64,000 nt of DNA, from assembly GCA_017937655.1 (NCBI GenBank), contig JAGBDE010000008.1:1-64000 (forward strand), given 5' to 3'. A program made the translations under genes and the position numbers. The notes below the pieces were generated by a model. It saw only the letters and a list, made by a program, of their open reading frames with translations, was not told the DNA's origin and ran no database searches. Shown piece after piece: positions 1-64,000 of this stretch (position 1 is its first letter; every line of letters begins with the position of its first letter). Source of the DNA: Clostridia bacterium. GTDB lineage: Bacteria; Bacillota; Clostridia; Christensenellales; Aristaeellaceae.

Positions 1-1
1 C

Positions 2-427
2 GGATTTGCCGTTGTTCTTTACGAGGAAGTATATGATTCTTCTACTCCCTCTGCATCTGAAGGGTATCTGCTCCGGTTTGACAAAGAGGGTTCGCTGCTC
101 TGGAAAACATCGTTGCAGCAGAGTGGCATTCCAGAAATCACAATGATGGACTGCATTGAATACGAAAACTATCTTGTTGCCGCGGAAGACCTTTCCTTTG
201 GGACGGAACAAGTTTGGAAGTACGATTGGTTTGATCTCAATACCGGGACACTGATCAAACGCACCGAACAACCTATGCCTGACGGAATCACCAATTACAG
301 CAGCGATTTTGTTATTCTGGACAGCGGCTTGTGGATTCAGCGGAATCTTCGCCAAAACAAAAAGGATGATCGTTTGGCAGAGTTGAACAGCAGGGATGAA
401 GTCTTGATAAGAGTGCCCGAGCGCTAA
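2..427 (+). CDS. C-terminal part of a beta-propeller-like protein (cut by window edge)
   Basis: The reading frame is open from the first bases of the window to a TAA at 425-427, so the true start lies outside. The 141 visible residues contain short strand-like blocks such as FDKEGSLLWKT and DLNTGTLIKRTE, the style of PQQ/WD-like propeller blades in secreted or membrane-anchored sensor proteins. No catalytic motif is visible. I do not recognise a specific family and its function is unknown. Its base composition is lower in GC than the neighbouring chromosomal genes. Confidence 0.55.
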   Translation, partial: GFAVVLYEEVYDSSTPSASEGYLLRFDKEGSLLWKTSLQQSGIPEITMMDCIEYENYLVAAEDLSFGTEQVWKYDWFDLNTGTLIKRTEQPMPDGITNYSSDFVILDSGLWIQRNLRQNKKDDRLAELNSRDEVLIRVPER

Positions 428-780
428 GGATCATCCTTACAATAAGAATTTGTTTTGGCAACACCCCAGGGGCTTCGCCCCTGTAAAGCAGGAAGAATCC
501 AAAGAAACCGGCGGTTTCGTGGCACACAACTTTGCATGCAAAGTGTAGTGTGTTATACCTTTTGTGGGCGCTGACGCTGGAAAGGTGCTGTCCCCGGGGC
601 GGGACAGGGCCTTGCCTGCGGCATGAGGGCAGGCGGGTTTTGTGGACAAATGCCACGAAAACACAGGGCTTTTCAAAAGCCGCCTGACCGGGAAGAGTTG
701 GGGCAGGAATGCCTGCAGCCATGCGGAAGGCTTCCTGCCTCAACGCCCCACAAAAGGGATACTCACCCCGCCGCAGCGGA
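428..780. other. Gene-free interval with palindromes
   Basis: No convincing gene. It holds a perfect 7-bp-arm hairpin CAGGGGC-TTC-GCCCCTG at 467-483, a perfect 16-bp palindrome ACTTTGCATGCAAAGT at 529-544 flanked by imperfect CACAC/GTGTG arms, and a GCCTGC/GCAGGC hairpin at 614-634 followed by GGGTTTT. The first resembles extragenic palindromic repeats; the others have no assigned role. I looked here for a copy of the tRNA-Pro 3' end, which would mark the left end of the mobile element, and saw none. Confidence 0.4.
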
Positions 781-1968
781 TCACTCCCACGGGTCGAGGG
801 CGAGCAGGGTTTCCTTCGGCAGTTTGTCGTTATCACAGCCCAGAAGATACGCAATGGCTTTCCCGGCAAACACATTGGTGTGGATGGTATCCCCGTCAGC
901 AAGCCGGATGATCCGTGCGGTTCCGTTTTCAAAATCAAATACAATTTCGCCCCATTCGCCGTCGCAGTCCGCCTGATACAGGTAGGTAGCGGCGGCGATT
1001 TTCTTTTTGCGTTTGGTCTTGTTGGTCTGCTTCAGGCGAATGGCATGCAGCGCTCCGTCAGCCACCAGATGTTCTGTCAGATGATCCACTGCTTTCCGGT
1101 AAGCACGTTCCGCTCCGCTGGCGCTGCTGCCCTCAAACAGGATGGCAAGCTCCTCGAAGGTGGGCCGCTTCTCCCACGATCCCACCCGTCCACAGTTCAT
1201 ACAGATGGACAGCCGCTTTTCCAGCAAAGTCTGTTCCCGGTAGTTCAGTTTGTCAAAAGCTCGCTCCACCTGACTGGCCCGCATGCCGTTCCAGAGCCTC
1301 TCCGTGTAGTCCCAATGATCGTCTTGGGTCACATCCATCTGGGTGCGTTCGCTGTCTTCATCACGAACTGTTTTGAAAAACGAATGACGGTTCCGAAGTC
1401 CACGGACAGTATCCAGATACTCCTGAGCAAGCGCAGGATCGCAGTTGTACTTTTCCGAAAACGCTGCAACCGGATCCGATTCGTTGTGCCACATCCACGC
1501 CATGGTGCGCAGCATTTTGTAACTGCTCAGCGAAGATACCGACCAGGATTCTTCCCCCATGAGAAACTTCTGGATCTCATCTTTCACAAATGGGTAGATG
1601 TAGGTGGTGAACTCTGCGCCTTTTTCAGGATCGTAATCCGTCGGCTTTTCCAAAAGCATCGTCTGACAGGACAGCTTGATATCCAAAAATCTTTCACCGC
1701 TGAGCGAGTCAAAACTGTCAGATTGCAGCGCAGAACGGATGCGCTTGTTGAGAAAAACTTCATAGTGATGCAGGAAGAACGAGAAGTATTTCAGCTCTTT
1801 TTTCAGAATGGCGAGCAGAACATATGCGTTCAGATTCTCCATCTCCGGTGGTGCGGGTTGCAGCTGGAAGATGCGTTCTGCCTCCACCAAAGTGATCCGC
1901 TCTTCGCCCAAAAGCGGTTTGTATTTGGGAGCATAACCGGTCATGTCCCACGAATAATCTGTCAGCAT
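781..1968 (-). CDS. Sigma-70-like protein of the mobile element
   Basis: 395 residues; ATG preceded by GGAAGGAGGTGCGCA. Around residues 110-135 the stretch DPEKGAEFTTYIYPFVKDEI resembles sigma-70 region 2 (DP..G.KFSTYA.WWI..AI). A later helical part, NYREQTLLEKRLSICMNCG, followed by PTFEELAILFEGSS and a basic segment, resembles a region-4-like helix-turn-helix of the type used for -35 recognition. It is longer and more divergent than housekeeping sigma factors. It sits 33 nt downstream of the zinc-finger gene on the same strand and is probably co-transcribed from the promoter at 3240-3268. Likely role: element-encoded sigma-like or DNA-binding regulator. Direct promoter recognition is inference. 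Confidence 0.6.
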   Translation of the reverse strand: MLTDYSWDMTGYAPKYKPLLGEERITLVEAERIFQLQPAPPEMENLNAYVLLAILKKELKYFSFFLHHYEVFLNKRIRSALQSDSFDSLSGERFLDIKLSCQTMLLEKPTDYDPEKGAEFTTYIYPFVKDEIQKFLMGEESWSVSSLSSYKMLRTMAWMWHNESDPVAAFSEKYNCDPALAQEYLDTVRGLRNRHSFFKTVRDEDSERTQMDVTQDDHWDYTERLWNGMRASQVERAFDKLNYREQTLLEKRLSICMNCGRVGSWEKRPTFEELAILFEGSSASGAERAYRKAVDHLTEHLVADGALHAIRLKQTNKTKRKKKIAAATYLYQADCDGEWGEIVFDFENGTARIIRLADGDTIHTNVFAGKAIAYLLGCDNDKLPKETLLALDPWE

Positions 1969-2001
1969 TGCGCACCTCCTTCCGTGTCCATTTTGAAAAA
2001 C

Positions 2002-3129
2002 TCAACCGCACTCAGCCGTGACTTCTGCCAGAATGGCTTCCTGCTCCATCTCTCTTTCGTAATCCGTTTGTGCGTATTCCGGGTCACTGATTGCACGGAG
2101 CATCCTGTCCTTGGCAATCTTCTTCATGCGGTTTGCAGTAGCCTGATCCAGCGTCCCCCGCTTTACAGATTTGTTGATGCTGTTGAGCCTGCGCTCGTAA
2201 ATCTGCTTCAAAGGGTGATCCGCTGCCAGCTCCCGTTGCTCTCGTCCTTTCAGGTTTCCGATCTGCCGACAAGTGCGTCCCATGGGATCATCCGGAGCAA
2301 AACCACCGCAGTATTTGGTGTGGTATGCGTTGTCAGTCAGGAACCATTTGCCGCAGATACGGCACTTCTTCGGCGCATGACCCTGGCACAAACCTTCAAA
2401 GAAATCTGACCGGAACATACCCACAAAGGATGCATAGTGCGCCCGTTTCACCAGCCTTGGGGTGCTCATTCCCTCATGCTGCACGCTGACATACTGCAAG
2501 GTGACATTGGCATAGGAGGTCCATTTGTTTTCTTCCTGCAGGGACATTTCGGGCGGGAAGATCTCTGCAAACAGCATTGCCATGCCGTCGGGTGAACGGT
2601 CTGTATGATCTTCATCCAGCCTTGAAACAAATGCCGCCATGGATGTTTTGAAAATCTGCAACGTCCTGCCCAGCTGTTCCAGTTCGTGCATATAGGCCAC
2701 CAGAGCCTGACCGGTGCAGTAGTTATTTAGCAGTTCATCTTTGGACGCAGTACGCACCAAAGCCTCAATGTATGCTTTGAATTCCTTGATCCCTGTGCGG
2801 CTGAAAACCCGTTCCATCTCTTCCAGATAGAAGTCCATGTCCAGCAGGTCGAAGGGCGGCAGGGTGCGCAAAGCCTCCAGCACCCGGACAGCGGTATTCT
2901 TGCTGGATGTGAGCATGGCGTTATCGATCTTCGTCCCAAGCGCAAGCATATTCCCGAAGGATTCCAACTTCCGGGAGATGGTGATCAGGTTCTCGACGGC
3001 ATCATCGGAGATATTCAGTGCAGCGCAAGCCAGACTGCCCGTGGGCATGATCCGTTTCTGATATGTGATGGTGTCCTTCCAGAAATCCAGGGTGAGTATT
3101 CCTCTCTTCATGAGCATTCCTTCCCCCAT
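2002..3129 (-). CDS. Zinc-finger protein of mobile elements (DUF6076-like)
   Basis: 375 residues. An upstream in-frame start would give 396, but AAAGGAGG sits just before the ATG at 3129, so I use that start. The N-terminal two thirds are helical with no known motif. About residues 255-277 carry CRICGKWF...YHTKYC, a treble-clef-like Cys/His zinc site. The C-terminal part is basic and helical (RRLNSINKSVKRGT), suggesting nucleic-acid contact. It resembles DUF6076-type proteins commonly carried by Clostridia integrative elements; that name is from memory of the family and function is unknown. It is first gene of a two-gene minus-strand operon with the sigma-like gene. Confidence 0.6.
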   Translation of the reverse strand: MGEGMLMKRGILTLDFWKDTITYQKRIMPTGSLACAALNISDDAVENLITISRKLESFGNMLALGTKIDNAMLTSSKNTAVRVLEALRTLPPFDLLDMDFYLEEMERVFSRTGIKEFKAYIEALVRTASKDELLNNYCTGQALVAYMHELEQLGRTLQIFKTSMAAFVSRLDEDHTDRSPDGMAMLFAEIFPPEMSLQEENKWTSYANVTLQYVSVQHEGMSTPRLVKRAHYASFVGMFRSDFFEGLCQGHAPKKCRICGKWFLTDNAYHTKYCGGFAPDDPMGRTCRQIGNLKGREQRELAADHPLKQIYERRLNSINKSVKRGTLDQATANRMKKIAKDRMLRAISDPEYAQTDYEREMEQEAILAEVTAECG

Positions 3130-3214
3130 AAACAGTCCTCCTTTCGTGAGTACGGTATTACTGTAACAGGTAAAGTTGCAAGATCCTTGCAATTCTCAAA
3201 ATTCGACAATATAC

Positions 3215-3226
3215 GAACTTATGTTC
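3215..3226. promoter_or_regulatory. Candidate LexA/DinR (SOS) box
   Basis: GAACTTATGTTC matches the Firmicutes SOS box core GAAC-N4-GTTC, with the typical flanking C on the left. It lies just downstream of the -10 of the minus-strand promoter at 3240-3268, a position where a repressor would block initiation or clearance. Binding is inferred. Confidence 0.5.
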
Positions 3227-3239
3227 TTATATCAAAGCC

Positions 3240-3268
3240 ATTATAGCAAGCTGGGTAGCAATCGTCAA
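3240..3268 (-). promoter_or_regulatory. Sigma-70 promoter of the zinc-finger/sigma-like operon
   Basis: On the minus strand TTGACG, a 17-bp spacer and a perfect TATAAT. Predicted start near 3233, giving a leader of about 100 nt before the ATG at 3129. One mismatch to consensus in the -35. Confidence 0.7.
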
Positions 3269-3477
3269 CGACAATAACTTCTTGCAGTTACAATGCGCAA
3301 ACTTTCATCTTTGTCAACAAACATTCTAAGTATACTTATCATCTTTTCTGTCAAAAATGCAGATTTGACCCTCTTTATTTACAATCCCACCCGCTTGTCC
3401 CGTTTTTCAGTTTAACCCTGTCCCCCTGTTAGCCTGTTTTTGAAAAAATCTGACATAAGTATAGTAGACGACGATAA

Positions 3478-3501
3478 GCGCCTGCCGAAAACGGTGGGCG
3501 C
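3478..3501 (+). terminator. GC-rich hairpin before the primase gene
   Basis: GCGCCTGCCG and CGGTGGGCGC form an imperfect 10-bp stem around AAAA, followed by TTTCTTCGTT. It resembles a leader terminator or attenuator 33 nt upstream of the primase start. The U tract is poor, so termination is uncertain. Confidence 0.4.
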
Positions 3502-3534
3502 TTTCTTCGTTCAGAAAAAAACAGGAGGTGGAAA

Positions 3535-4158
3535 ATGAACATTTTCCAAAGGGTCAAAGGGGCAGTCAGCGTACCTGAGGCTGCCCGGCACTACGGTATG
3601 CAGGTACACAGAAGCAACATGGCCTGTTGCCCGTTCCACAACGACAGAACTCCGAGCCTGAAGCTGAACGAAAGCTACTACTACTGCTTCGGCTGTCAAG
3701 CGTCGGGGGATGTGGTCAATCTGACAGCAGAATTGCTGGGCGTAAGGAATTACGATGCAGCAAAGGCGTTGGTAACAGATTTCGGCATCACAGGAGATGG
3801 CAGCCAGCCAAGGATCAGCATCCAGCGAAGCAACCCAAGACGGGGTCTCTACAGCGACAAGGAGATACGGTGCTACCGGGCAATGGCAGGTTATCTCCGG
3901 TTGCTGCGGGTCTGGCAGGCACACTACGCTCCAAAATCACCGGAGGATGAAGTTGACGAACGCTTCGCAGAAGCCTGCCAAAACATCTGCTATGCGGAAG
4001 CCATGATCGAAGGTCTCGCCATCGGCAAGCCGGAAGAGCGGGAAGCGCTGGCGGACATGCTGCTGGCAGAAGGCACCATCGAACGTCTGGAAGGGCGCAT
4101 TGTGCTGGGAAAGGAGGACTTGCAGTATGAGCAACCCGACACAGAATTCATCCATTGA
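3535..4158 (+). CDS. CHC2 zinc-finger primase-like protein
   Basis: 207 residues; the ATG follows AGGAGGTGGAAA. Residues about 32-54 form a CHC2 zinc ribbon: CPFHNDRTPS, then YYYCFGC, the DNA-binding finger of DnaG-type primases. The rest is short and lacks a TOPRIM catalytic domain, so on its own it probably recognises the primer start rather than synthesising it. The gene overlaps the helicase gene by 32 nt, indicating translational coupling, and the pair likely replicates or primes the mobile element. Short CHC2-only proteins next to D5-like helicases are usual in such elements. Confidence 0.8.
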   Translation: MNIFQRVKGAVSVPEAARHYGMQVHRSNMACCPFHNDRTPSLKLNESYYYCFGCQASGDVVNLTAELLGVRNYDAAKALVTDFGITGDGSQPRISIQRSNPRRGLYSDKEIRCYRAMAGYLRLLRVWQAHYAPKSPEDEVDERFAEACQNICYAEAMIEGLAIGKPEEREALADMLLAEGTIERLEGRIVLGKEDLQYEQPDTEFIH

Positions 4159-5443
4159 ATACCCCGCATGGTTCGACGGCAAGCGGATCAACGAAGGCAT
4201 CTTTTGCACAGAGTTCCTTCGGGATTATCCCATGCTGTCCGTCAACGGTACCTTCTTTACCGTCAATGGCAGGGTGCGGGATGAGAACCGTCTGAAGAAG
4301 GTCATCTACGACCGGATCAAGCAGTACATCACCAGCGGTGTTGCCAAAAAGGTGACCAATCTGCTGGATGTGATGCGGATGGAGTGCTGCACGGCAAAGC
4401 TTCCCCTGTATCAGGACAGGATTCACGTGGCCAACGGAACTTATTATCTGGATGGTACCTTCACCACGGACAAAGACTTCTGCCGGAACCGGCTTCCGGT
4501 TGCCTACAACCCGGATGCACCGCAGCCCGAAAAGTGGCTGCTTTTTTTGTCCCAGCTTTTGGTGCCGGAGGATATCCCGACTCTGCAGGAATTCATGAGC
4601 TATTGCTTCCTGCCCTCCACCAAGGGGCAGAAGATGCTTCTGCTCACCGGCAGGGGCGGCGAGGGCAAGAGCCGCATCGGTGTGGTGCTGATGAAACTGC
4701 TGGGACACAACATGAACACCGGCAGCATTGCCAAAGTGGAGACAAGCCCTTTCGCCCGGGCCGATCTGGAACATGAGTTGCTGATGCTGGATGATGATCT
4801 GAAGCTGGAAGCCCTGCCCCAGACCAATAACATCAAGGCCATCATCACGGCGGAACTGCCCATGGATCTGGAAAAGAAGGGGCAGCAGAGCTATCAGGGA
4901 GATCTGTATGTGCGGTTCATCGGTCTGGGCAATGGCACATTGCAATCCTTGTATGACCGCAGTCTGGGCTTCTTCCGCAGGCAGATCATCCTCTCAGCCA
5001 GAGAGCGGGATCCCGACCGGGAGGACGATCCCTTCATTGCAGAAAAGATGTGCGCCGAAGCGGAAGGCATCTTCCTGTGGTGTCTGGAGGGGCTGCACCG
5101 ACTCATTGCCAACAACTACCGCTTCACCATCAGCCCACGGGCGCAACAGAACATGGAGGATGCCATTTCGGACGGGAACAACATCATCGACTTTCTGGAA
5201 TCGGAAGGGTACATCCAATTCTGTCCGGACGGCAGGATCAGTTCCCACGATCTGTACCAAGTGTACCAATGCTGGTGTACCGACAATGAACTTTCCGGCC
5301 TGCCGTCCAGAAGTTTCTGTTCCTGGCTGAAACAGAACGAAGCCCGTTATCGCATACAGTACACCAACAAAGTCGCTATCGGCGGGGGCAGATTCGTCAG
5401 AGGTTTCAACGGTATTCAGCTGCTTCAAAGGCGCAATTCGTAA
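4127..5443 (+). CDS. D5/P4-type phage-plasmid helicase (DUF5906-like)
   Basis: 438 residues; start at 4127 chosen because AAAGGAGG lies just upstream. Walker A GRGGEGKS at about 175-182 and Walker B LLMLDDD at about 220 mark an SF3-like AAA+ ATPase as in phage P4 alpha and pox D5 proteins; the C-terminal part (about 350-438) looks like a winged-helix domain (ISSHDLYQVYQCWCTDNELS). It should unwind element DNA at its origin. It overlaps the primase gene, and a large palindrome follows its stop codon. No relaxase or polymerase motif. Confidence 0.8.
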   Translation: MSNPTQNSSIEYPAWFDGKRINEGIFCTEFLRDYPMLSVNGTFFTVNGRVRDENRLKKVIYDRIKQYITSGVAKKVTNLLDVMRMECCTAKLPLYQDRIHVANGTYYLDGTFTTDKDFCRNRLPVAYNPDAPQPEKWLLFLSQLLVPEDIPTLQEFMSYCFLPSTKGQKMLLLTGRGGEGKSRIGVVLMKLLGHNMNTGSIAKVETSPFARADLEHELLMLDDDLKLEALPQTNNIKAIITAELPMDLEKKGQQSYQGDLYVRFIGLGNGTLQSLYDRSLGFFRRQIILSARERDPDREDDPFIAEKMCAEAEGIFLWCLEGLHRLIANNYRFTISPRAQQNMEDAISDGNNIIDFLESEGYIQFCPDGRISSHDLYQVYQCWCTDNELSGLPSRSFCSWLKQNEARYRIQYTNKVAIGGGRFVRGFNGIQLLQRRNS

Positions 5444-5467
5444 AAACGCCACCGACTCCAAAACGTG

Positions 5468-5517
5468 TGTACCAAGCGTACCATCCGTACCCAGGTACAC
5501 TTGGTACGCTTGGTACA
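5468..5517. repeat. 50-bp nested palindrome upstream of mob (oriT/ori candidate)
   Basis: Outer arms of 16 bp (5468-5483 and 5502-5517, TGTACCAAGCGTACCA and its exact complement) share one centre with an inner GTACC-CA-GGTAC (5487-5498); only three base pairs between them fail to match. It lies 44 bp before the relaxase start, the usual place for an oriT, and just after the helicase gene, the usual place for a replication origin. Confidence 0.65.
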
Positions 5518-5561
5518 TGTACTTTCAAGTCACTATCACTTTTTATTTTCAGGAGGTAAAT

Positions 5562-6539
5562 ATGAAAAATCAACAGTACGCTATTATGCGTTTTGCCAAA
5601 TACAAAGGCCCGGAAATCAGCCGGATCGAAAGCCACGACGAACGCACCAAAGAGAAATACGCCAGCAACCCGGACATTGATCCCAGCCGTTCTCACCTGA
5701 ACTTCCACCTGATCACCCCCAAACGACGATACCGGGCAGAAGCGGAACAACAGATCAAGGAAGCAGGTTGCCGCACCCGTACCGACAGCATCCGTATGGT
5801 GGAAACCATCTTCACCGCCTCCCATGAGTTCTTCAAAGACAAAAACATCGAGGAAATCCGGGCTTTCTTTCAGGAAGCGCTGGACTTCCTCAGCAAACAT
5901 CAGGCGCAGGAGACCATGATCTCCGCAGTGGTGCATATGGACGAGCGAACGCCCCATATGCACCTTTGTTTTGTCCCGCTGACACCGGATAAGCGGCTCA
6001 GCGCCAAGGACATCATCGGCAACCGGAAGCAGCTGTGCCACTGGCAGGACCTGTTCTGGGAGCATATGTCCAGCAAATACCCGGAACTGGAGCGGGGCGA
6101 AAGCGCCAGCGAAACCGGTCGCAGACACATCCCCACCAGCGTATACAAGCAGATGTCCCGCCTGACCAAGAAGCGCAAGCGGCTGGAAATGCTGCTCAGC
6201 GACACCAATGTGCTCAATCTCAAGAGCCGGAAGCAGGAGATCAGTCAGGCGCTGGACAGCTATCTTCCCGATGTGTGGCAGATGGCTGCCACCATGAAGA
6301 AATACGACGATGCTTTCCGCGAAGCCGAGGCTCTGGAAGCAGAGAACGAAGCGCTGCTGAAGGAGCTGGAAGCCGCCAAGAAGGGCAGCGTGATGGAGAA
6401 GCTGCAGCAGGCAAAGATGCGCAAGGATTACCAGGAGGCGGTTGCGCTGCTGGAGAGGATTCCGGCGGAGATCCTGAATCAATTGAGGGAGGAGGACCGT
6501 GGGGTCAGCAAGACCATCACGGGTAGCTTGAATAAATGA
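5562..6539 (+). CDS. MobV-family relaxase (Mob/Pre)
   Basis: 325 residues; start at 5562 follows AGGAGGTAAAT. The N-terminal half carries MobV signatures: a basic motif region SRSHLNFHL near residues 43-50 and the metal-binding motif HMDERTPHMH at about 125-134 (HxDE...PHxH). The C-terminal part is a long charged coiled coil (about 200-310). MobV proteins nick oriT and lead the strand into a recipient, using the conjugation machinery of a helper element. No coupling protein or secretion genes are present here, so the element is mobilizable and not self-transmissible. Its stop overlaps the integrase start by 4 nt. Confidence 0.85.
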   Translation: MKNQQYAIMRFAKYKGPEISRIESHDERTKEKYASNPDIDPSRSHLNFHLITPKRRYRAEAEQQIKEAGCRTRTDSIRMVETIFTASHEFFKDKNIEEIRAFFQEALDFLSKHQAQETMISAVVHMDERTPHMHLCFVPLTPDKRLSAKDIIGNRKQLCHWQDLFWEHMSSKYPELERGESASETGRRHIPTSVYKQMSRLTKKRKRLEMLLSDTNVLNLKSRKQEISQALDSYLPDVWQMAATMKKYDDAFREAEALEAENEALLKELEAAKKGSVMEKLQQAKMRKDYQEAVALLERIPAEILNQLREEDRGVSKTITGSLNK

Positions 6540-7789
6540 ATACCCCTATGATACAATTATCGCAGGACGAACTCCAGCGGATGCTGTGTGTGGCTGCCAA
6601 AGAAGGTGCACAGACAGCGCTGGGGGCTTCCGATGCGTTCGTGAACCTTGACAATTGCACCAACAGTCAATCAGAAAGCTCGGACATATCGAAGGAGGAA
6701 AACAACGATATGTCCCGTACAAGAATCAGGCATAATCTGGTCATCGGTCATGAACCCGATGGCAAGCCTATCACCCGCTGGATCAACGGTTACACCATGC
6801 AGGAGATTATTGAAAACGGCGCTGCGTTGCTGCGTCCCGCAGGGGGACAGGAAGCCCCTGAAACACGAAATGCTCCGGCATTCCGGCAGTATGCCACAAG
6901 CTGGCTGTCGCTGTACAAGACCCACACGGTGCGTCACACCACCTACTCGGAATACGCCAGCATCCTGCAAAAGCACCTGATCCCTGCCTTTGGCGACCTG
7001 CCGGTGACGGAGATCACCACGGACAAGATTCAGCAGCTGCTCAATGATAAGCGCGAGTACGCCAGCAAGACACTGCACGAGATTCAGATGGTGCTGGGCA
7101 TGGTGCTGGAAGGTGCGGTGGAAGACGGACTGATCCCCCGCAATCCTGCCAAATCCAAGCGGTTGCGCAACCCTTCCACCAAGAAAAAGGAGCGGTTGGC
7201 ATTGACGGAGGAGCAGGTAGCCGACATTCTCAACCATCTACCGACTCTGAAGCAGAAACGTGACCAGCGCTACCTTGCCCTGTTGATCTACACCGGTATG
7301 CGCCGGGAAGAAGTGCTGGCGCTTCGCTGGGAGGATGTGGATCTGGAAAATGGGCTGCTGCATGTGCGCCGTGCCATCACCTTCAAAGGCAATCTGCCGG
7401 TCATTGGCGAAACCAAGACTCAGAAAGGCAAGCGTACCATTCCGTTGCATCCCGATTTGCTTCAATGGCTGACCCACGAAGAAAACAACGTGGAGTATGT
7501 GATGCAGGACAACGTGACTTCATCCACCATGAAGCGCACCTGGGAGCGCATCAAATCGGAGATCAATGTATACGGCGCAACGCCCCATTGCTTCCGGCAC
7601 ACCTTTACCACGGTCTGCCGCCGCAGCGGCATGGATGAAAAGACCATGCAGGTCATCGGCGGCTGGTCGGATATCGCCACCATGCGCAACGTGTACACCC
7701 ATGTGCAACAGACCGATTTGAAGCGAGCCGGGCAGCTGATGGGCGGTATGTTTCAAGCCAGAAATTTGCCATGTGAATTGCCAACCTGA
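6536..7789 (+). CDS. Tyrosine integrase with an N-terminal extension
   Basis: 417 residues from the ATG at 6536 (overlapping the mob stop). Residues about 110-190 are the core-binding domain and 210-400 the catalytic domain with Arg in GMRREEVLALRW (near 255), HCFRH (H351, R354) and Tyr387 in NVYTHV; the usual second His is Gly in GGWSD. A second in-frame ATG at 6710, preceded by GAAGGAGG, gives a 359-residue form that begins with the AP2-like arm-binding region. The first 58 residues would then be a separate leader or an alternative N-terminus. It sits 184 bp from the 3' end of tRNA-Pro, its likely target. Confidence 0.88.
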   Translation: MNTPMIQLSQDELQRMLCVAAKEGAQTALGASDAFVNLDNCTNSQSESSDISKEENNDMSRTRIRHNLVIGHEPDGKPITRWINGYTMQEIIENGAALLRPAGGQEAPETRNAPAFRQYATSWLSLYKTHTVRHTTYSEYASILQKHLIPAFGDLPVTEITTDKIQQLLNDKREYASKTLHEIQMVLGMVLEGAVEDGLIPRNPAKSKRLRNPSTKKKERLALTEEQVADILNHLPTLKQKRDQRYLALLIYTGMRREEVLALRWEDVDLENGLLHVRRAITFKGNLPVIGETKTQKGKRTIPLHPDLLQWLTHEENNVEYVMQDNVTSSTMKRTWERIKSEINVYGATPHCFRHTFTTVCRRSGMDEKTMQVIGGWSDIATMRNVYTHVQQTDLKRAGQLMGGMFQARNLPCELPT

Positions 7790-7865
7790 TAAGCCAGCAA
7801 AGCATTGAAAACAAAAGCTTTGCTGGCCCTCAAAACACAACAGAATTGCCAACCGGTTTGCCAAA
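7766..7865. repeat. TTGCCA repeats and hairpin next to the tRNA (candidate integrase arm sites)
   Basis: GAATTGCCAACC occurs twice as a direct repeat (7775-7786 and 7843-7854), with two further TTGCCA cores nearby. Between them lies an 11-bp-arm hairpin GCCAGCAAAGC (7793-7803) / GCTTTGCTGGC (7817-7827). Direct repeats beside an integrase gene and its tRNA target are typical of arm-type binding sites. The hairpin lacks a T tract. Confidence 0.45.
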
Positions 7866-7936
7866 GGGGCGATTCTGAACCAAACGGATCAGGATCGCCC
7901 CGGGCAGCAGGTTCTCATTTGTACAAAACATAATAA

Positions 7937-7971
7937 AAAACGACCAGATCTCACACGAAATCGGTCGTTTT
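7937..7971 (-). terminator. Terminator of the tRNA unit
   Basis: 9-bp arms AAAACGACC and GGTCGTTTT around a 17-nt interior that can extend the pairing. In minus-strand orientation the stem ends in TTTTTTATT, just after tRNA-Pro. Confidence 0.75.
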
Positions 7972-7973
7972 GC

Positions 7974-8050
7974 TGGTCGAGGTGACAGGATTTGAACCTG
8001 CGACCTTTTGGTCCCGAACCAAACGCGCTACCAAACTGCGCTACACCTCG
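7974..8050 (-). tRNA. tRNA-Pro (CGG)
   Basis: Full cloverleaf with acceptor CGAGGTG/CACCTCG, D stem GCGC/GCGC, anticodon stem TTTGG/CCAAA with loop TTCGGGA, and TTCAAAT T loop. CCA is encoded (7974-7976). Its 3' end faces the integrase, so it is the probable attachment site. Confidence 0.95.
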
Positions 8051-8061
8051 GCGGAAAACAC

Positions 8062-8137
8062 TGGAGCCAATGAGGGGACTCGAACCCCTGACCTGCTGAT
8101 TACGAATCAGCTGCTCTACCGACTGAGCTACATTGGC
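8062..8137 (-). tRNA. tRNA-Thr (CGT)
   Basis: Acceptor GCCAATG/CATTGGC, anticodon stem GCTGA/TCAGC with loop TTCGTAA, T loop TTCGAGT, encoded CCA. It lies 11 nt upstream of tRNA-Pro and is co-transcribed from the promoter at 8153-8181. Confidence 0.95.
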
Positions 8138-8152
8138 ACATCAGCATTTTTC

Positions 8153-8181
8153 ATTATACCAAACGGATCTCCTTTTGTCTA
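8153..8181 (-). promoter_or_regulatory. Promoter of the Thr-Pro tRNA unit
   Basis: Minus strand TAGACA, 17 bp, TATAAT with an upstream TGG (extended -10). It sits just upstream of tRNA-Thr. Confidence 0.75.
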
Positions 8182-8209
8182 TACCCCATTTTCAAAAAAG
8201 CCTGTTTTT

Positions 8210-9346
8210 TCAGTAACCGCTCAGCATCCGGCGGACGGCGTCTACCAGCCGATCCACCTCATCCTCCGTGTTGTAGATGCCCACGCTGGCGCGGCAGGCG
8301 CCGGACTCCAGCGTGCCCTGCCACTGGTGGACGCTGGGCGCGCAATGCAGCCCCGCCCGCAGGGCAAAGCCTTCCCGGGCCAGCCGATCGCAAAGCTCCC
8401 CGGGGTCGCAGAGGGTGGGTACAAAGCTGACCACACCCACCATGGGCACGGCGTCGCTGCCAAGGAGACGCAACTGGCGGATGGATCGCAGGCCGTCCCG
8501 CAGCCGCCGGGCCAGCTGCCCCTCGTACTCCTCAATTTCCTGCCGATGGGAAAGCGCGAACCTGGCTCCTGCCAAAAGCCCGGCAATCCCCGGCAGATTG
8601 GGCGTTCCGCTCTCGTAGCGATCCGGCAGCGACGATGGCTGTAGCATGCTCTCGCTGAGGGAACCGGTGCCGCCCATGGTCAGCGGCCGGGGCGCCATCC
8701 CGGGGCCCAATACCAGCACGCCGGTGCCATGGGGCCCCAGCAGGCCCTTGTGGCCCGGCAGGGCGATCATGTCTGCCCCCAGCCTTTTCAGGGACACCGG
8801 CAGGATGCCCGCGGTCTGGGCCGCATCCACCAACAGGGGCACACCCCGCTTTTTCAGCACTGCCGATAATTTCTCCACAGGCTGCACAACGCCGGTCACG
8901 TTGCTGGCATGGCACAGCACGCACAAAGCCGTTCTGGGCGATACAGCTGCGCTCAAGATTTCCGGGCTGATGATGCCGTTACCGTCGGGCCGGAGCACCT
9001 TCACCGTGATGCTCCCCTCCGCCTCCAGGGACTTGAGCACCCGCATCACCGCGTTGTGCTCCGCGTGGGAACAGAGAACCTCGTCGCCCTTGTACAGGCT
9101 GCCGCGAATGGCCAGGTTCAGCGCCTCCGTGCAGCCGGATGTGAAAATCACATTGTCCGCCGAGGGCGCGTCCAAATGCGCTGCCAAAAGCTCCCGGCAT
9201 CGCTCCATGATCCGTCCGCCGCACAGGGACAGCTTGTGGCCGGATCGGCCCGGATTTCCGCCCAGCTTCAGCAGCGTGCCCATCATCGCCCGGGCCACCA
9301 TGGGCGGCTTGGGCCAGGAGGTTGCCGCGTTGTCCAGATAGATCAT
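8210..9346 (-). CDS. Cysteine desulfurase family aminotransferase (class V)
   Basis: 378 residues; start at 9346 chosen because GGAAGGAGAA precedes it and MIYLDNAATSWPKP is the typical N-terminus. PLP-binding Lys in LPGHKGLLGPHG (near 205), HAEHNAV motif, and a reactive-Cys loop LHCAPSVH near residue 335 with the RAGLHCAP signature of group II (SufS/CsdA-like) enzymes. It would take sulfur, or selenium, from cysteine or selenocysteine as a persulfide. It is divergent from the DUF3343 gene 77 bp away, a frequent partner in Clostridia, which suggests sulfur or selenium trafficking rather than a housekeeping Fe-S role. Confidence 0.9.
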   Translation of the reverse strand: MIYLDNAATSWPKPPMVARAMMGTLLKLGGNPGRSGHKLSLCGGRIMERCRELLAAHLDAPSADNVIFTSGCTEALNLAIRGSLYKGDEVLCSHAEHNAVMRVLKSLEAEGSITVKVLRPDGNGIISPEILSAAVSPRTALCVLCHASNVTGVVQPVEKLSAVLKKRGVPLLVDAAQTAGILPVSLKRLGADMIALPGHKGLLGPHGTGVLVLGPGMAPRPLTMGGTGSLSESMLQPSSLPDRYESGTPNLPGIAGLLAGARFALSHRQEIEEYEGQLARRLRDGLRSIRQLRLLGSDAVPMVGVVSFVPTLCDPGELCDRLAREGFALRAGLHCAPSVHQWQGTLESGACRASVGIYNTEDEVDRLVDAVRRMLSGY

Positions 9347-9423
9347 TTGCCATTCTCCTTCCGTCCTCACGCCTTCTTGCCGGCTCCGTATACTGTATGA
9401 GGAAGAAAGGAGGAACATGAACC

Positions 9424-9693
9424 ATGCAGGAAACTTTTGGCATTGCGTCCTTCCGCTCCCGGCAGCAGGTCATGAAGTTCGAGGCCGCCCTGCGCCGGGC
9501 CGGCGTCCGGGTGCAGATCATCACTACGCCCCGGGACGTGTCCATCGGCTGCGGCCTCAGCGTGCGCTTTGAACTGGACGACCTTTCCCGGGTGCAGGCC
9601 ATCTACCGGCAGCTGCAGCCCTCGAACCTCATTGGTTTCTACCGGGTAGAGCGGCGGGGCGGCGGACGGCCCTCCGTCGTCCCCCTGGGCTGA
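9424..9693 (+). CDS. DUF3343 protein (putative Se/S carrier-like)
   Basis: 89 residues. The pattern GIASFRSRQQVMKFEAALRRAGV...ITTPRDVSIGCGLSVRFE matches DUF3343 proteins, including the conserved Cys in IGCGLSV that could carry a persulfide or selenide. AAAGGAGG lies 11 nt upstream of the ATG at 9424; another ATG at 9417 is out of frame. It faces away from the cysteine desulfurase gene, a likely functional partner. The carrier role is inference from family context. Confidence 0.8.
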   Translation: MQETFGIASFRSRQQVMKFEAALRRAGVRVQIITTPRDVSIGCGLSVRFELDDLSRVQAIYRQLQPSNLIGFYRVERRGGGRPSVVPLG

Positions 9694-9785
9694 GATTTTT
9701 CCGGGCAGCCGCGGCGATGTGCATTGCCGCGGCTTGTCTTTTTTCTCATCCCGTGGTACGATTTCCGGGAAGGGAGCGTGGCTTC

Positions 9786-10646
9786 ATGAACAAGATCCAG
9801 ATGATCAAAAACCGGGAGACCAACTTTGTGTTCCACATGCTGTCCGTGGCCCGGTGCGGCTACGATAACGCCTACGGCCACAAGCACCGGCAGGCCTATC
9901 CTGCGCAAGTTCTGGCCATGCTGAAGCGGCACGAAAGGCTGATCACCGTGACCGGCGGCGAGCACTGCGGCGCGCTGCACGGGCTGCTGGTGGGTGAGCC
10001 CGCCAAGGGGAAGATGCGCGCCAAGGCGTTTTATCAGGAGATCGTCCGGCAGGCCGATGCAGGCGAGGCTCCGGAATACTATGTGGAAAACGGCCTGGTG
10101 GCTCCTGCCCGGGAGATTGCCGCGGCGATGGCGGACTGCTACGACCACTATGTGGAGCAGGTCTGGCCGGAGGATGAACAGGCCATCCAGGCCCACATCG
10201 ACGCCACCATGCCCGTGTTTGAACAAAGCGGCTTCACCGACCGGGCCGAGGAAGCGGTGGGCTGCACCTTGCCGGTGGAACGGTTCTGCGCCACCATGGT
10301 GGCCTCGGTGGAGAAGGGCCCGGAAGGCATCGACATTTCCGAGGATCAGGACGTGTTCGGCATCGCGCGCGACCCGGAGACCGCGCTGTTCTTTATCGGC
10401 CACGAGTTCATCATCTATCTGCTGAAGCATGCCCTCCGTGAGGAGGACGCCTTCCAGTCCTTTGACACCTGGATGCTGACGGAAGGCCTGGCAGAATACT
10501 ACCTGAAGCGGGTGCTGGGCGAGACCCGGCTTTTCAACCGTCAGCAGCAGGTGGTCACGTTCCTGGAAGCCATTCCCGGCCACGAGGGGCTTACCGCCCC
10601 GGAGCTTTACCGGGCGTGCTATGCGGCCTTTGTGCGCAAATCCTGA
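9786..10646 (+). CDS. Uncharacterised cytosolic protein with a HE motif
   Basis: 286 residues, start at 9786 behind GGGAAGGGAG. No signal peptide or membrane helix. Mostly alpha-helical and acidic; a segment FFIGHEFIIYLLKHA near residue 205 could place His-Glu as a metal ligand, but no complete HExxH motif exists. I do not recognise the family. It ends in a strong shared terminator with the GH120 gene and has its own position downstream of DUF3343 (92-bp gap), possibly in the same transcript. Confidence 0.7.
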   Translation: MNKIQMIKNRETNFVFHMLSVARCGYDNAYGHKHRQAYPAQVLAMLKRHERLITVTGGEHCGALHGLLVGEPAKGKMRAKAFYQEIVRQADAGEAPEYYVENGLVAPAREIAAAMADCYDHYVEQVWPEDEQAIQAHIDATMPVFEQSGFTDRAEEAVGCTLPVERFCATMVASVEKGPEGIDISEDQDVFGIARDPETALFFIGHEFIIYLLKHALREEDAFQSFDTWMLTEGLAEYYLKRVLGETRLFNRQQQVVTFLEAIPGHEGLTAPELYRACYAAFVRKS

Positions 10647-10655
10647 CAAGTGAAA

Positions 10656-10686
10656 ACCCCGTCAAGGCGACATGCCCTGACGGGGT
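10656..10686. terminator. Bidirectional terminator
   Basis: ACCCCGTCA / TGACGGGGT stem with AAAA on the left and CTTTT on the right, between convergent genes ending at 10646 and 10700. Confidence 0.85.
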
Positions 10687-10699
10687 CTTTTCCATTGTG

Positions 10700-12673
10700 T
10701 TACCAGAGGTTTTCCTTCAGGCTGTCCTCGCTGGCGAAGGGGCCGGGCAGGGTGCCGATGCCTCTCTTGTTGCCAAAGTAGTCACGGTCGAAGGTGATGG
10801 CGCTGCCGTCCGGGCTCTCGAAGCGCTGCTCGGGCTCAAAGGCGCAGCCCAGGATGTCGCTGTTGATCATGCCGCCGCGAAAATCGCCGATGATGTCGTA
10901 CACATTGGTCTTGAGGGTGTACTTGCCATCCTGCTCCACCAGTTCCACCCAGGCCTTGTCGGTGTTGTTTTCCAGCTTGCTTGCCTCGTTCTTGCAGGCC
11001 TTGGCGCCGTTGAGGTACACATTGTCCTTGCACCACACGGGCAGATGCTTCATATGGAATTCGCCCAGTTTGCGCATGTCGGGACGCTTCACGTCCAGAT
11101 CAAACCAGGAGATCCACTCGTCGTAGGTGGGGTACTCGTCAAAGCACCAGGTGCCCACCCGCTTTTCGTGCTCCTGGGGGCCGCCGCGGACGACGGGGCC
11201 GTCCACCGGACGCTCCTGGATGAAAATGTTGTTGTAGAAGCGGTCATCGCCGTGGAGGATGGTCATGAAACCGGCCACCTCGGTGCGGTGACGGATGTGA
11301 TAAGGCGTGTAACGGTCGCCGGTGCCGCCGCCCACGAAGGTCAGGGTGCCCATCATCAGGTTGTGAACCATAGCCACGCCCTCGGTGGCGATGCGCAGGC
11401 TGACCTCAGACAGCAGGATGTTATTGTCGATCAGCGTGGGGCCGTGGCCGACCTCCACGAAAATATCCTGGCTTTCCATGCCGCCCTCAGCCCACTCGCA
11501 GAACGCGGGGCGCTCGTTGTGGTGCAGCAGGTTCTGGCTGATGCGGGTGCCCTGGGGCTCCCAGTCGCACCAGATGCCCATAGTGCAATGGTGGATGTGA
11601 TTGCGGCGCATGGTCACGTCGATGGCTGCATGGAGCTTGATGCCGGAGATCTCCGCGCCGCCCAGTTCCTGCATGTTGTTGATGTTATGGATGTGGTTGT
11701 CCTCGATGATGGAGAACACGGAGCCCATGCGGCCCACGATGCCGGTCTGCTCGCAATGGTGGATGTGATTGCGGCGGATGATGTGGCTGCCCACCTTCTC
11801 CTTGAGCCAGCCGTGATACTGACCGCGGCACACGGCGTCGCGCTCCATCTGGGTGGGGCTCTTGAGGTGCTTTACGGTGAAGTAGTGGTCGTTCTCGGGG
11901 TCGTAGTACTTGCCCAGAGAGATGCCGCAGCACTTGCTGTTGGAAATGTCGCAATCCTCAATAATCCAGCCCTTGGACCAGTGGGGGCCCACCATGCCGT
12001 CCTGGAAGGCAGCGGGAGGCGCCCAGGTGGTGGCGGCCTTCTCTACCTTGAAACCGCTGAAGGTGATGTATCCGCGGCCGGTCTCTTCGGGGAAGAAGCA
12101 GCGGCGGCGCACGTTGATCTCAATCTTTTCCTGGTTGGGGTCTTTATCCTGGAAATTGGCGTAGAAGACGGTCTCGTTGCCTTCCTGCACGGCGATCCAC
12201 TTATAAATGGAGTACTCCGGCTCCCAGGAGGGCTTGTAGACTTCGCCGGCCAGGCATTCTTCCATGGTCTCGGCTTCGTACATCATGCGGTCGTTCAGGT
12301 ACACCGCGCCGGTGTGGCGGACGGAGGGGGCAAAGTACCAGTCGCCGTAAACCTCAGTGGTATAGGGGTTGTAGTTGCCAAAAATGCCGTTGTCCACCCG
12401 GTTGGTCCACACGGTGCCCTGGTAGGGCTTCCAGCCGGTCAATTCCTCCGCGCCGGTGATGACCGCGCCCAGAGGCTCCACAGAACGGTACACAATGCGG
12501 TTTTCCTCGGTGCCGCCATTTTTGGGGCTGACGTTTTCACGGTAGATGCCGGGGGCCACCAGCACCTCGTCGCCGGGGACGGCGATCTTCGCAGCGTCGC
12601 TGATGTACCGGAAAGGCCGTTCCTTGGAGCCGTTGCCCTCTCTGGGGGCAGACTGATTGACATAATAAATCAT
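10700..12673 (-). CDS. GH120 beta-xylosidase (right-handed beta-helix)
   Basis: 657 residues; the start at 12673 follows TCAAGGAGGAAAACCATC. The N-terminus IYYVNQSAPREGNGSKERPF and repeated NHIHHC rungs are those of a parallel beta-helix, and the whole pattern matches GH120 xylosidases such as Thermoanaerobacterium XylC. By analogy Asp370 (IWCDWEPQG) and Glu407 (FVEVGHGP) are the catalytic pair. There is an insertion of roughly 14 residues between them compared with my memory of XylC. No signal peptide, so it acts in the cytosol on imported xylo-oligosaccharides. Single-gene unit; no transporter adjoins it. Confidence 0.82.
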   Translation of the reverse strand: MIYYVNQSAPREGNGSKERPFRYISDAAKIAVPGDEVLVAPGIYRENVSPKNGGTEENRIVYRSVEPLGAVITGAEELTGWKPYQGTVWTNRVDNGIFGNYNPYTTEVYGDWYFAPSVRHTGAVYLNDRMMYEAETMEECLAGEVYKPSWEPEYSIYKWIAVQEGNETVFYANFQDKDPNQEKIEINVRRRCFFPEETGRGYITFSGFKVEKAATTWAPPAAFQDGMVGPHWSKGWIIEDCDISNSKCCGISLGKYYDPENDHYFTVKHLKSPTQMERDAVCRGQYHGWLKEKVGSHIIRRNHIHHCEQTGIVGRMGSVFSIIEDNHIHNINNMQELGGAEISGIKLHAAIDVTMRRNHIHHCTMGIWCDWEPQGTRISQNLLHHNERPAFCEWAEGGMESQDIFVEVGHGPTLIDNNILLSEVSLRIATEGVAMVHNLMMGTLTFVGGGTGDRYTPYHIRHRTEVAGFMTILHGDDRFYNNIFIQERPVDGPVVRGGPQEHEKRVGTWCFDEYPTYDEWISWFDLDVKRPDMRKLGEFHMKHLPVWCKDNVYLNGAKACKNEASKLENNTDKAWVELVEQDGKYTLKTNVYDIIGDFRGGMINSDILGCAFEPEQRFESPDGSAITFDRDYFGNKRGIGTLPGPFASEDSLKENLW

Positions 12674-12809
12674 GATGGTTTTCCTCCTTGAAAGAAGTGA
12701 AATATCTGGTTTTCGCCCTTGGATTTCCTTGATTATACCCGACAATCACCCTTTTGTCCACCGGAAAAAGAACGAAAGTTTTTCATGAAGGAAGCAGGCG
12801 CGGGGGTCG

Positions 12810-12838
12810 TTGTGTTTGGAGGATGTGTGTGGTATAAT
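12810..12838 (+). promoter_or_regulatory. Promoter of the AT-rich two-gene unit
   Basis: TTGTGT, 17 bp, TATAAT with TGG just before the -10 (extended). Start near 12845, about 80 nt before the gene at 12925. The -35 is weak. Confidence 0.55.
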
Positions 12839-12924
12839 CATTGGCATAATCACAAACTTGAATTTGACAAATAGTTCCGTATCGTACTAGTGCAATCAAT
12901 CCGATTTTGTTGGAGATGAGTTTT

Positions 12925-13314
12925 ATGAGAAGCAATCAAAAAGCTTTATTGAAACACCAAGCAAAACTTGAAGAAATTTTTGAACGACTTCATATGATTC
13001 GCGTTGGTCGAGGCTTTTTGGAAATCATTTGTCCCAAAAACTCCATAAAAGAGTTTATCGATGAAATGGATAAACTGCGTATTAATATCACAGGTTTTTC
13101 ATGGTGGTGCCACGTCACAGAAAACCACGAGCCATGCGGAATGGGCGGACCTCGTGACAGATACGGGGACGGGTGGTATAGTGAAATAGAAATGTTCGCT
13201 TTTACCACGCTAAAAAACAATAACGCGTACAGGCATTTCTTTACAATAGAATATCCCAACAGCACGGACTATAAGCCTTGTCGTGTCCCTGCATTTTCTC
13301 TTGAAAAAATATAA
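12925..13314 (+). CDS. Orphan protein, AT-rich, immunity-like size
   Basis: 129 residues; GGAG lies 9 nt before the ATG at 12925, which I prefer over an earlier ATG at 12916. It starts with a charged helix (KALLKHQAKLEEIFERL) and continues as mixed alpha/beta with many aromatic residues (FSWWCHV, GDGWYSEIEMFAF). No signal peptide, membrane helix or known motif. Its AT content is well above that of the flanking genes, a sign of recent transfer. Size and neighbour resemble orphan immunity proteins, but this is only a guess. Confidence 0.6.
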   Translation: MRSNQKALLKHQAKLEEIFERLHMIRVGRGFLEIICPKNSIKEFIDEMDKLRINITGFSWWCHVTENHEPCGMGGPRDRYGDGWYSEIEMFAFTTLKNNNAYRHFFTIEYPNSTDYKPCRVPAFSLEKI

Positions 13315-13370
13315 AAATCCCGATACCAAATACATTATGAAATTTGTTGTAATCAGGAGGTATAATTGGG

Positions 13371-13916
13371 ATGCTGAAGCATGTGTTGCTGTTGGTTTTG
13401 GTTGCAATGCTGATATGTGAATCTTTGTTTTTTTCTGACGATGTTTTATTGAACAGCACAGCACTGAATGCAGATGAAGTATTTGTGATGGAGGATAGTA
13501 ACATATATGATGCATTAATAGCAAGATTCATGTATGCAGAACCAAGCACACTGAACCAGAAACAACTGACCGTTGCAACTCTGATCATTTTTGATGCGGA
13601 AATGATGAACGGTGGTTTATGTCAGTTCTTTGTAAACGACTATAATGGATACGCAAAGTATGTCCACGATGCACTAGGCGAAGTTGGAGCTATTGAAATG
13701 CAGGAGCATTATTCGAATTTTGTAAGCCAAAACGACATCGATGTTACGCAAATGGATTCTTTCCGTATTGCAAGTACTCATGATTATGCGAAACAGTTTG
13801 ATCGTTTTCCTTATGGGGCATTTGATAATACGTTTTCAGAAATATACCAGAAAGAAAATCTGGGGAATCTACTGCTTATCTATGCCCGAATCCACAGAGA
13901 GGAAATTTTTGACTGA
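13371..13916 (+). CDS. DMP19/DUF4375-like protein with N-terminal hydrophobic segment
   Basis: 181 residues; AGGAGGTATAATTGGG precedes the ATG. Residues 1-21 are hydrophobic (LLLVLVAMLICESLFF), a signal anchor or lipoprotein-like leader. The core DAEMMNGGLCQFFVNDYNGYA followed by HDALGEVGA is the typical DUF4375/DMP19 signature; Neisseria DMP19 is a DNA mimic that sequesters a repressor. With an N-terminal export-like segment, a cytosolic DNA-mimic role is doubtful here. AT-rich like its upstream neighbour and probably in the same transcript (56-bp gap). Confidence 0.65.
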   Translation: MLKHVLLLVLVAMLICESLFFSDDVLLNSTALNADEVFVMEDSNIYDALIARFMYAEPSTLNQKQLTVATLIIFDAEMMNGGLCQFFVNDYNGYAKYVHDALGEVGAIEMQEHYSNFVSQNDIDVTQMDSFRIASTHDYAKQFDRFPYGAFDNTFSEIYQKENLGNLLLIYARIHREEIFD

Positions 13917-14014
13917 CCCCCTCTTTTCAAGATGTTCTTTTTCCTTCACTTAATCCATATACATTCTTGATTCATCGTCAACTCCTGCTTTACCCCCTTC
14001 CCCCACATCAAAAA

Positions 14015-14049
14015 CCCCCGCCGCATGATCCCGTATCATGCAGCGGGGG
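14015..14049 (-). terminator. Terminator of the corrinoid/GH43 operon
   Basis: CCCCCGC-C-GCATGAT / ATCATGC-A-GCGGGGG stem. On the minus strand it is followed by TTTTTG, directly after the GH43 stop at 14064. It may also stop the convergent AT-rich unit. Confidence 0.9.
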
Positions 14050-14063
14050 CCTTTCATTTGCAA

Positions 14064-15611
14064 TTATTCCGCGGTGACCTGCCAGGATTCAGGAGAAACG
14101 TCGCCGGCAAAGAGCAGGTACACGTCCTTCACGCCGCTGACGGAAGCGCAGTCCACGGTGATGTCCGTCATGTCGCCCGCAGGAACGGCGATCTCGCACA
14201 GCACGTCGCCCTGGAGGTCGTCCAGCAGGACGCGCACCGCGCCGCCCTTTTCAGAGGCAGCCCGCAGGGTGAACTGCTTTGCGCCCTCCGCAAAGTCCAC
14301 GCCCTTCAGCTGGATCCAGCTGCCGCTTTCGGCGGACACTTTCAGGGTATCGGCATAGCCGTCCACCCGGATGCCGGCCTCCCGGTACATGGTGCGGGCG
14401 GAAACCGTTTCATAGGGGTTCAGCTTTTCCAGCTGCTCCACGCCCTTCATGGTGCCGATGACGGGCTTGATGCTGCCGTCCTCGTTCACGATCAGCTCGT
14501 TGAGCTGGGGGCTGCGGTAGTTGCCGGTGATGCCCATGGCCTTTTCCACGGGGCGATTGTGGTAAGCCAGATAATGCTTGCCCTTGAAGGACACGATGCT
14601 GTGGTGGTTATTGCCGTAGAGGCCGAAGAAATTGCCCTGGTTGGTGAACACCAGGCCCTGGTAGGTGTAGGGGCCCAGGGGATTCTTGCTGGTCATGTAC
14701 TGGATGGCGCCGTCGGTGAAGCCCTCGGTGTTGCCGGCGGTGGAGAAGTTGGAGCAGTAGCTGTAGTAGTAGGTATCGCCGATGCGGTTGATGCCGGAAT
14801 CCTCGAACACATAAGGCGCGTCGATGACCTGGGGCTCGCCCACGATGGAGATCATGTCCTCGCCCAGCTGCATGATGCGGATGGTGCCGGGATGATCGGC
14901 CTTGCCTTCGGGCACGCCGCCGCCCACGCACAGGTAGCCGGTGCCGTCCTCGTCCACCATGACGGCGGGGTCAAACAGCCACAGCACGTTGGCGCACTGG
15001 GGGATGGCACGGGTCACCAGGCCGTGGCCCAGCGGGTCGGTCCAGGGGCCGGCGGGATCGTCCGCAGAGAGGACGGAAACGCCGTTGCCGCCGTTGCAGA
15101 AATACAGGAAGAACTTGTCCTTGCCGTCGATCACCTTATGGGCGGCGCAGGGCGCCCAGCTGTTGCTGGCCCACTTGGCCGCGCCCTCGGGGCCCGCCAC
15201 CGGGATGGCGCCGTGATCCGTCCAGTTGACCAGATCGGCAGAGGAAATGCAGTTGATCTTGTTAATTTTGGCATAGGTGTTCTCAATGACCTTGCCCTCG
15301 GCGTCGTACTCGACGAGGTCGTTGGTGGTGTAAACGTACAGGCGGCCGTTCCAGACCAGCACGCCGGGATCCGCGCCAAAACGCTGGGTGTACAGGGGAT
15401 TGTTCTCCCCGTTCTTCTTATAGGGCGCTTTGATTTCCAGATTGTCAAACATTTGAGCCGTCTCCTCTTTGGTTGATGTACCCATATTAACATAATCGCC
15501 ATCCTGTGGCAACTCATCCGCCAGCGATGATGCCGGAAGTGCGCAAATAACACCCACAATACACAAGCACAAAATGCCCAAAATCCGCTTCCTGATGAAA
15601 GATTTTTCCAT
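14064..15611 (-). CDS. Secreted GH43 arabinan/xylan hydrolase with C-terminal CBM6-like module
   Basis: 515 residues with a signal peptide (basic start, ILGILCLCIVGVICALPASSLA). GH43 five-blade propeller signatures: general base Asp in RFGADPGVLVWNGRLYVY, Asp in WLFDPAVMVDEDG, and acid Glu in YVFEDSGINRIGDTYYYSY. The C-terminal 120 residues (from about 395) form a CBM6-like beta-sandwich (GYADTLKVSAESGSWIQLKGVDF). Probably releases arabinose or xylose from arabinoxylan outside the cell. The start lies 11 nt after the stop of the ECF S-component gene and its GAGGTGG ribosome site overlaps that stop, so it belongs to the cobalamin-riboswitch operon, an odd partner. Confidence 0.85.
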   Translation of the reverse strand: MEKSFIRKRILGILCLCIVGVICALPASSLADELPQDGDYVNMGTSTKEETAQMFDNLEIKAPYKKNGENNPLYTQRFGADPGVLVWNGRLYVYTTNDLVEYDAEGKVIENTYAKINKINCISSADLVNWTDHGAIPVAGPEGAAKWASNSWAPCAAHKVIDGKDKFFLYFCNGGNGVSVLSADDPAGPWTDPLGHGLVTRAIPQCANVLWLFDPAVMVDEDGTGYLCVGGGVPEGKADHPGTIRIMQLGEDMISIVGEPQVIDAPYVFEDSGINRIGDTYYYSYCSNFSTAGNTEGFTDGAIQYMTSKNPLGPYTYQGLVFTNQGNFFGLYGNNHHSIVSFKGKHYLAYHNRPVEKAMGITGNYRSPQLNELIVNEDGSIKPVIGTMKGVEQLEKLNPYETVSARTMYREAGIRVDGYADTLKVSAESGSWIQLKGVDFAEGAKQFTLRAASEKGGAVRVLLDDLQGDVLCEIAVPAGDMTDITVDCASVSGVKDVYLLFAGDVSPESWQVTAE

Positions 15612-15622
15612 GATCGTCCACC

Positions 15623-16309
15623 TCACACGCCGTATTTGATCCGGATCCGTTCCAATTTTTCTCCGATGGGTTTTGCCAGAAGCCACAGAAAGGCCACGTT
15701 GCTCAGGGCGTAGAGCGCCGTGTGGGGCAGCGCCGCCAGGATGACGCTGCGGTACATCCCGCCCTGAAAGCCGCCGTCCACCCAGAGCACCGTCCACACG
15801 TCCATCAGCAGGGAGTAAACCACGCCGGACACAAGGCCGTACAAAAGCAGCAGCCAGCGGTGTTTTTTCAGGGGCCCGGCCAGGTAGCCCGCCACCAGGC
15901 CGATCATCCCCCAAGCCAGCATCTGGAACGCCGTCCAGGGGCCCTGGCCGAAGGAAAAGTTGGACAGCAGGGCCGATAATGCGCCCACCAGAAAGCCGCT
16001 TTCCCCGCCCAGGTACAGGGCCGTCAGGATGGTCAGGGCCGTGACCGGCTTGAACAGGGGGATGAACCGCCCGGCGATGGACAGCGCGGTCATCACCGCC
16101 ACCAGAACCAGGCGGCGGGCGCCGGTTTTTTTGCGCTCAAACCCGGCAACGAAACACAGCAGCGCCATGGCCGCCACTCCCAGGGAAATGAGCAGGTACT
16201 GCCTGCCCCGGAAAACCAGCGCGCCAAGGATCACCAGCAGAGGGATGCCCACAAAGGGCAGGCCGTAGCGCAGCAACGTTCTCAGGCGGCTGTTTTTGAT
16301 CACCATCAT
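15623..16309 (-). CDS. ECF transporter S component (probable corrinoid/cobalamin)
   Basis: 228 residues with about six to seven hydrophobic helices (for example YGLPFVGIPLLVILGALVF, LLISLGVAAMALLCFVAG). S components bind one vitamin and topple in the membrane to release it. ATGA overlap with the double-ATPase gene. The substrate cannot be read from this sequence; cobalamin or a precursor is inferred from the riboswitch at the head of the operon and the intrinsic-factor-like protein. Confidence 0.75.
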   Translation of the reverse strand: MMVIKNSRLRTLLRYGLPFVGIPLLVILGALVFRGRQYLLISLGVAAMALLCFVAGFERKKTGARRLVLVAVMTALSIAGRFIPLFKPVTALTILTALYLGGESGFLVGALSALLSNFSFGQGPWTAFQMLAWGMIGLVAGYLAGPLKKHRWLLLLYGLVSGVVYSLLMDVWTVLWVDGGFQGGMYRSVILAALPHTALYALSNVAFLWLLAKPIGEKLERIRIKYGV

Positions 16310-17943
16310 GCTCCGCCCTCTTTCCGGCCGTTGCGCCTGCAAAGCTCCGCCGCATCTTCCAGGGTGACCGCATAGTCAAACCAGCCCCGGGTCATGCGGC
16401 TGACGGCGGTGGTGTAGAAGCTGTTTTCGTGAAAAAACTGCCGGGGCGCGCCCTGGGACACGATCTGCCCCCGGAAGAACATGGCGCAGCGGTCGGCGCA
16501 GGCGGCGGCAAACTCCACGTCATGGGTCACCACCAGAATGGTCATGCCTTGCTGCTTCAAGTTTTTCAGCACGGTGATGAGTTTCGCTTTTGCGGATGCG
16601 TCCACCCCCTTGGTGGGCTCGTCCAGAAGCAGCAGCCGGGGCCGGGTGGCCAGCACCCTGGCCAACGCTACCAACTGCTGCTGGCCGCCGGACAGGTCGT
16701 AGGGGTGCTGATGGAACAGGGGCAGCAGGTCAAAGGGCAGCAGTTCCAGCCCGACCTCCGCGCCTGCAAGCTCCTCCCCCACCGTGTTTTTCAAAAACAC
16801 CGTCTGCACGTCCTGGGGCAGCATGGCCAGGCACTCCCGGTACAGGCTCTGGTTTTTGTACTCCTTCAGCTTTTTGCCAAACACTTTCACCTGGCCCGCA
16901 TACGGCCGGTGCAGCCCTGCCGCCACGCTGAGGGTGGTGGTTTTGCCCGATCCATTGCCCCCCAGAATGCAGCAGATTTCTCCCTCCCGGGCCGTGAAAC
17001 TGAGGCCCCGAAGCACATCCGGGGCGTTTTTTTCGTAGCGGAAAAACACGTCCGAAAATTCCAGGGCCGCCGACTCATTCCCCGGGGCCGATTCCTCCGG
17101 CAGGCTGCGCAAATCATTGCGATAGCTTTCTGCCACAAACCGCCGGCCCTCCCGCACGTCCAGCGGGCAGGGGCCATCGGCCTGCAAAGCGTGGTACAGC
17201 CTGGGCGCGGCGGGCATGGCGCAAAGCAGCTCCTGCCGCCCCTTCAGCCCAGCAATCACCTGCCGCGGCGCATCAAGGGCCAGCATTTGGCCGCCGTCCA
17301 GCACCATCAGCCGGTCGCACAGGGGGACGACCTCCTCCAGCCGATGTTCCGCCATCAGCACCGTGAGGCCCGTATCCCGGTTCAGTTTGCGCACGGTGGC
17401 GATGAACTCGGATGCAGCAATGGGATCCAGCTGGGCGGTGGGTTCGTCCAGGATGAGAACCTCCGGCTGCATGACCATGACCGCCGCCAGATTGAGCAGC
17501 TGCTTCTGGCCGCCGGAAAGCTGGCTGACCGGCCGGTCAAACCAGTCCTCAATGCCGAAATACGCGGCCATCTCCGCCATGCGCCGGGCCATGACCGGCT
17601 GGGGCAGGTTCCTGTTTTCCAGTCCGAAGGCCAGCTCGTGCCAGACCTTATCCGTCACGATCTGCTCCTCCGGCCGCTGCATCACATACCCAATGCGAAA
17701 CGCCGTGGCCCCGTCAGGCAGATCCTCCAGGGGGATGCCCTCCAGCAGAATGCGGCCGGTTTTGTCGCCCAGGGGGGCCAGCTCCGGCTTGAGCAACCGC
17801 AGCAAGGTGGACTTCCCGCTGCCGGTCAGGCCGCACAGGGCGACCATCTCGCCCCTCTGAACCGCAAAGCTGACGTCCTTCACCGCCGGGGCCTTGCCGC
17901 CGGGGTAGGTAAAGCTCAGATTTTCGACTGCAATAAGCGCCAC
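16306..17943 (-). CDS. Fused double ATPase of an ECF transporter (EcfA-EcfA')
   Basis: 545 residues carrying two ABC ATPase domains in tandem. First: GLTGSGKS, LSGGQKQ, LILDEPT, followed by MAEHRLEEV. Second (from about 285): GGNGSGKT, LSGGQQQ, LLLDEPTKGVD and VTHDVEF. In most bacteria EcfA and EcfA' are separate chains; here one protein supplies both. It powers vitamin uptake together with EcfT and the S component. It overlaps ecfT by 28 nt and the S-component gene by 4 nt, so expression is tightly coupled. Confidence 0.9.
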   Translation of the reverse strand: MALIAVENLSFTYPGGKAPAVKDVSFAVQRGEMVALCGLTGSGKSTLLRLLKPELAPLGDKTGRILLEGIPLEDLPDGATAFRIGYVMQRPEEQIVTDKVWHELAFGLENRNLPQPVMARRMAEMAAYFGIEDWFDRPVSQLSGGQKQLLNLAAVMVMQPEVLILDEPTAQLDPIAASEFIATVRKLNRDTGLTVLMAEHRLEEVVPLCDRLMVLDGGQMLALDAPRQVIAGLKGRQELLCAMPAAPRLYHALQADGPCPLDVREGRRFVAESYRNDLRSLPEESAPGNESAALEFSDVFFRYEKNAPDVLRGLSFTAREGEICCILGGNGSGKTTTLSVAAGLHRPYAGQVKVFGKKLKEYKNQSLYRECLAMLPQDVQTVFLKNTVGEELAGAEVGLELLPFDLLPLFHQHPYDLSGGQQQLVALARVLATRPRLLLLDEPTKGVDASAKAKLITVLKNLKQQGMTILVVTHDVEFAAACADRCAMFFRGQIVSQGAPRQFFHENSFYTTAVSRMTRGWFDYAVTLEDAAELCRRNGRKEGGA

Positions 17944-18779
17944 CGGATGGCCTCCTTTAACTGAAAGATTGCGGGCAGCAGGGCCAGCACGGCGTAGGCC
18001 GCATAGCCCAAGACGCTCAGCGCCGTCATGGGCGCGGCGGAAAGCTGCGGATAAAATGCGAACCGTCGGCTTTGCGCACCCGCCAGCGCAAGGCCCGCCA
18101 GCGCCAGCGATATCACCGCCAGCAAAACGTCGCCCGTGCGCCAGGAAAACAAGAAAAAGCGGGAACGCGGGCCAAGGCCGTAACCCCGGGCCGACATACT
18201 GTCCGCGGTGACGATGCCGTTTTCCAGGGCCCAGGTGGTCAGAATGGAAAACTCCCGTGCGCCGCCCCGGAGGCCGTCCACCAAATTGTCCTCCCGGTAG
18301 AGACCCAGGGCCAGCTGCGCCTGATGCACCTTCCGGCCCTGACGACCAAGCAGGGGCACGTACCGCAGCGCCATGGACAAAACCAGCGCCAGCTTGGGGC
18401 TGAGGCCGCCAAACAGGTACAGCAGCTTATCGCTGGTCATGATGGCGGAAAATCCCCGCAGCCAGTACAGCGCGGCAAGGAGCATCCCCCCGGCGGCCAG
18501 GCCGTAAAGCAGGGCCTCCAGGGTAATGGGGCTGTGATTCAGCACAAACAGCACCGTCCGCCCGTTGTGGGAAACCAGCGGGTTGATGAGGGCCGTGGCC
18601 AGAAACAGCCCCAGGGCAAACCCATGCCCCCGCCTTCCGCCCAGCACAAAGAAGGTCAGGAGGGCCCCCGCCAGCGAGATGCTGAGAATCACCGGTTCCA
18701 TGCACAGCATGGCCACCCCGGCCGTCGCCAGGAAATACACCGCCAGCGCCACCGGGTTTCTGTCCGCAAAGCTCCTCAT
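17916..18779 (-). CDS. ecfT: EcfT transmembrane coupling protein
   Basis: 287 residues, multiple membrane helices and the coupling motif SMSARGYGLG (Ala-Arg-Gly) that contacts the ATPases. It joins the ATPases to the S component in the membrane. Located between the intrinsic-factor-like gene (17-bp gap) and the ATPase fusion. A dedicated, operon-encoded EcfT points to a group I ECF transporter rather than a shared group II module. Confidence 0.88.
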   Translation of the reverse strand: MRSFADRNPVALAVYFLATAGVAMLCMEPVILSISLAGALLTFFVLGGRRGHGFALGLFLATALINPLVSHNGRTVLFVLNHSPITLEALLYGLAAGGMLLAALYWLRGFSAIMTSDKLLYLFGGLSPKLALVLSMALRYVPLLGRQGRKVHQAQLALGLYREDNLVDGLRGGAREFSILTTWALENGIVTADSMSARGYGLGPRSRFFLFSWRTGDVLLAVISLALAGLALAGAQSRRFAFYPQLSAAPMTALSVLGYAAYAVLALLPAIFQLKEAIRWRLLQSKI

Positions 18780-18796
18780 GGAGGCCCTCCTTTCCT

Positions 18797-20281
18797 TCAG
18801 TTCAGGTCGTTGCCCATTTCACAGGTGTACAGCCATTCAATTTTGTCCCCGTCCTGCAGGGCGTACTGCTCGCAGCCCTGGTCGGCCTCTTGGCCGTTGA
18901 CCCGGAAAATCCAGCCGGACAGGTCGCCGAAATCAAACTCATACAGATTGCTGATGCCGACCACATACCGCATGCCCGCCCCGCCGTTGGTTTCCAGGTG
19001 GATGCGGTGCACCTGGGCGGCCTCGGTGAGGATGGTGTAGACCGTGTCCCCCGGGGCGATAGGAAAGCTGGTTTCCGGCAAGATCAGGCCGTCCTGGGGC
19101 ACGTGGTCAGGCTTCTTTTCCAGCACATCGCAGCGGATGGACAGGGTCACGGCGCCCACGGCGTTTTCCTTGGTGATGGCCTGGCCGGAATAATAACGGT
19201 CTGCCGACTGGAAGTCCAGGCTCCATACCAGGCCGACCAAAACGGCTGCCATCACCAGCACCGCCAGGAAATTCTTGCCGCTGCGTTTTTTCAAAATCAG
19301 AAGCAAAACACAAGCCAGAGCTGCCATCCCGGCGATGACCAGACTGGCCACGGTCTTGCCGTCCAGGGAGGTTTTCATCGCAGGTTCCTGCCCGGGATCC
19401 AGCAGGTAGATGCTTTGCTTGCCCTCCATCAGCCGCTGATAGGCCGCCAGGGCAAAGAACACCTGGGTGGCGGCGTTGGGATTGCTGCCGCCGCCAAGGG
19501 TGTGGCTGAAACTGCCGTCCGGCAGGCGATAGAGCAGCATGCCATCCAGCAGGGTGTTTCCTTTTTTGAGGAAGCGTTCGTCCTGCAAGCCATCCACGCC
19601 CAGAGAAGCCAGAGCAATCAGCACCTGGGCGGCGCTTTCCGGATTCCCCACGCCGTAGCTGGCAAAGCCGCCGTCCTCCCGCTGCCGGCTTTCCAGCAGC
19701 AAGAGGCCCTTGTCCACAGCGGCGGTCACCCGGTCGTCCCGGCCGTAATCCGGGGCCAATGCCTGCAGGGCCATGGCCGTCACGTCCACGTCGGATACCG
19801 GGCCGGATACCGCCCAGCCGCCGTCTTCCAGCTGCAGGGACAGCAGCGCGTCCACCGCCCCGGGCCGGTCGCCGGGGATGCCGTTGTTCATCAAATGCAG
19901 GCCGAAAATCCAGCTCATGACCCCCTGCTGCCCCACGGATTCCTCCGCCAGGCGGGCGATCAGCTCCCCGTCGCCCCCAACGGCCAGCAGCGCAAAGGCA
20001 TACTTGAGCCGGGTGGACACCGAGCGCACGACGGTTCCTGCCAGATATTCCTCCAGCCGCTGCCGATAGGCCGAGAAATCATACTCTGTGCCGCTTTGCC
20101 GCAGCGCGATGACCGTCCACTCGTCGCCCACGTCGGCATGGTCCAGCCACGCCTGAACGTCGGCGACGCCTGCGCGCTCCATCATGCCGGAAAGAACTTC
20201 CCCGGCCAGGGTCGGCGCTCCGTCTGCCAGAGCGGCGGGCAATATCAGCAGACACAAGAGAAATGCAACAAATCTCTTCAT
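18797..20281 (-). CDS. Intrinsic-factor/transcobalamin-like membrane protein: alpha-alpha barrel plus DUF4430
   Basis: 494 residues. Signal peptide (KRFVAFLLCLLILPAALA). Residues about 30-300 contain prenyltransferase/squalene-cyclase-type repeats (LEDGGWAVSG, QREDGGFASYGVGNPES, LPDGSFSHTLGG), i.e. an alpha-alpha barrel. Two hydrophobic helices follow (about 313-333 and 340-357), then a DUF4430 domain to the C-terminus with GISNLYEFDFGDLSGWIFRV...DGDKIEWLYT. Animal intrinsic factor and transcobalamin combine the same two folds to bind cobalamin between them. Here the pair is split by membrane helices and lies in an ECF operon under a cobalamin riboswitch, so it probably captures corrinoids at the cell surface. 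Binding is inferred. Confidence 0.8.
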   Translation of the reverse strand: MKRFVAFLLCLLILPAALADGAPTLAGEVLSGMMERAGVADVQAWLDHADVGDEWTVIALRQSGTEYDFSAYRQRLEEYLAGTVVRSVSTRLKYAFALLAVGGDGELIARLAEESVGQQGVMSWIFGLHLMNNGIPGDRPGAVDALLSLQLEDGGWAVSGPVSDVDVTAMALQALAPDYGRDDRVTAAVDKGLLLLESRQREDGGFASYGVGNPESAAQVLIALASLGVDGLQDERFLKKGNTLLDGMLLYRLPDGSFSHTLGGGSNPNAATQVFFALAAYQRLMEGKQSIYLLDPGQEPAMKTSLDGKTVASLVIAGMAALACVLLLILKKRSGKNFLAVLVMAAVLVGLVWSLDFQSADRYYSGQAITKENAVGAVTLSIRCDVLEKKPDHVPQDGLILPETSFPIAPGDTVYTILTEAAQVHRIHLETNGGAGMRYVVGISNLYEFDFGDLSGWIFRVNGQEADQGCEQYALQDGDKIEWLYTCEMGNDLN

Positions 20282-20282
20282 G

Positions 20283-20969
20283 TTACTTCACAATGACCAC
20301 GCACACCGGGGTGACCAGGTTCAGGGTCTCGCTGGACGCGCTGATCAGGTATTCTCCGGCCTCCGCGCAGGTGAAGACCACCTTGCCCTCGGCGTCCGTC
20401 ACCCATTCCGTGGGCTGACCGTCCACCGTGATGACCGCGCCTTCCACCGGCATCGCAACGGGATTCCATTCCGCGTCAAAGCCGGCGGCATACAGGGTCA
20501 GGGGCAATTCTGCGCCCAGCTCCGCTTCCACCACATCCGCGTCAAAGTAGCAATAGGTGTCGCTCCAGGCGGTCAGGTCGGTAAAGGCGTAGGCCTTTAC
20601 GTGGTCGCCAGGCTGAACCGGATCCAGCAGGCTCCAGGCGGACGCATTGTTCAGATAATAGCCATAGCTGCCGCCGTTTTCCACGCCCCACAGCCTCATC
20701 AGGGACAGGCCGAACTCCGTCTCCTCCGTGGCATAGGCGGCCTCGCCGTCGGGATGCCGGGCCACATGCGCCAGCTGCAGCGCATCGCTGATGGTCAGCA
20801 CGCCGTCGCCGTCCACGTCGGTCACATCCACAGGCTCCAGGGCCAGCACCAGCGCGCCGGTATCGTCGGTCAGGCTGACAAACACCTGGGTGGATGCAGG
20901 GGCCTCCGCCGCACAGGCAGCGGCCAGGAGCATCATCAGGGAAAGTGCAAGGGTCAGGATCTTTTTCAT
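20283..20969 (-). CDS. Secreted DUF4430-like protein with a dockerin-like calcium motif
   Basis: 228 residues; start at 20969 follows AAAAAAGGAGACGAAACCC. Signal peptide KKILTLALSLMMLLAAACAAEA, with a Cys that could be a weak lipobox. Residues about 45-65 read DVTDVDGDGVLTISDALQLA, an EF-hand-like loop as in a dockerin half-repeat. The middle (LWGVENGGSYGYYLNNASAW...PGDHVKAYAF) resembles a DUF4430/transcobalamin-like domain, and the C-terminus is an Ig-like module (VEGAVITVDGQPTEWVTD). It ends 1 nt before the next gene. Likely a second extracytoplasmic corrinoid-binding subunit. Confidence 0.65.
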   Translation of the reverse strand: MKKILTLALSLMMLLAAACAAEAPASTQVFVSLTDDTGALVLALEPVDVTDVDGDGVLTISDALQLAHVARHPDGEAAYATEETEFGLSLMRLWGVENGGSYGYYLNNASAWSLLDPVQPGDHVKAYAFTDLTAWSDTYCYFDADVVEAELGAELPLTLYAAGFDAEWNPVAMPVEGAVITVDGQPTEWVTDAEGKVVFTCAEAGEYLISASSETLNLVTPVCVVIVK

Positions 20970-21024
20970 GGGTTTCGTCTCCTTTTTTGGGATGATGTAT
21001 CGCACGCGTTAAGCCGCGCATCGA

Positions 21025-21261
21025 TCATGGATGTTCCGTGGGCTTTATTTGAGCTCTGCGCCGTTTTTTTGATTTCGGCGGCCGGGGCTCCTTCAGACCG
21101 GCAGCTTCCAGCGCCCTTGGCCAGGGCCCCAGGAAGGCCTTGATGCGGCTTCTGTCCACCTCACCAAAGTCCTCCTTTTTGGGCAGGCGGTTCAATTCGC
21201 CCGCACGCTGTTGCAGCTGCGTGATCGCCCACTGCTTTTTGTCCTCCGAGGGCACATCCAT
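21025..21261 (-). CDS. Small protein with an HNH-associated-repeat-like motif
   Basis: 78 residues from the ATG at 21261. A GTG at 21321 would give 98 residues but would place a strong terminator hairpin inside the coding region, so I prefer the shorter form. The core LNRLPKKEDFGEVDRSRIKAFLGPWPRALEAAGL resembles the short repeat found beside HNH homing endonucleases (L..P....F........F..W..AL.AAGL); here it stands alone. Basic tail PPKSKKRRR. It is the first gene after the cobalamin riboswitch; its role is unknown. Confidence 0.5.
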   Translation of the reverse strand: MDVPSEDKKQWAITQLQQRAGELNRLPKKEDFGEVDRSRIKAFLGPWPRALEAAGLKEPRPPKSKKRRRAQIKPTEHP

Positions 21262-21276
21262 CACCCCAAACAAAAA

Positions 21277-21306
21277 TACTCTTTTGAATTGCGGTTCAAA
21301 AGAGTA
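21277..21306 (-). terminator. Intrinsic terminator in the riboswitch leader
   Basis: Perfect 12-bp arms TACTCTTTTGAA and TTCAAAAGAGTA with a 6-nt loop; in minus-strand orientation followed by TTTTTG. It lies between the cobalamin aptamer and the first open reading frame. Confidence 0.85.
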
Positions 21307-21342
21307 CAACAGATCAGCCACGGCAAGGCCGGGCCCGGCTCC

Positions 21343-21394
21343 AAAAAAGAGCGCAGACCCTCACGCGCCCGGCGGCGATTGATCGGTTGCACTC
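21343..21394 (-). terminator. Possible expression-platform terminator
   Basis: On the minus strand GAGTGCA and TGCGCTC (one G-U pair) close a GC-rich interior and are followed by TTTTTT. It begins about 27 nt after the aptamer and is a second candidate switch terminator. Confidence 0.45.
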
Positions 21395-21420
21395 TTCACA
21401 CCAAATTGTGGTAAACCTGA

Positions 21421-21610
21421 AAAATACGGCAGGTATCCTGACTTATGACAACGCAGGGCCGTCCCCCGCGAAAGAACACCCTTCTCAGGGCCAGGCCCCA
21501 ATGGATATGTGTTCCCCTTCTCATCAAATACAGTAATGGCGGTTGTTCCGGATTCAAACCGGATTCCCTATTGCTTCTACTCAGTCTACAACTTTTCAAA
21601 CCGTATTTTC
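21421..21610 (-). ncRNA. Cobalamin riboswitch aptamer
   Basis: P1 is formed by AAAATACGG and CCGTATTTT at the two ends (9 bp). Between them, minus strand, are conserved cobalamin-aptamer blocks: AATAGGGAATCCGG (5' part), TTTGAATCCGGA, and the 3' signature AAGTCAGGATACCTGCC, the hallmark of this class. It precedes the DUF4430/ECF operon and should switch it off when adenosyl- or methylcobalamin is plentiful, through the terminators downstream. Confidence 0.9.
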
Positions 21611-21636
21611 ATCAACAGTATGCATTTGTCCCTTCG

Positions 21637-21666
21637 ATTGTAGCATCCCCCAAAAGCCCATGTCAA
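21637..21666 (-). promoter_or_regulatory. Promoter of the cobalamin riboswitch operon
   Basis: Minus strand TTGACA, 18 bp, TACAAT. Start near 21630, about 20 nt upstream of the aptamer. Confidence 0.75.
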
Positions 21667-21677
21667 CCCCGGGCACA

Positions 21678-21704
21678 GAAAAGGGACGACCATGTGGCCG
21701 TCCC
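21678..21704 (-). terminator. Terminator of the SH3-repeat gene
   Basis: GGGACGGCC-ACAT-GGTCGTCCC on the minus strand followed by TTTTC, just after the stop at 21712. Confidence 0.85.
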
Positions 21705-21711
21705 AAATGAA

Positions 21712-23043
21712 TCAATAATAGGGGTTGAGAGGGATGCCGTTAAGGGGCAGCGTGTTGCTGTCAAAGCGATTGTAGCCTGTCCAGAGCCACTTATTGCCCA
21801 CATGCACTTCCACCCACCAGATGCCGTTGTAGCTGTCCCAGGCGCGGGAGCGGACTTCCACCCACACGTTCGCCAGCTGGTTGTAAGAGCCTGTATCGTC
21901 ATACCAGGTACCAGGGCCGCTGCGGGTAGAAAGCCGCTGGAGGGTATAGCCATACACCGTCTGCCCGAAAACCGGGCCACTATATTCAATCCAAGTCATT
22001 TCCGTGGGGGCGACGGTAGGTACTGCCGTGGGAACCGCAGTAGGGATTGGCGTAGGAACAGGCGTGGGGACCGGCGTGGGAGCACGGGTCACCGTCACCA
22101 CCGGCGGCACCGTAGGCATAGAATTGAACAAAGGAATAGAATCCAGAGGCAAAGTAGTGGAATCAAAGCGAGAATAGTTGGTCCACAACCATTCCGCACC
22201 AATGAGCACTTCCACCCACCACATATCGTTGCCATCGTCCCAGGCACGGCTGCGGATGGGCAACCACTGATTCTTCAGGGCATTATAGGTGCCACCGCCA
22301 CCATAATTGCTGCCGGGACCTTTACGGCAGGAAATACGCTGCACCGAATAGCCCCACAGTACGCCAGACAAATCGGGCTGCACAGCGATACCGTGGATGG
22401 GTAGGTCGTAAATATTCAGGGTGTTGCTGTCAAAGCGGTCATAGGGCGTCCAGAGCCACTTGCCGTTGACCAAAACCTCTATCCACCACATCTCATTGGT
22501 ACCGTCCCATCCGCGGGAGCGGACGGACAGCCAGGTATTGGCTAATTCACTGTAATTCCCCCCAGAAGAATAGCTGCTGCTGGGGCCGGTACGAGTGGAG
22601 ATGCGCTTGATGGCATACGCGCTGAGGATGACCTCTTCCGGCTGAGGAGTGGGAGTGGGCGCCTGGGTCACAGGAGGATTTGTGGTTCCGCCGGAAGGCG
22701 TACCGCTCCACAAGGGAATGACTTCCAAGGGCAACGTCGCACTGTCAAAGCGCTTGTAGCCCGTCCAGAGCCACTGGTCGCCCACCAAGACTTCCACCCA
22801 CCAGATCTGGTTGCTGCTGTCCCAGGCACGGGAGCGCACCTGCACCCACACGTTTTTCAGGTGGTTGAATGTGCCCGTTTCCGCATAATTTGTGCCGGGG
22901 CCGCTGCGAGTGGACAGACGATCAATGGTATAGCCGTAAAGCACATCGGCGTCGGCCCGGGTCTCTGCAGGCACGCAGAGCACGCCCGCCAGCATGACCA
23001 GCAGGCACAGCAGCGATACAAGACGCATTCCGTTCTTGTTCAT
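21712..23043 (-). CDS. Secreted protein with four SH3-like repeats
   Basis: 443 residues; signal peptide (LVSLLCLLVMLAGVLCVPAETRA). Four copies of a unit of about 75 residues, each with RLSTRSGPGTNY, VRSRAWDS, WWVEVLVG and WLWTGYKRFDS. This is the layout of bacterial SH3 domains (RxGPGTNY signature) that bind cell-wall peptides. Unlike many SH3b proteins there is no hydrolase domain. Units are separated by Pro/Thr-rich linkers (TQAPTPTPQP; a longer PTPVPTPVPTPIPTA run between units 3 and 4). It probably attaches to the wall. GGGAG precedes the ATG; the esterase gene upstream ends 22 bp before it and is probably co-transcribed. Confidence 0.8.
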   Translation of the reverse strand: MNKNGMRLVSLLCLLVMLAGVLCVPAETRADADVLYGYTIDRLSTRSGPGTNYAETGTFNHLKNVWVQVRSRAWDSSNQIWWVEVLVGDQWLWTGYKRFDSATLPLEVIPLWSGTPSGGTTNPPVTQAPTPTPQPEEVILSAYAIKRISTRTGPSSSYSSGGNYSELANTWLSVRSRGWDGTNEMWWIEVLVNGKWLWTPYDRFDSNTLNIYDLPIHGIAVQPDLSGVLWGYSVQRISCRKGPGSNYGGGGTYNALKNQWLPIRSRAWDDGNDMWWVEVLIGAEWLWTNYSRFDSTTLPLDSIPLFNSMPTVPPVVTVTRAPTPVPTPVPTPIPTAVPTAVPTVAPTEMTWIEYSGPVFGQTVYGYTLQRLSTRSGPGTWYDDTGSYNQLANVWVEVRSRAWDSYNGIWWVEVHVGNKWLWTGYNRFDSNTLPLNGIPLNPYY

Positions 23044-23065
23044 GGTTCCGTCTCCCTTCCGTTGG

Positions 23066-23842
23066 TCAATTCATCATCCAGTCCAGGACTTTGACTACAT
23101 TCTCGCTCCAGAAGGCCATATCGTGGGTGCCGGGGCCTTCCCAGTAGGTGTGGGGGATGTGATGCTCGGTCATGAATTTGTCCATGTCCCGGTTGTTCTG
23201 CAAGAGGAAATCCTCGGTGCCGCAGCACATGCAGATGGCGGGCAACGCCTTGCCTTCCGCCTGGAGGCGGAGCATCAGAACCTCCGGGTTCACGTCCCGT
23301 TCCAAAACGGTGGCGGGATCGCCAAAGCACTCCCGATAGTAGTCGTAATTGGCCACCGCATTGCCTCCGCCGGGCTGCATGGTGGCAATCTCATGTACGA
23401 TAAACGCAGAGGACAGCGCGCCGATTTTCCCGAAAGTCTCCGGGTAGGCCAGGCCGGTGTGCAGCGCACCGAAGCCGCCCATGCTCAAGCCGCAGATGAA
23501 GGTATCCTCCGGCTTCATGGCCAGATGGAAGGTGCGGCGCACGTAGTCTACCAGCTCCACGCCCACCATGGTCTGGTACGCATGGCCGGTGGACAAGCCG
23601 TCCAGGTAGAAGGAGTTTTCCGCGCTGGGCATCACAATGGCCAGGTTGTACTTCTCCGCCACCCATTCCGGCACCCAGTTGCCCGCCTTGCCGGTGTAGC
23701 CGTGGAGCAAAAACAGGGTCTTCATGGGCTGGTTCAGCCGGCTTTGATCCGCCTCGGGGCGGGGATCATTGGGAAGATACATCTCAAAGGAAGTCTGGCG
23801 GCGAAGCGCGCTGGAAAAATACTCGATGCGTAAATAGGCCAC
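23066..23842 (-). CDS. Esterase family alpha/beta hydrolase
   Basis: 258 residues from a GTG at 23842, chosen because CAGGAGGAACCATC sits just upstream; the frame is open further but without a ribosome site. LFLLHGYTGKAGNW oxyanion region, nucleophile Ser in CGLSMGGFGALH, likely Asp in TEDFLLQ and His in GTHDMAFW complete an esterase D/feruloyl-esterase-like triad. No signal peptide. It may deacylate imported glycans or other small esters. First gene of a minus-strand unit with the SH3-repeat gene. Confidence 0.82.
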   Translation of the reverse strand: MAYLRIEYFSSALRRQTSFEMYLPNDPRPEADQSRLNQPMKTLFLLHGYTGKAGNWVPEWVAEKYNLAIVMPSAENSFYLDGLSTGHAYQTMVGVELVDYVRRTFHLAMKPEDTFICGLSMGGFGALHTGLAYPETFGKIGALSSAFIVHEIATMQPGGGNAVANYDYYRECFGDPATVLERDVNPEVLMLRLQAEGKALPAICMCCGTEDFLLQNNRDMDKFMTEHHIPHTYWEGPGTHDMAFWSENVVKVLDWMMN

Positions 23843-23886
23843 GATGGTTCCTCCTGCCAAATGGGATGAAAGTTTTGTTACCAATC

Positions 23887-23915
23887 AGTATAACGGAAAA
23901 CCGATGTTTTTTCAA
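23887..23915 (-). promoter_or_regulatory. Promoter of the esterase/SH3 unit
   Basis: Minus strand TTGAAA, 17 bp, TATACT. It lies 45 bp upstream of the GTG start. Confidence 0.7.
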
Positions 23916-23946
23916 TATTCTTCCACCTGCCAAAAACCTGGGCCAC

Positions 23947-23975
23947 TTGTGTTTGCCCCTTGGGCTTGCTATAAT
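23947..23975 (+). promoter_or_regulatory. Promoter of the alpha-galactosidase unit
   Basis: TTGTGT, 17 bp, TATAAT with TGC before it (extended -10). Divergent from the esterase promoter. Confidence 0.65.
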
Positions 23976-24017
23976 GACAGTATGTTTTTCCGATGTTTAT
24001 ATAACGAGGTGACGCAC

Positions 24018-26171
24018 ATGATTTCTTTCCAGGAACAGGAAAAAATTTTCCATTTGCAGGGAAATACTTACAGCTACATCCTCTGTGTGAAGGACGGCAT
24101 GCTGATGCACATGTACTGGGGCAAAAAGCTGCCCTCGGCGGACATCGGCTGCCTGTTTGCCCTCCACGGCGAAGGCGCGTCCTTTGACTCCGCATTCAGC
24201 CGGGCCCCCATGGAGGTTTTCACCCAGGAGAAGGGCTATTACGGCCAGCGGGCCATCAACCTGGTCAATCCCGCGGGGGACGACCTGCTCTCCCTGCGCT
24301 ACAAGGGCCACCGGATCTTTGCCGGCAAGAAGGCCCTCACCGGCCTGCCCTCTTCCTACATCGAGGACGAAACCGAAGCCGAAACCCTGGAAATTGACCT
24401 CCGGGACGCTTTCACCGGCGTGGTGGTCACCCTGAGCTACACCGTGTTCCGGGACTTTGACGTGCTGGCCCGCAGCATGGTCATCCTGAATAAGGGCGAC
24501 GCCCCTCTCACCCTGACCGACGCCCAGACCGCTGTGCATTTGCCCCGTGCAGAATACGAGATCATCCACCTGAAGGGCGCATGGGCCCGGGAACGGCACA
24601 TGCAGCGCATTCCCATGACCCAGGGCAATTTCTCCATCAAGAGCCGGCGGGGTGCGTCCGGCCATGAAAACAACCCCTTCATCGCCTTGGTCAGCCCCAG
24701 CACCACAGAATTTTCCGGCGACGTTTTTGCCATGACCCACGTGTATTCCGGCAGCTTCAGCGCCTCCGTGGAGGTGGGCATCGACTCCGCCCCCACCATG
24801 ATGATGGGCCTTTGCAGCGACGTTTTCTCCTGGAAGCTGGAGCCCGGCTGCTCCTTCCAGGCCCCGGAAGCCCTCCTCACCTACGCCCCGGACGGCCTCA
24901 ACGGCCTGAGCCACCGGATGCATCCCTTCATCCGCAAGCGCATCTGCCGCGGCGTATGGCGGGATCGGCCCCGGCCCGTGCTGATCAACAACTGGGAAGC
25001 CACCTATTTTGACTTTACCGCCGACAAGCTTTTCGATATCGCCAAGCGTGGCGCGGACATCGGCTGCGAGCTGTTCGTCATGGACGACGGCTGGTTTGGC
25101 AAGCGCAACACGGACAATTGCTCCCTGGGCGACTGGGTGGTCAACGAAGAGAAGCTGCCCGGCGGCCTGAAAGCCCTGGCCGACAGGATCACCAGCCTGG
25201 GCATCATGATGGGCCTGTGGGTGGAGCCGGAGATGTTCTCCCCGGACAGCGACCTCTATCGCGCTCACCCCGACTGGTGCCTGCATGTGGAAGGCCGGGA
25301 GCGCACCCAGGCCCGCCAGCAGCTGATCCTGGACCTGAGCCGCAAAGAGGTACAGGACTACATCATCGGCAGCATTTCCGCCGTGCTGCGCTCCGCATCC
25401 ATCTCCTACGTGAAGTGGGACATGAACCGCAACATGATGGAGGGCTTCAGCGCCGCTTTGCCCGCCGAGCGCAAAATGGAAACCCAGCACCGCTACATGC
25501 TGGGCCTGTACCGCGTCCTTTCGGAGATCACCTCCGCGTTCCCGGAAGTGCTGTTTGAAAGCTGCTCCGGCGGCGGCGGACGCTTTGACTGCGGCATCCT
25601 CTGCTATATGCCCCAGACCTGGACCAGCGACGACACCGACGCCTCCGAACGGGTCCGCATCCAGTACGGCACCTCCCTCATCTACCCGGCCAGCAGCATG
25701 GGCGCTCACGTCAGCGCCGTGCCCAACCACCAGACCGGCCGCACAACCCCCTTCCACACCCGCTGCAACGTGGCCATGGGCGGCAATTTCGGCTTCGAGC
25801 TGGATCTGAACAAGCTCTCCCCGGAAGACCTGGCCTGTGCAAAGCAGGCGGTGGACACGGTCAAAAAGCTCCGGGCCGTCATGCAGCAGGGTGAATATTC
25901 CCGCCTCATCGACCCGGCCAAACAAAACGGCCGCTCCGCCTGGCAGTACACCCACCAAAACCAGGTGGTGGTCTGCATCTACCAGGATTACAACGTGCCC
26001 AACATGTCCATCTGGTACGTGAAGCTGACCGGCCTGGAGGAATCCGCCGTCTACGAGGACCGGGAGCACGGCATCCGCACCACCGGCGCGGCGCTGATGA
26101 ACATCGGCCTGCCCTGCGGCCTGGCCCACCAGGATCACGAAAGCTGGGTCTACTGCTTTGAAAAACTGTAA
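24018..26171 (+). CDS. GH36 alpha-galactosidase
   Basis: 717 residues from the ATG at 24018 behind GAGGTG. N-terminal beta-sandwich, then the GH36 barrel with NNWEATYFDF, VMDDGWFGKRNTDN, WVEPEMFS, nucleophile Asp in YVKWDMNR, SCSGGGGRFD, and acid/base Asp in WTSDDTDASERV. No signal peptide, so it removes alpha-1,6-galactose from imported raffinose- or galactomannan-type oligosaccharides in the cytosol. Length is typical of bacterial tetrameric GH36 enzymes. It leads a plus-strand unit with the NAGPA-type and flavin reductase-like genes (14- and 20-bp gaps). Confidence 0.95.
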   Translation: MISFQEQEKIFHLQGNTYSYILCVKDGMLMHMYWGKKLPSADIGCLFALHGEGASFDSAFSRAPMEVFTQEKGYYGQRAINLVNPAGDDLLSLRYKGHRIFAGKKALTGLPSSYIEDETEAETLEIDLRDAFTGVVVTLSYTVFRDFDVLARSMVILNKGDAPLTLTDAQTAVHLPRAEYEIIHLKGAWARERHMQRIPMTQGNFSIKSRRGASGHENNPFIALVSPSTTEFSGDVFAMTHVYSGSFSASVEVGIDSAPTMMMGLCSDVFSWKLEPGCSFQAPEALLTYAPDGLNGLSHRMHPFIRKRICRGVWRDRPRPVLINNWEATYFDFTADKLFDIAKRGADIGCELFVMDDGWFGKRNTDNCSLGDWVVNEEKLPGGLKALADRITSLGIMMGLWVEPEMFSPDSDLYRAHPDWCLHVEGRERTQARQQLILDLSRKEVQDYIIGSISAVLRSASISYVKWDMNRNMMEGFSAALPAERKMETQHRYMLGLYRVLSEITSAFPEVLFESCSGGGGRFDCGILCYMPQTWTSDDTDASERVRIQYGTSLIYPASSMGAHVSAVPNHQTGRTTPFHTRCNVAMGGNFGFELDLNKLSPEDLACAKQAVDTVKKLRAVMQQGEYSRLIDPAKQNGRSAWQYTHQNQVVVCIYQDYNVPNMSIWYVKLTGLEESAVYEDREHGIRTTGAALMNIGLPCGLAHQDHESWVYCFEKL

Positions 26172-26185
26172 GAAAGGGTGATCCC

Positions 26186-27055
26186 ATGCGCAGGCTGCTC
26201 ATTCTTCTGCTGATTGTCTGCCTTTTGCCCCTTAACGCCCTGGCCGACCCCCTGCCGGAGTACCCCTACGCCTATTCCGGCCGGAAGGTGGCTTCCCACG
26301 ACTCGGACAGCCTCCGCTGGACGGTGGAGCGCATCACCGTGGACGATGTGACCTGCTACATCTCCAAAATCTGGATGGCCGACCCCGGCCGGCAGATCGG
26401 CAAGGCCACGGCGGACTGGCGCGAAAATGTGCTGGATACCGCGCAGATCGCCTACCGGGCGCCGGATGCGTCGCTGCTGATCAACGCCAGCGGCTACGTG
26501 ACCAGCCGCTACAGCTGGATCCCGGACAATTACCCCGGCACCAACAGCGACTACTATTTCACCCCGCTGGGTTCCCTTACCGTAACAAACGGCCAGGTCT
26601 ACCGCCACCTGGAGGGCGTGCCCTACTACGGCCTCACCCTGAACGAGGACGGCCTGCGCCTTCATGTGGGCGACGACCCTGCTAAGGTGCTGGCGGAAAA
26701 CCCCACCCAGACCTGGTCCTTCTACGTGGAATGCCCGGTCATCCAGGATCATCAGTCCATCCTGGATCCGGACTGGCGTTTCACCAACTCCACCGCCATG
26801 CGCACCATCATCGCCAAGATGGATGCGAACAACTACATCGTCCTCACCGTGACCCGGGACGGCTGGGGCCTTACCATGCAGCAATGCGTGGACTTCCTGC
26901 TGGAAGAGTTTGACCCGGAATGGGCCTACAACCTGGACGGCGGTCCCTCCAGCGCGCTGATGTACCGGGATCACAAGGGCCGGCTCAGGTCTATCTGGAA
27001 AAACGGCCAGGAAAACGTGGACATCATGACCTTTTCTGAACTCCCCAAAGAATGA
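26186..27055 (+). CDS. Secreted phosphodiester glycosidase-like (NAGPA) protein
   Basis: 289 residues with a signal peptide (RRLLILLLIVCLLPLNALA). Region from about 75 to the end shows NAGPA-domain signatures: INASGYV, NGQVYRHLEG, and LDGGPSSALMYRD, the DGGxSS motif of N-acetylglucosamine-1-phosphodiester alpha-N-acetylglucosaminidase-like proteins. In bacteria such domains trim phosphodiester-linked sugars on wall polymers or exopolysaccharide. Acts outside the membrane. Substrate unknown. Confidence 0.8.
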   Translation: MRRLLILLLIVCLLPLNALADPLPEYPYAYSGRKVASHDSDSLRWTVERITVDDVTCYISKIWMADPGRQIGKATADWRENVLDTAQIAYRAPDASLLINASGYVTSRYSWIPDNYPGTNSDYYFTPLGSLTVTNGQVYRHLEGVPYYGLTLNEDGLRLHVGDDPAKVLAENPTQTWSFYVECPVIQDHQSILDPDWRFTNSTAMRTIIAKMDANNYIVLTVTRDGWGLTMQQCVDFLLEEFDPEWAYNLDGGPSSALMYRDHKGRLRSIWKNGQENVDIMTFSELPKE

Positions 27056-27075
27056 CCCCCGAAAGGAGCCACACC

Positions 27076-27633
27076 ATGCGGAAAAATTTTGGCGCAAAGC
27101 CCATTCTCTACCCCCAGCCCGTGTTCATCATTGCCACCTACAATGAGGACGGCACCGCCAACGCCATGAACGCTGCCTGGGGCGGCATCAGCGAGAGCAA
27201 CCAGATCACCATGTGCATCGGCGATAATCACCGCACGGCCCGGAACGTCATGGCCCGCAAGGCCTTCACCGTCAGCATGGCCACCGCTGACTACGTCAGC
27301 CAGTGCGACTACGTGGGCATCGTTTCCGGCGACGATGTGCCGGACAAGCTGGCCCGCTGCGGCTTCCACACCAGCAAGAGCGCCTTCGTGGACGCGCCCC
27401 TCATCGACGAACTGCCCATGGCCGTGGAGTGCAAGCTGCTGAGCTACGACACGGAAACCTGCTGTATGATCGGCGAAGTGGTGAACGTGTGCGCCGAGGA
27501 ATCCGTGCTGACGGACGGCAAGATCGACCCCCAGAAGCTGCGGCCCATTACCTTTGACGGCATGAACCACACCTATCTGGCCCTGGGCGAGAAGGTGGGC
27601 AACGCCTTTGCAGATGGAATGAAGTGGAAATAA
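27076..27633 (+). CDS. Flavin reductase-like (FMN-binding split barrel) protein
   Basis: 185 residues from the ATG at 27076, behind GAAAGGAGCCACACC. FMN-binding split-barrel pattern PVFIIATYNEDGTANAMNAAW...IGDNHRTARNVMARKAFTVSM, typical of flavoredoxin and flavin reductase-like proteins. It would bind FMN and transfer electrons in the cytosol. Its link to the galactosidase genes is positional only. A strong terminator follows. Confidence 0.85.
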   Translation: MRKNFGAKPILYPQPVFIIATYNEDGTANAMNAAWGGISESNQITMCIGDNHRTARNVMARKAFTVSMATADYVSQCDYVGIVSGDDVPDKLARCGFHTSKSAFVDAPLIDELPMAVECKLLSYDTETCCMIGEVVNVCAEESVLTDGKIDPQKLRPITFDGMNHTYLALGEKVGNAFADGMKWK

Positions 27634-27645
27634 TCATCCAACAAA

Positions 27646-27678
27646 AAAAGCTCTCCTCATTCGGTAAGGAGAGCTTTT
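27646..27678. terminator. Bidirectional terminator
   Basis: Perfect 12-bp arms AAAAGCTCTCCT / AGGAGAGCTTTT separating the flavin reductase-like gene from the convergent GH51 unit. Confidence 0.9.
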
Positions 27679-27697
27679 CTTGTGTCAATGTCTATCG

Positions 27698-27781
27698 TTA
27701 TTTGTCCATCCGGCTGAAAATCCGGTCCAGAACGATGATGGCCACAATCGGCAGAAAAACGAACGTCAGCAGGATTCCCAT
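27698..27781 (-). CDS. 27-residue single-helix membrane peptide
   Basis: An ATG at 27781 preceded by AAAAGGAGGCAGAAA opens a 27-codon frame ending in TAA: MGILLTFVFLP then IVAIIVLDRIFSRMDK. One hydrophobic helix of about 18 residues followed by a short basic/acidic tail, the usual form of regulatory membrane miniproteins. It lies 41 bp downstream of the GH51 gene on the same strand and just before the shared terminator, so it is probably translated from the same message. Confidence 0.6.
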   Translation of the reverse strand: MGILLTFVFLPIVAIIVLDRIFSRMDK

Positions 27782-27822
27782 TTTCTGCCTCCTTTTCCTC
27801 GGATGGTTTTTTGAACAAAGGC

Positions 27823-29361
<1,539 letters not shown>

Positions 29362-29404
29362 TCATTGTATTTCCGTTGCATGTACGGACAACTTGTCTTG
29401 CCTG

Positions 29405-29434
29405 AGTATACCATAAAAACCCAGCATCTGGCAA
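29405..29434 (-). promoter_or_regulatory. Promoter of the GH51 unit
   Basis: Minus strand TTGCCA, 18 bp, TATACT with TGG before the -10. Confidence 0.65.
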
Positions 29435-29490
29435 GCAAAACCGTCCGCTTCCCAGGCAAATCAAAATACCGATAAAGAACAAAAAACGCC

Positions 29491-29519
29491 TTGCCAACAG
29501 GTAGGCCGATGTATATTAT
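29491..29519 (+). promoter_or_regulatory. Promoter of the peptide transport operon
   Basis: TTGCCA, 17 bp, TATTAT, 39 bp before the start of the binding-protein gene, which has CAAAGGAGG. Confidence 0.7.
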
Positions 29520-29557
29520 TAAAGATAAATTCTGTTATCCCGCAAAGGAGGATTTCC

Positions 29558-31486
29558 ATGAAGCGCATTCTTGCTTTCCTGCTGACTCTGGTTATGGTGT
29601 TCAGCCTGGCCGCCACCGCTGTGGCCGAGGATCCCGCCGCTGCCGCGCAGGCCATCCTGGACGGCAAAACCTTTGAGCGTACCTACAACACCTACTTCTC
29701 TTCTTCCTACGCCTCTTTCAACTACTACAGCACCTCTTACGCCACCGTGCGTGAGATCGTGGCCAACTGCATCGATGGTCTGGTCGAGCCCGACATCTAC
29801 GGCGTGTACCAGCCCTCCCTGGCCGAAAGCTGGACCGTGAACGAGGACCAGACCGTCTGGACCTTCAAGATCCGCGAAGGCCTCAAGTGGGTCGACCACA
29901 CCGGCGCCGAAACCGAATACGCCCTGACCGCTCAGGACTTCGTGGACGGCATCCGCTACATCGGCGATCCCCTGAACGACGCTTACTCCCTGCGCGTGGT
30001 CCGCAACCTGATCTCCGGCCTGTATGACTACTACTGGCTGCTGGACGACATCGACTGCGGCAACGTGACCGATAAGAACCGTGACGAAGTTGTGGCTTCC
30101 TTCGACGAGATGGTCGGCGTGAAGGCCATTGACGAATACACCGTGGAGTACCGCCTGGAAAACAGCGCTCCCTACTTCCTCAGCCTGATTGAGAGCAGCA
30201 TGCTGATGCTGCCCGTGGAATACGACTACGCCATGGCCATGGGCGATGACTTCGCCGTGGACAACGAGCACATGCTCTACTGCGGCGCTTACTACGTATC
30301 CGCCTTCGAGCGTGACAAGGCCATCACCCTGACTGCCAACCCCCACTACTGGGATCTGGAGCACATCACTCTGGATACCGTGGAATACCAGATGATCCCC
30401 GACGGCACCACCTCTCTGGAAATGTTCAAGCGCGGCATGACCGACTACACCAGCGTGGAAGCCGAAGCTTATGACTCCCTGGTTGGCACCGAGTGGGAAG
30501 ACAACCTGCTGCCCACCGACCACTCCTTCTCCACCAACTACCTGTGGCTTGACTTCGCCGGCGAAAACCCTGAGTTCAACGCCTTCATCAACAACGAGAA
30601 CTTCCGTAAGGCCCTGCTGTACTCCATGGACCGTGAAGTGCTGGCCGCCCTGCGTGAGCCCATCGATCCTTCCCGTATCCTGCGCAACACCATCAACGCC
30701 GAGGGCGCTATCTACGACAGCAACGGCGTGGATTACACCGATTACGAGCCCCTGAAGACCATCAAGGAAACCAACTACAACCAGCCCGATCTGGCCCGTG
30801 AATACATGGACAAGGCCATCGCCGAGCTGTGCGACGCTGACGGCAACATCATCGGCGTGGAACCCACCACCGTTGATTACCTGCCCGTTTGCTCCTTCGA
30901 CGTGGACGGCAAGCTGCCCGTGACCATCTGCTACGTTGGTACCGACGACGAAGGCGAAATCATCATGGCTCAGCTGTTCAAGGCCATGATCGAGGAATCC
31001 CTGGGCGCCGAGAACGTTGACTTCCAGATCCAGGCCTTCAGCGGCTGGACCTACGGCACCGTGGCCGATCCCCTGAACTACGACATCTACTTCGACTCCC
31101 TGTCCACCGGCTATGCCGATCCTTCCGGCATCCTGACCCGCATCACCACCGACGGCGCCGAGAACGTTGGCAAGTACAATGTTCCCGAGTTCGACGCCCT
31201 GATCGAAAAGGCTCTGGCCGCCCCCACCTTCGAGGAGCGCCTGCAGTACTTCGCAGAGGCTGAAGCCTACATCTGCGACAACGGCTTCATCATCCCCTTC
31301 ATCTCCTCTCTGCGCGGCTACTACATGAGCTATTCCGTGCCCTACACCTCTCCCCTGACCCTGTACGGCAACAGCAAGTACAAGGGCACTCTGGTCATGG
31401 CCGAGCCCCTGACCCAGGAAGAGTTTGCCATCCTGGACACCGCTTATGAAATGGAACGTGAAAAGGCTCTGAGCAACGCCGAATAA
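29558..31486 (+). CDS. Oligopeptide-type ABC substrate-binding protein
   Basis: 642 residues, family SBP_bac_5 (OppA/DppA). Signal peptide KRILAFLLTLVMVFSLAATAVA followed by EDP; there is no lipobox Cys, unusual for a Gram-positive binding protein. Domain signatures include LAESWTVNEDQTVWTFKIREGLKWVD, FVDGIRY, and FRKALLYSMDREVL. It is longer than the usual 530-550 residues. First gene of a plus-strand operon; a terminator-like hairpin after it (31503-31540) would make it the most abundant product. The cargo is probably peptides or other amides judged by the downstream peptidases. Confidence 0.92.
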   Translation: MKRILAFLLTLVMVFSLAATAVAEDPAAAAQAILDGKTFERTYNTYFSSSYASFNYYSTSYATVREIVANCIDGLVEPDIYGVYQPSLAESWTVNEDQTVWTFKIREGLKWVDHTGAETEYALTAQDFVDGIRYIGDPLNDAYSLRVVRNLISGLYDYYWLLDDIDCGNVTDKNRDEVVASFDEMVGVKAIDEYTVEYRLENSAPYFLSLIESSMLMLPVEYDYAMAMGDDFAVDNEHMLYCGAYYVSAFERDKAITLTANPHYWDLEHITLDTVEYQMIPDGTTSLEMFKRGMTDYTSVEAEAYDSLVGTEWEDNLLPTDHSFSTNYLWLDFAGENPEFNAFINNENFRKALLYSMDREVLAALREPIDPSRILRNTINAEGAIYDSNGVDYTDYEPLKTIKETNYNQPDLAREYMDKAIAELCDADGNIIGVEPTTVDYLPVCSFDVDGKLPVTICYVGTDDEGEIIMAQLFKAMIEESLGAENVDFQIQAFSGWTYGTVADPLNYDIYFDSLSTGYADPSGILTRITTDGAENVGKYNVPEFDALIEKALAAPTFEERLQYFAEAEAYICDNGFIIPFISSLRGYYMSYSVPYTSPLTLYGNSKYKGTLVMAEPLTQEEFAILDTAYEMEREKALSNAE

Positions 31487-31502
31487 TTGCCCCATATATC
31501 CG

Positions 31503-31540
31503 CTTCGTCCTGCTCCACGCGGGCAGGACGAAGTTTTTTT
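31503..31540 (+). terminator. Intercistronic terminator after the binding-protein gene
   Basis: 11-bp stem CTTCGTCCTGC / GCAGGACGAAG followed by seven T. Partial read-through would feed the permease genes. Confidence 0.85.
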
Positions 31541-31567
31541 GGAAATTGATTCACCCCGGAGGCCGCC

Positions 31568-32506
31568 ATGGGAAAGTACATCCTGAAACGAACCCTCAAC
31601 TCCATCCTCACCGTCGCAATTGTTTTTGTGGCGGTCTTTATGCTGCTTCGGCTCATGCCCCTCAGCGGCTATTTCCCCCAAGAAATGCTGAAGGAGACCG
31701 ATGAAGCCACCCGCATGACCTATCTTCGCAACCAGGGCCTGCTGGACCATCCGCTGGTGCAGCTGGGCCGTTTTGTGAAAAACCTGTTCAAGGGCGACCT
31801 GGGCCGCAGCCTGACGGTGTACCCCAAGGTGCCCATTTCCACTTTGCTGAAAGAAAAGATCCCGGTGACCGCCGCCTTCGGCTTTGCCAGCATGCTGCTG
31901 GGCATTGTGCTGGGCCTGTCCCTGGGCATGCTGATGGTCCGCTACAAGGACCGCTGGGGCGATCGCCTCGGCACCGGCTACATCCTTGCCGTGCGCGCCA
32001 TTCCCAGCCTGATCTATCTGTTTTTTATCCAGGTATGGGTGTCCCTGTGGCTGAATTTGCCCATGGTGTTTGACAAGGATATCCCCTCCTCCTGGATTTT
32101 GCCCGTCATCTGCCTGAGCCTTGGCAGCATTGCATGGTACGCCCTGTGGCTGCGCCGCTTCATGGTGGACGAAGAAAACAAGGACTACGTCAAGTTTGCG
32201 CTTGTGAAGGGCCTTCCCAAAAAGGAAGTCTGGCGCAGGCACATCTTCAAGAATGCGATTATCCCGCTGGTCATCTACCTGCCCAGCGATTTGCTTTTTA
32301 TTATTTCCGGCTCTCTGGTCATCGAGACCCTGTACGCCATTCCCGGCACCGGCGGCCTGCTGACCACCGCCATCAAGAACCAGGACAACAACCTGGTGCA
32401 GATCATTGTGCTGATGTACGCCGTGCTTTCCGTGCTGGGCGTATTCCTGGGCGACCTTCTGGTGGCTGCAGTTGACCCGCGTATCACGCTGACGGAGGAT
32501 AAATGA
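31568..32506 (+). CDS. Peptide ABC permease, OppB/DppB type
   Basis: 312 residues, N-terminal helix ILTVAIVFVAVFMLLRLMP then a large external loop and five helices. Permease EAA loop VKFALVKGLPKKEVWRRHIFKNA contacts the ATPases. The final region IETLYAIPGTGGLL is typical of OppB. Overlaps the next permease gene by four bases (ATGA). Confidence 0.93.
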   Translation: MGKYILKRTLNSILTVAIVFVAVFMLLRLMPLSGYFPQEMLKETDEATRMTYLRNQGLLDHPLVQLGRFVKNLFKGDLGRSLTVYPKVPISTLLKEKIPVTAAFGFASMLLGIVLGLSLGMLMVRYKDRWGDRLGTGYILAVRAIPSLIYLFFIQVWVSLWLNLPMVFDKDIPSSWILPVICLSLGSIAWYALWLRRFMVDEENKDYVKFALVKGLPKKEVWRRHIFKNAIIPLVIYLPSDLLFIISGSLVIETLYAIPGTGGLLTTAIKNQDNNLVQIIVLMYAVLSVLGVFLGDLLVAAVDPRITLTEDK

Positions 32507-33447
32507 CGATGGAAAATACAGAAAAAAACATCTCGCTGAATCCTCTGAAATTCCGGGCGAAGGTCTTCGACCAGATTGCCAGCGAGGATACCGGCTATTC
32601 CAACTACTCCTACTGGCGCTCCACTTTCCGCACCTTCTTCAAGAACAAAGCGGTCATGGTGCTGGTCATCCTGATCGTGGCCATCATTGTGATGAGTTTT
32701 GTCTACCCCATCATTTCCGACATCGACCCCAACAAGGTGGCCCTGAAGCGCAAGGAATGGAACCAGCGTCCCAGCTGGGAGCACTGGTTCGGCACGGATA
32801 CTTTGGGCCGGGACATCTGGACCCGCTCCTGGTACGGCGTGCGCAACTCCTTCCTGCTGGCCTTCTGCATCGCCCTGTCCGACGTGGGCATCGGCATGAT
32901 CGTGGGTGCCATCTGGGGCTACAACAAGAAGCTGGATCCCATCATGATCGAGATCTACAACGTCATCACCAATATTCCCTCCACGGTGTATCTGGTGCTG
33001 CTGGCCTACATCATGAACACCAGCTACCTGACCCTGTTTATTTCCATGGCCTCCCGCGGGTGGATCGTGGAAGCCCGCTTCTTCCGCAACCGCATCCTGT
33101 CCATCCGTGACAGCGAGTACAACATGGCCTCCCGCTGCCTGGGCACCCCCATGCGGCGCATCGCCACCAAGAACATCATCCCCCACATCATCAGCCTGAT
33201 CATCATGGAGGCTGCGCTGTGCATTCCCTACTCCATCGGCTCCGAGGTTTTCCTGGGCTTTGTGGGCGTTGGCCTGCCGGTGGAAGCCATCACCCTGGGC
33301 AATATCGTCAACCAGGGCCGCGCCTCCTTCACGCTGCATCCCTACCAGATGCTGCTTCCCACCATCATCCTGTGCATCATTACGGTGGCCTTCTACGTCA
33401 TCGGCAATAAGTTTGCCGACGCGTCCGACCCCCGTAACCACGTGTAA
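32503..33447 (+). CDS. Peptide ABC permease, OppC/DppC type
   Basis: 314 residues. N-terminal OppC-type cytosolic segment, first helix [20 protein letters not shown], then [23 protein letters not shown], the OppC signature, and EAA loop [21 protein letters not shown]. Forms the membrane channel with the OppB-type partner. Confidence 0.93.
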
Positions 33448-33464
33448 GAAAGGGGTCAAAGTCT

Positions 33465-35462
33465 ATGCAGAACAACGGACACATCGGCCCCTGCATCTTC
33501 TCCGCCAAGGACGTGGAGATCCAGTTCAACCTGCGGGGCAAGACCCTGACCGCCGTGCGCAAGGCCAGCCTGGACCTGTATGAGGGCGAGACCCTGGCCA
33601 TCGTGGGCGAAAGCGGCAGCGGCAAATCCGTGTTTACCAAGTCCTTCATCGGCATGCTGGACAAAAACGGCAGCGTCACCGGCGGCAGCCTCAGCTACCG
33701 GGGCGAGGAAATTTCCAAGTACACCACGGAGAAGGAATGGCTCCACATCCGGGGCAAGAAGATCGCCATGGTGTTCCAGGATCCCATGACTTCCTTGAAT
33801 CCTGTCCGCACCATCGGCGAGCAGATCACGGAGGTCATCACCTGGCATTTTGGCACGCCTCACGCCCAGGCCAAGCAGGAAGCCATTGAGCTGCTTCGCA
33901 AGGTAGGCATTCAGGATGCCGAGACCCGCTACAAGCAATATCCTCACGAGTTTTCCGGCGGCATGCGCCAGCGGGTGGTCATCGCCACCGCCATCGCCTG
34001 CCGGCCCGAGATCCTCATCTGCGACGAACCCACCACCGCCCTGGACGTGACTGTCCAGGCCCAGATCTTGAACCTGATCCGGGAACTGCAGCGGGAGATG
34101 AAAATGACGGTGGTTTACATCACCCACGACCTGGGCGTTGTGGCCAACGTGGCCGACTGGGTGGCCGTCATGTACGCAGGCCAGATTGTGGAATACGGCA
34201 CCGTCCGGGAAATTTTCAGCGAGGCCGTGCACCCCTACACCAAGGCTTTGCTCCAGTCCATGCCCCAGCTGGGTGTGAAGGGCCATGACCTCTACTCCAT
34301 CCAGGGCACGCCCCCCAACCTGTTCAAGGAAATCCAGGGCGATGCCTTCGCCCCCCGGAACCCGGACGCCATGGAGATTGACTTTGAAGAAGAGCCGCCC
34401 ATGTTCCAGGTATCGGACACCCACTTTGCCAAAACCTGGCTGATGCACCCCTACGCGGATGAGCACAGGCAGGAGCTGGAGAAGCGGGCCGCCCAGCAGA
34501 AGGAGCAGCAGAAGCCTGCCCAGCCCTTCCAGTATGAAGGCGCGGAAAAGCTGCTGGAAGTAAAGGCTCTGACCGTCAAGTTCAAGCTGGGCGACCGGGA
34601 GTTCAAGGCGGTGGACAACGTCAGCTTTGACATTTTCAAGGGCGAAACCCTGTCCCTGGTGGGCGAGAGCGGCAGCGGCAAGACCACCATCGGCCGGGCC
34701 ATCCTGCGCATCTACAACAAGGTGGACGGCAGCATCCTCTTCAAGGGCGAGAAGATCAACGGCAAGATCGACCGCAAAAAGGCCAAGGATCTGCACATGC
34801 AGATGCAGATGATCTTCCAGGATCCCATGGCCTCCCTGAACGAGCGGGCCAAGGTGGACTACATCATTTCCGAGGGTCTGTACAACTACCACCTGTTTGA
34901 CAACAAGGAAGACCGCCTGGCCAAGGTGGAAAAGATCATGGGCGAGGTGGGCCTCAGCAGCGATTTCTCCTCCCGCTTCCCCCACGAGTTTTCCGGCGGA
35001 CAGCGGCAGCGCATCGGCATTGCCCGCAGCCTGGTCATGAACCCGGACTTTGTGGTGGCGGACGAGCCCATCTCCGCGCTGGACGTTTCCATCCGGGCCC
35101 AGGTCATCAACCTGCTCAACAAAATGAAGCGGGAGCGTTCCCTCACCTACCTGTTCATTGCCCACGACCTGTCCGTGGTGCGGTTCATTTCTGACCGCAT
35201 CGCCGTGATCAACAAGGGCCGCATTGTGGAACTGGCCGAGTGCGAGGAACTGTTCCGTCACCCCCTGCACCCCTACACCAAGGCTCTGCTTTCCGCCGTG
35301 CCCTACCCCGACCCGGACGTGGAGCGCAGCAAGCAGCTCATCAGCTACGATCCCTCCATGCACGATTACAGCGTGGACAAGCCCGTGTGGACGGAGATCC
35401 TGCCCGGCCACTTCATCCTGGCCAATCAGCAGGAACTGGACGCCTATCGGCAGGAGCTGTAA
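33465..35462 (+). CDS. Fused OppD-OppF ATPase
   Basis: 665 residues, two ABC ATPases in one chain. First domain: [26 protein letters not shown], then an oligopeptide-transporter C-terminal extension. Linker of about 50 residues rich in Glu/Lys/Gln ([16 protein letters not shown], 350-370). Second domain: [26 protein letters not shown]. Normally OppD and OppF are separate. The conserved Cys cluster often seen in OppD/DppD extensions for Fe-S binding is not obvious. It energises peptide import. Confidence 0.93.
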
Positions 35463-35465
35463 ACC

Positions 35466-35912
35466 ATGCAGCCAACGGAACGCAAGCAATTTTTCCGCCT
35501 GATCTACAAGCGGGGCTTCCAGTACCTGGGAGCCGGGCTGGTCATCGCGCTGCTGATTGGCACGCTGCTGGGCGGGGGCATCTACATGGTCAATGCCGTG
35601 TGCGCCCTGGGCTTTGTGCTGATCTGCTGGGGCTGGTTTACCTACCTGAAATTAACCGGCATGCGGTTTTTTCAGCGCAGGAAAAACCAGAAAAAGAAAG
35701 TGCCCTTCATGCTGCGCCGCTTCAAGGAGGAAAAGCCCCACCGGCCTTCCTTCCAGATGGACGCCACCGACTTTGACGACGACCTGACCTCCGCCACCGT
35801 GACCAGCGAAGAAAACTTCGACGAAAAGCAGCGGGATCGGGCCCATGCCATCGCCCGGGCAGCCGCCGGGGTGCTGATGGTCATCTTTTCCTTTATCATT
35901 CCCATTTCCTGA
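35466..35912 (+). CDS. Small membrane protein of the peptide operon
   Basis: 148 residues, 3 bp after the ATPase gene. Two N-terminal helices (YLGAGLVIALLIGTLLGGGIY and AVCALGFVLICWGWFTYL), a cytosolic acidic loop (MDATDFDDDLTSATVTSEENFDE), and a C-terminal helix (AAAGVLMVIFSFIIPIS). Family not recognised. Its tight position suggests an accessory function in the transport operon. Confidence 0.7.
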   Translation: MQPTERKQFFRLIYKRGFQYLGAGLVIALLIGTLLGGGIYMVNAVCALGFVLICWGWFTYLKLTGMRFFQRRKNQKKKVPFMLRRFKEEKPHRPSFQMDATDFDDDLTSATVTSEENFDEKQRDRAHAIARAAAGVLMVIFSFIIPIS

Positions 35913-35927
35913 TTGGAGGTTCATCCC

Positions 35928-37067
35928 ATGAGAATTCAGAACGGCCTGCTGATCACCATTGAAAACGGACGCTTTGAGCATGGTTATGTGGACTTTGAAA
36001 ACGGCGTCATCACGGCCTTTGGCGACATGGCCACCGCCGCCCCCTACGACGGCGAGGTGCTGGACGCCGAGGGCGGCTACATCATGCCCGGCCTGATGGA
36101 CGCCCACACCCACATCGGTATTTCCGAGGAAGGCATGCGCTGGGAGGGCGAGGACTGCAACGAGACCACCGCCCCCACCACCCCGGACATGCGTGTCACC
36201 GACGGCATTAACCCGCTGGACATCGCCATTCCCAAGGCCCGCCGCGCCGGCATCACCAGCGTGGTGGTGGCCCCCGGCTCCACCAATATCATCGGCGGAC
36301 AGGCCGCCGTCATCAAGCTGTGCAAGGCCTTCAATGTGGACGATATGGTGGTGAAGGCTCCCTGTGCCATCAAGTGCGCCACCGGCGAAAACCCCAAGCG
36401 CAACTACGGCGAAAACAAGGGTCGCTCCCCCATGACCCGCATGGCCACCGCCGCCATCTTCCGCAAGACCCTGGAAAACGCCCGCCGCTACATGCAGAAA
36501 AAAGAGGCCGGCGAGGACGTGTATGATCCCGAGATGGACGCGCTGATTCCCCTCCTCAAGCGAGAGATTCCCGCCCATGTGCACGCCCATCGTGCCGACG
36601 ACATCCTGACCGCCCTGCGCATCGCCAAGGAGTTTGACCTGCGCATCTCCACCGTGCATACCACTGGCGGCGCCACCGTCATCCCAGAAATTGCCAAGGC
36701 GGGCATCATCCCCATCATGGGTCCCTGCATCGGCCCGGCCGGCAAGCCGGAGACCGTGGGTGGCGACCTGGCCATGGCCAAGGACCTGGAGGCCGCCGGC
36801 GTGGAGTTTGCCCTCTGCACCGACCACGACGTCATCGCCCTGTGGCAGCTGCCCTACCTTAGCGGCATCACCGTCCGGGAAGGCCTCAGCGAGGACGCCG
36901 CGTTCCGCTCCATCACCATCAATGCCGCCAAGGCTGCCGGTGTGGACGACCGTCTGGGTTCCATCGCCCTGGGCAAGGACGCGGACATCGTGGTGTTCAC
37001 GGGCCACCCCTTCCACTACCTGACCAAGACCCGCGCCGTGTTTATCAACGGCAAACGGGAGGACTAA
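35928..37067 (+). CDS. Metal-dependent amidohydrolase (imidazolonepropionase/dipeptidase-like)
   Basis: 379 residues from the ATG at 35928 behind GATTGGAGG. Amidohydrolase-superfamily barrel with metal motifs MDAHTHIGI, HVHAHRADDI, TVHTTGG and the catalytic Asp in CTDHDVIALW, and a C-terminal sandwich strand LGSIALGKDADIVVFTGHP. Such proteins hydrolyse cyclic amides or dipeptides such as Xaa-Pro or D-aminoacyl compounds. Cytosolic. It probably processes the transporter's cargo. Confidence 0.85.
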   Translation: MRIQNGLLITIENGRFEHGYVDFENGVITAFGDMATAAPYDGEVLDAEGGYIMPGLMDAHTHIGISEEGMRWEGEDCNETTAPTTPDMRVTDGINPLDIAIPKARRAGITSVVVAPGSTNIIGGQAAVIKLCKAFNVDDMVVKAPCAIKCATGENPKRNYGENKGRSPMTRMATAAIFRKTLENARRYMQKKEAGEDVYDPEMDALIPLLKREIPAHVHAHRADDILTALRIAKEFDLRISTVHTTGGATVIPEIAKAGIIPIMGPCIGPAGKPETVGGDLAMAKDLEAAGVEFALCTDHDVIALWQLPYLSGITVREGLSEDAAFRSITINAAKAAGVDDRLGSIALGKDADIVVFTGHPFHYLTKTRAVFINGKRED

Positions 37068-37073
37068 GCTACC

Positions 37074-38246
37074 ATGAAGGATATTCTTGCTATGAGCCGC
37101 AGTGTTCTGGAGGAAACCGTTCAGCTGCGCCGCAAACTGCATCAATTCCCGGAACTTTCAGGCGAGGAGCATCAAACCCTCGCCTTTCTCCGTTCTTATC
37201 TGGACGGCCTGTCCATCCCCTATGAGACCTGTTCCAACGGCGGCATCTGCGCCAAAATCGGCCGGGGCGACCGGGCCGTGGGCCTCCGGGCCGACGTGGA
37301 CGCGCTGCCCATTCAGGAGCAGACCGGCCTCCCCTATGCCTCTCAAAACCCGGGGGTGATGCACGCCTGCGGCCACGATGTGCACACCGCCGTGCTCCTG
37401 GGCGTGGCAAAGCTGCTCAAATCCATGGAGGATGAGCTTCCCGGCATGGTGAAGCTGTTTTTCCAGCCCGCAGAGGAAACCGTGGGCGGCGCGAAGACCA
37501 TGGTGGAAGAAGGCTGCATGACCCATCCGCCTGTGGACGCGGTGCTGGCCCTCCACGTGGATCCCACCCTGCCGGTAGGCACCGCCTCTTTCCTGCCGGG
37601 CAAGATGAACGCCGCGGTCATTGAGCTGGACATCACCGTTCGGGGCAAGAGCTGCCACGGCGCACACCCGGAGATGGGCGTGGACGCCATCGTGACGGCG
37701 GCCCAGATCGTGACCGCCCTGCAGACCATCCCCAGCCGGTTCACCGCGCCCACCACGCCGGTGGTGGTGACCATCGGTAGCATTCACGGCGGCACGGGCC
37801 GGAACATCGTGGCGGGCGAAGTGCAGCTGACCGGCACCGTCCGGGTGCTGGACAATGAAACCGGCGACGCGGTCAAGCGGCTTATCCGCCAAATCGCCCA
37901 AAACACCGCTGCCGCCTTTGGCGCTGAGGCCGACGTTTCCCTTACGGACGATTACCCTGCCCTCATCAACGATTCCGCTCTGACCCACCAGATGGCCGGC
38001 CTGGCCCGGCAGCTGCTGGGCGAAAAGAGCGTCGTGCTCTGCGATACCCCCAGCATGGGCGCGGACGATTTTGCGTATTTCTCCGGCGCGGCCCGGGGCT
38101 GTTATTTCAATATCGGTACCCTGGGAGCCGGGCAGGAGGGCCAGTCCCTCCACAGCGAGTTTTTCGCCCCGGACGAGGGCTGCATCCTGACCGGCCTGAC
38201 CCTTCTGACCGCAGGCGTGCTGAGCCAGTTGGAGGGAAAGCCATGA
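37074..38246 (+). CDS. M20 family amidohydrolase/carboxypeptidase
   Basis: 390 residues. MHACGHDVHTAVLLG, PAEETVGGAKTMVEEG, ALHVDP and the dimerisation domain (SCHGAHPEMGVDAI) are those of N-acyl-amino acid or IAA-amino-acid hydrolases (M20D). It would release free amino acids from acylated or peptide forms in the cytosol. ATGA overlap with alanine racemase shows coupling. Substrate unknown; a D-amino-acid derivative is attractive given the next gene. Confidence 0.9.
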   Translation: MKDILAMSRSVLEETVQLRRKLHQFPELSGEEHQTLAFLRSYLDGLSIPYETCSNGGICAKIGRGDRAVGLRADVDALPIQEQTGLPYASQNPGVMHACGHDVHTAVLLGVAKLLKSMEDELPGMVKLFFQPAEETVGGAKTMVEEGCMTHPPVDAVLALHVDPTLPVGTASFLPGKMNAAVIELDITVRGKSCHGAHPEMGVDAIVTAAQIVTALQTIPSRFTAPTTPVVVTIGSIHGGTGRNIVAGEVQLTGTVRVLDNETGDAVKRLIRQIAQNTAAAFGAEADVSLTDDYPALINDSALTHQMAGLARQLLGEKSVVLCDTPSMGADDFAYFSGAARGCYFNIGTLGAGQEGQSLHSEFFAPDEGCILTGLTLLTAGVLSQLEGKP

Positions 38247-39337
38247 TCATCGGCGATACCACCATCCACATCTCCCTGAAAAAGCTGGCGGCCAATCTTG
38301 CGGCGGTGAAAAACATGGCAGGCCCGGAAGTTGCCGTGATGGCCGTGGTCAAGGCCAACGGCTACGGCCACGGAGCCGTGGAGATCGCCCGGACGCTGCT
38401 GGACGGCGGCGCGGCCTACCTGGCTGTGGCCCGGCTGGAGGAGGCCCTCTCCCTGCGGGCAGCCTACCCGGACGCGCCCCTGTTTGTGCTGGGGTACACG
38501 CCGGATCACCTGCTGGAAACCGCCGTGGAAAACCGCATCACCCTGACCATCTTTACCCTGCATCAGGCCCGGCTTTTGAGCCGCTGCGCCGCTGGCCTCG
38601 GCACCCACGCCGTCGTCCACCTGAAGGTGGAGACCGGCTTCAACCGCCTGGGCACGGACGATATCCCGGAAATGCAGCAGATCCTCCATCTGCCAGGCCT
38701 CCAGGTGGAGGGCATCTACTCCCACCTGGCCCTGCGGGATCGCCCCAGCGACGAAGCGCAGCTGAGCCGTTTCCTTCATGTGGTGGACGCGCTGGAGGCG
38801 GACGGATTTTCCTTCCGGTATAAGCACATTGCGGACAGCATCGCCGCGGCGGATTACCCGGACTTCCGGCTCAACATGATCCGCCCCGGCGCGGTGCTCT
38901 ACGGCATGAAGGGCTTCGAGTCCGACGCTTTGACCGTGCAGCCCGTCATGAGCATGCATACCCGCATTGCCCGGCTGCGGAAAATTGGCCCCGGAGAAGG
39001 CGTGGGCTACGATCTTCTCTGGCAGGCGGAGCGGGAGAGCGTCATTGCCACGCTGCCCTTCGGCTACGCGGACGGCGTGCCCCGGAGCCTTGGCGGCAAG
39101 GGGTACGTGACCATCCGCGGGGTGAAATGCCCGCTGGTGGGCATCATGTGCATGGATCAGTGCGTGGCCGACGTGACCGACGTTCCCGGCGTCCGCGAGG
39201 GCGACGAGGTAACCATCTACGGCGACGGCACAAACAGCACCCTTTCCGTTACGGAAGCCGCCCGGCTGGCGGGCTGCAACCGCAACGAGATCCTCTGCCG
39301 CCTGACCCAGCGACCCGCCCGCATCTACGAAGAATAA
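38243..39337 (+). CDS. alr: Alanine racemase
   Basis: 364 residues. PLP lysine in AVMAVVKANGYGHGAVE, catalytic Tyr in GYADGVPRSLGG, and the VGIMCMDQCVADVTD motif of fold III alanine racemases. It interconverts L- and D-alanine for cell wall or catabolism. Placement as the last gene of a peptide-import operon, overlapping the M20 gene, suggests use in D-amino-acid peptide catabolism rather than only wall synthesis; that is inference. Confidence 0.95.
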   Translation: MIIGDTTIHISLKKLAANLAAVKNMAGPEVAVMAVVKANGYGHGAVEIARTLLDGGAAYLAVARLEEALSLRAAYPDAPLFVLGYTPDHLLETAVENRITLTIFTLHQARLLSRCAAGLGTHAVVHLKVETGFNRLGTDDIPEMQQILHLPGLQVEGIYSHLALRDRPSDEAQLSRFLHVVDALEADGFSFRYKHIADSIAAADYPDFRLNMIRPGAVLYGMKGFESDALTVQPVMSMHTRIARLRKIGPGEGVGYDLLWQAERESVIATLPFGYADGVPRSLGGKGYVTIRGVKCPLVGIMCMDQCVADVTDVPGVREGDEVTIYGDGTNSTLSVTEAARLAGCNRNEILCRLTQRPARIYEE

Positions 39338-39341
39338 TTGC

Positions 39342-39376
39342 AGCCGCTTCTCCCTCAAAAGGGCGGAGCGGCTTTT
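39342..39376 (+). terminator. Terminator of the peptide operon
   Basis: AGCCGCT / AGCGGCT outer stem with inner CCC/GGG pairing, then TTT, 4 bp after the alanine racemase stop. Confidence 0.8.
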
Positions 39377-39407
39377 CAAATAACATCCACGAAAAATGCA
39401 AAACCTC

Positions 39408-39435
39408 TTGCGCCGGAAACAAACCGGAGTATAAT
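39408..39435 (+). promoter_or_regulatory. Promoter of the MATE gene
   Basis: TTGCGC, 16 bp, TATAAT. The ribosome site AGGAGG is 40 bp further on. Confidence 0.6.
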
Positions 39436-39484
39436 AATCCTCGTGTCAAAAAACGGCCGTTATCAGCCTTTTTCAGGAGGAACC

Positions 39485-40852
39485 ATGCGCAAGTCCAACA
39501 CTCTCAACATGACCGAGGGCAACCCCAGCAGGCTGCTTGTCATGTTTGCCCTGCCCATGCTCATCGGCAATCTGTTTCAGCAGGCGTACAACCTGGTGGA
39601 CTCCATTATTGTGGGCAAGTTTGTGGGTGCGTCGGCCCTGGCTGCCGTGGGCGCCACCGGCTCCATCAGCTTCCTGTTTTTCTCCGTGTGTAACGGCATC
39701 GGCTCCGGCAGCGGCATCGTCACCAGCCAGTATTTCGGCGCAGGCGACCCCATCCGGGTCAAGCGGGCCATTGCCAACTCCGCCTATATCATGTTTTCCG
39801 CCGCTCTGGTGATGGGCCTGGCCGCCTTCTTTGCCGCGCCCACGCTGCTGAAAGTGATGGGCACCCCGGCGGACATCCTGGCCGACTCCACCACCTACAT
39901 GCGCATGAGCTGCCTGGGCGTGCCGCTGGTGGCCGTGTACAACTATTCCTCCTCCATGCTCCGGGCCCTGGGCGATTCCCGCACGCCCCTGTATTTCCTG
40001 ATTTTTTCCTGCTTTCTGAACATCATAATGGACATCCTGTTCGTATACGTGTTTGGCATGGGCGTGTTCGGCGCGGCCCTTGCCACCATCATCGCCCAAG
40101 TGATCGCCGGTCTTGGCTGCCTCAGCTACGCCATGCGCCGCAACCCCTACTTCATGCTTTCCAAAGAGGACTGGAAAATCGACCGGGAGGTCATCCGCAA
40201 GTCCATCAAGCTGGGCCTGCCTCTGGCCATGCAGTGGTCCCTGATCGCCATTTCCTCCACCGCTTTGCAGACCTTCACCAACTCCTTCGGCACCGCTGCG
40301 GTGGCCGCCTTCACCGCCACCAACCGCATCGAGACCCTGGTGCAGCAGCCCTACGGCTCCCTGTCCTCCGCCATGGCCACCTACGCCGGACAGAACTACG
40401 GCGCCAAGCGGATGGACCGGGTCAAAATGGGCCTGAAGCACGGCATGGCCATGTCCGCCATCTTTTCCCTGTTTATGCTGATTGTTCTGCAGCTGTTCAG
40501 CAGCCAGATCATCACCTTCTTTGTGGACGATCCGGAAGTGATCCACATCGGCGGCACAGCCCTCAAGATCACTAGCTGGCTGTACATTTTCCTGGGCACC
40601 ATCTACATGACCCGGGGTATCCTCAACGGCGTAGGCGACGCGCTTTTCGCCTTCATCAACGGCATTGTGGAAATGCTCTGCCGCATTTTCCTGCCCATGC
40701 TGCTGGTACTGATCCCCACCGTGGGCCTGTGGGGCATCTGGTGGACGGCGGGCCTGACCTGGTTCATCAGCGCCGCCTTCTGCCTGCTGAGGTACTGGTC
40801 CTGGCGCAAGAAGGCCGCCATTCCCGCCGAAGCGGAAATCCAAGCAGAATAA
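39485..40852 (+). CDS. MATE family efflux transporter
   Basis: 455 residues, twelve helices in two MatE halves. Start at 39485 follows CAGGAGGAACC. Signatures: LPMLIGNLFQQAYNLVDSIIVGKFVGASALAAVGATGS and, in the second half, MQWSLIAISSTALQTFTNSFGTAAVAAFTATNRIE. It would export drugs or metabolites using a sodium or proton gradient. Single-gene unit. Substrate unknown. Confidence 0.95.
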   Translation: MRKSNTLNMTEGNPSRLLVMFALPMLIGNLFQQAYNLVDSIIVGKFVGASALAAVGATGSISFLFFSVCNGIGSGSGIVTSQYFGAGDPIRVKRAIANSAYIMFSAALVMGLAAFFAAPTLLKVMGTPADILADSTTYMRMSCLGVPLVAVYNYSSSMLRALGDSRTPLYFLIFSCFLNIIMDILFVYVFGMGVFGAALATIIAQVIAGLGCLSYAMRRNPYFMLSKEDWKIDREVIRKSIKLGLPLAMQWSLIAISSTALQTFTNSFGTAAVAAFTATNRIETLVQQPYGSLSSAMATYAGQNYGAKRMDRVKMGLKHGMAMSAIFSLFMLIVLQLFSSQIITFFVDDPEVIHIGGTALKITSWLYIFLGTIYMTRGILNGVGDALFAFINGIVEMLCRIFLPMLLVLIPTVGLWGIWWTAGLTWFISAAFCLLRYWSWRKKAAIPAEAEIQAE

Positions 40853-40858
40853 CAAAAC

Positions 40859-40889
40859 CGGGACGCGATCGCTCGCGTCCCGCTTTTTT
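40859..40889. terminator. Bidirectional terminator
   Basis: CGGGACGCGA-TCGC-TCGCGTCCCG, perfect 10-bp stem, followed by CTTTTTT; between convergent MATE and YjbR genes. Confidence 0.9.
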
Positions 40890-41250
40890 ATTCCCCGGCC
40901 AGGATCTCGGCCTGCTTTTTCTTGCTGAACCCTGCCAGAATCAAGTGGTAGGACTTATCCAGCAATTCCTTCAGCAGCTCGTCCGGCACCGCGCCGTCCG
41001 GCCGGATGGAATTCCAATGAACTTTGTTCATGTAGTGGCCGGGGTAGATGTCCTGGTACTGCCGACGCAAAAGCTCGCCCTCTTCAGGCTTCAGCTTCAG
41101 CGTGATGCAATAGGGCACGTCCTGCTCATCCAGGCACACCGCCGCAAACATTTTCTCGCCGATCATGTACCGGATCCAGTTCCAGTTTTCCCGGTTTTGG
41201 CTGACGCCCTTTTTGGCCATCAGGTATTCGTCAATCCAGGGATATCTCAT
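40888..41250 (-). CDS. MmcQ/YjbR family protein
   Basis: 120 residues. The pattern GEKMFAAVCL...ITLKLKPEEGELLRRQYQDIYPGHYMNKVHWNSI and PDELLKELLDKSYHLI is the MmcQ/YjbR family, a CyaY-like fold of unknown biochemical role. It is last in the minus-strand sugar operon, 6 bp after the GH18 gene. Confidence 0.9.
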   Translation of the reverse strand: MRYPWIDEYLMAKKGVSQNRENWNWIRYMIGEKMFAAVCLDEQDVPYCITLKLKPEEGELLRRQYQDIYPGHYMNKVHWNSIRPDGAVPDELLKELLDKSYHLILAGFSKKKQAEILAGE

Positions 41251-41256
41251 GGCGCA

Positions 41257-42237
41257 TCACTCCTGTTTCCCTGCCAGATACGGCAGCAGCCGATGTTTCC
41301 TGTCGTGGTTCAGTTCCCAGATGATGACCCCGCCCAGGCCCGCCGTTTCAATGAAGCGGCGCTTTTCTGCAAGGGAACGGGGATCGTCGCCGGAGAGGAC
41401 GGAACCGTCCTGCTCATACCAGGCGGCTTTGGCCTGATCGTCCCAGCGGTACTCCCATTTGTCGTCCAGATCATCCGCGCCCATATTCCTGCCTTTTTTG
41501 CCATAGGTTTTTCCGAAAGGTTCAGGCAGCGATGCGCCCTCAAAGGCATGGAAATAGAACGCCGCGCCCAGCAGCAGCTTTTCCTTGGGCACGCCTGCTG
41601 ATGCAAAATCCGCCGCTGACTTTTCCGCGCTGTAGGCGGCGCTCATGGCGCTGCGCAGGTTGGTCACATGGCCGACCCTGTCCTCCATGCTCATGTCATA
41701 GGTCATCAGGTTGACGGTGTCCAGGGAGGGCAACACCTGCTGCCACAGGTAATCCCCCGTGCGGCTGGCCCCCACGGCGATGGACTGCTCGTAATACCGC
41801 CCGGTTTTGCGGCCCAAATCGTCCAGTTTCCTACGCATCAGCACAAGAAACTCCGACATATTCGCCGGGTCATCGGGGGATGCGGCGATGCCCGCCATGT
41901 CCGATCCGGGGTATTCCCAGTCCCAGTCGATGCCCGTCAAATGCAGGGTTTCCACCACATGGACGGCGGACTGAGCCAGCATTTCCCGGCCCTCAGCAGT
42001 GGCAACAGCGGGCGAGAAGCCGTCCGCGCCCCATCCGCCTACGGACAGATTTACCTTCAGCCCGGGGAAATCTGCCTGCAGTTTGCGCAGCCGATCCAGC
42101 TGCTTCAGGTGGCTGATGCTCACCCTGCCGTCCACCACATGCCCGAAGGAATAGTTCACATGGGTCAGGCAGGCCGCCTCCCGGGGCGACAGATCCTGAT
42201 GAAAGGCCCAGTCGGAAATATAGGCTTCAATTTTCAT
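41257..42237 (-). CDS. Cytosolic GH18-family glycosidase
   Basis: 326 residues from the ATG at 42237 behind GAGGACGGC. Barrel strands HVNYSFGHVV, VNLSVGGWGADGF, and the catalytic strand LTGIDWDWEYPG, which keeps DxDxE (the usual first Asp of DGxDxDxE is Thr), plus LMTYDMS. GH18 covers chitinases and endo-N-acetylglucosaminidases. It has no signal peptide, so it may act on imported GlcNAc-containing oligosaccharides. Starts 10 bp after the aldolase stop. Confidence 0.85.
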   Translation of the reverse strand: MKIEAYISDWAFHQDLSPREAACLTHVNYSFGHVVDGRVSISHLKQLDRLRKLQADFPGLKVNLSVGGWGADGFSPAVATAEGREMLAQSAVHVVETLHLTGIDWDWEYPGSDMAGIAASPDDPANMSEFLVLMRRKLDDLGRKTGRYYEQSIAVGASRTGDYLWQQVLPSLDTVNLMTYDMSMEDRVGHVTNLRSAMSAAYSAEKSAADFASAGVPKEKLLLGAAFYFHAFEGASLPEPFGKTYGKKGRNMGADDLDDKWEYRWDDQAKAAWYEQDGSVLSGDDPRSLAEKRRFIETAGLGGVIIWELNHDRKHRLLPYLAGKQE

Positions 42238-42247
42238 GCCGTCCTCC

Positions 42248-43093
42248 TCAGGCCTTCCCCACGCTGCCAAAGAGGCGCATCTTCTCCGCCACCACCCGCT
42301 TCATGGCGGCGATCTCATAGGGAATGAGGCCCATCATGGTCTTTGCGCCCGCGGCGATGCCTTCTTCCACGCCAGCCTTGCCGGCCTTGTCGATGTCCGT
42401 GAAGATGTTGACCTTGCACACGCCCTGCTGAACGGCTGTGCGGAAGTCGTCATCAGAAAGGCCGCTGCCGCCGTGAAGCACCAAGGGCAGCCCCGTGGCT
42501 TCCCGGATGTCCGCGATGCGCTGGAAGTCCAGCTTGGGCGGGAACTTGTAGTCGCCGTGGGCGTTGCCCACCGCCACCGCCAGCGCGTCCACCTGGGTGC
42601 GCCGGGCAAAGTCCGCCGCCATGGCAACGTCGGTGTAGAAATCGCTGGGGTTTTCCAGCTTGCCGTCGCCCTCGTTGTCGCCCACATGGCCCAGCTCGCC
42701 CTCCACGGTCACGTTCATGGCGTGGCAGATCTTCACCATCTCGGCCACCTTGGCCACGTTGTCTTCGTAGCCCTCGGTGGAGCAGTCATACATGACCGAG
42801 GTAAAGCCCAGCTGCAGGGCCTCCATGCACTTTTCAAAGGTCAGGCCGTGGTCGTAATGGACGCAGACCGGCACTTTGGCCTTGCGGGCCATGGGCAGCA
42901 GGTACTCGGACACCCGCTCTAGGCTCATGGCGGGCAGCAGCACCTGGGCCGTGCCCACGATGACCGGCGCGTTCAGCTCCTCCGCCGTCTCGATGACCGC
43001 CCGGGCCATCTCCACGTTGACCGCGTTGAAAAATCCCACGCCGTACTTCCCGGCCATGGCCCCATTCAGAATTTCCTTCATGTTTACAAGCAT
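42248..43093 (-). CDS. Class II (zinc) aldolase, ketose-bisphosphate type
   Basis: 281 residues. Zn ligands in VCVHYDHGLT, VEGELGHVG, GNAHGDYKF and LVLHGGSGL are those of the fructose/tagatose-bisphosphate aldolase family. Cleaves a ketose phosphate into dihydroxyacetone phosphate and an aldehyde. It lies 10 bp after the PfkB kinase gene and downstream of xylose isomerase, so its substrate could be a pentulose phosphate (see findings). Substrate not readable from the sequence alone. Confidence 0.9.
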   Translation of the reverse strand: MLVNMKEILNGAMAGKYGVGFFNAVNVEMARAVIETAEELNAPVIVGTAQVLLPAMSLERVSEYLLPMARKAKVPVCVHYDHGLTFEKCMEALQLGFTSVMYDCSTEGYEDNVAKVAEMVKICHAMNVTVEGELGHVGDNEGDGKLENPSDFYTDVAMAADFARRTQVDALAVAVGNAHGDYKFPPKLDFQRIADIREATGLPLVLHGGSGLSDDDFRTAVQQGVCKVNIFTDIDKAGKAGVEEGIAAGAKTMMGLIPYEIAAMKRVVAEKMRLFGSVGKA

Positions 43094-43103
43094 TGTTTAT
43101 CCC

Positions 43104-44216
43104 TCACATCGTTTCCCAGCCGGAAGCAATCCGCGCTTCCAGTTCGCTGAGTTGTTTCAGTCCGCTCAAAGCGTCGTAGGCGGTGACTGCGCAGGCGCCC
43201 TCTGCTGCGGCCAATGCTGCGCACTGGGCAGGCGCTTTGCCCTGGGCAGCCGCCATCAAAAAAGCGGCGATGCTGGTATCCCCCGCGCCGGTGCCGGACA
43301 GCACCTGATCGGCCCGAAAGCAGGGCTGCACGCCCTCCGCACTTGCCCAGAGCGACGCATCCAGCTCCAGCCGATCGCCCACCTGCGCCATGGCGGACGC
43401 ATCTGCCGTGCGGTAGTACATGCCGCTGAGGCCGCATTTGATCAGCACGGCCTTGCAGCCCATGGCCAGGCATTTGTCCGCCAGGGGCTTCACGTCCCGT
43501 TCCATGCTGAGGTGGGTGGACATATCGCCGCCCAGGGCCGCCAGCCGGTCATAGGCAGGCCGATCCAGCATGAAGCACAGTTCCTCAAAGCTGGGCACAA
43601 AGAAGTCCGTCCAGGGCAAGACCCCCGACAGGATCTGCTGCCAGTCCTCCCGGCCCTCCTCGCTGTTGGGGTCCACCGCCGCCAGATCCAGGCTGGTGGC
43701 GATGCCCCTTTCCTTCATCCGCCGGAAGATGGCGGTCAGCTCCGCGCCGCCGTTTTGGTAGATTTTCTTCATCAGCGGCGGATAACCGAAGTGGAACAGG
43801 GCTGCATCTGCCAGGGCCTCCTCCGGGATGTCCGCGTTGGAGAAGGTATCGTTGGCGCCGGGATTATGCAGGAAAATCCGGTCGATGCCCGGCACCGCCA
43901 GCACCACGGAGTAGGAGGTGGAGCTGCCCTCGTCCACGATCAAGCCCCCTGCGCCGTACCCGGCAAGGATGCTTTCCACCATGGAACCGAAGGCGTCGCC
44001 GCCCACCTTGCCCATCAGCTGCACGTCCGCGCCCAGAATTTTCAGGGCCAGGCCGGTGTTGGCCACGCTGCCGCCGGTGTGCACGTCCGCTTCCTTCATA
44101 TGGATCAGCTTGCCCGGTTCCAGCACCTGGGCGATGTTCTCCGCCCGGAGCTGGCTGGGAAACACAGGCGTAATATCCAGGCAGATATGGCCCGCTGCAA
44201 TGATTTTCTTATTCAT
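43104..44216 (-). CDS. PfkB family sugar kinase
   Basis: 370 residues; the ATG at 44216 follows CAAAGGAGAAACTTCC. PfkB signatures: N-terminal AAGHICLDITPVF, HTGGSVANTGLALKILGADV and the ATP-site LSGTGAGDTSIAAFL with catalytic Asp. Longer than typical ribokinase (about 310). It phosphorylates a sugar in the cytosol. Between xylose isomerase and aldolase genes, its substrate might be D-xylulose, but ribokinase, fructokinase or tagatose-6-phosphate kinase activity are alternatives. Confidence 0.9.
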   Translation of the reverse strand: MNKKIIAAGHICLDITPVFPSQLRAENIAQVLEPGKLIHMKEADVHTGGSVANTGLALKILGADVQLMGKVGGDAFGSMVESILAGYGAGGLIVDEGSSTSYSVVLAVPGIDRIFLHNPGANDTFSNADIPEEALADAALFHFGYPPLMKKIYQNGGAELTAIFRRMKERGIATSLDLAAVDPNSEEGREDWQQILSGVLPWTDFFVPSFEELCFMLDRPAYDRLAALGGDMSTHLSMERDVKPLADKCLAMGCKAVLIKCGLSGMYYRTADASAMAQVGDRLELDASLWASAEGVQPCFRADQVLSGTGAGDTSIAAFLMAAAQGKAPAQCAALAAAEGACAVTAYDALSGLKQLSELEARIASGWETM

Positions 44217-44448
44217 CGGAAGTTTCTCCTTTGGAGAAAGGCCCCCACTAAGGGTCTCGGGCTGCCAATCAATCCATGCGTTTCGAGCAAACCTGCACAT
44301 CTTGCGCTTTCGGCGCTCGCTGTGCTTGCTAAAAACGCTGCGGCGTAAGGTTTGTGGGCTCTGCCCACACCCGGCAGGAGGCAGTGCCTCCTGCACCTCC
44401 ACCATTTTTGTCAGCCCAAAGCCCTGTTGCGGGAGCCTTTGGTTTGCA
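44217..44448. repeat. Intercistronic region with REP-like palindromes
   Basis: No gene. Two adjacent perfect hairpins: TGTGGGC-TCT-GCCCACA (44353-44369) and GCAGGAGGC-AGT-GCCTCCTGC (44374-44394). They resemble the extragenic palindromic repeats common in Clostridia genomes and lie between xylose isomerase and the kinase gene. They may stabilise or attenuate the message. Confidence 0.55.
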
Positions 44449-45483
44449 TCAGATAAGCCCCATGATCAGGTTCATGGTGTACATTTCCAGCTGCTCAAAC
44501 TTGCGCTCGGCAATCAGCTTTCCGGTGTACTCATAATCCCAGCGGGCCACCTTGGCTTCCAGCGCCTTGAAGATGTCCAGGGAATTCTTCAGGTGCTCGT
44601 AGCTGTCCTCGTCGGTGGTGGTGCGCATGGCCTTCACGTCTAGGCCCACGTACTCGCCCTTGGAGCCGTAGTTGTTTTCCACCAGCACCTTAACCTGGTT
44701 GAAAGCGGCGCGCAGGTTCTCCACGCCGAAGGACTTGTCCTGGTCGTAGCGGATGGAGTTCTGGTCGTTGAGGTGAACGGTGAACAGCTTGTCAAAGGCC
44801 ATCGCAAAGCCGATTTCATGGGCAGGATCCAGGCCGGCCAGAATGGCATGGGCGGATTCCAGGTTGCCGCCGACGCGCTTGGGGTCGATGGTGGCGGCGG
44901 AGATGGCCATCACGTGGCCCATGGTGCCGCAGATGGAGCGGTCGATGGGCTCATTGGGCTTGGGCTCGATGCACACGCGGATGGTGGAATCGTACTCCAG
45001 CATCTTGTTGATGGCTTCCACCAGCATCTTGGTGGCCCAAACGGGGCTCTTGCTTTCGGCGCAGAGGGTGCCTTCACGGGCCAGCCAGAGAACCAGCAGG
45101 TCGGTGCCCAGTTCCTTGGCGATGTCAATGGAGCGATAGGTGCGCCACATGGCGTACTCCCGGTCCTCAGCGCTGCCGCTCATGAAGCCGCCGTCCTTGG
45201 TGTGCTCGTCCATCCACAGGCGGGGGGCGACGAACTCAGCCTTGAGGCCGTACTTATCCAGCAGCTTTTTGACCTCACGGGCATAGGCCTTGATCTCTTC
45301 GGTGGTCATGTTGTTCATGTTAGGGACGGCGTCGTCGTCATGGAACTGCACGGCGGAGAAGCCCAAAGCCGCAAACTTGGCAAACTTCTCCTCCAGGTCG
45401 ATGGGCTTACGGGTTTCGGGGCCATAGGAGTCAGCGCCGGTGTGGACATTCCAGGGACCCACGGAAAACTTGAAGTTGGACAT
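44449..45483 (-). CDS. xylA: Xylose isomerase (short, class I-like)
   Basis: 344 residues. Catalytic His in VQFHDDDAVPN, metal ligands in CIEPKPNEP and FTVHLNDQN, and VGGNLESAHA are xylose isomerase signatures of the actinobacterial-like short class. The N-terminus KFSVGPWNVHTGADSYGPETR also fits. Converts D-xylose and D-xylulose in the cytosol. GGGAGGTACATCT precedes the ATG at 45483. First gene of the operon; no xylulokinase of FGGY type follows. Confidence 0.9.
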   Translation of the reverse strand: MSNFKFSVGPWNVHTGADSYGPETRKPIDLEEKFAKFAALGFSAVQFHDDDAVPNMNNMTTEEIKAYAREVKKLLDKYGLKAEFVAPRLWMDEHTKDGGFMSGSAEDREYAMWRTYRSIDIAKELGTDLLVLWLAREGTLCAESKSPVWATKMLVEAINKMLEYDSTIRVCIEPKPNEPIDRSICGTMGHVMAISAATIDPKRVGGNLESAHAILAGLDPAHEIGFAMAFDKLFTVHLNDQNSIRYDQDKSFGVENLRAAFNQVKVLVENNYGSKGEYVGLDVKAMRTTTDEDSYEHLKNSLDIFKALEAKVARWDYEYTGKLIAERKFEQLEMYTMNLIMGLI

Positions 45484-45530
45484 AGATGTACCTCCCGAAT
45501 ATTCTGCCGCCGAACGGCTTGTTTTTTTCC

Positions 45531-45560
45531 ACTATACCACAAACAGATGCAGAATGTCAC
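45531..45560 (-). promoter_or_regulatory. Promoter of the xylose isomerase operon
   Basis: Minus strand GTGACA, 18 bp, TATAGT with TGG before the -10. Predicted start near 45524. Confidence 0.6.
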
Positions 45561-45627
45561 CCATTTGTTTTCCGCCAAAAAAACATTACTGCTGTTTTCT
45601 TTTGTGAATCGCATTCCGCCACAATCC

Positions 45628-45662
45628 AAAAAGCCAGACCGCACGGGGCGACCTGGCTTTTT
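45628..45662. terminator. Terminator downstream of cytidine deaminase
   Basis: 10-bp arms AAAAAGCCAG / CTGGCTTTTT with GC-rich interior, 20 bp after the stop at 45682. Confidence 0.85.
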
Positions 45663-45681
45663 GGGGCGCGTTTCATGGGTT

Positions 45682-46092
45682 TCAGCAAACGATCGTTTCC
45701 CAGGCAAAGGGCAGCAGATCTCTTGCTTTCACTTTGATGAGGTTTCCGTTTTCGTCGTTCACGATCACCTTGATGTCGGGGCAATATTCCAGCAGCATCT
45801 GCCGGCAATTTCCGCAGGGCGGGATCACGCTGTTCAGATGTTTCTCATGCACCGCAACGATGGTATCAAACTCTCGCTCTCCGTTGGAAATGGCCATGCC
45901 AATGGTAATGTATTCGGCACAGGAACCATGAATGCCATCGCAGTTTACGCCCTGATAGATCTTTCCGTTTTTGCACAGAACTGCGCAGCCAACCGTGTGA
46001 TTGTAAACGCCGTCGTCAAAATTCCGCTGGAGAACCTGCAATCCTGCCTGAATCAGTTCCCGGTCTTTTTCCGTCAGGGGGTATCTTTCCAT
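45682..46092 (-). CDS. cdd: Cytidine deaminase
   Basis: 136 residues. Zn site in GSCAEYITIG and IPPCGNCRQMLLEY (CAE and PCxxC) is diagnostic. It salvages cytidine to uridine. It is 35 bp downstream of the DUF1349 gene and may be read through from it. A standard small tetrameric form. Confidence 0.92.
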   Translation of the reverse strand: MERYPLTEKDRELIQAGLQVLQRNFDDGVYNHTVGCAVLCKNGKIYQGVNCDGIHGSCAEYITIGMAISNGEREFDTIVAVHEKHLNSVIPPCGNCRQMLLEYCPDIKVIVNDENGNLIKVKARDLLPFAWETIVC

Positions 46093-46127
46093 GGAAGCAT
46101 CACCTGCGTTTCTGTTTGGTTTCGCTC

Positions 46128-46736
46128 TTATTCCTCATCCGGCTGTTGGCCGTCGTGGGCCAGCCATTTGCATTCGGTCATTTCCAGGTTGGTAAAGGTG
46201 GCTTTGAAGGAGGAATCCTCCGGGCTGCAGGCGTACACGCCAAAGCGGATGACCCCGCCGCCGTTCCACATGTGGCATACCCGCATCTGCCGGAAGGTCA
46301 CGCCGTCGTCCGAGCATTCAATGCAGTAATCATCCTCCCGGCGGCTGAGCCTGTACCACATGCTCCTCACGCCCGCGTCGATCTCGGTGGTGGCCCAGTC
46401 GGAATAGCCGTTGTTGGTCACCACGCTGCCCAGATGCTGGAAGCGGTCGTTTTCATATTCAATGGAGCCCTTCAGCCAGTTCTCGCTGTCCAGATACATC
46501 ACCACGCCGCACTGGTCAAACCGATGTTTGCTTTCAAACTGGGTCTTCACGGTGAAGGAGAAAAACTTCTCTTCCGTTTCCATCTGCAAAACCGGCGCGT
46601 TGTCGTTCCGGAAATGGTAGTAGGTCCTCTGCCACAGGTCAGTGTGAGGCCTGGTCACAATTTCGATTTGATCGGCAGAGATCACATACTCCGCCGGTTC
46701 ACGGGTCCATTGCAGCTTTTTCGTGTCAAAATGCAT
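46128..46736 (-). CDS. DUF1349 (YesU-like concanavalin fold) protein
   Basis: 202 residues, AGGAGGACGTATC before the ATG. FRNDNAPVLQMETEEKFFSFTVKTQFES...DQCGVVMYLDSENWLKGSIEY and GVTFRQMRVCHM are DUF1349 signatures, a lectin-like beta-sandwich often encoded near glycan genes. No signal peptide. Function unknown; 18 bp after the GH13 gene. Confidence 0.88.
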   Translation of the reverse strand: MHFDTKKLQWTREPAEYVISADQIEIVTRPHTDLWQRTYYHFRNDNAPVLQMETEEKFFSFTVKTQFESKHRFDQCGVVMYLDSENWLKGSIEYENDRFQHLGSVVTNNGYSDWATTEIDAGVRSMWYRLSRREDDYCIECSDDGVTFRQMRVCHMWNGGGVIRFGVYACSPEDSSFKATFTNLEMTECKWLAHDGQQPDEE

Positions 46737-46754
46737 GATACGTCCTCCTGTTTC

Positions 46755-48377
46755 TCAGCGCAGCACCACGCTGGTCTGTCCAGGCAAGGTGAGCATGGTG
46801 CCGTCCAGAATCACGCCGTCAGCGCCGGCAATGCCGCTGATCATGGTGAAGCTCAAATCCGTGACGGCGGAAAGATCCACGGTGATGTCCCGCTGGGTGG
46901 TGTTATGCAGCACGGCCACGGTGCTGCCGTTCCAGCTGCAGGTGAAGCCGCCCAGCTTATCGCCCTCAAACTGCAGGGCCTTGTATTCGCCCCGGGCGAT
47001 TTCCGGATTGGCCTTGCGGATCATGATCAGCTGCTTGACGTGGTTCAAAAGGCTATCGCCAATGCGGGACAGATCCTTGACGGTGTAAGGACTCTGCTTG
47101 GCATAGGTGGTGCCCTCCGGGTCGCGGATGGTGTCGCCGTCGCCCCAGAGCATGGCCATGCGGCGGTTGGCGTCGGTGCTGGAACCGCCCCGGGAGCCCC
47201 GGAGGCTGATCTCCTCGCCGTAATACAGGAAGGGCGAGCCAGGAGAGAGCAGGTACAGGCTGGCGGCGCACTTCATCTGGCCGCTGGCCGCGGTCAGGTA
47301 GCCCGCGCTGCGATCCATATCGTGGTTGGAGATGAACAGGGTGGCCCGCTTGTCCCCGCCCAGGCGGTCAAGGCGGCCCAGGTAGCTTTCCATATAGGCG
47401 GTAAAGCGGTTCACATCGCCGGCCCGGGCGGTATCGGCAATGAGGCCCTCCGCCTGGCTGGTGGCAAAGTTGAAGCAGGGCGTAACCGGCAAATACTGGT
47501 CGATGATCCCGTCGCCGTCCCAGACTTCCGCCACGGTGTACACGTCCGGCTTGACCTTTTTCAGCTCGCCGATGTACCAATCCCAGAAATCCACGCTGGC
47601 GGCGTGGTCGCCAAAATAGATGTACTTGGCCGCGTCAAAGCGGAAGCCGTCCACGCCCAGATCCAGGTAAAACAGAGCCACGTCCAGCATGTACTGCCGC
47701 ACCATGGGGGTGTCAAAATTGGGCTCGGGCATCTGCTCGGAGAAGTTGGCCTCGTAGAGCAAGCGGGTGCCCGGGGCCTTGGCGAACGTGCGGCCCGCAG
47801 GAAGGGGATCGCCCTCGTTGACCCAGGTGAAAAAGTCGTAGTAGATATTGCCCGGATTGTTGAGGATATGGGCGTTGACAAAGTTGGTGAACAGCCGGTT
47901 CTTGTGGCCGGTGTGGTTGATGGGCAGATCCAGGATGATCTTCACATCCCGCTCATGGCACAGGTCAATGAGCTGTTTCAAATCCTCCATGGTGCCAAAG
48001 GCCGGGTCGATGGTGTAGTAGTCGGTCACGTCGTACTTATGGTAGGAAGGGGACTGGAAGATGGGCGTCAGCCACAGACCCTCCACGCCCAGGCTCAGGC
48101 CGGAGAAGGGATCGCCGTCGTTGAGGTAGTCCATCCGGTTGATGATGCCCTGCAAATCACCCACGCCGTCGCCGTTGGAGTCGGAGAAGGAGCCAACGAA
48201 GATCTCGTAAAAGACCCGGTTGTTGTCGTCGGGCAGTTCATCGGCCACATAGGGCAGGGGATCCAGAATGCACTCGCCACCTTCGGACAGGGGGTAGACC
48301 TTGAAGTCAAAATCCTCCGCCAGGGCGCAGGTTGCCAGCAAAATCAGCGCAAAAAGCATGCAAAAAAACCGTTTCAT
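46755..48377 (-). CDS. Secreted GH13 alpha-amylase family enzyme
   Basis: 540 residues from the ATG at 48377 behind AGGTGAGC. Signal peptide KRFFCMLFALILLATCALA. GH13 motifs: DLPINHTGHKN (I), nucleophile Asp in DGFRFDAAKYIY (II), acid Glu in VAEVWDGDG (III) and ISNHDMDR (IV); the C-terminal beta-sandwich follows. It hydrolyses alpha-1,4-glucan outside the membrane. Divergent from the membrane-protein/GH53 unit; promoters overlap. Confidence 0.93.
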   Translation of the reverse strand: MKRFFCMLFALILLATCALAEDFDFKVYPLSEGGECILDPLPYVADELPDDNNRVFYEIFVGSFSDSNGDGVGDLQGIINRMDYLNDGDPFSGLSLGVEGLWLTPIFQSPSYHKYDVTDYYTIDPAFGTMEDLKQLIDLCHERDVKIILDLPINHTGHKNRLFTNFVNAHILNNPGNIYYDFFTWVNEGDPLPAGRTFAKAPGTRLLYEANFSEQMPEPNFDTPMVRQYMLDVALFYLDLGVDGFRFDAAKYIYFGDHAASVDFWDWYIGELKKVKPDVYTVAEVWDGDGIIDQYLPVTPCFNFATSQAEGLIADTARAGDVNRFTAYMESYLGRLDRLGGDKRATLFISNHDMDRSAGYLTAASGQMKCAASLYLLSPGSPFLYYGEEISLRGSRGGSSTDANRRMAMLWGDGDTIRDPEGTTYAKQSPYTVKDLSRIGDSLLNHVKQLIMIRKANPEIARGEYKALQFEGDKLGGFTCSWNGSTVAVLHNTTQRDITVDLSAVTDLSFTMISGIAGADGVILDGTMLTLPGQTSVVLR

Positions 48378-48414
48378 ACGCAGCTCACCTTCTGTGTTTG
48401 TTTTGGTGTAAGTT

Positions 48415-48443
48415 ACTATCCCACAAACCGGCTTGCTTGTCAA
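48415..48443 (-). promoter_or_regulatory. Promoter of the GH13 unit
   Basis: Minus strand TTGACA, 17 bp, GATAGT. Its -35 lies on the same bases as the -35 of the plus-strand promoter. Confidence 0.6.
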
Positions 48444-48465
48444 GGCGGGGAAAAAATGATATACT
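48437..48465 (+). promoter_or_regulatory. Promoter of the membrane-protein/GH53 unit
   Basis: TTGTCA, 17 bp, TATACT, 27 bp before the first start codon. Confidence 0.7.
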
Positions 48466-48491
48466 CCGCTTACAGAAAGGATCTGAACTGA

Positions 48492-48986
48492 ATGAACGCT
48501 TGGTATTCCGAAGAATTGGCGGCAAGGTATCAAAACCGGGCCCGCCGCTGTTTGTGGTTTGTGGTGGCGCTGGCAGTCCTGGGGCTGGCGGCCTGTATTT
48601 TCATGTGCACAAAGGTGCGCACCGGCAACGCCTCCCGGTTGCTGGCGGCGGTGATCCTCACCTCCACCTTGGCCGGATGGGCGGCGATTCTGCTCATCGG
48701 CTTTGTGTATCGACCCACCAAAGCCCAAGCCGGGCACATGCTGGGCCTGATGAATACGGAGGCGGAGACCCTCACCGGCACGCTTGCCCTGGAAAAGGGT
48801 GGCTTCCGCATTCCCGGAAGCATCGTGGTCAGGAAGGTGCGCCTCCGCACGGAGGACGAGACCCTGACCCTCAACCTGAACGCCCGCTACGCCGCCAAGC
48901 TGCCCCCGGAGGGCACGCCGGTGAAGGTGACGGTCAGGCGCAAATTCATCACAGCCTGCGAGGTGATCCAAGATGGAGAAGCTTAA
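48492..48986 (+). CDS. Two-helix membrane protein
   Basis: 164 residues. Helices at about 20-38 (CLWFVVALAVLGLAACIFM) and 50-71 (LAAVILTSTLAGWAAILLIGFVY), then a soluble beta-rich region ending in VTVRRKFITACEVIQDGEA. Family not recognised. Overlaps the next gene by 14 nt, so the two products are likely partners. Confidence 0.75.
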   Translation: MNAWYSEELAARYQNRARRCLWFVVALAVLGLAACIFMCTKVRTGNASRLLAAVILTSTLAGWAAILLIGFVYRPTKAQAGHMLGLMNTEAETLTGTLALEKGGFRIPGSIVVRKVRLRTEDETLTLNLNARYAAKLPPEGTPVKVTVRRKFITACEVIQDGEA

Positions 48987-49581
48987 ACGTTTCTGGAACC
49001 TGGTTCCCGCGCTGATCCTCTGGGCCATGCTGAGCATTTTCCTCTGGGGCTGGATTTTCACCTTCCTGACGGACACGGCCCCGGAAAACAAGCTGACCCT
49101 GTTTGTGGACGCCGCCGTGCCGGACTCCACCGGCCTGGCCGTCCGCCTGGAGGAAAACGCCCTCAGCGATGAGATCCGCATGGTGAAGGTGCATCCCTTC
49201 AGCTATGCCATGCTGGACGGCGAACCCCTGCGCCGGGCGGACACGTACATCGTGCGGGTCTCCCATGTGGAGGAATACTGGGAGTGGTTCGCGCCGCTGC
49301 CGGAGAGGCTGACCGCAGGAGCAGCTCCCGTCGGTTCATACCAGCAGCCCATCGGTGCCTCCCTCCTCCTGCTGGACGGCGCGCCCTACGGCATCCGGGT
49401 CTACGATGCCGCCACCGGCACCGGCATCGCGCAAGCCTTTATCGACTACCACGACCCCGCCCTGCCGGATGAGGATTACTACCTGATGCTGGGCAAGGAA
49501 TCCCTGCATCTCACCGCCAACGAGGGCGGGCAGGATGACAAGGCCATCCTGCTGGCAGAAGCGATTCTGGCGCTCCCCTAA
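48973..49581 (+). CDS. Membrane-anchored extracytoplasmic protein
   Basis: 202 residues; one N-terminal helix (LVPALILWAMLSIFLWGWIFTFL) then an extracytoplasmic domain of about 170 residues with VDAAVPDSTGLAVRLEEN and LLLLDGAPYGIRVYDAATG. It is somewhat like small lipoproteins that assist transport or sensing, but no family is certain. Followed 29 bp later by the GH53 gene. Confidence 0.7.
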   Translation: MEKLKRFWNLVPALILWAMLSIFLWGWIFTFLTDTAPENKLTLFVDAAVPDSTGLAVRLEENALSDEIRMVKVHPFSYAMLDGEPLRRADTYIVRVSHVEEYWEWFAPLPERLTAGAAPVGSYQQPIGASLLLLDGAPYGIRVYDAATGTGIAQAFIDYHDPALPDEDYYLMLGKESLHLTANEGGQDDKAILLAEAILALP

Positions 49582-49610
49582 TCCCAACGAAGCCAAAGGA
49601 GGCGACCTCT

Positions 49611-51554
49611 ATGTTCCGCAAAACCCTGTCCCTGATGATGGCCCTGAGCCTGCTGGCTACCGCCTGCTGCCCCGCCGCCCTGGCCGAGGAAAGCACCCTG
49701 TATGTGAAAAAGGTGGAAAACCTGCCGGAGGACTTCATTTTCGGCATGGACGCCTCCTGCGTGCCCGCCCTGGAAGCCAGCGGCGTGAAGTACTACAACT
49801 TCGACGGCCAGGAGGAGGACGTGTTCAAGATCCTGGCGGACAACGGGGTGAACTACATCCGCGTGCGGGTGTGGAACGACCCCTTCGACGCGGAGGGAAA
49901 CGGCTACGGCGGCGGCAACTGCGATATTGGCAACGCTGTGGCCATCGGCAAGCGGGCCACCCAGTACGGCATGAAGCTGCTGGTGAATTTCCACTACTCG
50001 GACTTCTGGGCCGATCCTTCCAAGCAGATGGTGCCCAAGGCCTGGGCCAATATGGAAATTGAGGAAAAGACCCAGGCCGTGTACGAGTACACCCGGGACT
50101 GCCTTATCCAGCTCAGAGATGCAGGCGTGGACGTGGGCATGGTGCAGGTGGGCAACGAAACCAACAACCTGATGTGCGGCGAGCGCATCTGGTTCAACAT
50201 CCAGTACCTGATGCAGGCCGGCGCCAAGGCCACCCGGGAGATCTTCCCGGATGCGCTGGTGGCCCTGCATTTTGCCAACCCGGAGAAGGGCGGCAGCTAC
50301 CTGACTTATGCCAAAAAGATGGACTACTATCAGGTGGATTATGACGTGTTCGCCTCCTCCTACTACCCCTACTGGCACGGCAGCCTGGAAAACCTGGCGG
50401 CGGTGCTGAGCACCGTGGCCGATATGTACGGCAAGAAGGTCATGGTCATGGAGACCTCCTACGCCTACACCCCGGAGGATACTGATTTCAACGGCAATAC
50501 CATCGGCGACGGCGGGGCCATCGTGAAAAACTATCCCTTCACGGTTCAGGGCCAGGCCAACAATTTGCGGGCCATCACCGATACCATCGTCAACAAAACC
50601 CCGGCGGGCATCGGCGTGGTGTACTGGGAAGGCACCTGGATCAGCGTGGGCGGAAACAGTTGGGAAGAAAACAGCGCTCTGTGGGAGAAATACGGCTCCG
50701 GCTGGGCGTCCAGCTTCTCCGCCGCCTATGACCCTGCCGACGCAGGCAAGTACTACGGCGGCAACGCGGTGGACAATCAGGCCCTGTTTGACCGGTACGG
50801 CCATCCCCTGGAATCCCTGAAGGTGTTCAAATTGATGCGGGAGGGCAATGAGATCGCCCCAAAGGCCGACGCTTTGGAGGACGTGACCCTCATCTGCGAC
50901 CTGAACGCCCCCCTGGAGCTGCCCGCCACCGTCAACGCCGTCATGACCGATGACAGCCGCCAGGCCATCCCGGTGGAATGGAACCTGACGGAGGAGCAGC
51001 GTGAACAGATGCACACCGGCGGCGTGAAGCAGTACGTCGTCACCGGGCAGGCGGGCGGCATGGAAGCCAAGTGCTACGTGTCCATGGTGGAATACAATTA
51101 TCTGACCGATTACAGCTTTGAGGAAGGCGGCAACGGCTGGACCTGGACCGATCTTTCCAAGGCCGACGAGCTCTACGTGGAGGACAAGGCCACCGATTCC
51201 CTCACCGGCAGCAAGCACATGCATTTCTGGAGCGCCGGGGCCAACACGGTGGAGTTCACCCTGGAGCAGAAGGTGGAAAATCTCCCGGCGGGCAAGTACA
51301 AGTTTACCGTGTCCATCATGGGCGGCGACGCAGGCCAGCACGAGGTTTACGCCTACGTGAAGGTGGACGGCGAGACCGTGGGCACCGCGCCCATGAGCAT
51401 CACCTCCTACGGCAACTGGGATGCCGGCGTCGTTCCGGAATTTGACCATCCCGAAGGCAGCGAAGTCATCGTGGGCGTGTACGTCCGCTGCGAGGGCGCA
51501 GGCAACGGCGCCTGGGGCAAAATTGACGACGCATTGCTCAATTCCGTCAAGTAA
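49611..51554 (+). CDS. Secreted GH53 endo-beta-1,4-galactanase with C-terminal binding module
   Basis: 647 residues with a signal peptide (TLSLMMALSLLATACCPAALA). GH53 barrel: FIFGMDASCVPALEASG, NYIRVRVWNDPFD, VNFHYSDFWADP, acid/base Glu in VQVGNETNNLM, nucleophile Glu in VMVMETSYAYT, and VVYWEGTW. After residue about 430 an Ig-like region then a CBM61-type sandwich (YSFEEGGNGWTW...WSAGANTVEFTLEQ). It cuts type I galactan of pectin. The oligosaccharide ABC transporter downstream would import the products, as in gan loci of Bacillus. Confidence 0.95.
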   Translation: MFRKTLSLMMALSLLATACCPAALAEESTLYVKKVENLPEDFIFGMDASCVPALEASGVKYYNFDGQEEDVFKILADNGVNYIRVRVWNDPFDAEGNGYGGGNCDIGNAVAIGKRATQYGMKLLVNFHYSDFWADPSKQMVPKAWANMEIEEKTQAVYEYTRDCLIQLRDAGVDVGMVQVGNETNNLMCGERIWFNIQYLMQAGAKATREIFPDALVALHFANPEKGGSYLTYAKKMDYYQVDYDVFASSYYPYWHGSLENLAAVLSTVADMYGKKVMVMETSYAYTPEDTDFNGNTIGDGGAIVKNYPFTVQGQANNLRAITDTIVNKTPAGIGVVYWEGTWISVGGNSWEENSALWEKYGSGWASSFSAAYDPADAGKYYGGNAVDNQALFDRYGHPLESLKVFKLMREGNEIAPKADALEDVTLICDLNAPLELPATVNAVMTDDSRQAIPVEWNLTEEQREQMHTGGVKQYVVTGQAGGMEAKCYVSMVEYNYLTDYSFEEGGNGWTWTDLSKADELYVEDKATDSLTGSKHMHFWSAGANTVEFTLEQKVENLPAGKYKFTVSIMGGDAGQHEVYAYVKVDGETVGTAPMSITSYGNWDAGVVPEFDHPEGSEVIVGVYVRCEGAGNGAWGKIDDALLNSVK

Positions 51555-51589
51555 TCCTCCTTTTTTCGAAACATCACCCAAAATTTTTC

Positions 51590-51622
51590 GAGGCAGCAAA
51601 CCTTTATGCTGCCTCTTTTTTT
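51590..51622 (+). terminator. Terminator of the GH53 unit
   Basis: GAGGCAGCA / TGCTGCCTC with loop AACCTTTA and seven T. Confidence 0.9.
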
Positions 51623-51648
51623 GCGCATCACGAAATTTTTTCATTTTG

Positions 51649-51662
51649 TGCAAACGTTTTCT
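51649..51662. promoter_or_regulatory. cre/LacI-family operator upstream of the ABC operon
   Basis: TGCAAACGTTTTCT fits the catabolite-response-element pattern TGNAANCGNWNNCW and ends 1 bp before the -35. A second AAAACGTTTC core lies at 51767-51776 downstream of the promoter. Either CcpA or a local LacI/GalR-type repressor could bind. Confidence 0.6.
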
Positions 51663-51663
51663 C

Positions 51664-51692
51664 TTGACAGCGGGGATGTTTATGAGTACAAT
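51664..51692 (+). promoter_or_regulatory. Promoter of the oligosaccharide ABC operon
   Basis: Perfect TTGACA, 17 bp, TACAAT. Leader of about 150 nt before the start codon. Confidence 0.85.
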
Positions 51693-51847
51693 AGAATTAC
51701 ATCAAAGTACTGCATAAAGAAGCGACCATTGAAAGCAAACTGTTTTCTTTGTTTTTGCTTCCCCCAAAAACGTTTCTAAGGCTGTATTGAGCCAGAGAAA
51801 TAAAAATGTACCAACTGGTAACAAAAAAAGAAAGGATGAAAACCCCC

Positions 51848-53371
51848 ATGAAAAAATTCCTTGCTTACCTGCTTACCGTAATCATGGTTCTGTCCATGGT
51901 GTCCTTCGCCAGCGCTTCCGAACTGGCCGGCACTTATGACATCACCGTTTGGGTGGCTGCTGAAGTCGTGGACCTGACTCTGGCCCAGATTGAAGAGTTC
52001 AACCAGACCAACGAGTTCGGCATCGTGTTCAACGCCACCGTTGAGCCCGTGTCCGAGGCTGACGCTGCTACCCAGATGATCACCGACGTTGAAGCCGGCG
52101 GCGACCTGTTCTGCTTTGCTCAGGACCAGTTTGCTCGTCTGGTGCAGGCCGGCGCTCTGGCCAAGCTGGGCGTGAAGGCCGGCGAAACCGTCAGCGCTGC
52201 CAACGCTCCCGTGGTTGTGTCCGCCGCCACCGTGGGCGACACCCTGTACGCCTACCCCCTCACCGCTGACAACGGCTACTTCATGTACTATGACAAGTCC
52301 GTCGTCTCCGAGGATCACATCGACTCTCTGGAAGCCATCATCGCTGACTGCGAAGCTGCCGAGAAGTACTTCGCCTTCGAAATGAACACCTCCGCCTGGT
52401 ACCTGGCTTCCTTCTTCTTCGCCACCGGCTGCGAATCCACCTGGGAAACCGACGCCGAAGGCAAGTTCGTCTCCGTGAAGGATACCTTCAACAGCCCCGA
52501 AGGCCTGATCGCCGTCAAGGGTATGAAGAAGCTGGTGGATTCTCCCTTCCATCTGTCCTCTTCCTCCGGCGCTGAGTTCTCCTCCGGCGCTGCCGTGGTC
52601 GTCACCGGCACCTGGGATTTCATGACCGTTCAGGGCATCCTGGGCGACAACATGGGCGTTGCCGATCTGCCTTCCTTCGAAGTGGACGGCCAGATCTACC
52701 ACCTCGGTTCCTTCAACGGCTGCAAGCTGATGGGCGTGAAGCCCCAGGTTGATCCCGCCCGTGCTGCTGCCCTGCATCAGCTGGCTCAGTACCTGACCGG
52801 TGAAAAGTGCCAGGCCGAGCGTTTCGCAGAGCGCGCCTGGGGCCCCTCCAACCTGAACGTGCAGGCTTCTGAAGCTGTCCAGGCCAACGCCGGTCTGGTG
52901 GCCCTGAACGCCCAGGCTCCCTACTCCATCCCCCAGGGCAACATCCATGGTTCTTGGTGGGATATCGCCAAGGTTATCGGCGATGACGTGAAGGCCGCTA
53001 CCGACGACGCCGGTCTGCAGGCTGCCCTGGACAACTACCAGGCCAAGATCGCTGACCTGTTCAAGCTGGACACCAACGCCCTGCTGTTCGTGGGCGCCTG
53101 GAACGGCTGGAACAACGCTGACGATACCGATACCTACTACTTCAAGGACAACTCCCTGACCCTGGACGTGCCCGAAAGCGATTACATGGGCGGCCGCATC
53201 GTGAACCCCGGCGACTGGGGCACCGATAAGGGCTTTGCTCAGGTTGTGACCGGCGTTGAGTACATCAAGGATCTGGGTGCTGACAACCCCGACAACAACA
53301 TCGTGTTCGCTGAGGCCGGCAACTACACCGTGACCATCAACGGCACCGAAATCTCCATCGTGAAGAACTAA
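51848..53371 (+). CDS. Oligosaccharide ABC binding protein with C-terminal extra module
   Basis: 507 residues from the ATG at 51848 behind AAAGGATGAAAACCCCC; two earlier in-frame ATGs are less likely. Signal peptide KKFLAYLLTVIMVLSMVSFASA, no lipobox Cys. Residues 30-395 are a MalE-type binding protein (ITVWVAAEVVDLTLAQIEEF, VPLYAYPLTADNGYFMYYDKS-like region, GTWDFMTVQGIL). From about 415 an added domain LFVGAWNGWNNADDTDTYYF...NIVFAEAGNYTVTINGTE resembles starch-binding/X25-type beta-sandwiches. It binds maltodextrin or galactan oligosaccharides for the transporter. A hairpin follows the gene. Confidence 0.88.
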   Translation: MKKFLAYLLTVIMVLSMVSFASASELAGTYDITVWVAAEVVDLTLAQIEEFNQTNEFGIVFNATVEPVSEADAATQMITDVEAGGDLFCFAQDQFARLVQAGALAKLGVKAGETVSAANAPVVVSAATVGDTLYAYPLTADNGYFMYYDKSVVSEDHIDSLEAIIADCEAAEKYFAFEMNTSAWYLASFFFATGCESTWETDAEGKFVSVKDTFNSPEGLIAVKGMKKLVDSPFHLSSSSGAEFSSGAAVVVTGTWDFMTVQGILGDNMGVADLPSFEVDGQIYHLGSFNGCKLMGVKPQVDPARAAALHQLAQYLTGEKCQAERFAERAWGPSNLNVQASEAVQANAGLVALNAQAPYSIPQGNIHGSWWDIAKVIGDDVKAATDDAGLQAALDNYQAKIADLFKLDTNALLFVGAWNGWNNADDTDTYYFKDNSLTLDVPESDYMGGRIVNPGDWGTDKGFAQVVTGVEYIKDLGADNPDNNIVFAEAGNYTVTINGTEISIVKN

Positions 53372-53433
53372 TCAGCAACGTCTGACCATCTGTGAAATAA
53401 CAGCTCTGTACAGATTCTGATGCTTCACATATT

Positions 53434-53464
53434 TGGCCGGAGCCAACTTGCTTGGTTCCGGCCA
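53434..53464 (+). terminator. Intercistronic hairpin after the binding-protein gene
   Basis: TGGCCGGA-G-CCAA / TTGG-T-TCCGGCCA with loop CTTGC, followed by TTTCC. A weak terminator or message-stabilising structure between the binding-protein and permease genes. Confidence 0.6.
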
Positions 53465-53490
53465 TTTCCATAAAGGAGCGGATTCCGGAC

Positions 53491-55032
53491 ATGAAACAGT
53501 ATACTGACCTTGAATACCTGAAACTGTCCAGGGGTCAGAAGCTGCTGTACAAAATTGCCAGTTTTTTCTGTTCCATCCCCCAGAAAATCAAGGGATTGTT
53601 CGTGGGCCTGTGGAACCTGATCAAAAATGCCGGCAAGGCCATCGGCAGCGAAGCAGCTGACATCTGGACCACTTTCCGGGACGGCGACTGGAAAACCAAG
53701 CTGTCCTTCTTCATCATGGGCTTTGGCAACCTGGCCCGGGGGCAGATCCTCCGCGGCCTTCTGTTCCTGCTGTTTGAAGTTGTGTTCATCGGCTATATGG
53801 TCATTGCCGGCGGGTACTGGCTCAGCATGCTGCCCAGCCTGGGCAAGGTGGGCCCCACCGAAGAATACAACCTGATTTACGATGCCTACGTCACCACCTA
53901 CAACGATAACTCCTTCAAGATCCTGCTTTATGGCGTTCTGACCATCTTCTTTATCATCGCCTTTATTTACACCTGGCGTGTGAACGTGAAGCAGAACAAG
54001 ATGGCGGAAAAGATCCTGAAGAGCGGCAAGCAGCTGCGCAGCGGCAAGGAAGACCTGCGTTCCCTGGTGGACGACCAGTTCCACAAAACCCTGCTGGCTC
54101 TGCCCCTGACCGGCATTATCGTCTTTACGGTGCTGCCCATTGTGTTCATGATTCTGGTGGCATTCACCAACTACGACGGCACCCATGACGGTTATTACAA
54201 CAACCTGTTCACCTGGGTGGGTCTGGACAACTTCAACACCATGCTGTCCTGGAAAGTGGGCACCGGCGCCGGCACCCAGAGCTACGCCGCCACCTTCGGC
54301 GAGGTTCTCAGCTGGACGCTGATCTGGGCCTTCTTTGCCACCTTCACCAACTACTTCCTGGGCATGTTCGTGGCCATGGCCATCAACAAGCGGGGCATCA
54401 ACCTGAAAAAGCTGTGGCGTACCATTCTGGTATTGACCATCGCCATTCCCCAGTTCATCTCCCTGCTGTACGTGTCCAAGATGTTCGCCAAGAACGGCAT
54501 CGTCAACGGCTTCCTGATGAGTATGGGGTGGATAGACCAGGCCCTGCCATTCTGGGAGGATCCCACCTGGGCCAGGATCACGGTCATCCTGATCAACATC
54601 TGGATCGGTATCCCCTACCTGATGCTGATCACCACCGGCATCCTGATGAACATCCCCCAGGATCTGTACGAATCCGCCCGCATCGACGGCGCCAACGCAT
54701 GGCAGCAGTACACCAAGATCACTTTGCCTTACATGCTGTTCGTCACCGGCCCCTACCTCTTGACCAGCTTTACAGGCAATATGAACAACTTCAACGTCAT
54801 CTACCTGCTCACCGGCGGCGCGCCAACCAACCCGGCGGCGTCCTCGGCGGCAGGCACGGTGGGCTACACAGACCTGCTCATTACCTGGCTGTTCAAGATC
54901 ACCACAGGCGCGGAAAGCCAGTACTACCTGGCCTCCGTGGTGGGTATTCTGGTGTTCATCGTGGTGGCGCTCATCTCCCTGGTGGTATACAACGTGCTGC
55001 CGTCCATTAAGAACGAGGAGGATTTCCAGTGA
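53491..55032 (+). CDS. Sugar ABC permease, MalF/GanP-like
   Basis: 513 residues from the ATG at 53491. Long N-terminal part with two helices (LRGLLFLLFEVVFIGYMVI, LLYGVLTIFFIIAFIY) before the six-helix core, as in MalF-type permeases. EAA loop YESARIDGANAWQQYTKITLP. It forms the channel for oligosaccharide import with the MalG-type partner. Overlap of start codons with the next gene. Confidence 0.93.
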   Translation: MKQYTDLEYLKLSRGQKLLYKIASFFCSIPQKIKGLFVGLWNLIKNAGKAIGSEAADIWTTFRDGDWKTKLSFFIMGFGNLARGQILRGLLFLLFEVVFIGYMVIAGGYWLSMLPSLGKVGPTEEYNLIYDAYVTTYNDNSFKILLYGVLTIFFIIAFIYTWRVNVKQNKMAEKILKSGKQLRSGKEDLRSLVDDQFHKTLLALPLTGIIVFTVLPIVFMILVAFTNYDGTHDGYYNNLFTWVGLDNFNTMLSWKVGTGAGTQSYAATFGEVLSWTLIWAFFATFTNYFLGMFVAMAINKRGINLKKLWRTILVLTIAIPQFISLLYVSKMFAKNGIVNGFLMSMGWIDQALPFWEDPTWARITVILINIWIGIPYLMLITTGILMNIPQDLYESARIDGANAWQQYTKITLPYMLFVTGPYLLTSFTGNMNNFNVIYLLTGGAPTNPAASSAAGTVGYTDLLITWLFKITTGAESQYYLASVVGILVFIVVALISLVVYNVLPSIKNEEDFQ

Positions 55033-55919
55033 TGAGTCAAGCAAAGTTGTTGGATAACAAGCCCGCACGCCATCACATGGGCCTGCGTACCTCCCGCCTT
55101 ATCGGCAACAGCGCCATTTACGCCTTCCTGATCATTATCAGCATCATCTGGCTGATTCCCTTCGTTTGCATCGTGCTACAGTCCTTCCGTGTGGAAAACA
55201 CCCACCAGGTGGGCTACATCATCCCCAAAAAGTGGGGCTTTGACAACTATGTCAACCTGTTCCAGACGGACTTCCCCCGCTGGTACATGAACACCTTCAT
55301 CTCCGCGCTGGTAACGGCGGCCCTGCAGACGGTGATCGTGCTGTGCATGAGCTACACCCTGTCCCGCTTCCGCTTCAAGCTGCGCAAGCCCCTCATGCGC
55401 CTGATGCTGATCCTGGGCATGTTCCCCGGTATGCTGACCATGATCATCCTCTACCGGGTTTTGAAGGATCTGGGCATGACCCAGGCCAACTCCGTGCCCG
55501 GCCTGATCCTGGTGTACGTGGCATCCTCCGGCATGGGTTACTACGTGTCCAAGGGCTTCTTTGACACCATTCCCAAATCCCTGGACGAGGCCGCCCGCGT
55601 GGACGGCGCTACCCGCTTCCAGGTGCTCAAGAAGATCATTCTTCCGCTTTCCAAACCCATTGTTATCTACACCATTCTGACGGCCTTCATGGGCCCCTGG
55701 GGCGACTTCGTTTTCGCGCGATACATCGCCTTTGGCACATCCGCAGGCATGAACGTGGCAGTCGGCCTTTACAACTGGCTGAACAAGGACCAGATCTCCA
55801 AATGCTACACCATGTTCTGCGCCGGCGGCGTACTGGTTGCCGTACCGGTCACGGTGCTGTTCATGTGCCTGCAGAGGTACTACGTAGAGGGCGTCACAGG
55901 CGGCGCCGTCAAGGGCTAA
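55032..55919 (+). CDS. Sugar ABC permease, MalG/GanQ-like
   Basis: 295 residues from the ATG at 55032; a GTG three bases earlier is an alternative start. Six helices with EAA loop LDEAARVDGATRFQVLKKIILP and C-terminal VEGVTGGAVKG, typical of MalG. The start overlaps the stop of the MalF-type gene. Confidence 0.94.
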   Translation: MSQAKLLDNKPARHHMGLRTSRLIGNSAIYAFLIIISIIWLIPFVCIVLQSFRVENTHQVGYIIPKKWGFDNYVNLFQTDFPRWYMNTFISALVTAALQTVIVLCMSYTLSRFRFKLRKPLMRLMLILGMFPGMLTMIILYRVLKDLGMTQANSVPGLILVYVASSGMGYYVSKGFFDTIPKSLDEAARVDGATRFQVLKKIILPLSKPIVIYTILTAFMGPWGDFVFARYIAFGTSAGMNVAVGLYNWLNKDQISKCYTMFCAGGVLVAVPVTVLFMCLQRYYVEGVTGGAVKG

Positions 55920-55962
55920 GCCGGCCCGGACAATGGAATTTGAGTAAAGGAGAAATCTGTTT

Positions 55963-57090
55963 ATGGCAAGCGTAAAACTGACAGACGTCAAAAAGATTTA
56001 CGATAACAAAGTCACCGCCGTTCACGACTTCAACCTGGAAATTGCGGACAAGGAATTTGTGGTGTTCGTCGGCCCCTCCGGCTGCGGAAAGTCCACCACC
56101 CTGCGCATGATCGCCGGCCTGGAGGACATCTCCGAGGGCATCGTGGAGATCGACGGCGTTGTGGTCAACGACCTGCAGCCCAAGGATCGGGACATCGCCA
56201 TGGTGTTCCAGAATTACGCCCTCTATCCCCACATGACGGTGTATGACAACATCGCCTTCTCCCTCCGGCTGAAGAAAATGCCCGAGGACGAGATCTACGA
56301 GAAGGTCACCAACGCCGCGGAGATCCTGGGCATTACCGAGTACCTGACCCGCAAGCCCCGCGCCCTGTCCGGCGGCCAGCGTCAGCGTGTGGCCATCGGC
56401 CGCGCCATGGTGCGCAACGCCAAGGTATTCCTCATGGACGAGCCTCTCTCCAACCTGGACGCCAAGCTGCGCAACCAGATGCGTGCCGAGATCATCCTGC
56501 TGCGCCAGAAGCTGGACACCACCTTCATCTACGTCACCCATGACCAGACCGAAGCCATGACCCTGGGCGACCGGATCGTCATCATGCGGGACGGCATCAT
56601 CGAGCAGGTGGGCACCCCCACGGAAGTGTTCGAGATGCCTCGCAATATCTTCGTGGCCGAGTTCATCGGCGCGCCCAAGATGAACATGATCGACACCGAG
56701 CTGGTTAAGGAAGGCGACCGCTACTTCGTCACCCCCTTCGGCGCCAAGATCGAAGTGGACGGCGAGAAGCGCAACGAGCTCATCCAGCGCGGCGTGGAAG
56801 CCGGCTCCATCAAGCTGGGCGTCCGCCCCGAGCACATCGTTCTTTCTGAGGAAGGCAGCGAAGCCGCCATCCCCTGCAAGCTGGAAGTGAACGAAATGAT
56901 GGGCAGCGAGCTGCACCTGCACGTCTTCACCGAGGACGGCACCCGGCTCATCGTCCGCATTCCCACCATCAACCTGACCATGGAGCAGCGCAACGCTTTG
57001 GTTTACGGCGCACAGCTGTACATCACCTTTGAAGGCAAGGTCATGCATTTCTTTGACAAGGAATCCGAACTGAACCTGATTTATGGATGA
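55963..57090 (+). CDS. Multi-sugar ABC transporter ATPase (MsmX/UgpC-like)
   Basis: 375 residues; AAAGGAG precedes the ATG. GPSGCGKST Walker A, LSGGQRQRVAIGRA signature, LMDEPLSNLDAKLR Walker B, and the C-terminal OB-type regulatory domain (IKLGVRPEHIVL). Such ATPases are often shared among several sugar transporters; here it closes the MalFG-like operon. Confidence 0.94.
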   Translation: MASVKLTDVKKIYDNKVTAVHDFNLEIADKEFVVFVGPSGCGKSTTLRMIAGLEDISEGIVEIDGVVVNDLQPKDRDIAMVFQNYALYPHMTVYDNIAFSLRLKKMPEDEIYEKVTNAAEILGITEYLTRKPRALSGGQRQRVAIGRAMVRNAKVFLMDEPLSNLDAKLRNQMRAEIILLRQKLDTTFIYVTHDQTEAMTLGDRIVIMRDGIIEQVGTPTEVFEMPRNIFVAEFIGAPKMNMIDTELVKEGDRYFVTPFGAKIEVDGEKRNELIQRGVEAGSIKLGVRPEHIVLSEEGSEAAIPCKLEVNEMMGSELHLHVFTEDGTRLIVRIPTINLTMEQRNALVYGAQLYITFEGKVMHFFDKESELNLIYG

Positions 57091-57103
57091 TGGATCCACA
57101 CAA

Positions 57104-57135
57104 AAACCGCCCCGGCCAACTGGCTGAGGCGGTTT
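57104..57135. terminator. Bidirectional terminator
   Basis: AAACCGCC / GGCGGTTT with inner GGCCA/TGGCT pairing between convergent ATPase and acyl-CoA synthetase genes. Confidence 0.85.
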
Positions 57136-57148
57136 CTTTATGCGTTGA

Positions 57149-59413
57149 TCACAGCTTGTTGCGCTGGATTTTGCCGGAGATGGTCTTGGGCAGCTCCGTG
57201 CGGAACTCCACGATGCGGGGGTACTTGTAGGGGGCGGTGTGCTGCTTGACGTAGGCCTGGATTTCCTTCTTCAGGTCGTCGGTGCCCTCGGTGTCCTTGG
57301 TCAGGACGATGCAGGCCTTGACCACCTGGCCGCGGACATCGTCCGGGGCGCCGGTGACACCGCACTCCAGTACGTAGGGCAGCTCCATGATGACGGACTC
57401 GATCTCAAACGGCCCGATACGGTAGCCGGAGGACTTGATCACGTCGTCCACGCGGCTGACGTACCAGAAGAAGCCCTGTTCGTCCTTCCAGGCCACGTCG
57501 CCGGTGTGGTACCAGCCATCGTGGAGGACGGCAGCGGTCTTTTCCTCGTCCTGGTAGTAGCCCAGGAACAGGCCGCAGGGAACCTTCTCGCTGGTGCGGA
57601 TGCAGATCTCGCCGTTCTGGCCGGTGGGCACGGGATTGCCGTCCGGATCCAGCAGCTGGATATCGTACAGGGGGCTGGCCTTGCCCATGGAGCCCACCTT
57701 GTGGGCGTTGCCCACCAGATTGGCGATGGACAGGGTGGTTTCCGTCTGGCCGAAGCCCTCGATGAGCTGCAGGCCGGTCAGCTTCTCAAACTGATAGTAG
57801 ACCTCGGGGTTGAGAGCCTCGCCGGCGGTGGTGGCCCGCACGACGGAGGAGAAATCATACTTGGTCAGATCCTGCTTGATCATCATGCGGTACATGGTGG
57901 GCGGTGCGCAGAAGGTGGTGATTTTGTACTTGCCAAACAGGGGCAGGATCTCCGCCGCGTCAAAGCGGTCAAAGTCGTAGGTGAACACGCCGCCTTCGCA
58001 GAGCCACTGGCCGTAGTACTTGCCCCAGAGGGCCTTGCCCCAGCCGGTATCGGAGATGGTGAAGTGGATGCCGTCACGATGCACGCAATGCCAGTATTTG
58101 GCGGTGATGTAATGGCCCAGGGGGTACTTGAAGCTGTGGGTGGCAATCTTGGGATAGCCGGTGGTGCCGGAGGTGAAGAACATCAGCATGGGATCGTTGC
58201 CGCAGGGAGTGTCCTCGGTGCGGAGATAGCGGCGGCTGAACAGGCCAAACTCCTTGTCGAAGTCATGCCAGCCGTCACGGCTGCCGCCTACCAGAACCTT
58301 GGTCTTCAGGGTGGGGCTGGTCTCGGCGGCCAGTTCTACCTGGTGAGCCACGTCGCCGTCGGCGGTGCAGAGGATGGCGCTGACGCCGGCAGCCTGGAAA
58401 CGGTACTCAAAGTCGTGCGCCAGCAGCTGGTTGGTAGCGGGGATAGCGATGGCGCCCAGCTTGCACAGGGCGGTCATGGCAGGCCAGAACTGCCAGTGGC
58501 GCTTCAGCACCAGCATGACCCGGTCGCCCTTCTTTACGCCCAGAGAGGTGAAGTAGTTGGCGGCCTGGTTGGACAGATCCTTCATGTCCTTGAAGGTGAA
58601 GCGGCGTTCTTCCTTGGTGCGGCTCAGATGCAGCATGGCCAGCTTTTCCGGATCCTTCCGGGCCACCGCGTCCACGATGTCAAAACCGAAGTTGAACTGA
58701 TCCTCGTTCATAAAGTCGATGGACTTGAGGGTGCCGTTTTCGTCCTCCTCGGCCCGGATGAACTTCTTGCAGCAGAGCTCGGGATCGCTTTCCACAACGG
58801 GAGCATGGCGTTCCTGCACTTCCTCCGCCACGTTGGACTTGCCGTGGAGAACCATGGCCAGGAACAGGCAGCCTTCTCCGTCCACCGCGATCATGCCGTG
58901 GGGAGTGGCGGAATCGTAGTAGATGCTGTCGCCCTCGTGGAGGATTTCCGTATGCTCGCCGATCTGCACCTTCAGGGAGCCCTTCAGGATCAGGTCGAAC
59001 TCCTGGCCGGCATGGGTGGCCAACTGGATGGGCTTGTCCTGCTGCTCGGGCAGATAGTCATAGCGGACCCAGTAGGGCTCGGCGATCTTATGGCGGAACA
59101 TGGGGGCCAGGTTCTGGATGCGGATGCCCTCCTCACGGGCGGTGGTGATGCCGCGATCCTTGCGGGTGACGGTATAGCTGCTCAGGTGAGCGCTGTGGCC
59201 TTCCAGAAGGTCGGTCAGCTCAATGCCAAACGCCAGGGCGCATTTGTGGATAAAAGAGAAAGGCAGATCCACCTTGCCGGATTCATACTCTACATAAGTG
59301 GCCTCGGTCACCTGGGTGCGCAGAGACATTTCCTCCGTGGAAAAGCTCATAATCTGCCGCATCTCACGAATACGAAGCGCGATTTCCTGAATTTGCTGAC
59401 GGGACTGGTTCAC
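57149..59413 (-). CDS. HTH-cupin-acyl-CoA synthetase fusion
   Basis: 754 residues from a GTG at 59413 behind AAAGGAGG. Three parts: an XRE helix-turn-helix (about 8-70, IREMRQIMSFSTEEMSLRTQ...TYVEYESGKV), a cupin (about 110-195, EFDLILKGSLKVQIGEHTE...SIYYDSATPHGM), and an AMP-forming ligase (about 235-754) with MFFTSGTTGYPK, TISDTGWGKALWGKYYGQW, GFGQTETT and PKTISGKIQR carrying the catalytic Lys. The first two parts are the common XRE-cupin transcription factor layout; joining it to an acyl-CoA synthetase of the medium-chain type is rare. It would activate a carboxylic acid to its CoA ester and might sense it too. A T-box leader precedes it. Confidence 0.88.
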   Translation of the reverse strand: MNQSRQQIQEIALRIREMRQIMSFSTEEMSLRTQVTEATYVEYESGKVDLPFSFIHKCALAFGIELTDLLEGHSAHLSSYTVTRKDRGITTAREEGIRIQNLAPMFRHKIAEPYWVRYDYLPEQQDKPIQLATHAGQEFDLILKGSLKVQIGEHTEILHEGDSIYYDSATPHGMIAVDGEGCLFLAMVLHGKSNVAEEVQERHAPVVESDPELCCKKFIRAEEDENGTLKSIDFMNEDQFNFGFDIVDAVARKDPEKLAMLHLSRTKEERRFTFKDMKDLSNQAANYFTSLGVKKGDRVMLVLKRHWQFWPAMTALCKLGAIAIPATNQLLAHDFEYRFQAAGVSAILCTADGDVAHQVELAAETSPTLKTKVLVGGSRDGWHDFDKEFGLFSRRYLRTEDTPCGNDPMLMFFTSGTTGYPKIATHSFKYPLGHYITAKYWHCVHRDGIHFTISDTGWGKALWGKYYGQWLCEGGVFTYDFDRFDAAEILPLFGKYKITTFCAPPTMYRMMIKQDLTKYDFSSVVRATTAGEALNPEVYYQFEKLTGLQLIEGFGQTETTLSIANLVGNAHKVGSMGKASPLYDIQLLDPDGNPVPTGQNGEICIRTSEKVPCGLFLGYYQDEEKTAAVLHDGWYHTGDVAWKDEQGFFWYVSRVDDVIKSSGYRIGPFEIESVIMELPYVLECGVTGAPDDVRGQVVKACIVLTKDTEGTDDLKKEIQAYVKQHTAPYKYPRIVEFRTELPKTISGKIQRNKL

Positions 59414-59440
59414 CGGGCATACCTCCTTTTTTCATAGAAA

Positions 59441-59713
59441 AAAACCCGTCTCAAAGTTTTTTCTTTGAGACGGGTGTGTTCACATCCGCGGTACCACTCA
59501 AATTGCAGCATCTGCTGCCACTCATCGGGTTCTATCAAACCCTGTGCATTCACGCAGCCTCACGGAAAACCTTACTTTTGGCATTTCAGGCTTTCAACTC
59601 AGAAGGGATAAGCGCTTGAAACCTCTGCTGCCGGTTCGCACCAACCACCGGCTCTCTGAAAGCGTCCGTTTCGGCCGTCTTCGTCATCGTCGTTCAAATG
59701 GTATTCAATTTAC
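59441..59713 (-). ncRNA. T-box leader (tentative leucine specifier)
   Basis: On the minus strand, Stem I is seen with distal AGAGAGCCGGT...GGTGCGAACCGG, Stem III hairpin GGGTTT-GATA-GAACCC, the T-box GAGTGGTACCGCGG (59486-59499) and a perfect 13-bp terminator. The specifier bulge reads CGCTTATCCC: CUU or, in an alternative alignment, UUA, both leucine codons. Uncharged tRNA should stabilise the antiterminator and switch on the fusion gene downstream. T-boxes usually control tRNA synthetases or amino acid genes, so this target is unusual. Confidence 0.85.
59444..59475 (-). terminator. T-box terminator
   Basis: 13-bp perfect stem ACCCGTCTCAAAG / CTTTGAGACGGGT with loop of six A (minus strand) and a run of seven T. 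Confidence 0.95.
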
Positions 59714-59719
59714 GATGGC

Positions 59720-59749
59720 ATCTTATCACACTTATAGGGGGACTGTCAA
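59720..59749 (-). promoter_or_regulatory. Promoter of the T-box leader
   Basis: Minus strand TTGACA, 18 bp, TAAGAT with TGA before it (extended -10). It lies between the ACT/MBL gene and the leader, so the fusion gene has its own promoter. Confidence 0.75.
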
Positions 59750-59790
59750 TCCGCTTTTTGCAAAAACAGCAAAGAAACATCGGCGGATCA

Positions 59791-61233
59791 TCAGCCCTCC
59801 AGGCTGACGCAGTGATCCTTCTTATAGCCGTGCGCGCCGAAAATCTGCCATTTTCCTGCACCCAGCCGCTGCAGCACCGTCCTGCGTTCCAGGGCGCAAA
59901 GCTGGGCGTCCGTGTCCACGGAGGTCATCAGAATGGGCGCGTACTGGTTGTACCGGGCCTGCTCGGGGGTATAACCCCGGATATTGACAAAAATATCCCC
60001 AGTGAAGGCAATGCAGTTGGCATAATCAATCAGCACAATCTCCCCGGGCAGATGGCCTCCCTTGCCCTCGTAGACCTCAAAATGCAGGTCTCCAAAGTCA
60101 AAAAAGCCAACCTGTACCAGCGGCGCATTTTCATCCTGCCGCCGCCCCCAAAGCTCCGTGATCTTCCCAGGATCCGGCGCCTCGTACCCGGTCAGGGTCT
60201 TGCAGATGTTGATGTAAGGCTTATGCAGCGCGTTCTGCTCCCGGAAGCCGTCCTTGCCTGCCGCTTCCAGCTTGAGACACTCGGCGCTCTTCTGCCCCGC
60301 GATAATTTCGTCAAACAACGGCAGCAGGCCGCAATGATCCACGTCCGCATGGGTGATGAGCACCGTCTTTTTCATGGTGTCATAGTCCGGCAGCAGCTTG
60401 CGGAAAATGGCTTCCATCTCCTCCCGGTAGCAAGCATAGCCGCTGTCCACAAACAGCGTTTCATCGCCGTGGCGGATGATGGCGGTATTGCTGCCGCAGG
60501 CCGGCTCGATGAGAATGATCTCCGTCTTGTCGGTAATGGGATGACGGCTGATGCGAGGCAGGAAGTTTTCTCCCTTGCAGGACACAAGCAGCTCCGCAAA
60601 ACGGCCGATGCTGTCAAAGGTGCGGTACGGAGAAAGGCCCCGCTCGTCCAGGGTCTGCATGGCCAGATTGGTGTTGATGAGCAGCCGTTCCTGCTGGCCG
60701 GCGGAAAGGCCGGTGTTCTTGGCGATCTCGGACACAAAGCTGCTGTAAAAAATGCTGTTATCGTATATCTTTTCCGTGTGGTTGTAATCAATGATCCGAA
60801 CCGGGCACAGCTTTTCCGCAGCGGCCATGAACTCCGTGATCTTGGCAGCGTCCTCCACAAACAGGCCCATTTTGAACAGCTGGTGATCCGTGCCGTTTTC
60901 CTGGGAACTGATGTAGGAAATGTTGAAGTCAAATTCGTTGATCAGGGCCAGAACATCGGTAACGCTGCCGGGCACGTCCCTGAGCCGGAACTCCAGCAGC
61001 ACAATCCTGGAATGTTCCTTCCCGGGCTGAAGATAACCGATCTCCGCCAATTCCCGGTCCGCCTTTTCCAGCTGCTCTGCCGTACCCTCCCCGTCAATGA
61101 ACAGGGTATGGGAGTCGATGGCCTTGTTGTAGCTGACCCGGGTAATATTCACGCCAAGGGCGGCAAAGCACTTGCTTGCCTTGAGAAACGCGCCGATGTG
61201 GTCCGGCATGGTGGTCACGTATGTTTTTTTCAT
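59791..61233 (-). CDS. ACT-domain / metallo-beta-lactamase fold protein
   Basis: 480 residues from the ATG at 61233. N-terminal ACT repeats (TTMPDHIGAFLKASKCFAALGVNITRVSYN; then LLEFRLRDVPGSVTDVLALINEFDFNISYISS) are amino-acid-binding regulatory folds. From about 225 an MBL domain with THADVDHCG (HxDxDH), SNTAIIRHGDETLFVDSGY and TGDIFVNI. Such proteins could be amino-acid-regulated hydrolases of thioesters or lactones. It follows the TIM-barrel/ligase gene by 70 bp and probably shares its T-box controlled transcript. Substrate unknown. Confidence 0.8.
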   Translation of the reverse strand: MKKTYVTTMPDHIGAFLKASKCFAALGVNITRVSYNKAIDSHTLFIDGEGTAEQLEKADRELAEIGYLQPGKEHSRIVLLEFRLRDVPGSVTDVLALINEFDFNISYISSQENGTDHQLFKMGLFVEDAAKITEFMAAAEKLCPVRIIDYNHTEKIYDNSIFYSSFVSEIAKNTGLSAGQQERLLINTNLAMQTLDERGLSPYRTFDSIGRFAELLVSCKGENFLPRISRHPITDKTEIILIEPACGSNTAIIRHGDETLFVDSGYACYREEMEAIFRKLLPDYDTMKKTVLITHADVDHCGLLPLFDEIIAGQKSAECLKLEAAGKDGFREQNALHKPYINICKTLTGYEAPDPGKITELWGRRQDENAPLVQVGFFDFGDLHFEVYEGKGGHLPGEIVLIDYANCIAFTGDIFVNIRGYTPEQARYNQYAPILMTSVDTDAQLCALERRTVLQRLGAGKWQIFGAHGYKKDHCVSLEG

Positions 61234-61303
61234 CAGCAGTACCTGCTTTCGTTGGGCAAAATCAAACCAGGGAATCACCGGCTTGCAGCGATTCCCCGTT
61301 CTG

Positions 61304-63835
61304 TCAGGCAGTGACGATGGCGTTGGCCTCTTGGAGCTTCAGGTACTCCACGGCCCATTCGCGCATCTTGTATTTCTGGATCTTGCCGGCGGCGTTCATG
61401 GGGAAATTTTCCACAAAGGCCACGTAGCGGGGGGTCTTGTGCTTGGCCATGTGGGTCATGACATATTCCTTCATTTCCGCCTCGGTGGAGGTTTCGCCTT
61501 CCTTGAGGATGACGCAGGCCATGATCTCCTCGCCGTACTGCTTATCCGGCACGCCGATGACCTGCACATCCTTGATCTTGGGATGGGTATAGAGGAAGTC
61601 TTCAATCTCCTTGGGGTAGATGTTTTCGCCGCCGCGGATGATCATGTCCTTGATGCGGCCGGTGATCTTGTAGTAGCCGTTGGCGTCCCGACGGGCCAGG
61701 TCGCCGGTGTGAAGCCAGCCCTCGCTGTCGATGGCGGCGGCAGTGGCTTCGGGCATCTTGTAGTAGCCCTTCATGATGTTGTAGCCCCGGGCGACGAACT
61801 CACCGTCCACGCCGTCAGGCACAGGCAGGTTGGTCTCCGGATCCACGATGCGGCATTCCACGCCGAAGATGGCCGCACCCACGGTGTTGACCCGGGCTTC
61901 GATGCTGTCCGTGGTCTTGGACATGGTGGTGGCGGGGCTGGCCTCGGTCTGGCCGTAGGTGATGCAGATCTCGTCCATATGCATCTTCTGGATGACCTCT
62001 TCCATCACCTTGATGGGGCAGGGGCTGCCCGCCATAATGCCGGTGCGCATGTGGCTGAAATCGGTCTTGGGGAAGTCGTCGTGGCCCAGCATGGCAATGA
62101 ACATGGTGGGCACGCCGTGGAAGCAGGTGATCTTCTCCTGGTTGATGCAATGCAGGCCCTTCCGGGGGCTGAAAGCGGTGATGGGGCTCATGGTCACGCC
62201 ATGGGTCATAGAGGCGGTCATGGCCAACACCATGCCGAAGCAGTGGAACATGGGCACCTGGATCATCATGCGGTCTGCGGTGGACAGATCCATGCAGTCG
62301 CCGATGGCCTTGCCGTTGTTGACCACATTGTAATGGGTGAGCATAACGCCCTTGGGGAAGCCGGTGGTGCCGGAGGTGTACTGCATGTTGCAAACGTCGT
62401 GCTTATTGATGGCGTTGGCACGGCGGGTGACCTCGGTGACATCCACCTTATCGGCCAGGGAGAGAGCGTCCTCCCAGGTCAGGCAGCCTTCCTGGCGGCT
62501 TTCTACGGTGATGATGTTCCGCAGGAAGGGGAACTTGCGGGTGTGCAGAGGCTGGAAGGGGTCGTGGCCCTGGAGCTCGGGGCACAGTTCCTTGATGATG
62601 GACACATAGTCGCTGTCCTTATAGGCGTCCACCATGACCAGGGTGTGGGTGTCGCTCTGGCGCAGCAGGTACTCGGCCTCATGGATCTTGTAGGCGGTAT
62701 TGACGGTGACCAGCACCGCGCCGATCTTCACCGTGGCCCAGAAGGTGATGTACCAGGCGGGCACGTTGGTGGCCCAGATGGCCACATGATCGCCGGCCTT
62801 CACGCCCATGGCGATGAGGCTGCGGGCAAACTGATCCACGTCGTCCCGGAATTGGCTGTAGGTACGGGTGTAGTCCAGCTCCGTGTAGCGGAAGGCGTAC
62901 TGATCGGGGAACTCCTCCACCATGCGGTCCAGCACCTGGGGGAAGGTCAGGTCGATCAAATGCTCCTTGGGCCAGACGTACTTGCCGGTCTTGCGGGCGT
63001 TGTCCTGCAGGCGATGGCCCACCCGGTCGCCGCCCATGAACTGCTCCATGTAGTTGGCAAAATGCGGGAACACAATACCTGCGGCCTGCAGCTCCGGCGC
63101 GGTGTTCTTGACCCACTCCAGGCTGATGTAGCCCTCGTAGTTCACGGAGCGCAGGGCCCGGATCATGCTCTCGATGGGAATATCGCCCTCGCCCATGATC
63201 TTGTACTTCACCTTGCCGTCCACCATGACGGAGTCCTTGATGTGGATGTGCTTGATATACACGCCCAGGTTCTGGATGGTGGTTTCCGGTTTTTCTCCGG
63301 CAAAACGGTAGGGATGATGCATATCCCACAGGGCGGCCACATTATCGCTCTCCACCCGCACCAAAAGGTCGCGGAGGCGATTGGTATCGGAGTAGACGCC
63401 GTTGGTTTCCACCAGCAGGATCACGTCGTGCTCCTCGGCGTAAGGCACGATGTCCTTCAGCGCCCGGAGGACCACCTCGTCGTCCACTTCGCCCTCGCTG
63501 TCGGCCTTGCGGTCGCCCAGGAGGCGGATGTACTTGGCGCCCAGCTTCTCCGCCAGGCGGATGTATTCTTTAATCTCCTCCTTGGTTTCCGCCCAGCAAT
63601 GCTCATCCTTGAGCACGCAGCCGGTGGACAGGCAGGGAATTTCCAGCCGCATCCGCTTCAAATTGGCGATGGTCTTGTCGATCTGGTCGGCCCGGAAAGG
63701 CTGGGCACGGACGGAAAAAATGTCATTGCCCAAACCGCGCATCTCGATGCCGTCAAAGCCAAAGTCCTTGGCCATGGAATAAATATCGGACCAGGAAAAA
63801 TCAGGACAACCCAAGGTGGAAAATGCGAGTTTCAT
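61304..63835 (-). CDS. Sugar isomerase/epimerase-like TIM barrel fused to acyl-CoA synthetase
   Basis: 843 residues; GAAGGAGGAG precedes the ATG. Residues 1-265 are an AP-endonuclease-2/xylose-isomerase-like barrel (FSTLGCPDFSWSDIYSMAKDFGFDGIEMRG, VILLVETNGVYSD, LWDMHHPYRF, IKHIHIKDS, EGYISLEWVKN), with the usual Glu/His/Asp metal ligands. From about 300 an AMP-forming ligase: MQYTSGTTGFPKGVML, YGQTEASPATT, GWLHTGDLARRD, and AAGKIQKYK with the catalytic Lys. The pairing of these two folds in one chain is unusual. A T-box leader lies upstream. No signal peptide; cytosolic. Confidence 0.85.
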   Translation of the reverse strand: MKLAFSTLGCPDFSWSDIYSMAKDFGFDGIEMRGLGNDIFSVRAQPFRADQIDKTIANLKRMRLEIPCLSTGCVLKDEHCWAETKEEIKEYIRLAEKLGAKYIRLLGDRKADSEGEVDDEVVLRALKDIVPYAEEHDVILLVETNGVYSDTNRLRDLLVRVESDNVAALWDMHHPYRFAGEKPETTIQNLGVYIKHIHIKDSVMVDGKVKYKIMGEGDIPIESMIRALRSVNYEGYISLEWVKNTAPELQAAGIVFPHFANYMEQFMGGDRVGHRLQDNARKTGKYVWPKEHLIDLTFPQVLDRMVEEFPDQYAFRYTELDYTRTYSQFRDDVDQFARSLIAMGVKAGDHVAIWATNVPAWYITFWATVKIGAVLVTVNTAYKIHEAEYLLRQSDTHTLVMVDAYKDSDYVSIIKELCPELQGHDPFQPLHTRKFPFLRNIITVESRQEGCLTWEDALSLADKVDVTEVTRRANAINKHDVCNMQYTSGTTGFPKGVMLTHYNVVNNGKAIGDCMDLSTADRMMIQVPMFHCFGMVLAMTASMTHGVTMSPITAFSPRKGLHCINQEKITCFHGVPTMFIAMLGHDDFPKTDFSHMRTGIMAGSPCPIKVMEEVIQKMHMDEICITYGQTEASPATTMSKTTDSIEARVNTVGAAIFGVECRIVDPETNLPVPDGVDGEFVARGYNIMKGYYKMPEATAAAIDSEGWLHTGDLARRDANGYYKITGRIKDMIIRGGENIYPKEIEDFLYTHPKIKDVQVIGVPDKQYGEEIMACVILKEGETSTEAEMKEYVMTHMAKHKTPRYVAFVENFPMNAAGKIQKYKMREWAVEYLKLQEANAIVTA

Positions 63836-63858
63836 CTCAAAACTCCTCCTTCTTTTCT

Positions 63859-64000
63859 GTGCCGTTAACGAAAAATGCTTTCATCTCCGGCAGTGAACTG
63901 CAAGAGACGAAAGCATGAATATCATATCTTCCGCGGTACCACTCTTGTTGGCGGCCATCGCCGCCCCCTTCAGCATCCCATGAATGCCTTTCCCTTTCAC
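63859..64000 (-). ncRNA. T-box leader, 3' part (runs off the window)
   Basis: Minus strand contains AGAGTGGTACCGCGG (T-box at 63931-63944 on the plus coordinates) and a terminator ATGCTTTCGTCTC / GGAGATGAAAGCAT followed by TTTTT (hairpin 63875-63916). Stem I and the specifier lie beyond the window edge, so the amino acid cannot be read here. Confidence 0.88.
63875..63916 (-). terminator. Terminator of the second T-box
   Basis: 13-bp stem with one G-U pair followed by five T in minus-strand orientation, 40 bp before the start codon of the fusion gene. Confidence 0.88.

Follow-up and report, generated by a model that had tools for sequence, protein, structure and literature searches.

We find that a 494-residue protein encoded in the genome of a Clostridia bacterium combines the two folds of the animal vitamin B12 carriers, an alpha/alpha toroid and a DUF4430 beta domain, and carries a transmembrane hairpin between them. 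The protein is in our judgement probably a corrinoid catcher, tethered to the membrane, that serves a B12 importer of the ECF type, and the predicted activity of the system as a whole, surface corrinoid capture feeding that importer, is very likely. The DNA that we analysed (the window) is a stretch of 64,000 nucleotides. The original prediction, made from its letters, had proposed an open reading frame of this length joining a cyclase-type barrel to a DUF4430 domain, adjoined by EcfT, a double ATPase and an S component and preceded by a cobalamin riboswitch. Each of these elements was recovered, and the reading stands as a well-supported prediction. The features are as follows.

15623..16342, minus strand: S component, CbrT-like (PF07155, E 2.9e-11; PF12822, E 7.8e-8).
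16306..17943, minus strand: EcfA-A', a fused double ATPase (TIGR04520, E 1e-102, with ABC_tran matched in two places).
17916..18779, minus strand: EcfT (CbiQ at 19.7 bits, under the Pfam cut-off of 25; of 21 loci, 17 have a relative, which in one case is partial).
18797..20281, minus strand: 494-residue two-domain membrane protein, bacterial transcobalamin-like (open reading frame, Pfam, 14-sequence alignment, AlphaFold2 model, Foldseek).
18824..19156, minus strand: DUF4430 beta domain, residues about 376-486 (PF14478, E 2.7e-15; profile relative of the transcobalamin beta domain).
19220..19360, minus strand: transmembrane hairpin, residues 308-354, loop KKRSGKN (AlphaFold2 model and hydropathy).
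19421..20218, minus strand: alpha/alpha toroid, residues about 22-287 (AlphaFold2 helices, structure matches, profile hits).
20283..21005, minus strand: second secreted protein, 240 residues as listed (signal-peptide-like start; possible transcobalamin beta-type N-terminal domain, containing a DVDGDG motif; C-terminal Ig-like domain).
21025..21321, minus strand: 98-residue open reading frame with an HNH_repeat domain, the first gene of the operon (PF18780, E 4.9e-10).
21349..21370, minus strand: terminator-like hairpin followed by TTTTTT, a possible expression platform (pattern scan; fold z -1.4, not significant alone).
21411..21620, minus strand: cobalamin riboswitch aptamer (RF00174, 84.6 bits, E 2.1e-19).
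21637..21666, minus strand: promoter-like site shortly before the riboswitch, TTGACA-18-TACAAT (11 of 12 consensus positions; a consensus match only).

The DUF4430 domain was matched by PF14478 over residues 411-486 at 57 bits, against a cut-off of 23.8, and was the sole DUF4430 match found by Pfam profile search in the 2.56-Mb genome. By itself, the window toroid gives weak sequence matches only, to squalene-cyclase-type repeats; across 31 toroids (the window's and 30 others), SQHop_cyclase_C was matched in 27 and Prenyltrans in 25 (E up to 0.1). The barrel is backed in addition by structure. An AlphaFold2 model built on a 14-sequence alignment (the window protein and 13 relatives) has a mean pLDDT of 81 and a pTM of 0.61. 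Most of the toroid exceeds a pLDDT of 80, and values below 50 occur at residues 298-308 and 355-362, which are linkers, and at residues 447-456 inside DUF4430.

We used Foldseek to compare this model with 350,542 PDB chains and considered the best 50 matches. Ranks 1-15 are all animal B12 carriers (12 transcobalamin, 1 haptocorrin and 2 intrinsic factor entries), with E values from 2.9e-8 to 9.6e-6 over 464-537 alignment columns, so that both domains are covered. Among the same 50 matches, cyclases and other toroids start at rank 16, with E 2e-4 or weaker. The TM scores of ranks 1-15 are low (0.39-0.47 by query length) and their rmsd values high (8.5-15.5 Å), which indicates that both domains are recognised but placed differently with respect to each other than in the carriers. 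The modelled geometry is not that of a closed clamp, and the inter-domain placement is itself unreliable because the linkers and part of DUF4430 have pLDDT values below 50. Thus, the proposed resemblance to intrinsic factor and transcobalamin holds for the two folds, and does not extend to their mutual placement in the model.

We also examined the kinship of the two domains at the level of sequence profiles. A DUF4430 profile of 46 domains (the window's and 45 of 68 collected at E under 1e-4 from locus L029 upward), searched against 177,635 distinct PDB sequences, found transcobalamin-2 first (5NO0, E 4.4e-4) and haptocorrin second (E 0.03). Profile comparison with the transcobalamin beta stretch gave a probability of 94 (E 1e-7), in a register that sets DUF4430 Tyr439 on transcobalamin Tyr362 and Trp457 on Trp377; Trp457 is the single invariant column of the 46-domain alignment. 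A toroid profile (the window's and 30 of 37 collected toroids) matched cyclases among the PDB sequences, and transcobalamin was absent from its matches at E up to 0.001. The Pfam model for the animal alpha domain, which we take to be the one named Cobalamin_bind, had no match at E up to 0.1 in any of the 31 toroids, window included. Direct comparison of the toroid with transcobalamin 174-291 gave a probability of 5%, which is not significant. That non-significant register aligns D164-VDVTAMALQAL with S174-VDTAAMAGLAF, setting Asp166 on Asp176, and puts Ser163 at His173, one residue before the compared stretch. Asp176 and Tyr362 of transcobalamin presumably touch cobalamin, and the middle aspartate, Asp166, is kept in 14 of 14 sequences (the window protein and 13 relatives). 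His173 of transcobalamin is reported to bind cobalamin (PMC4947154). On the non-significant comparison and the cyclase matches of the profile searches, we rejected the idea that the toroid and the transcobalamin alpha domain are directly homologous in sequence; the toroid's apparent link to transcobalamin comes solely from the fold search of the model.

The cyclase matches could instead mean that the toroid is a terpene-cyclase-type enzyme. Squalene and drimenyl diphosphate cyclases are its closest relatives by sequence, and its residues 164-169 read DVDVTA where an aligned cyclase has DVDDTC. DXDD is a terpene-cyclase-type motif, but the fourth position of the motif is taken by Val167, which is invariant in 14 of 14 sequences. 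The predicted outer-face location and the B12-import type of the operon also speak against an enzyme, and we consider this reading very improbable.

Hydropathy gives the 494-residue protein a signal-peptide-like N-terminus and two hydrophobic helices, 311-329 and 337-355, with a K/R-rich loop between them. In all 14 aligned sequences a hairpin of this kind, with 3-5 Lys/Arg in its short loop, separates the toroid from DUF4430. Because the loop between the helices is basic, the toroid and DUF4430 should both be outside, and the signal-peptide-like segment together with the positive-inside hairpin predicts a secreted, surface-located protein. Homologues in which the two domains are encoded separately point the same way. 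At the end of the toroid protein of loci L038 and L039 there is one transmembrane helix with a basic tail after it, and the next gene encodes a short basic stretch, one helix and then DUF4430 (helices read by hydropathy and by eye in L038, and by eye in L039). Read by eye, the toroid proteins of L037 and L083 have no C-terminal helix; the DUF4430 protein begins with a helix in L037 and is lipoprotein-like in L083. The conserved basic loop and the split homologues thus strengthen the earlier suggestion that both domains may share the outer face of the membrane.

In the toroid tree, a branch with support 100/98 separates the 14 one-gene rows from 8 two-gene rows. The DUF4430 tree groups the fused-type locus L024 with the two-gene rows, and a single change is needed in 52% of its bootstrap trees. 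A single event is favoured, rather than proved, by these trees.

On the minus strand the order of elements is promoter-like site, riboswitch, terminator-like hairpin, HNH_repeat gene, 240-residue protein, 494-residue protein, EcfT, EcfA-A' and S component. One base separates the frames of the 240- and 494-residue proteins and 17 bases those of the 494-residue protein and EcfT, and the EcfT and EcfA frames overlap, as do those of EcfA and EcfS. The co-occurrence of these genes is not a matter of chance, because the same genes recur together in relatives. A genome-wide search, in which 150 of 173 first-look candidates were scored, found no second RF00174. We propose that the riboswitch would act as an OFF switch that permits reading of the operon when AdoCbl is scarce. 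The toroid and DUF4430 would then both be inserted on the outer face, linked by the two-helix membrane hairpin, and the 494-residue protein would most likely catch B12 outside the cell, perhaps by closing as a clamp, and pass it to the importer.

Directly upstream of the operon lies a 443-residue, secreted-looking protein (21712-23043, minus strand) with four similar repeats by eye and zero Pfam or NCBIfam matches at E up to 0.1. Elsewhere in the window there is a T-box leader (59463-59696, minus strand; RF00230, 100.9 bits).

The original prediction was silent on the second secreted protein of the operon. A methionine conserved at residue 13 indicates that this protein probably has 228 residues. 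Its family occurs in 12 of the 15 fused-type loci defined below, and an alignment of 12 sequences shows no variation at D63, D65, D67 and G68, which belong to its DVDGDG motif. Its structural model (pLDDT 90) has a phage capsid protein as its first Foldseek match and many Ig-type folds among the others; the transcobalamin beta domain 5NO0 ranks twelfth (E 1.1e-3, with a TM of 0.59 by target and an rmsd of 4.3 Å). None of 12 family members has a DUF4430 Pfam match, and profile comparisons gave probabilities of 3-8%, which are not significant. We therefore rejected its assignment as a clear DUF4430 protein, given these results, the phage capsid protein at the top of the Foldseek matches and the many Ig folds below it. 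We regard it as a possible second beta-type unit or docking partner. The HNH_repeat of the preceding gene is a homing-endonuclease-type repeat, placed directly after the riboswitch in a B12 operon; relatives of this gene stand ahead of the 240-residue gene in 6 of 21 loci (L031-L036).

Homologues of the 494-residue protein were present in 12 of 60 genomes, the window's own included. Ten relative loci came from the genome collection, one of which (L030) matches in DUF4430 only. The 15 fused-type loci are the window, L021-L028 and L031-L036, with L025 and L027 being close kin. A cobalamin-type riboswitch (RF00174, RF01482 or RF01689) scored above threshold in 11 of the 15. In L024 it falls just under threshold (30.3 of 31.5 bits), L022 and L023 have no cobalamin-type riboswitch, and L028 starts at a contig end. 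L021 has the same operon genes in a different order.

We extended the analysis to 398 genomes of the phylum; counting the window's own, 126 of them have DUF4430. Our sample comprised 34 loci, the best place in every third of 101 positioned genomes, with the window's excluded and weaker-match genomes left out; each slice reached about 8 kb upstream and 4.7 kb downstream, several being shortened by contig ends. RF00174 was found in 25 of the 34 loci, in 25 of 25 cases on the DUF4430 strand. An even spread of the 163 RF00174 found in about 92.4 Mb of these 34 genomes would give 0.74 loci. Because at most 54 first-look candidates were scored per genome, RF00174 may be undercounted and the expected number underestimated, but the gap is big enough to bear this. 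EcfT or EcfS was present in 32 loci (the exceptions being L092 and L099) and a toroid in 27 (domain E up to 0.01; some matches weak). The homologues are thus found mainly in a cobalamin context. Of the outcomes named as refuting the original prediction, neither a model devoid of the two carrier folds nor homologues mostly outside a cobalamin context was obtained.

Three of the nine sampled loci without the riboswitch are in genomes without any RF00174 found (G283, G209 and G183). In two others the slice misses, by about 0.8 kb, an RF00174 on the right strand (G366:C11:3812-4003 and G451:C52:25434-25602). L096 (in G183), L101 and L104 are short slices, which leaves L079 and L092. In L077, L088 and L096, a small DUF4430 protein adjoins an EcfS-like gene, with no EcfT in the slice and no RF00174 found in the genome, and the substrate of these systems may differ. 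For DUF4430 to be always tied to a cobalamin riboswitch is therefore too strong a statement.

Unusual architectures also occur among the loci. One 455-residue frame (L097:4985-6352, plus strand) matches DUF4430 (E 1e-4) as well as EcfT (E 5e-35); as read from its sequence, it would join the catcher domain directly to a transporter subunit, a further DUF4430-ECF link. Giant proteins of 1703 residues (L029:5535-10646, plus strand) and 1769 residues (L075:1957-7266, plus strand) have two toroid and two DUF4430 matches each and are followed by a DUF4430 protein and ECF genes. In L078, L093, L103 and L106, two or three cobalamin riboswitches are clustered ahead of the DUF4430/ECF genes.

These results bear on whether the two domains form a single clamp. 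They could act separately, with one holding, for example, a cell-wall or host component and the other a corrinoid, as might be suggested by the absence of a closed clamp from the model and by the 7 of 34 sampled loci in which no toroid was found. The presence of a toroid in the other 27 argues against such independence, as does the alignment of Tyr439 and Trp457 with transcobalamin Tyr362 and Trp377, and of Asp166 with Asp176 in the toroid alignment that is not significant. We regard separate action as doubtful and favour joint capture of the corrinoid by both domains.

The S component indicates what the importer carries. A profile of 12 family members matched CbrT (6FNP) in the PDB with E 9e-17, ahead of 4HZU (6.6e-5) and a riboflavin S component (3P5N, 0.04), which assigns it, as far as profiles can tell, to the CbrT family. 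The CbrT of 6FNP is described as a vitamin B12 transporter with a Kd of 9.2 nM for cyanocobalamin (PMC5997447). A B12-binding domain was matched once in the host genome (E 6.5e-29), and the protein that carries it looks by eye to be of MetH type, that of the B12-dependent methionine synthase. CbiC and CobS, the two synthesis genes searched for, had no match in this genome, which is 94% complete, and FecCD gave sub-cut-off matches only. Without CbiC and CobS and with a MetH-type gene present, the host probably depends on external corrinoid, for which the operon would be the only route recognised in the genome.

The same evidence bears on the identity of the ligand. CbiQ/CbiO-type labels on the ECF genes might be taken to mean that the operon imports cobalt or another metal. 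This is scarcely credible, as CbrT is the nearest solved structure to the S component, the best PDB matches of the DUF4430 profile are B12 carriers, and the lack of CbiC and CobS matches leaves no sign of cobalt-using B12 synthesis. Alternatively, the system might capture a corrinoid precursor or incomplete corrinoid (cobinamide) and not a complete cobamide: CbrT also takes up cobinamide (PMC5997447), and Burroughs et al. speak of B12 or its precursors (PMC1796856). With no CobS match, cobinamide could not be completed by that route, although the gene could be missing from an assembly that is 94% complete. We judge a precursor to be distinctly unlikely as the ligand and prefer a complete cobamide.

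The general view of ECF importers, to our knowledge, is that they function with no separate extracytoplasmic binding protein. On balance, we lean towards a broader picture in which the ECF importer here, and those beside DUF4430 genes across the phylum sample, would be served by an outer-face DUF4430-type catcher. The halves of the 494-residue family would make up a clamp of intrinsic-factor type with its hinge in the membrane, the two-gene form (one helix each) and the one-gene hairpin form would show how the clamp was assembled, and the animal B12 carriers would probably have come from the wider bacterial lineage. The window offers a compact, membrane-anchored and experimentally handy intrinsic-factor-like bacterial protein, whose operon also contains the riboswitch, the transporter and the S component. 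This system makes testable both B12 binding by bacterial DUF4430/toroid proteins and the feeding of an ECF importer by a separate catcher, and it bears on competition for B12 among rumen and gut Clostridia and on the origin of animal B12 carriers.

Several known systems can be compared with the one described here. The two folds of animal transcobalamin, haptocorrin and intrinsic factor are identical in kind and order to those of the 494-residue protein, and their beta domain is related to bacterial DUF4430 by profile comparison. In contrast to the animal carriers, the bacterial protein is membrane-anchored, with two helices between its domains, and in the non-significant register transcobalamin His173 is not kept in its toroid. 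Surface capture in gut bacteria has a counterpart in BtuG, which we take to be a surface B12-capture lipoprotein of Bacteroides. The Bacteroides lipoproteins share with our prediction the capture of B12 at the surface of a gut bacterium, but belong to an outer-membrane lipoprotein system (PMC6143338).

The ECF-CbrT system of Lactobacillus delbrueckii (6FNP) has the S component family, EcfT and ATPase pair in common with the window, whose B12 import is predicted here; the accessible text of that report describes no catcher protein (PMC5997447). In L. delbrueckii, cbrT lies in the arrangement nrdJ-cbrS-cbrT-pduO (PMC5997447), whereas in the window the S component gene has the complete ECF module next to it. 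A proteomics study lists a further lipoprotein as a component of a putative cobalamin ECF transporter; as a separate matter, it places a DUF4430 gene next to rtpR in Lacticaseibacillus rhamnosus (PMC9963975). Among the texts covered by our literature search, none contained a binding test of a bacterial DUF4430/toroid protein.

The concept itself is not new, having been predicted in 2007, which the original prediction missed. Burroughs, Balaji, Iyer and Aravind described toroid+SLBB fusions in Gram-positive bacteria as predicted B12 scavengers, encoded in operons with a CbiO-like ATPase, a CbiQ-like protein and a second surface SLBB protein, in hosts usually without key B12 synthesis enzymes, and proposed transfer to animals (PMC1796856). 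The parts of their text considered here mention no membrane hairpin, riboswitch association or CbrT-type S component (PMC1796856). As far as that account goes, the 494-residue protein is like theirs in having a toroid in the same protein, a transcobalamin-type SLBB domain (here equated with DUF4430) and a predicted surface location, as well as a CbiO/CbiQ-type operon (the CbiQ match being sub-cut-off) and a host without a CbiC or CobS match. The hairpin-joined form is thus a membrane-anchored variant of the kind of protein that they predicted.
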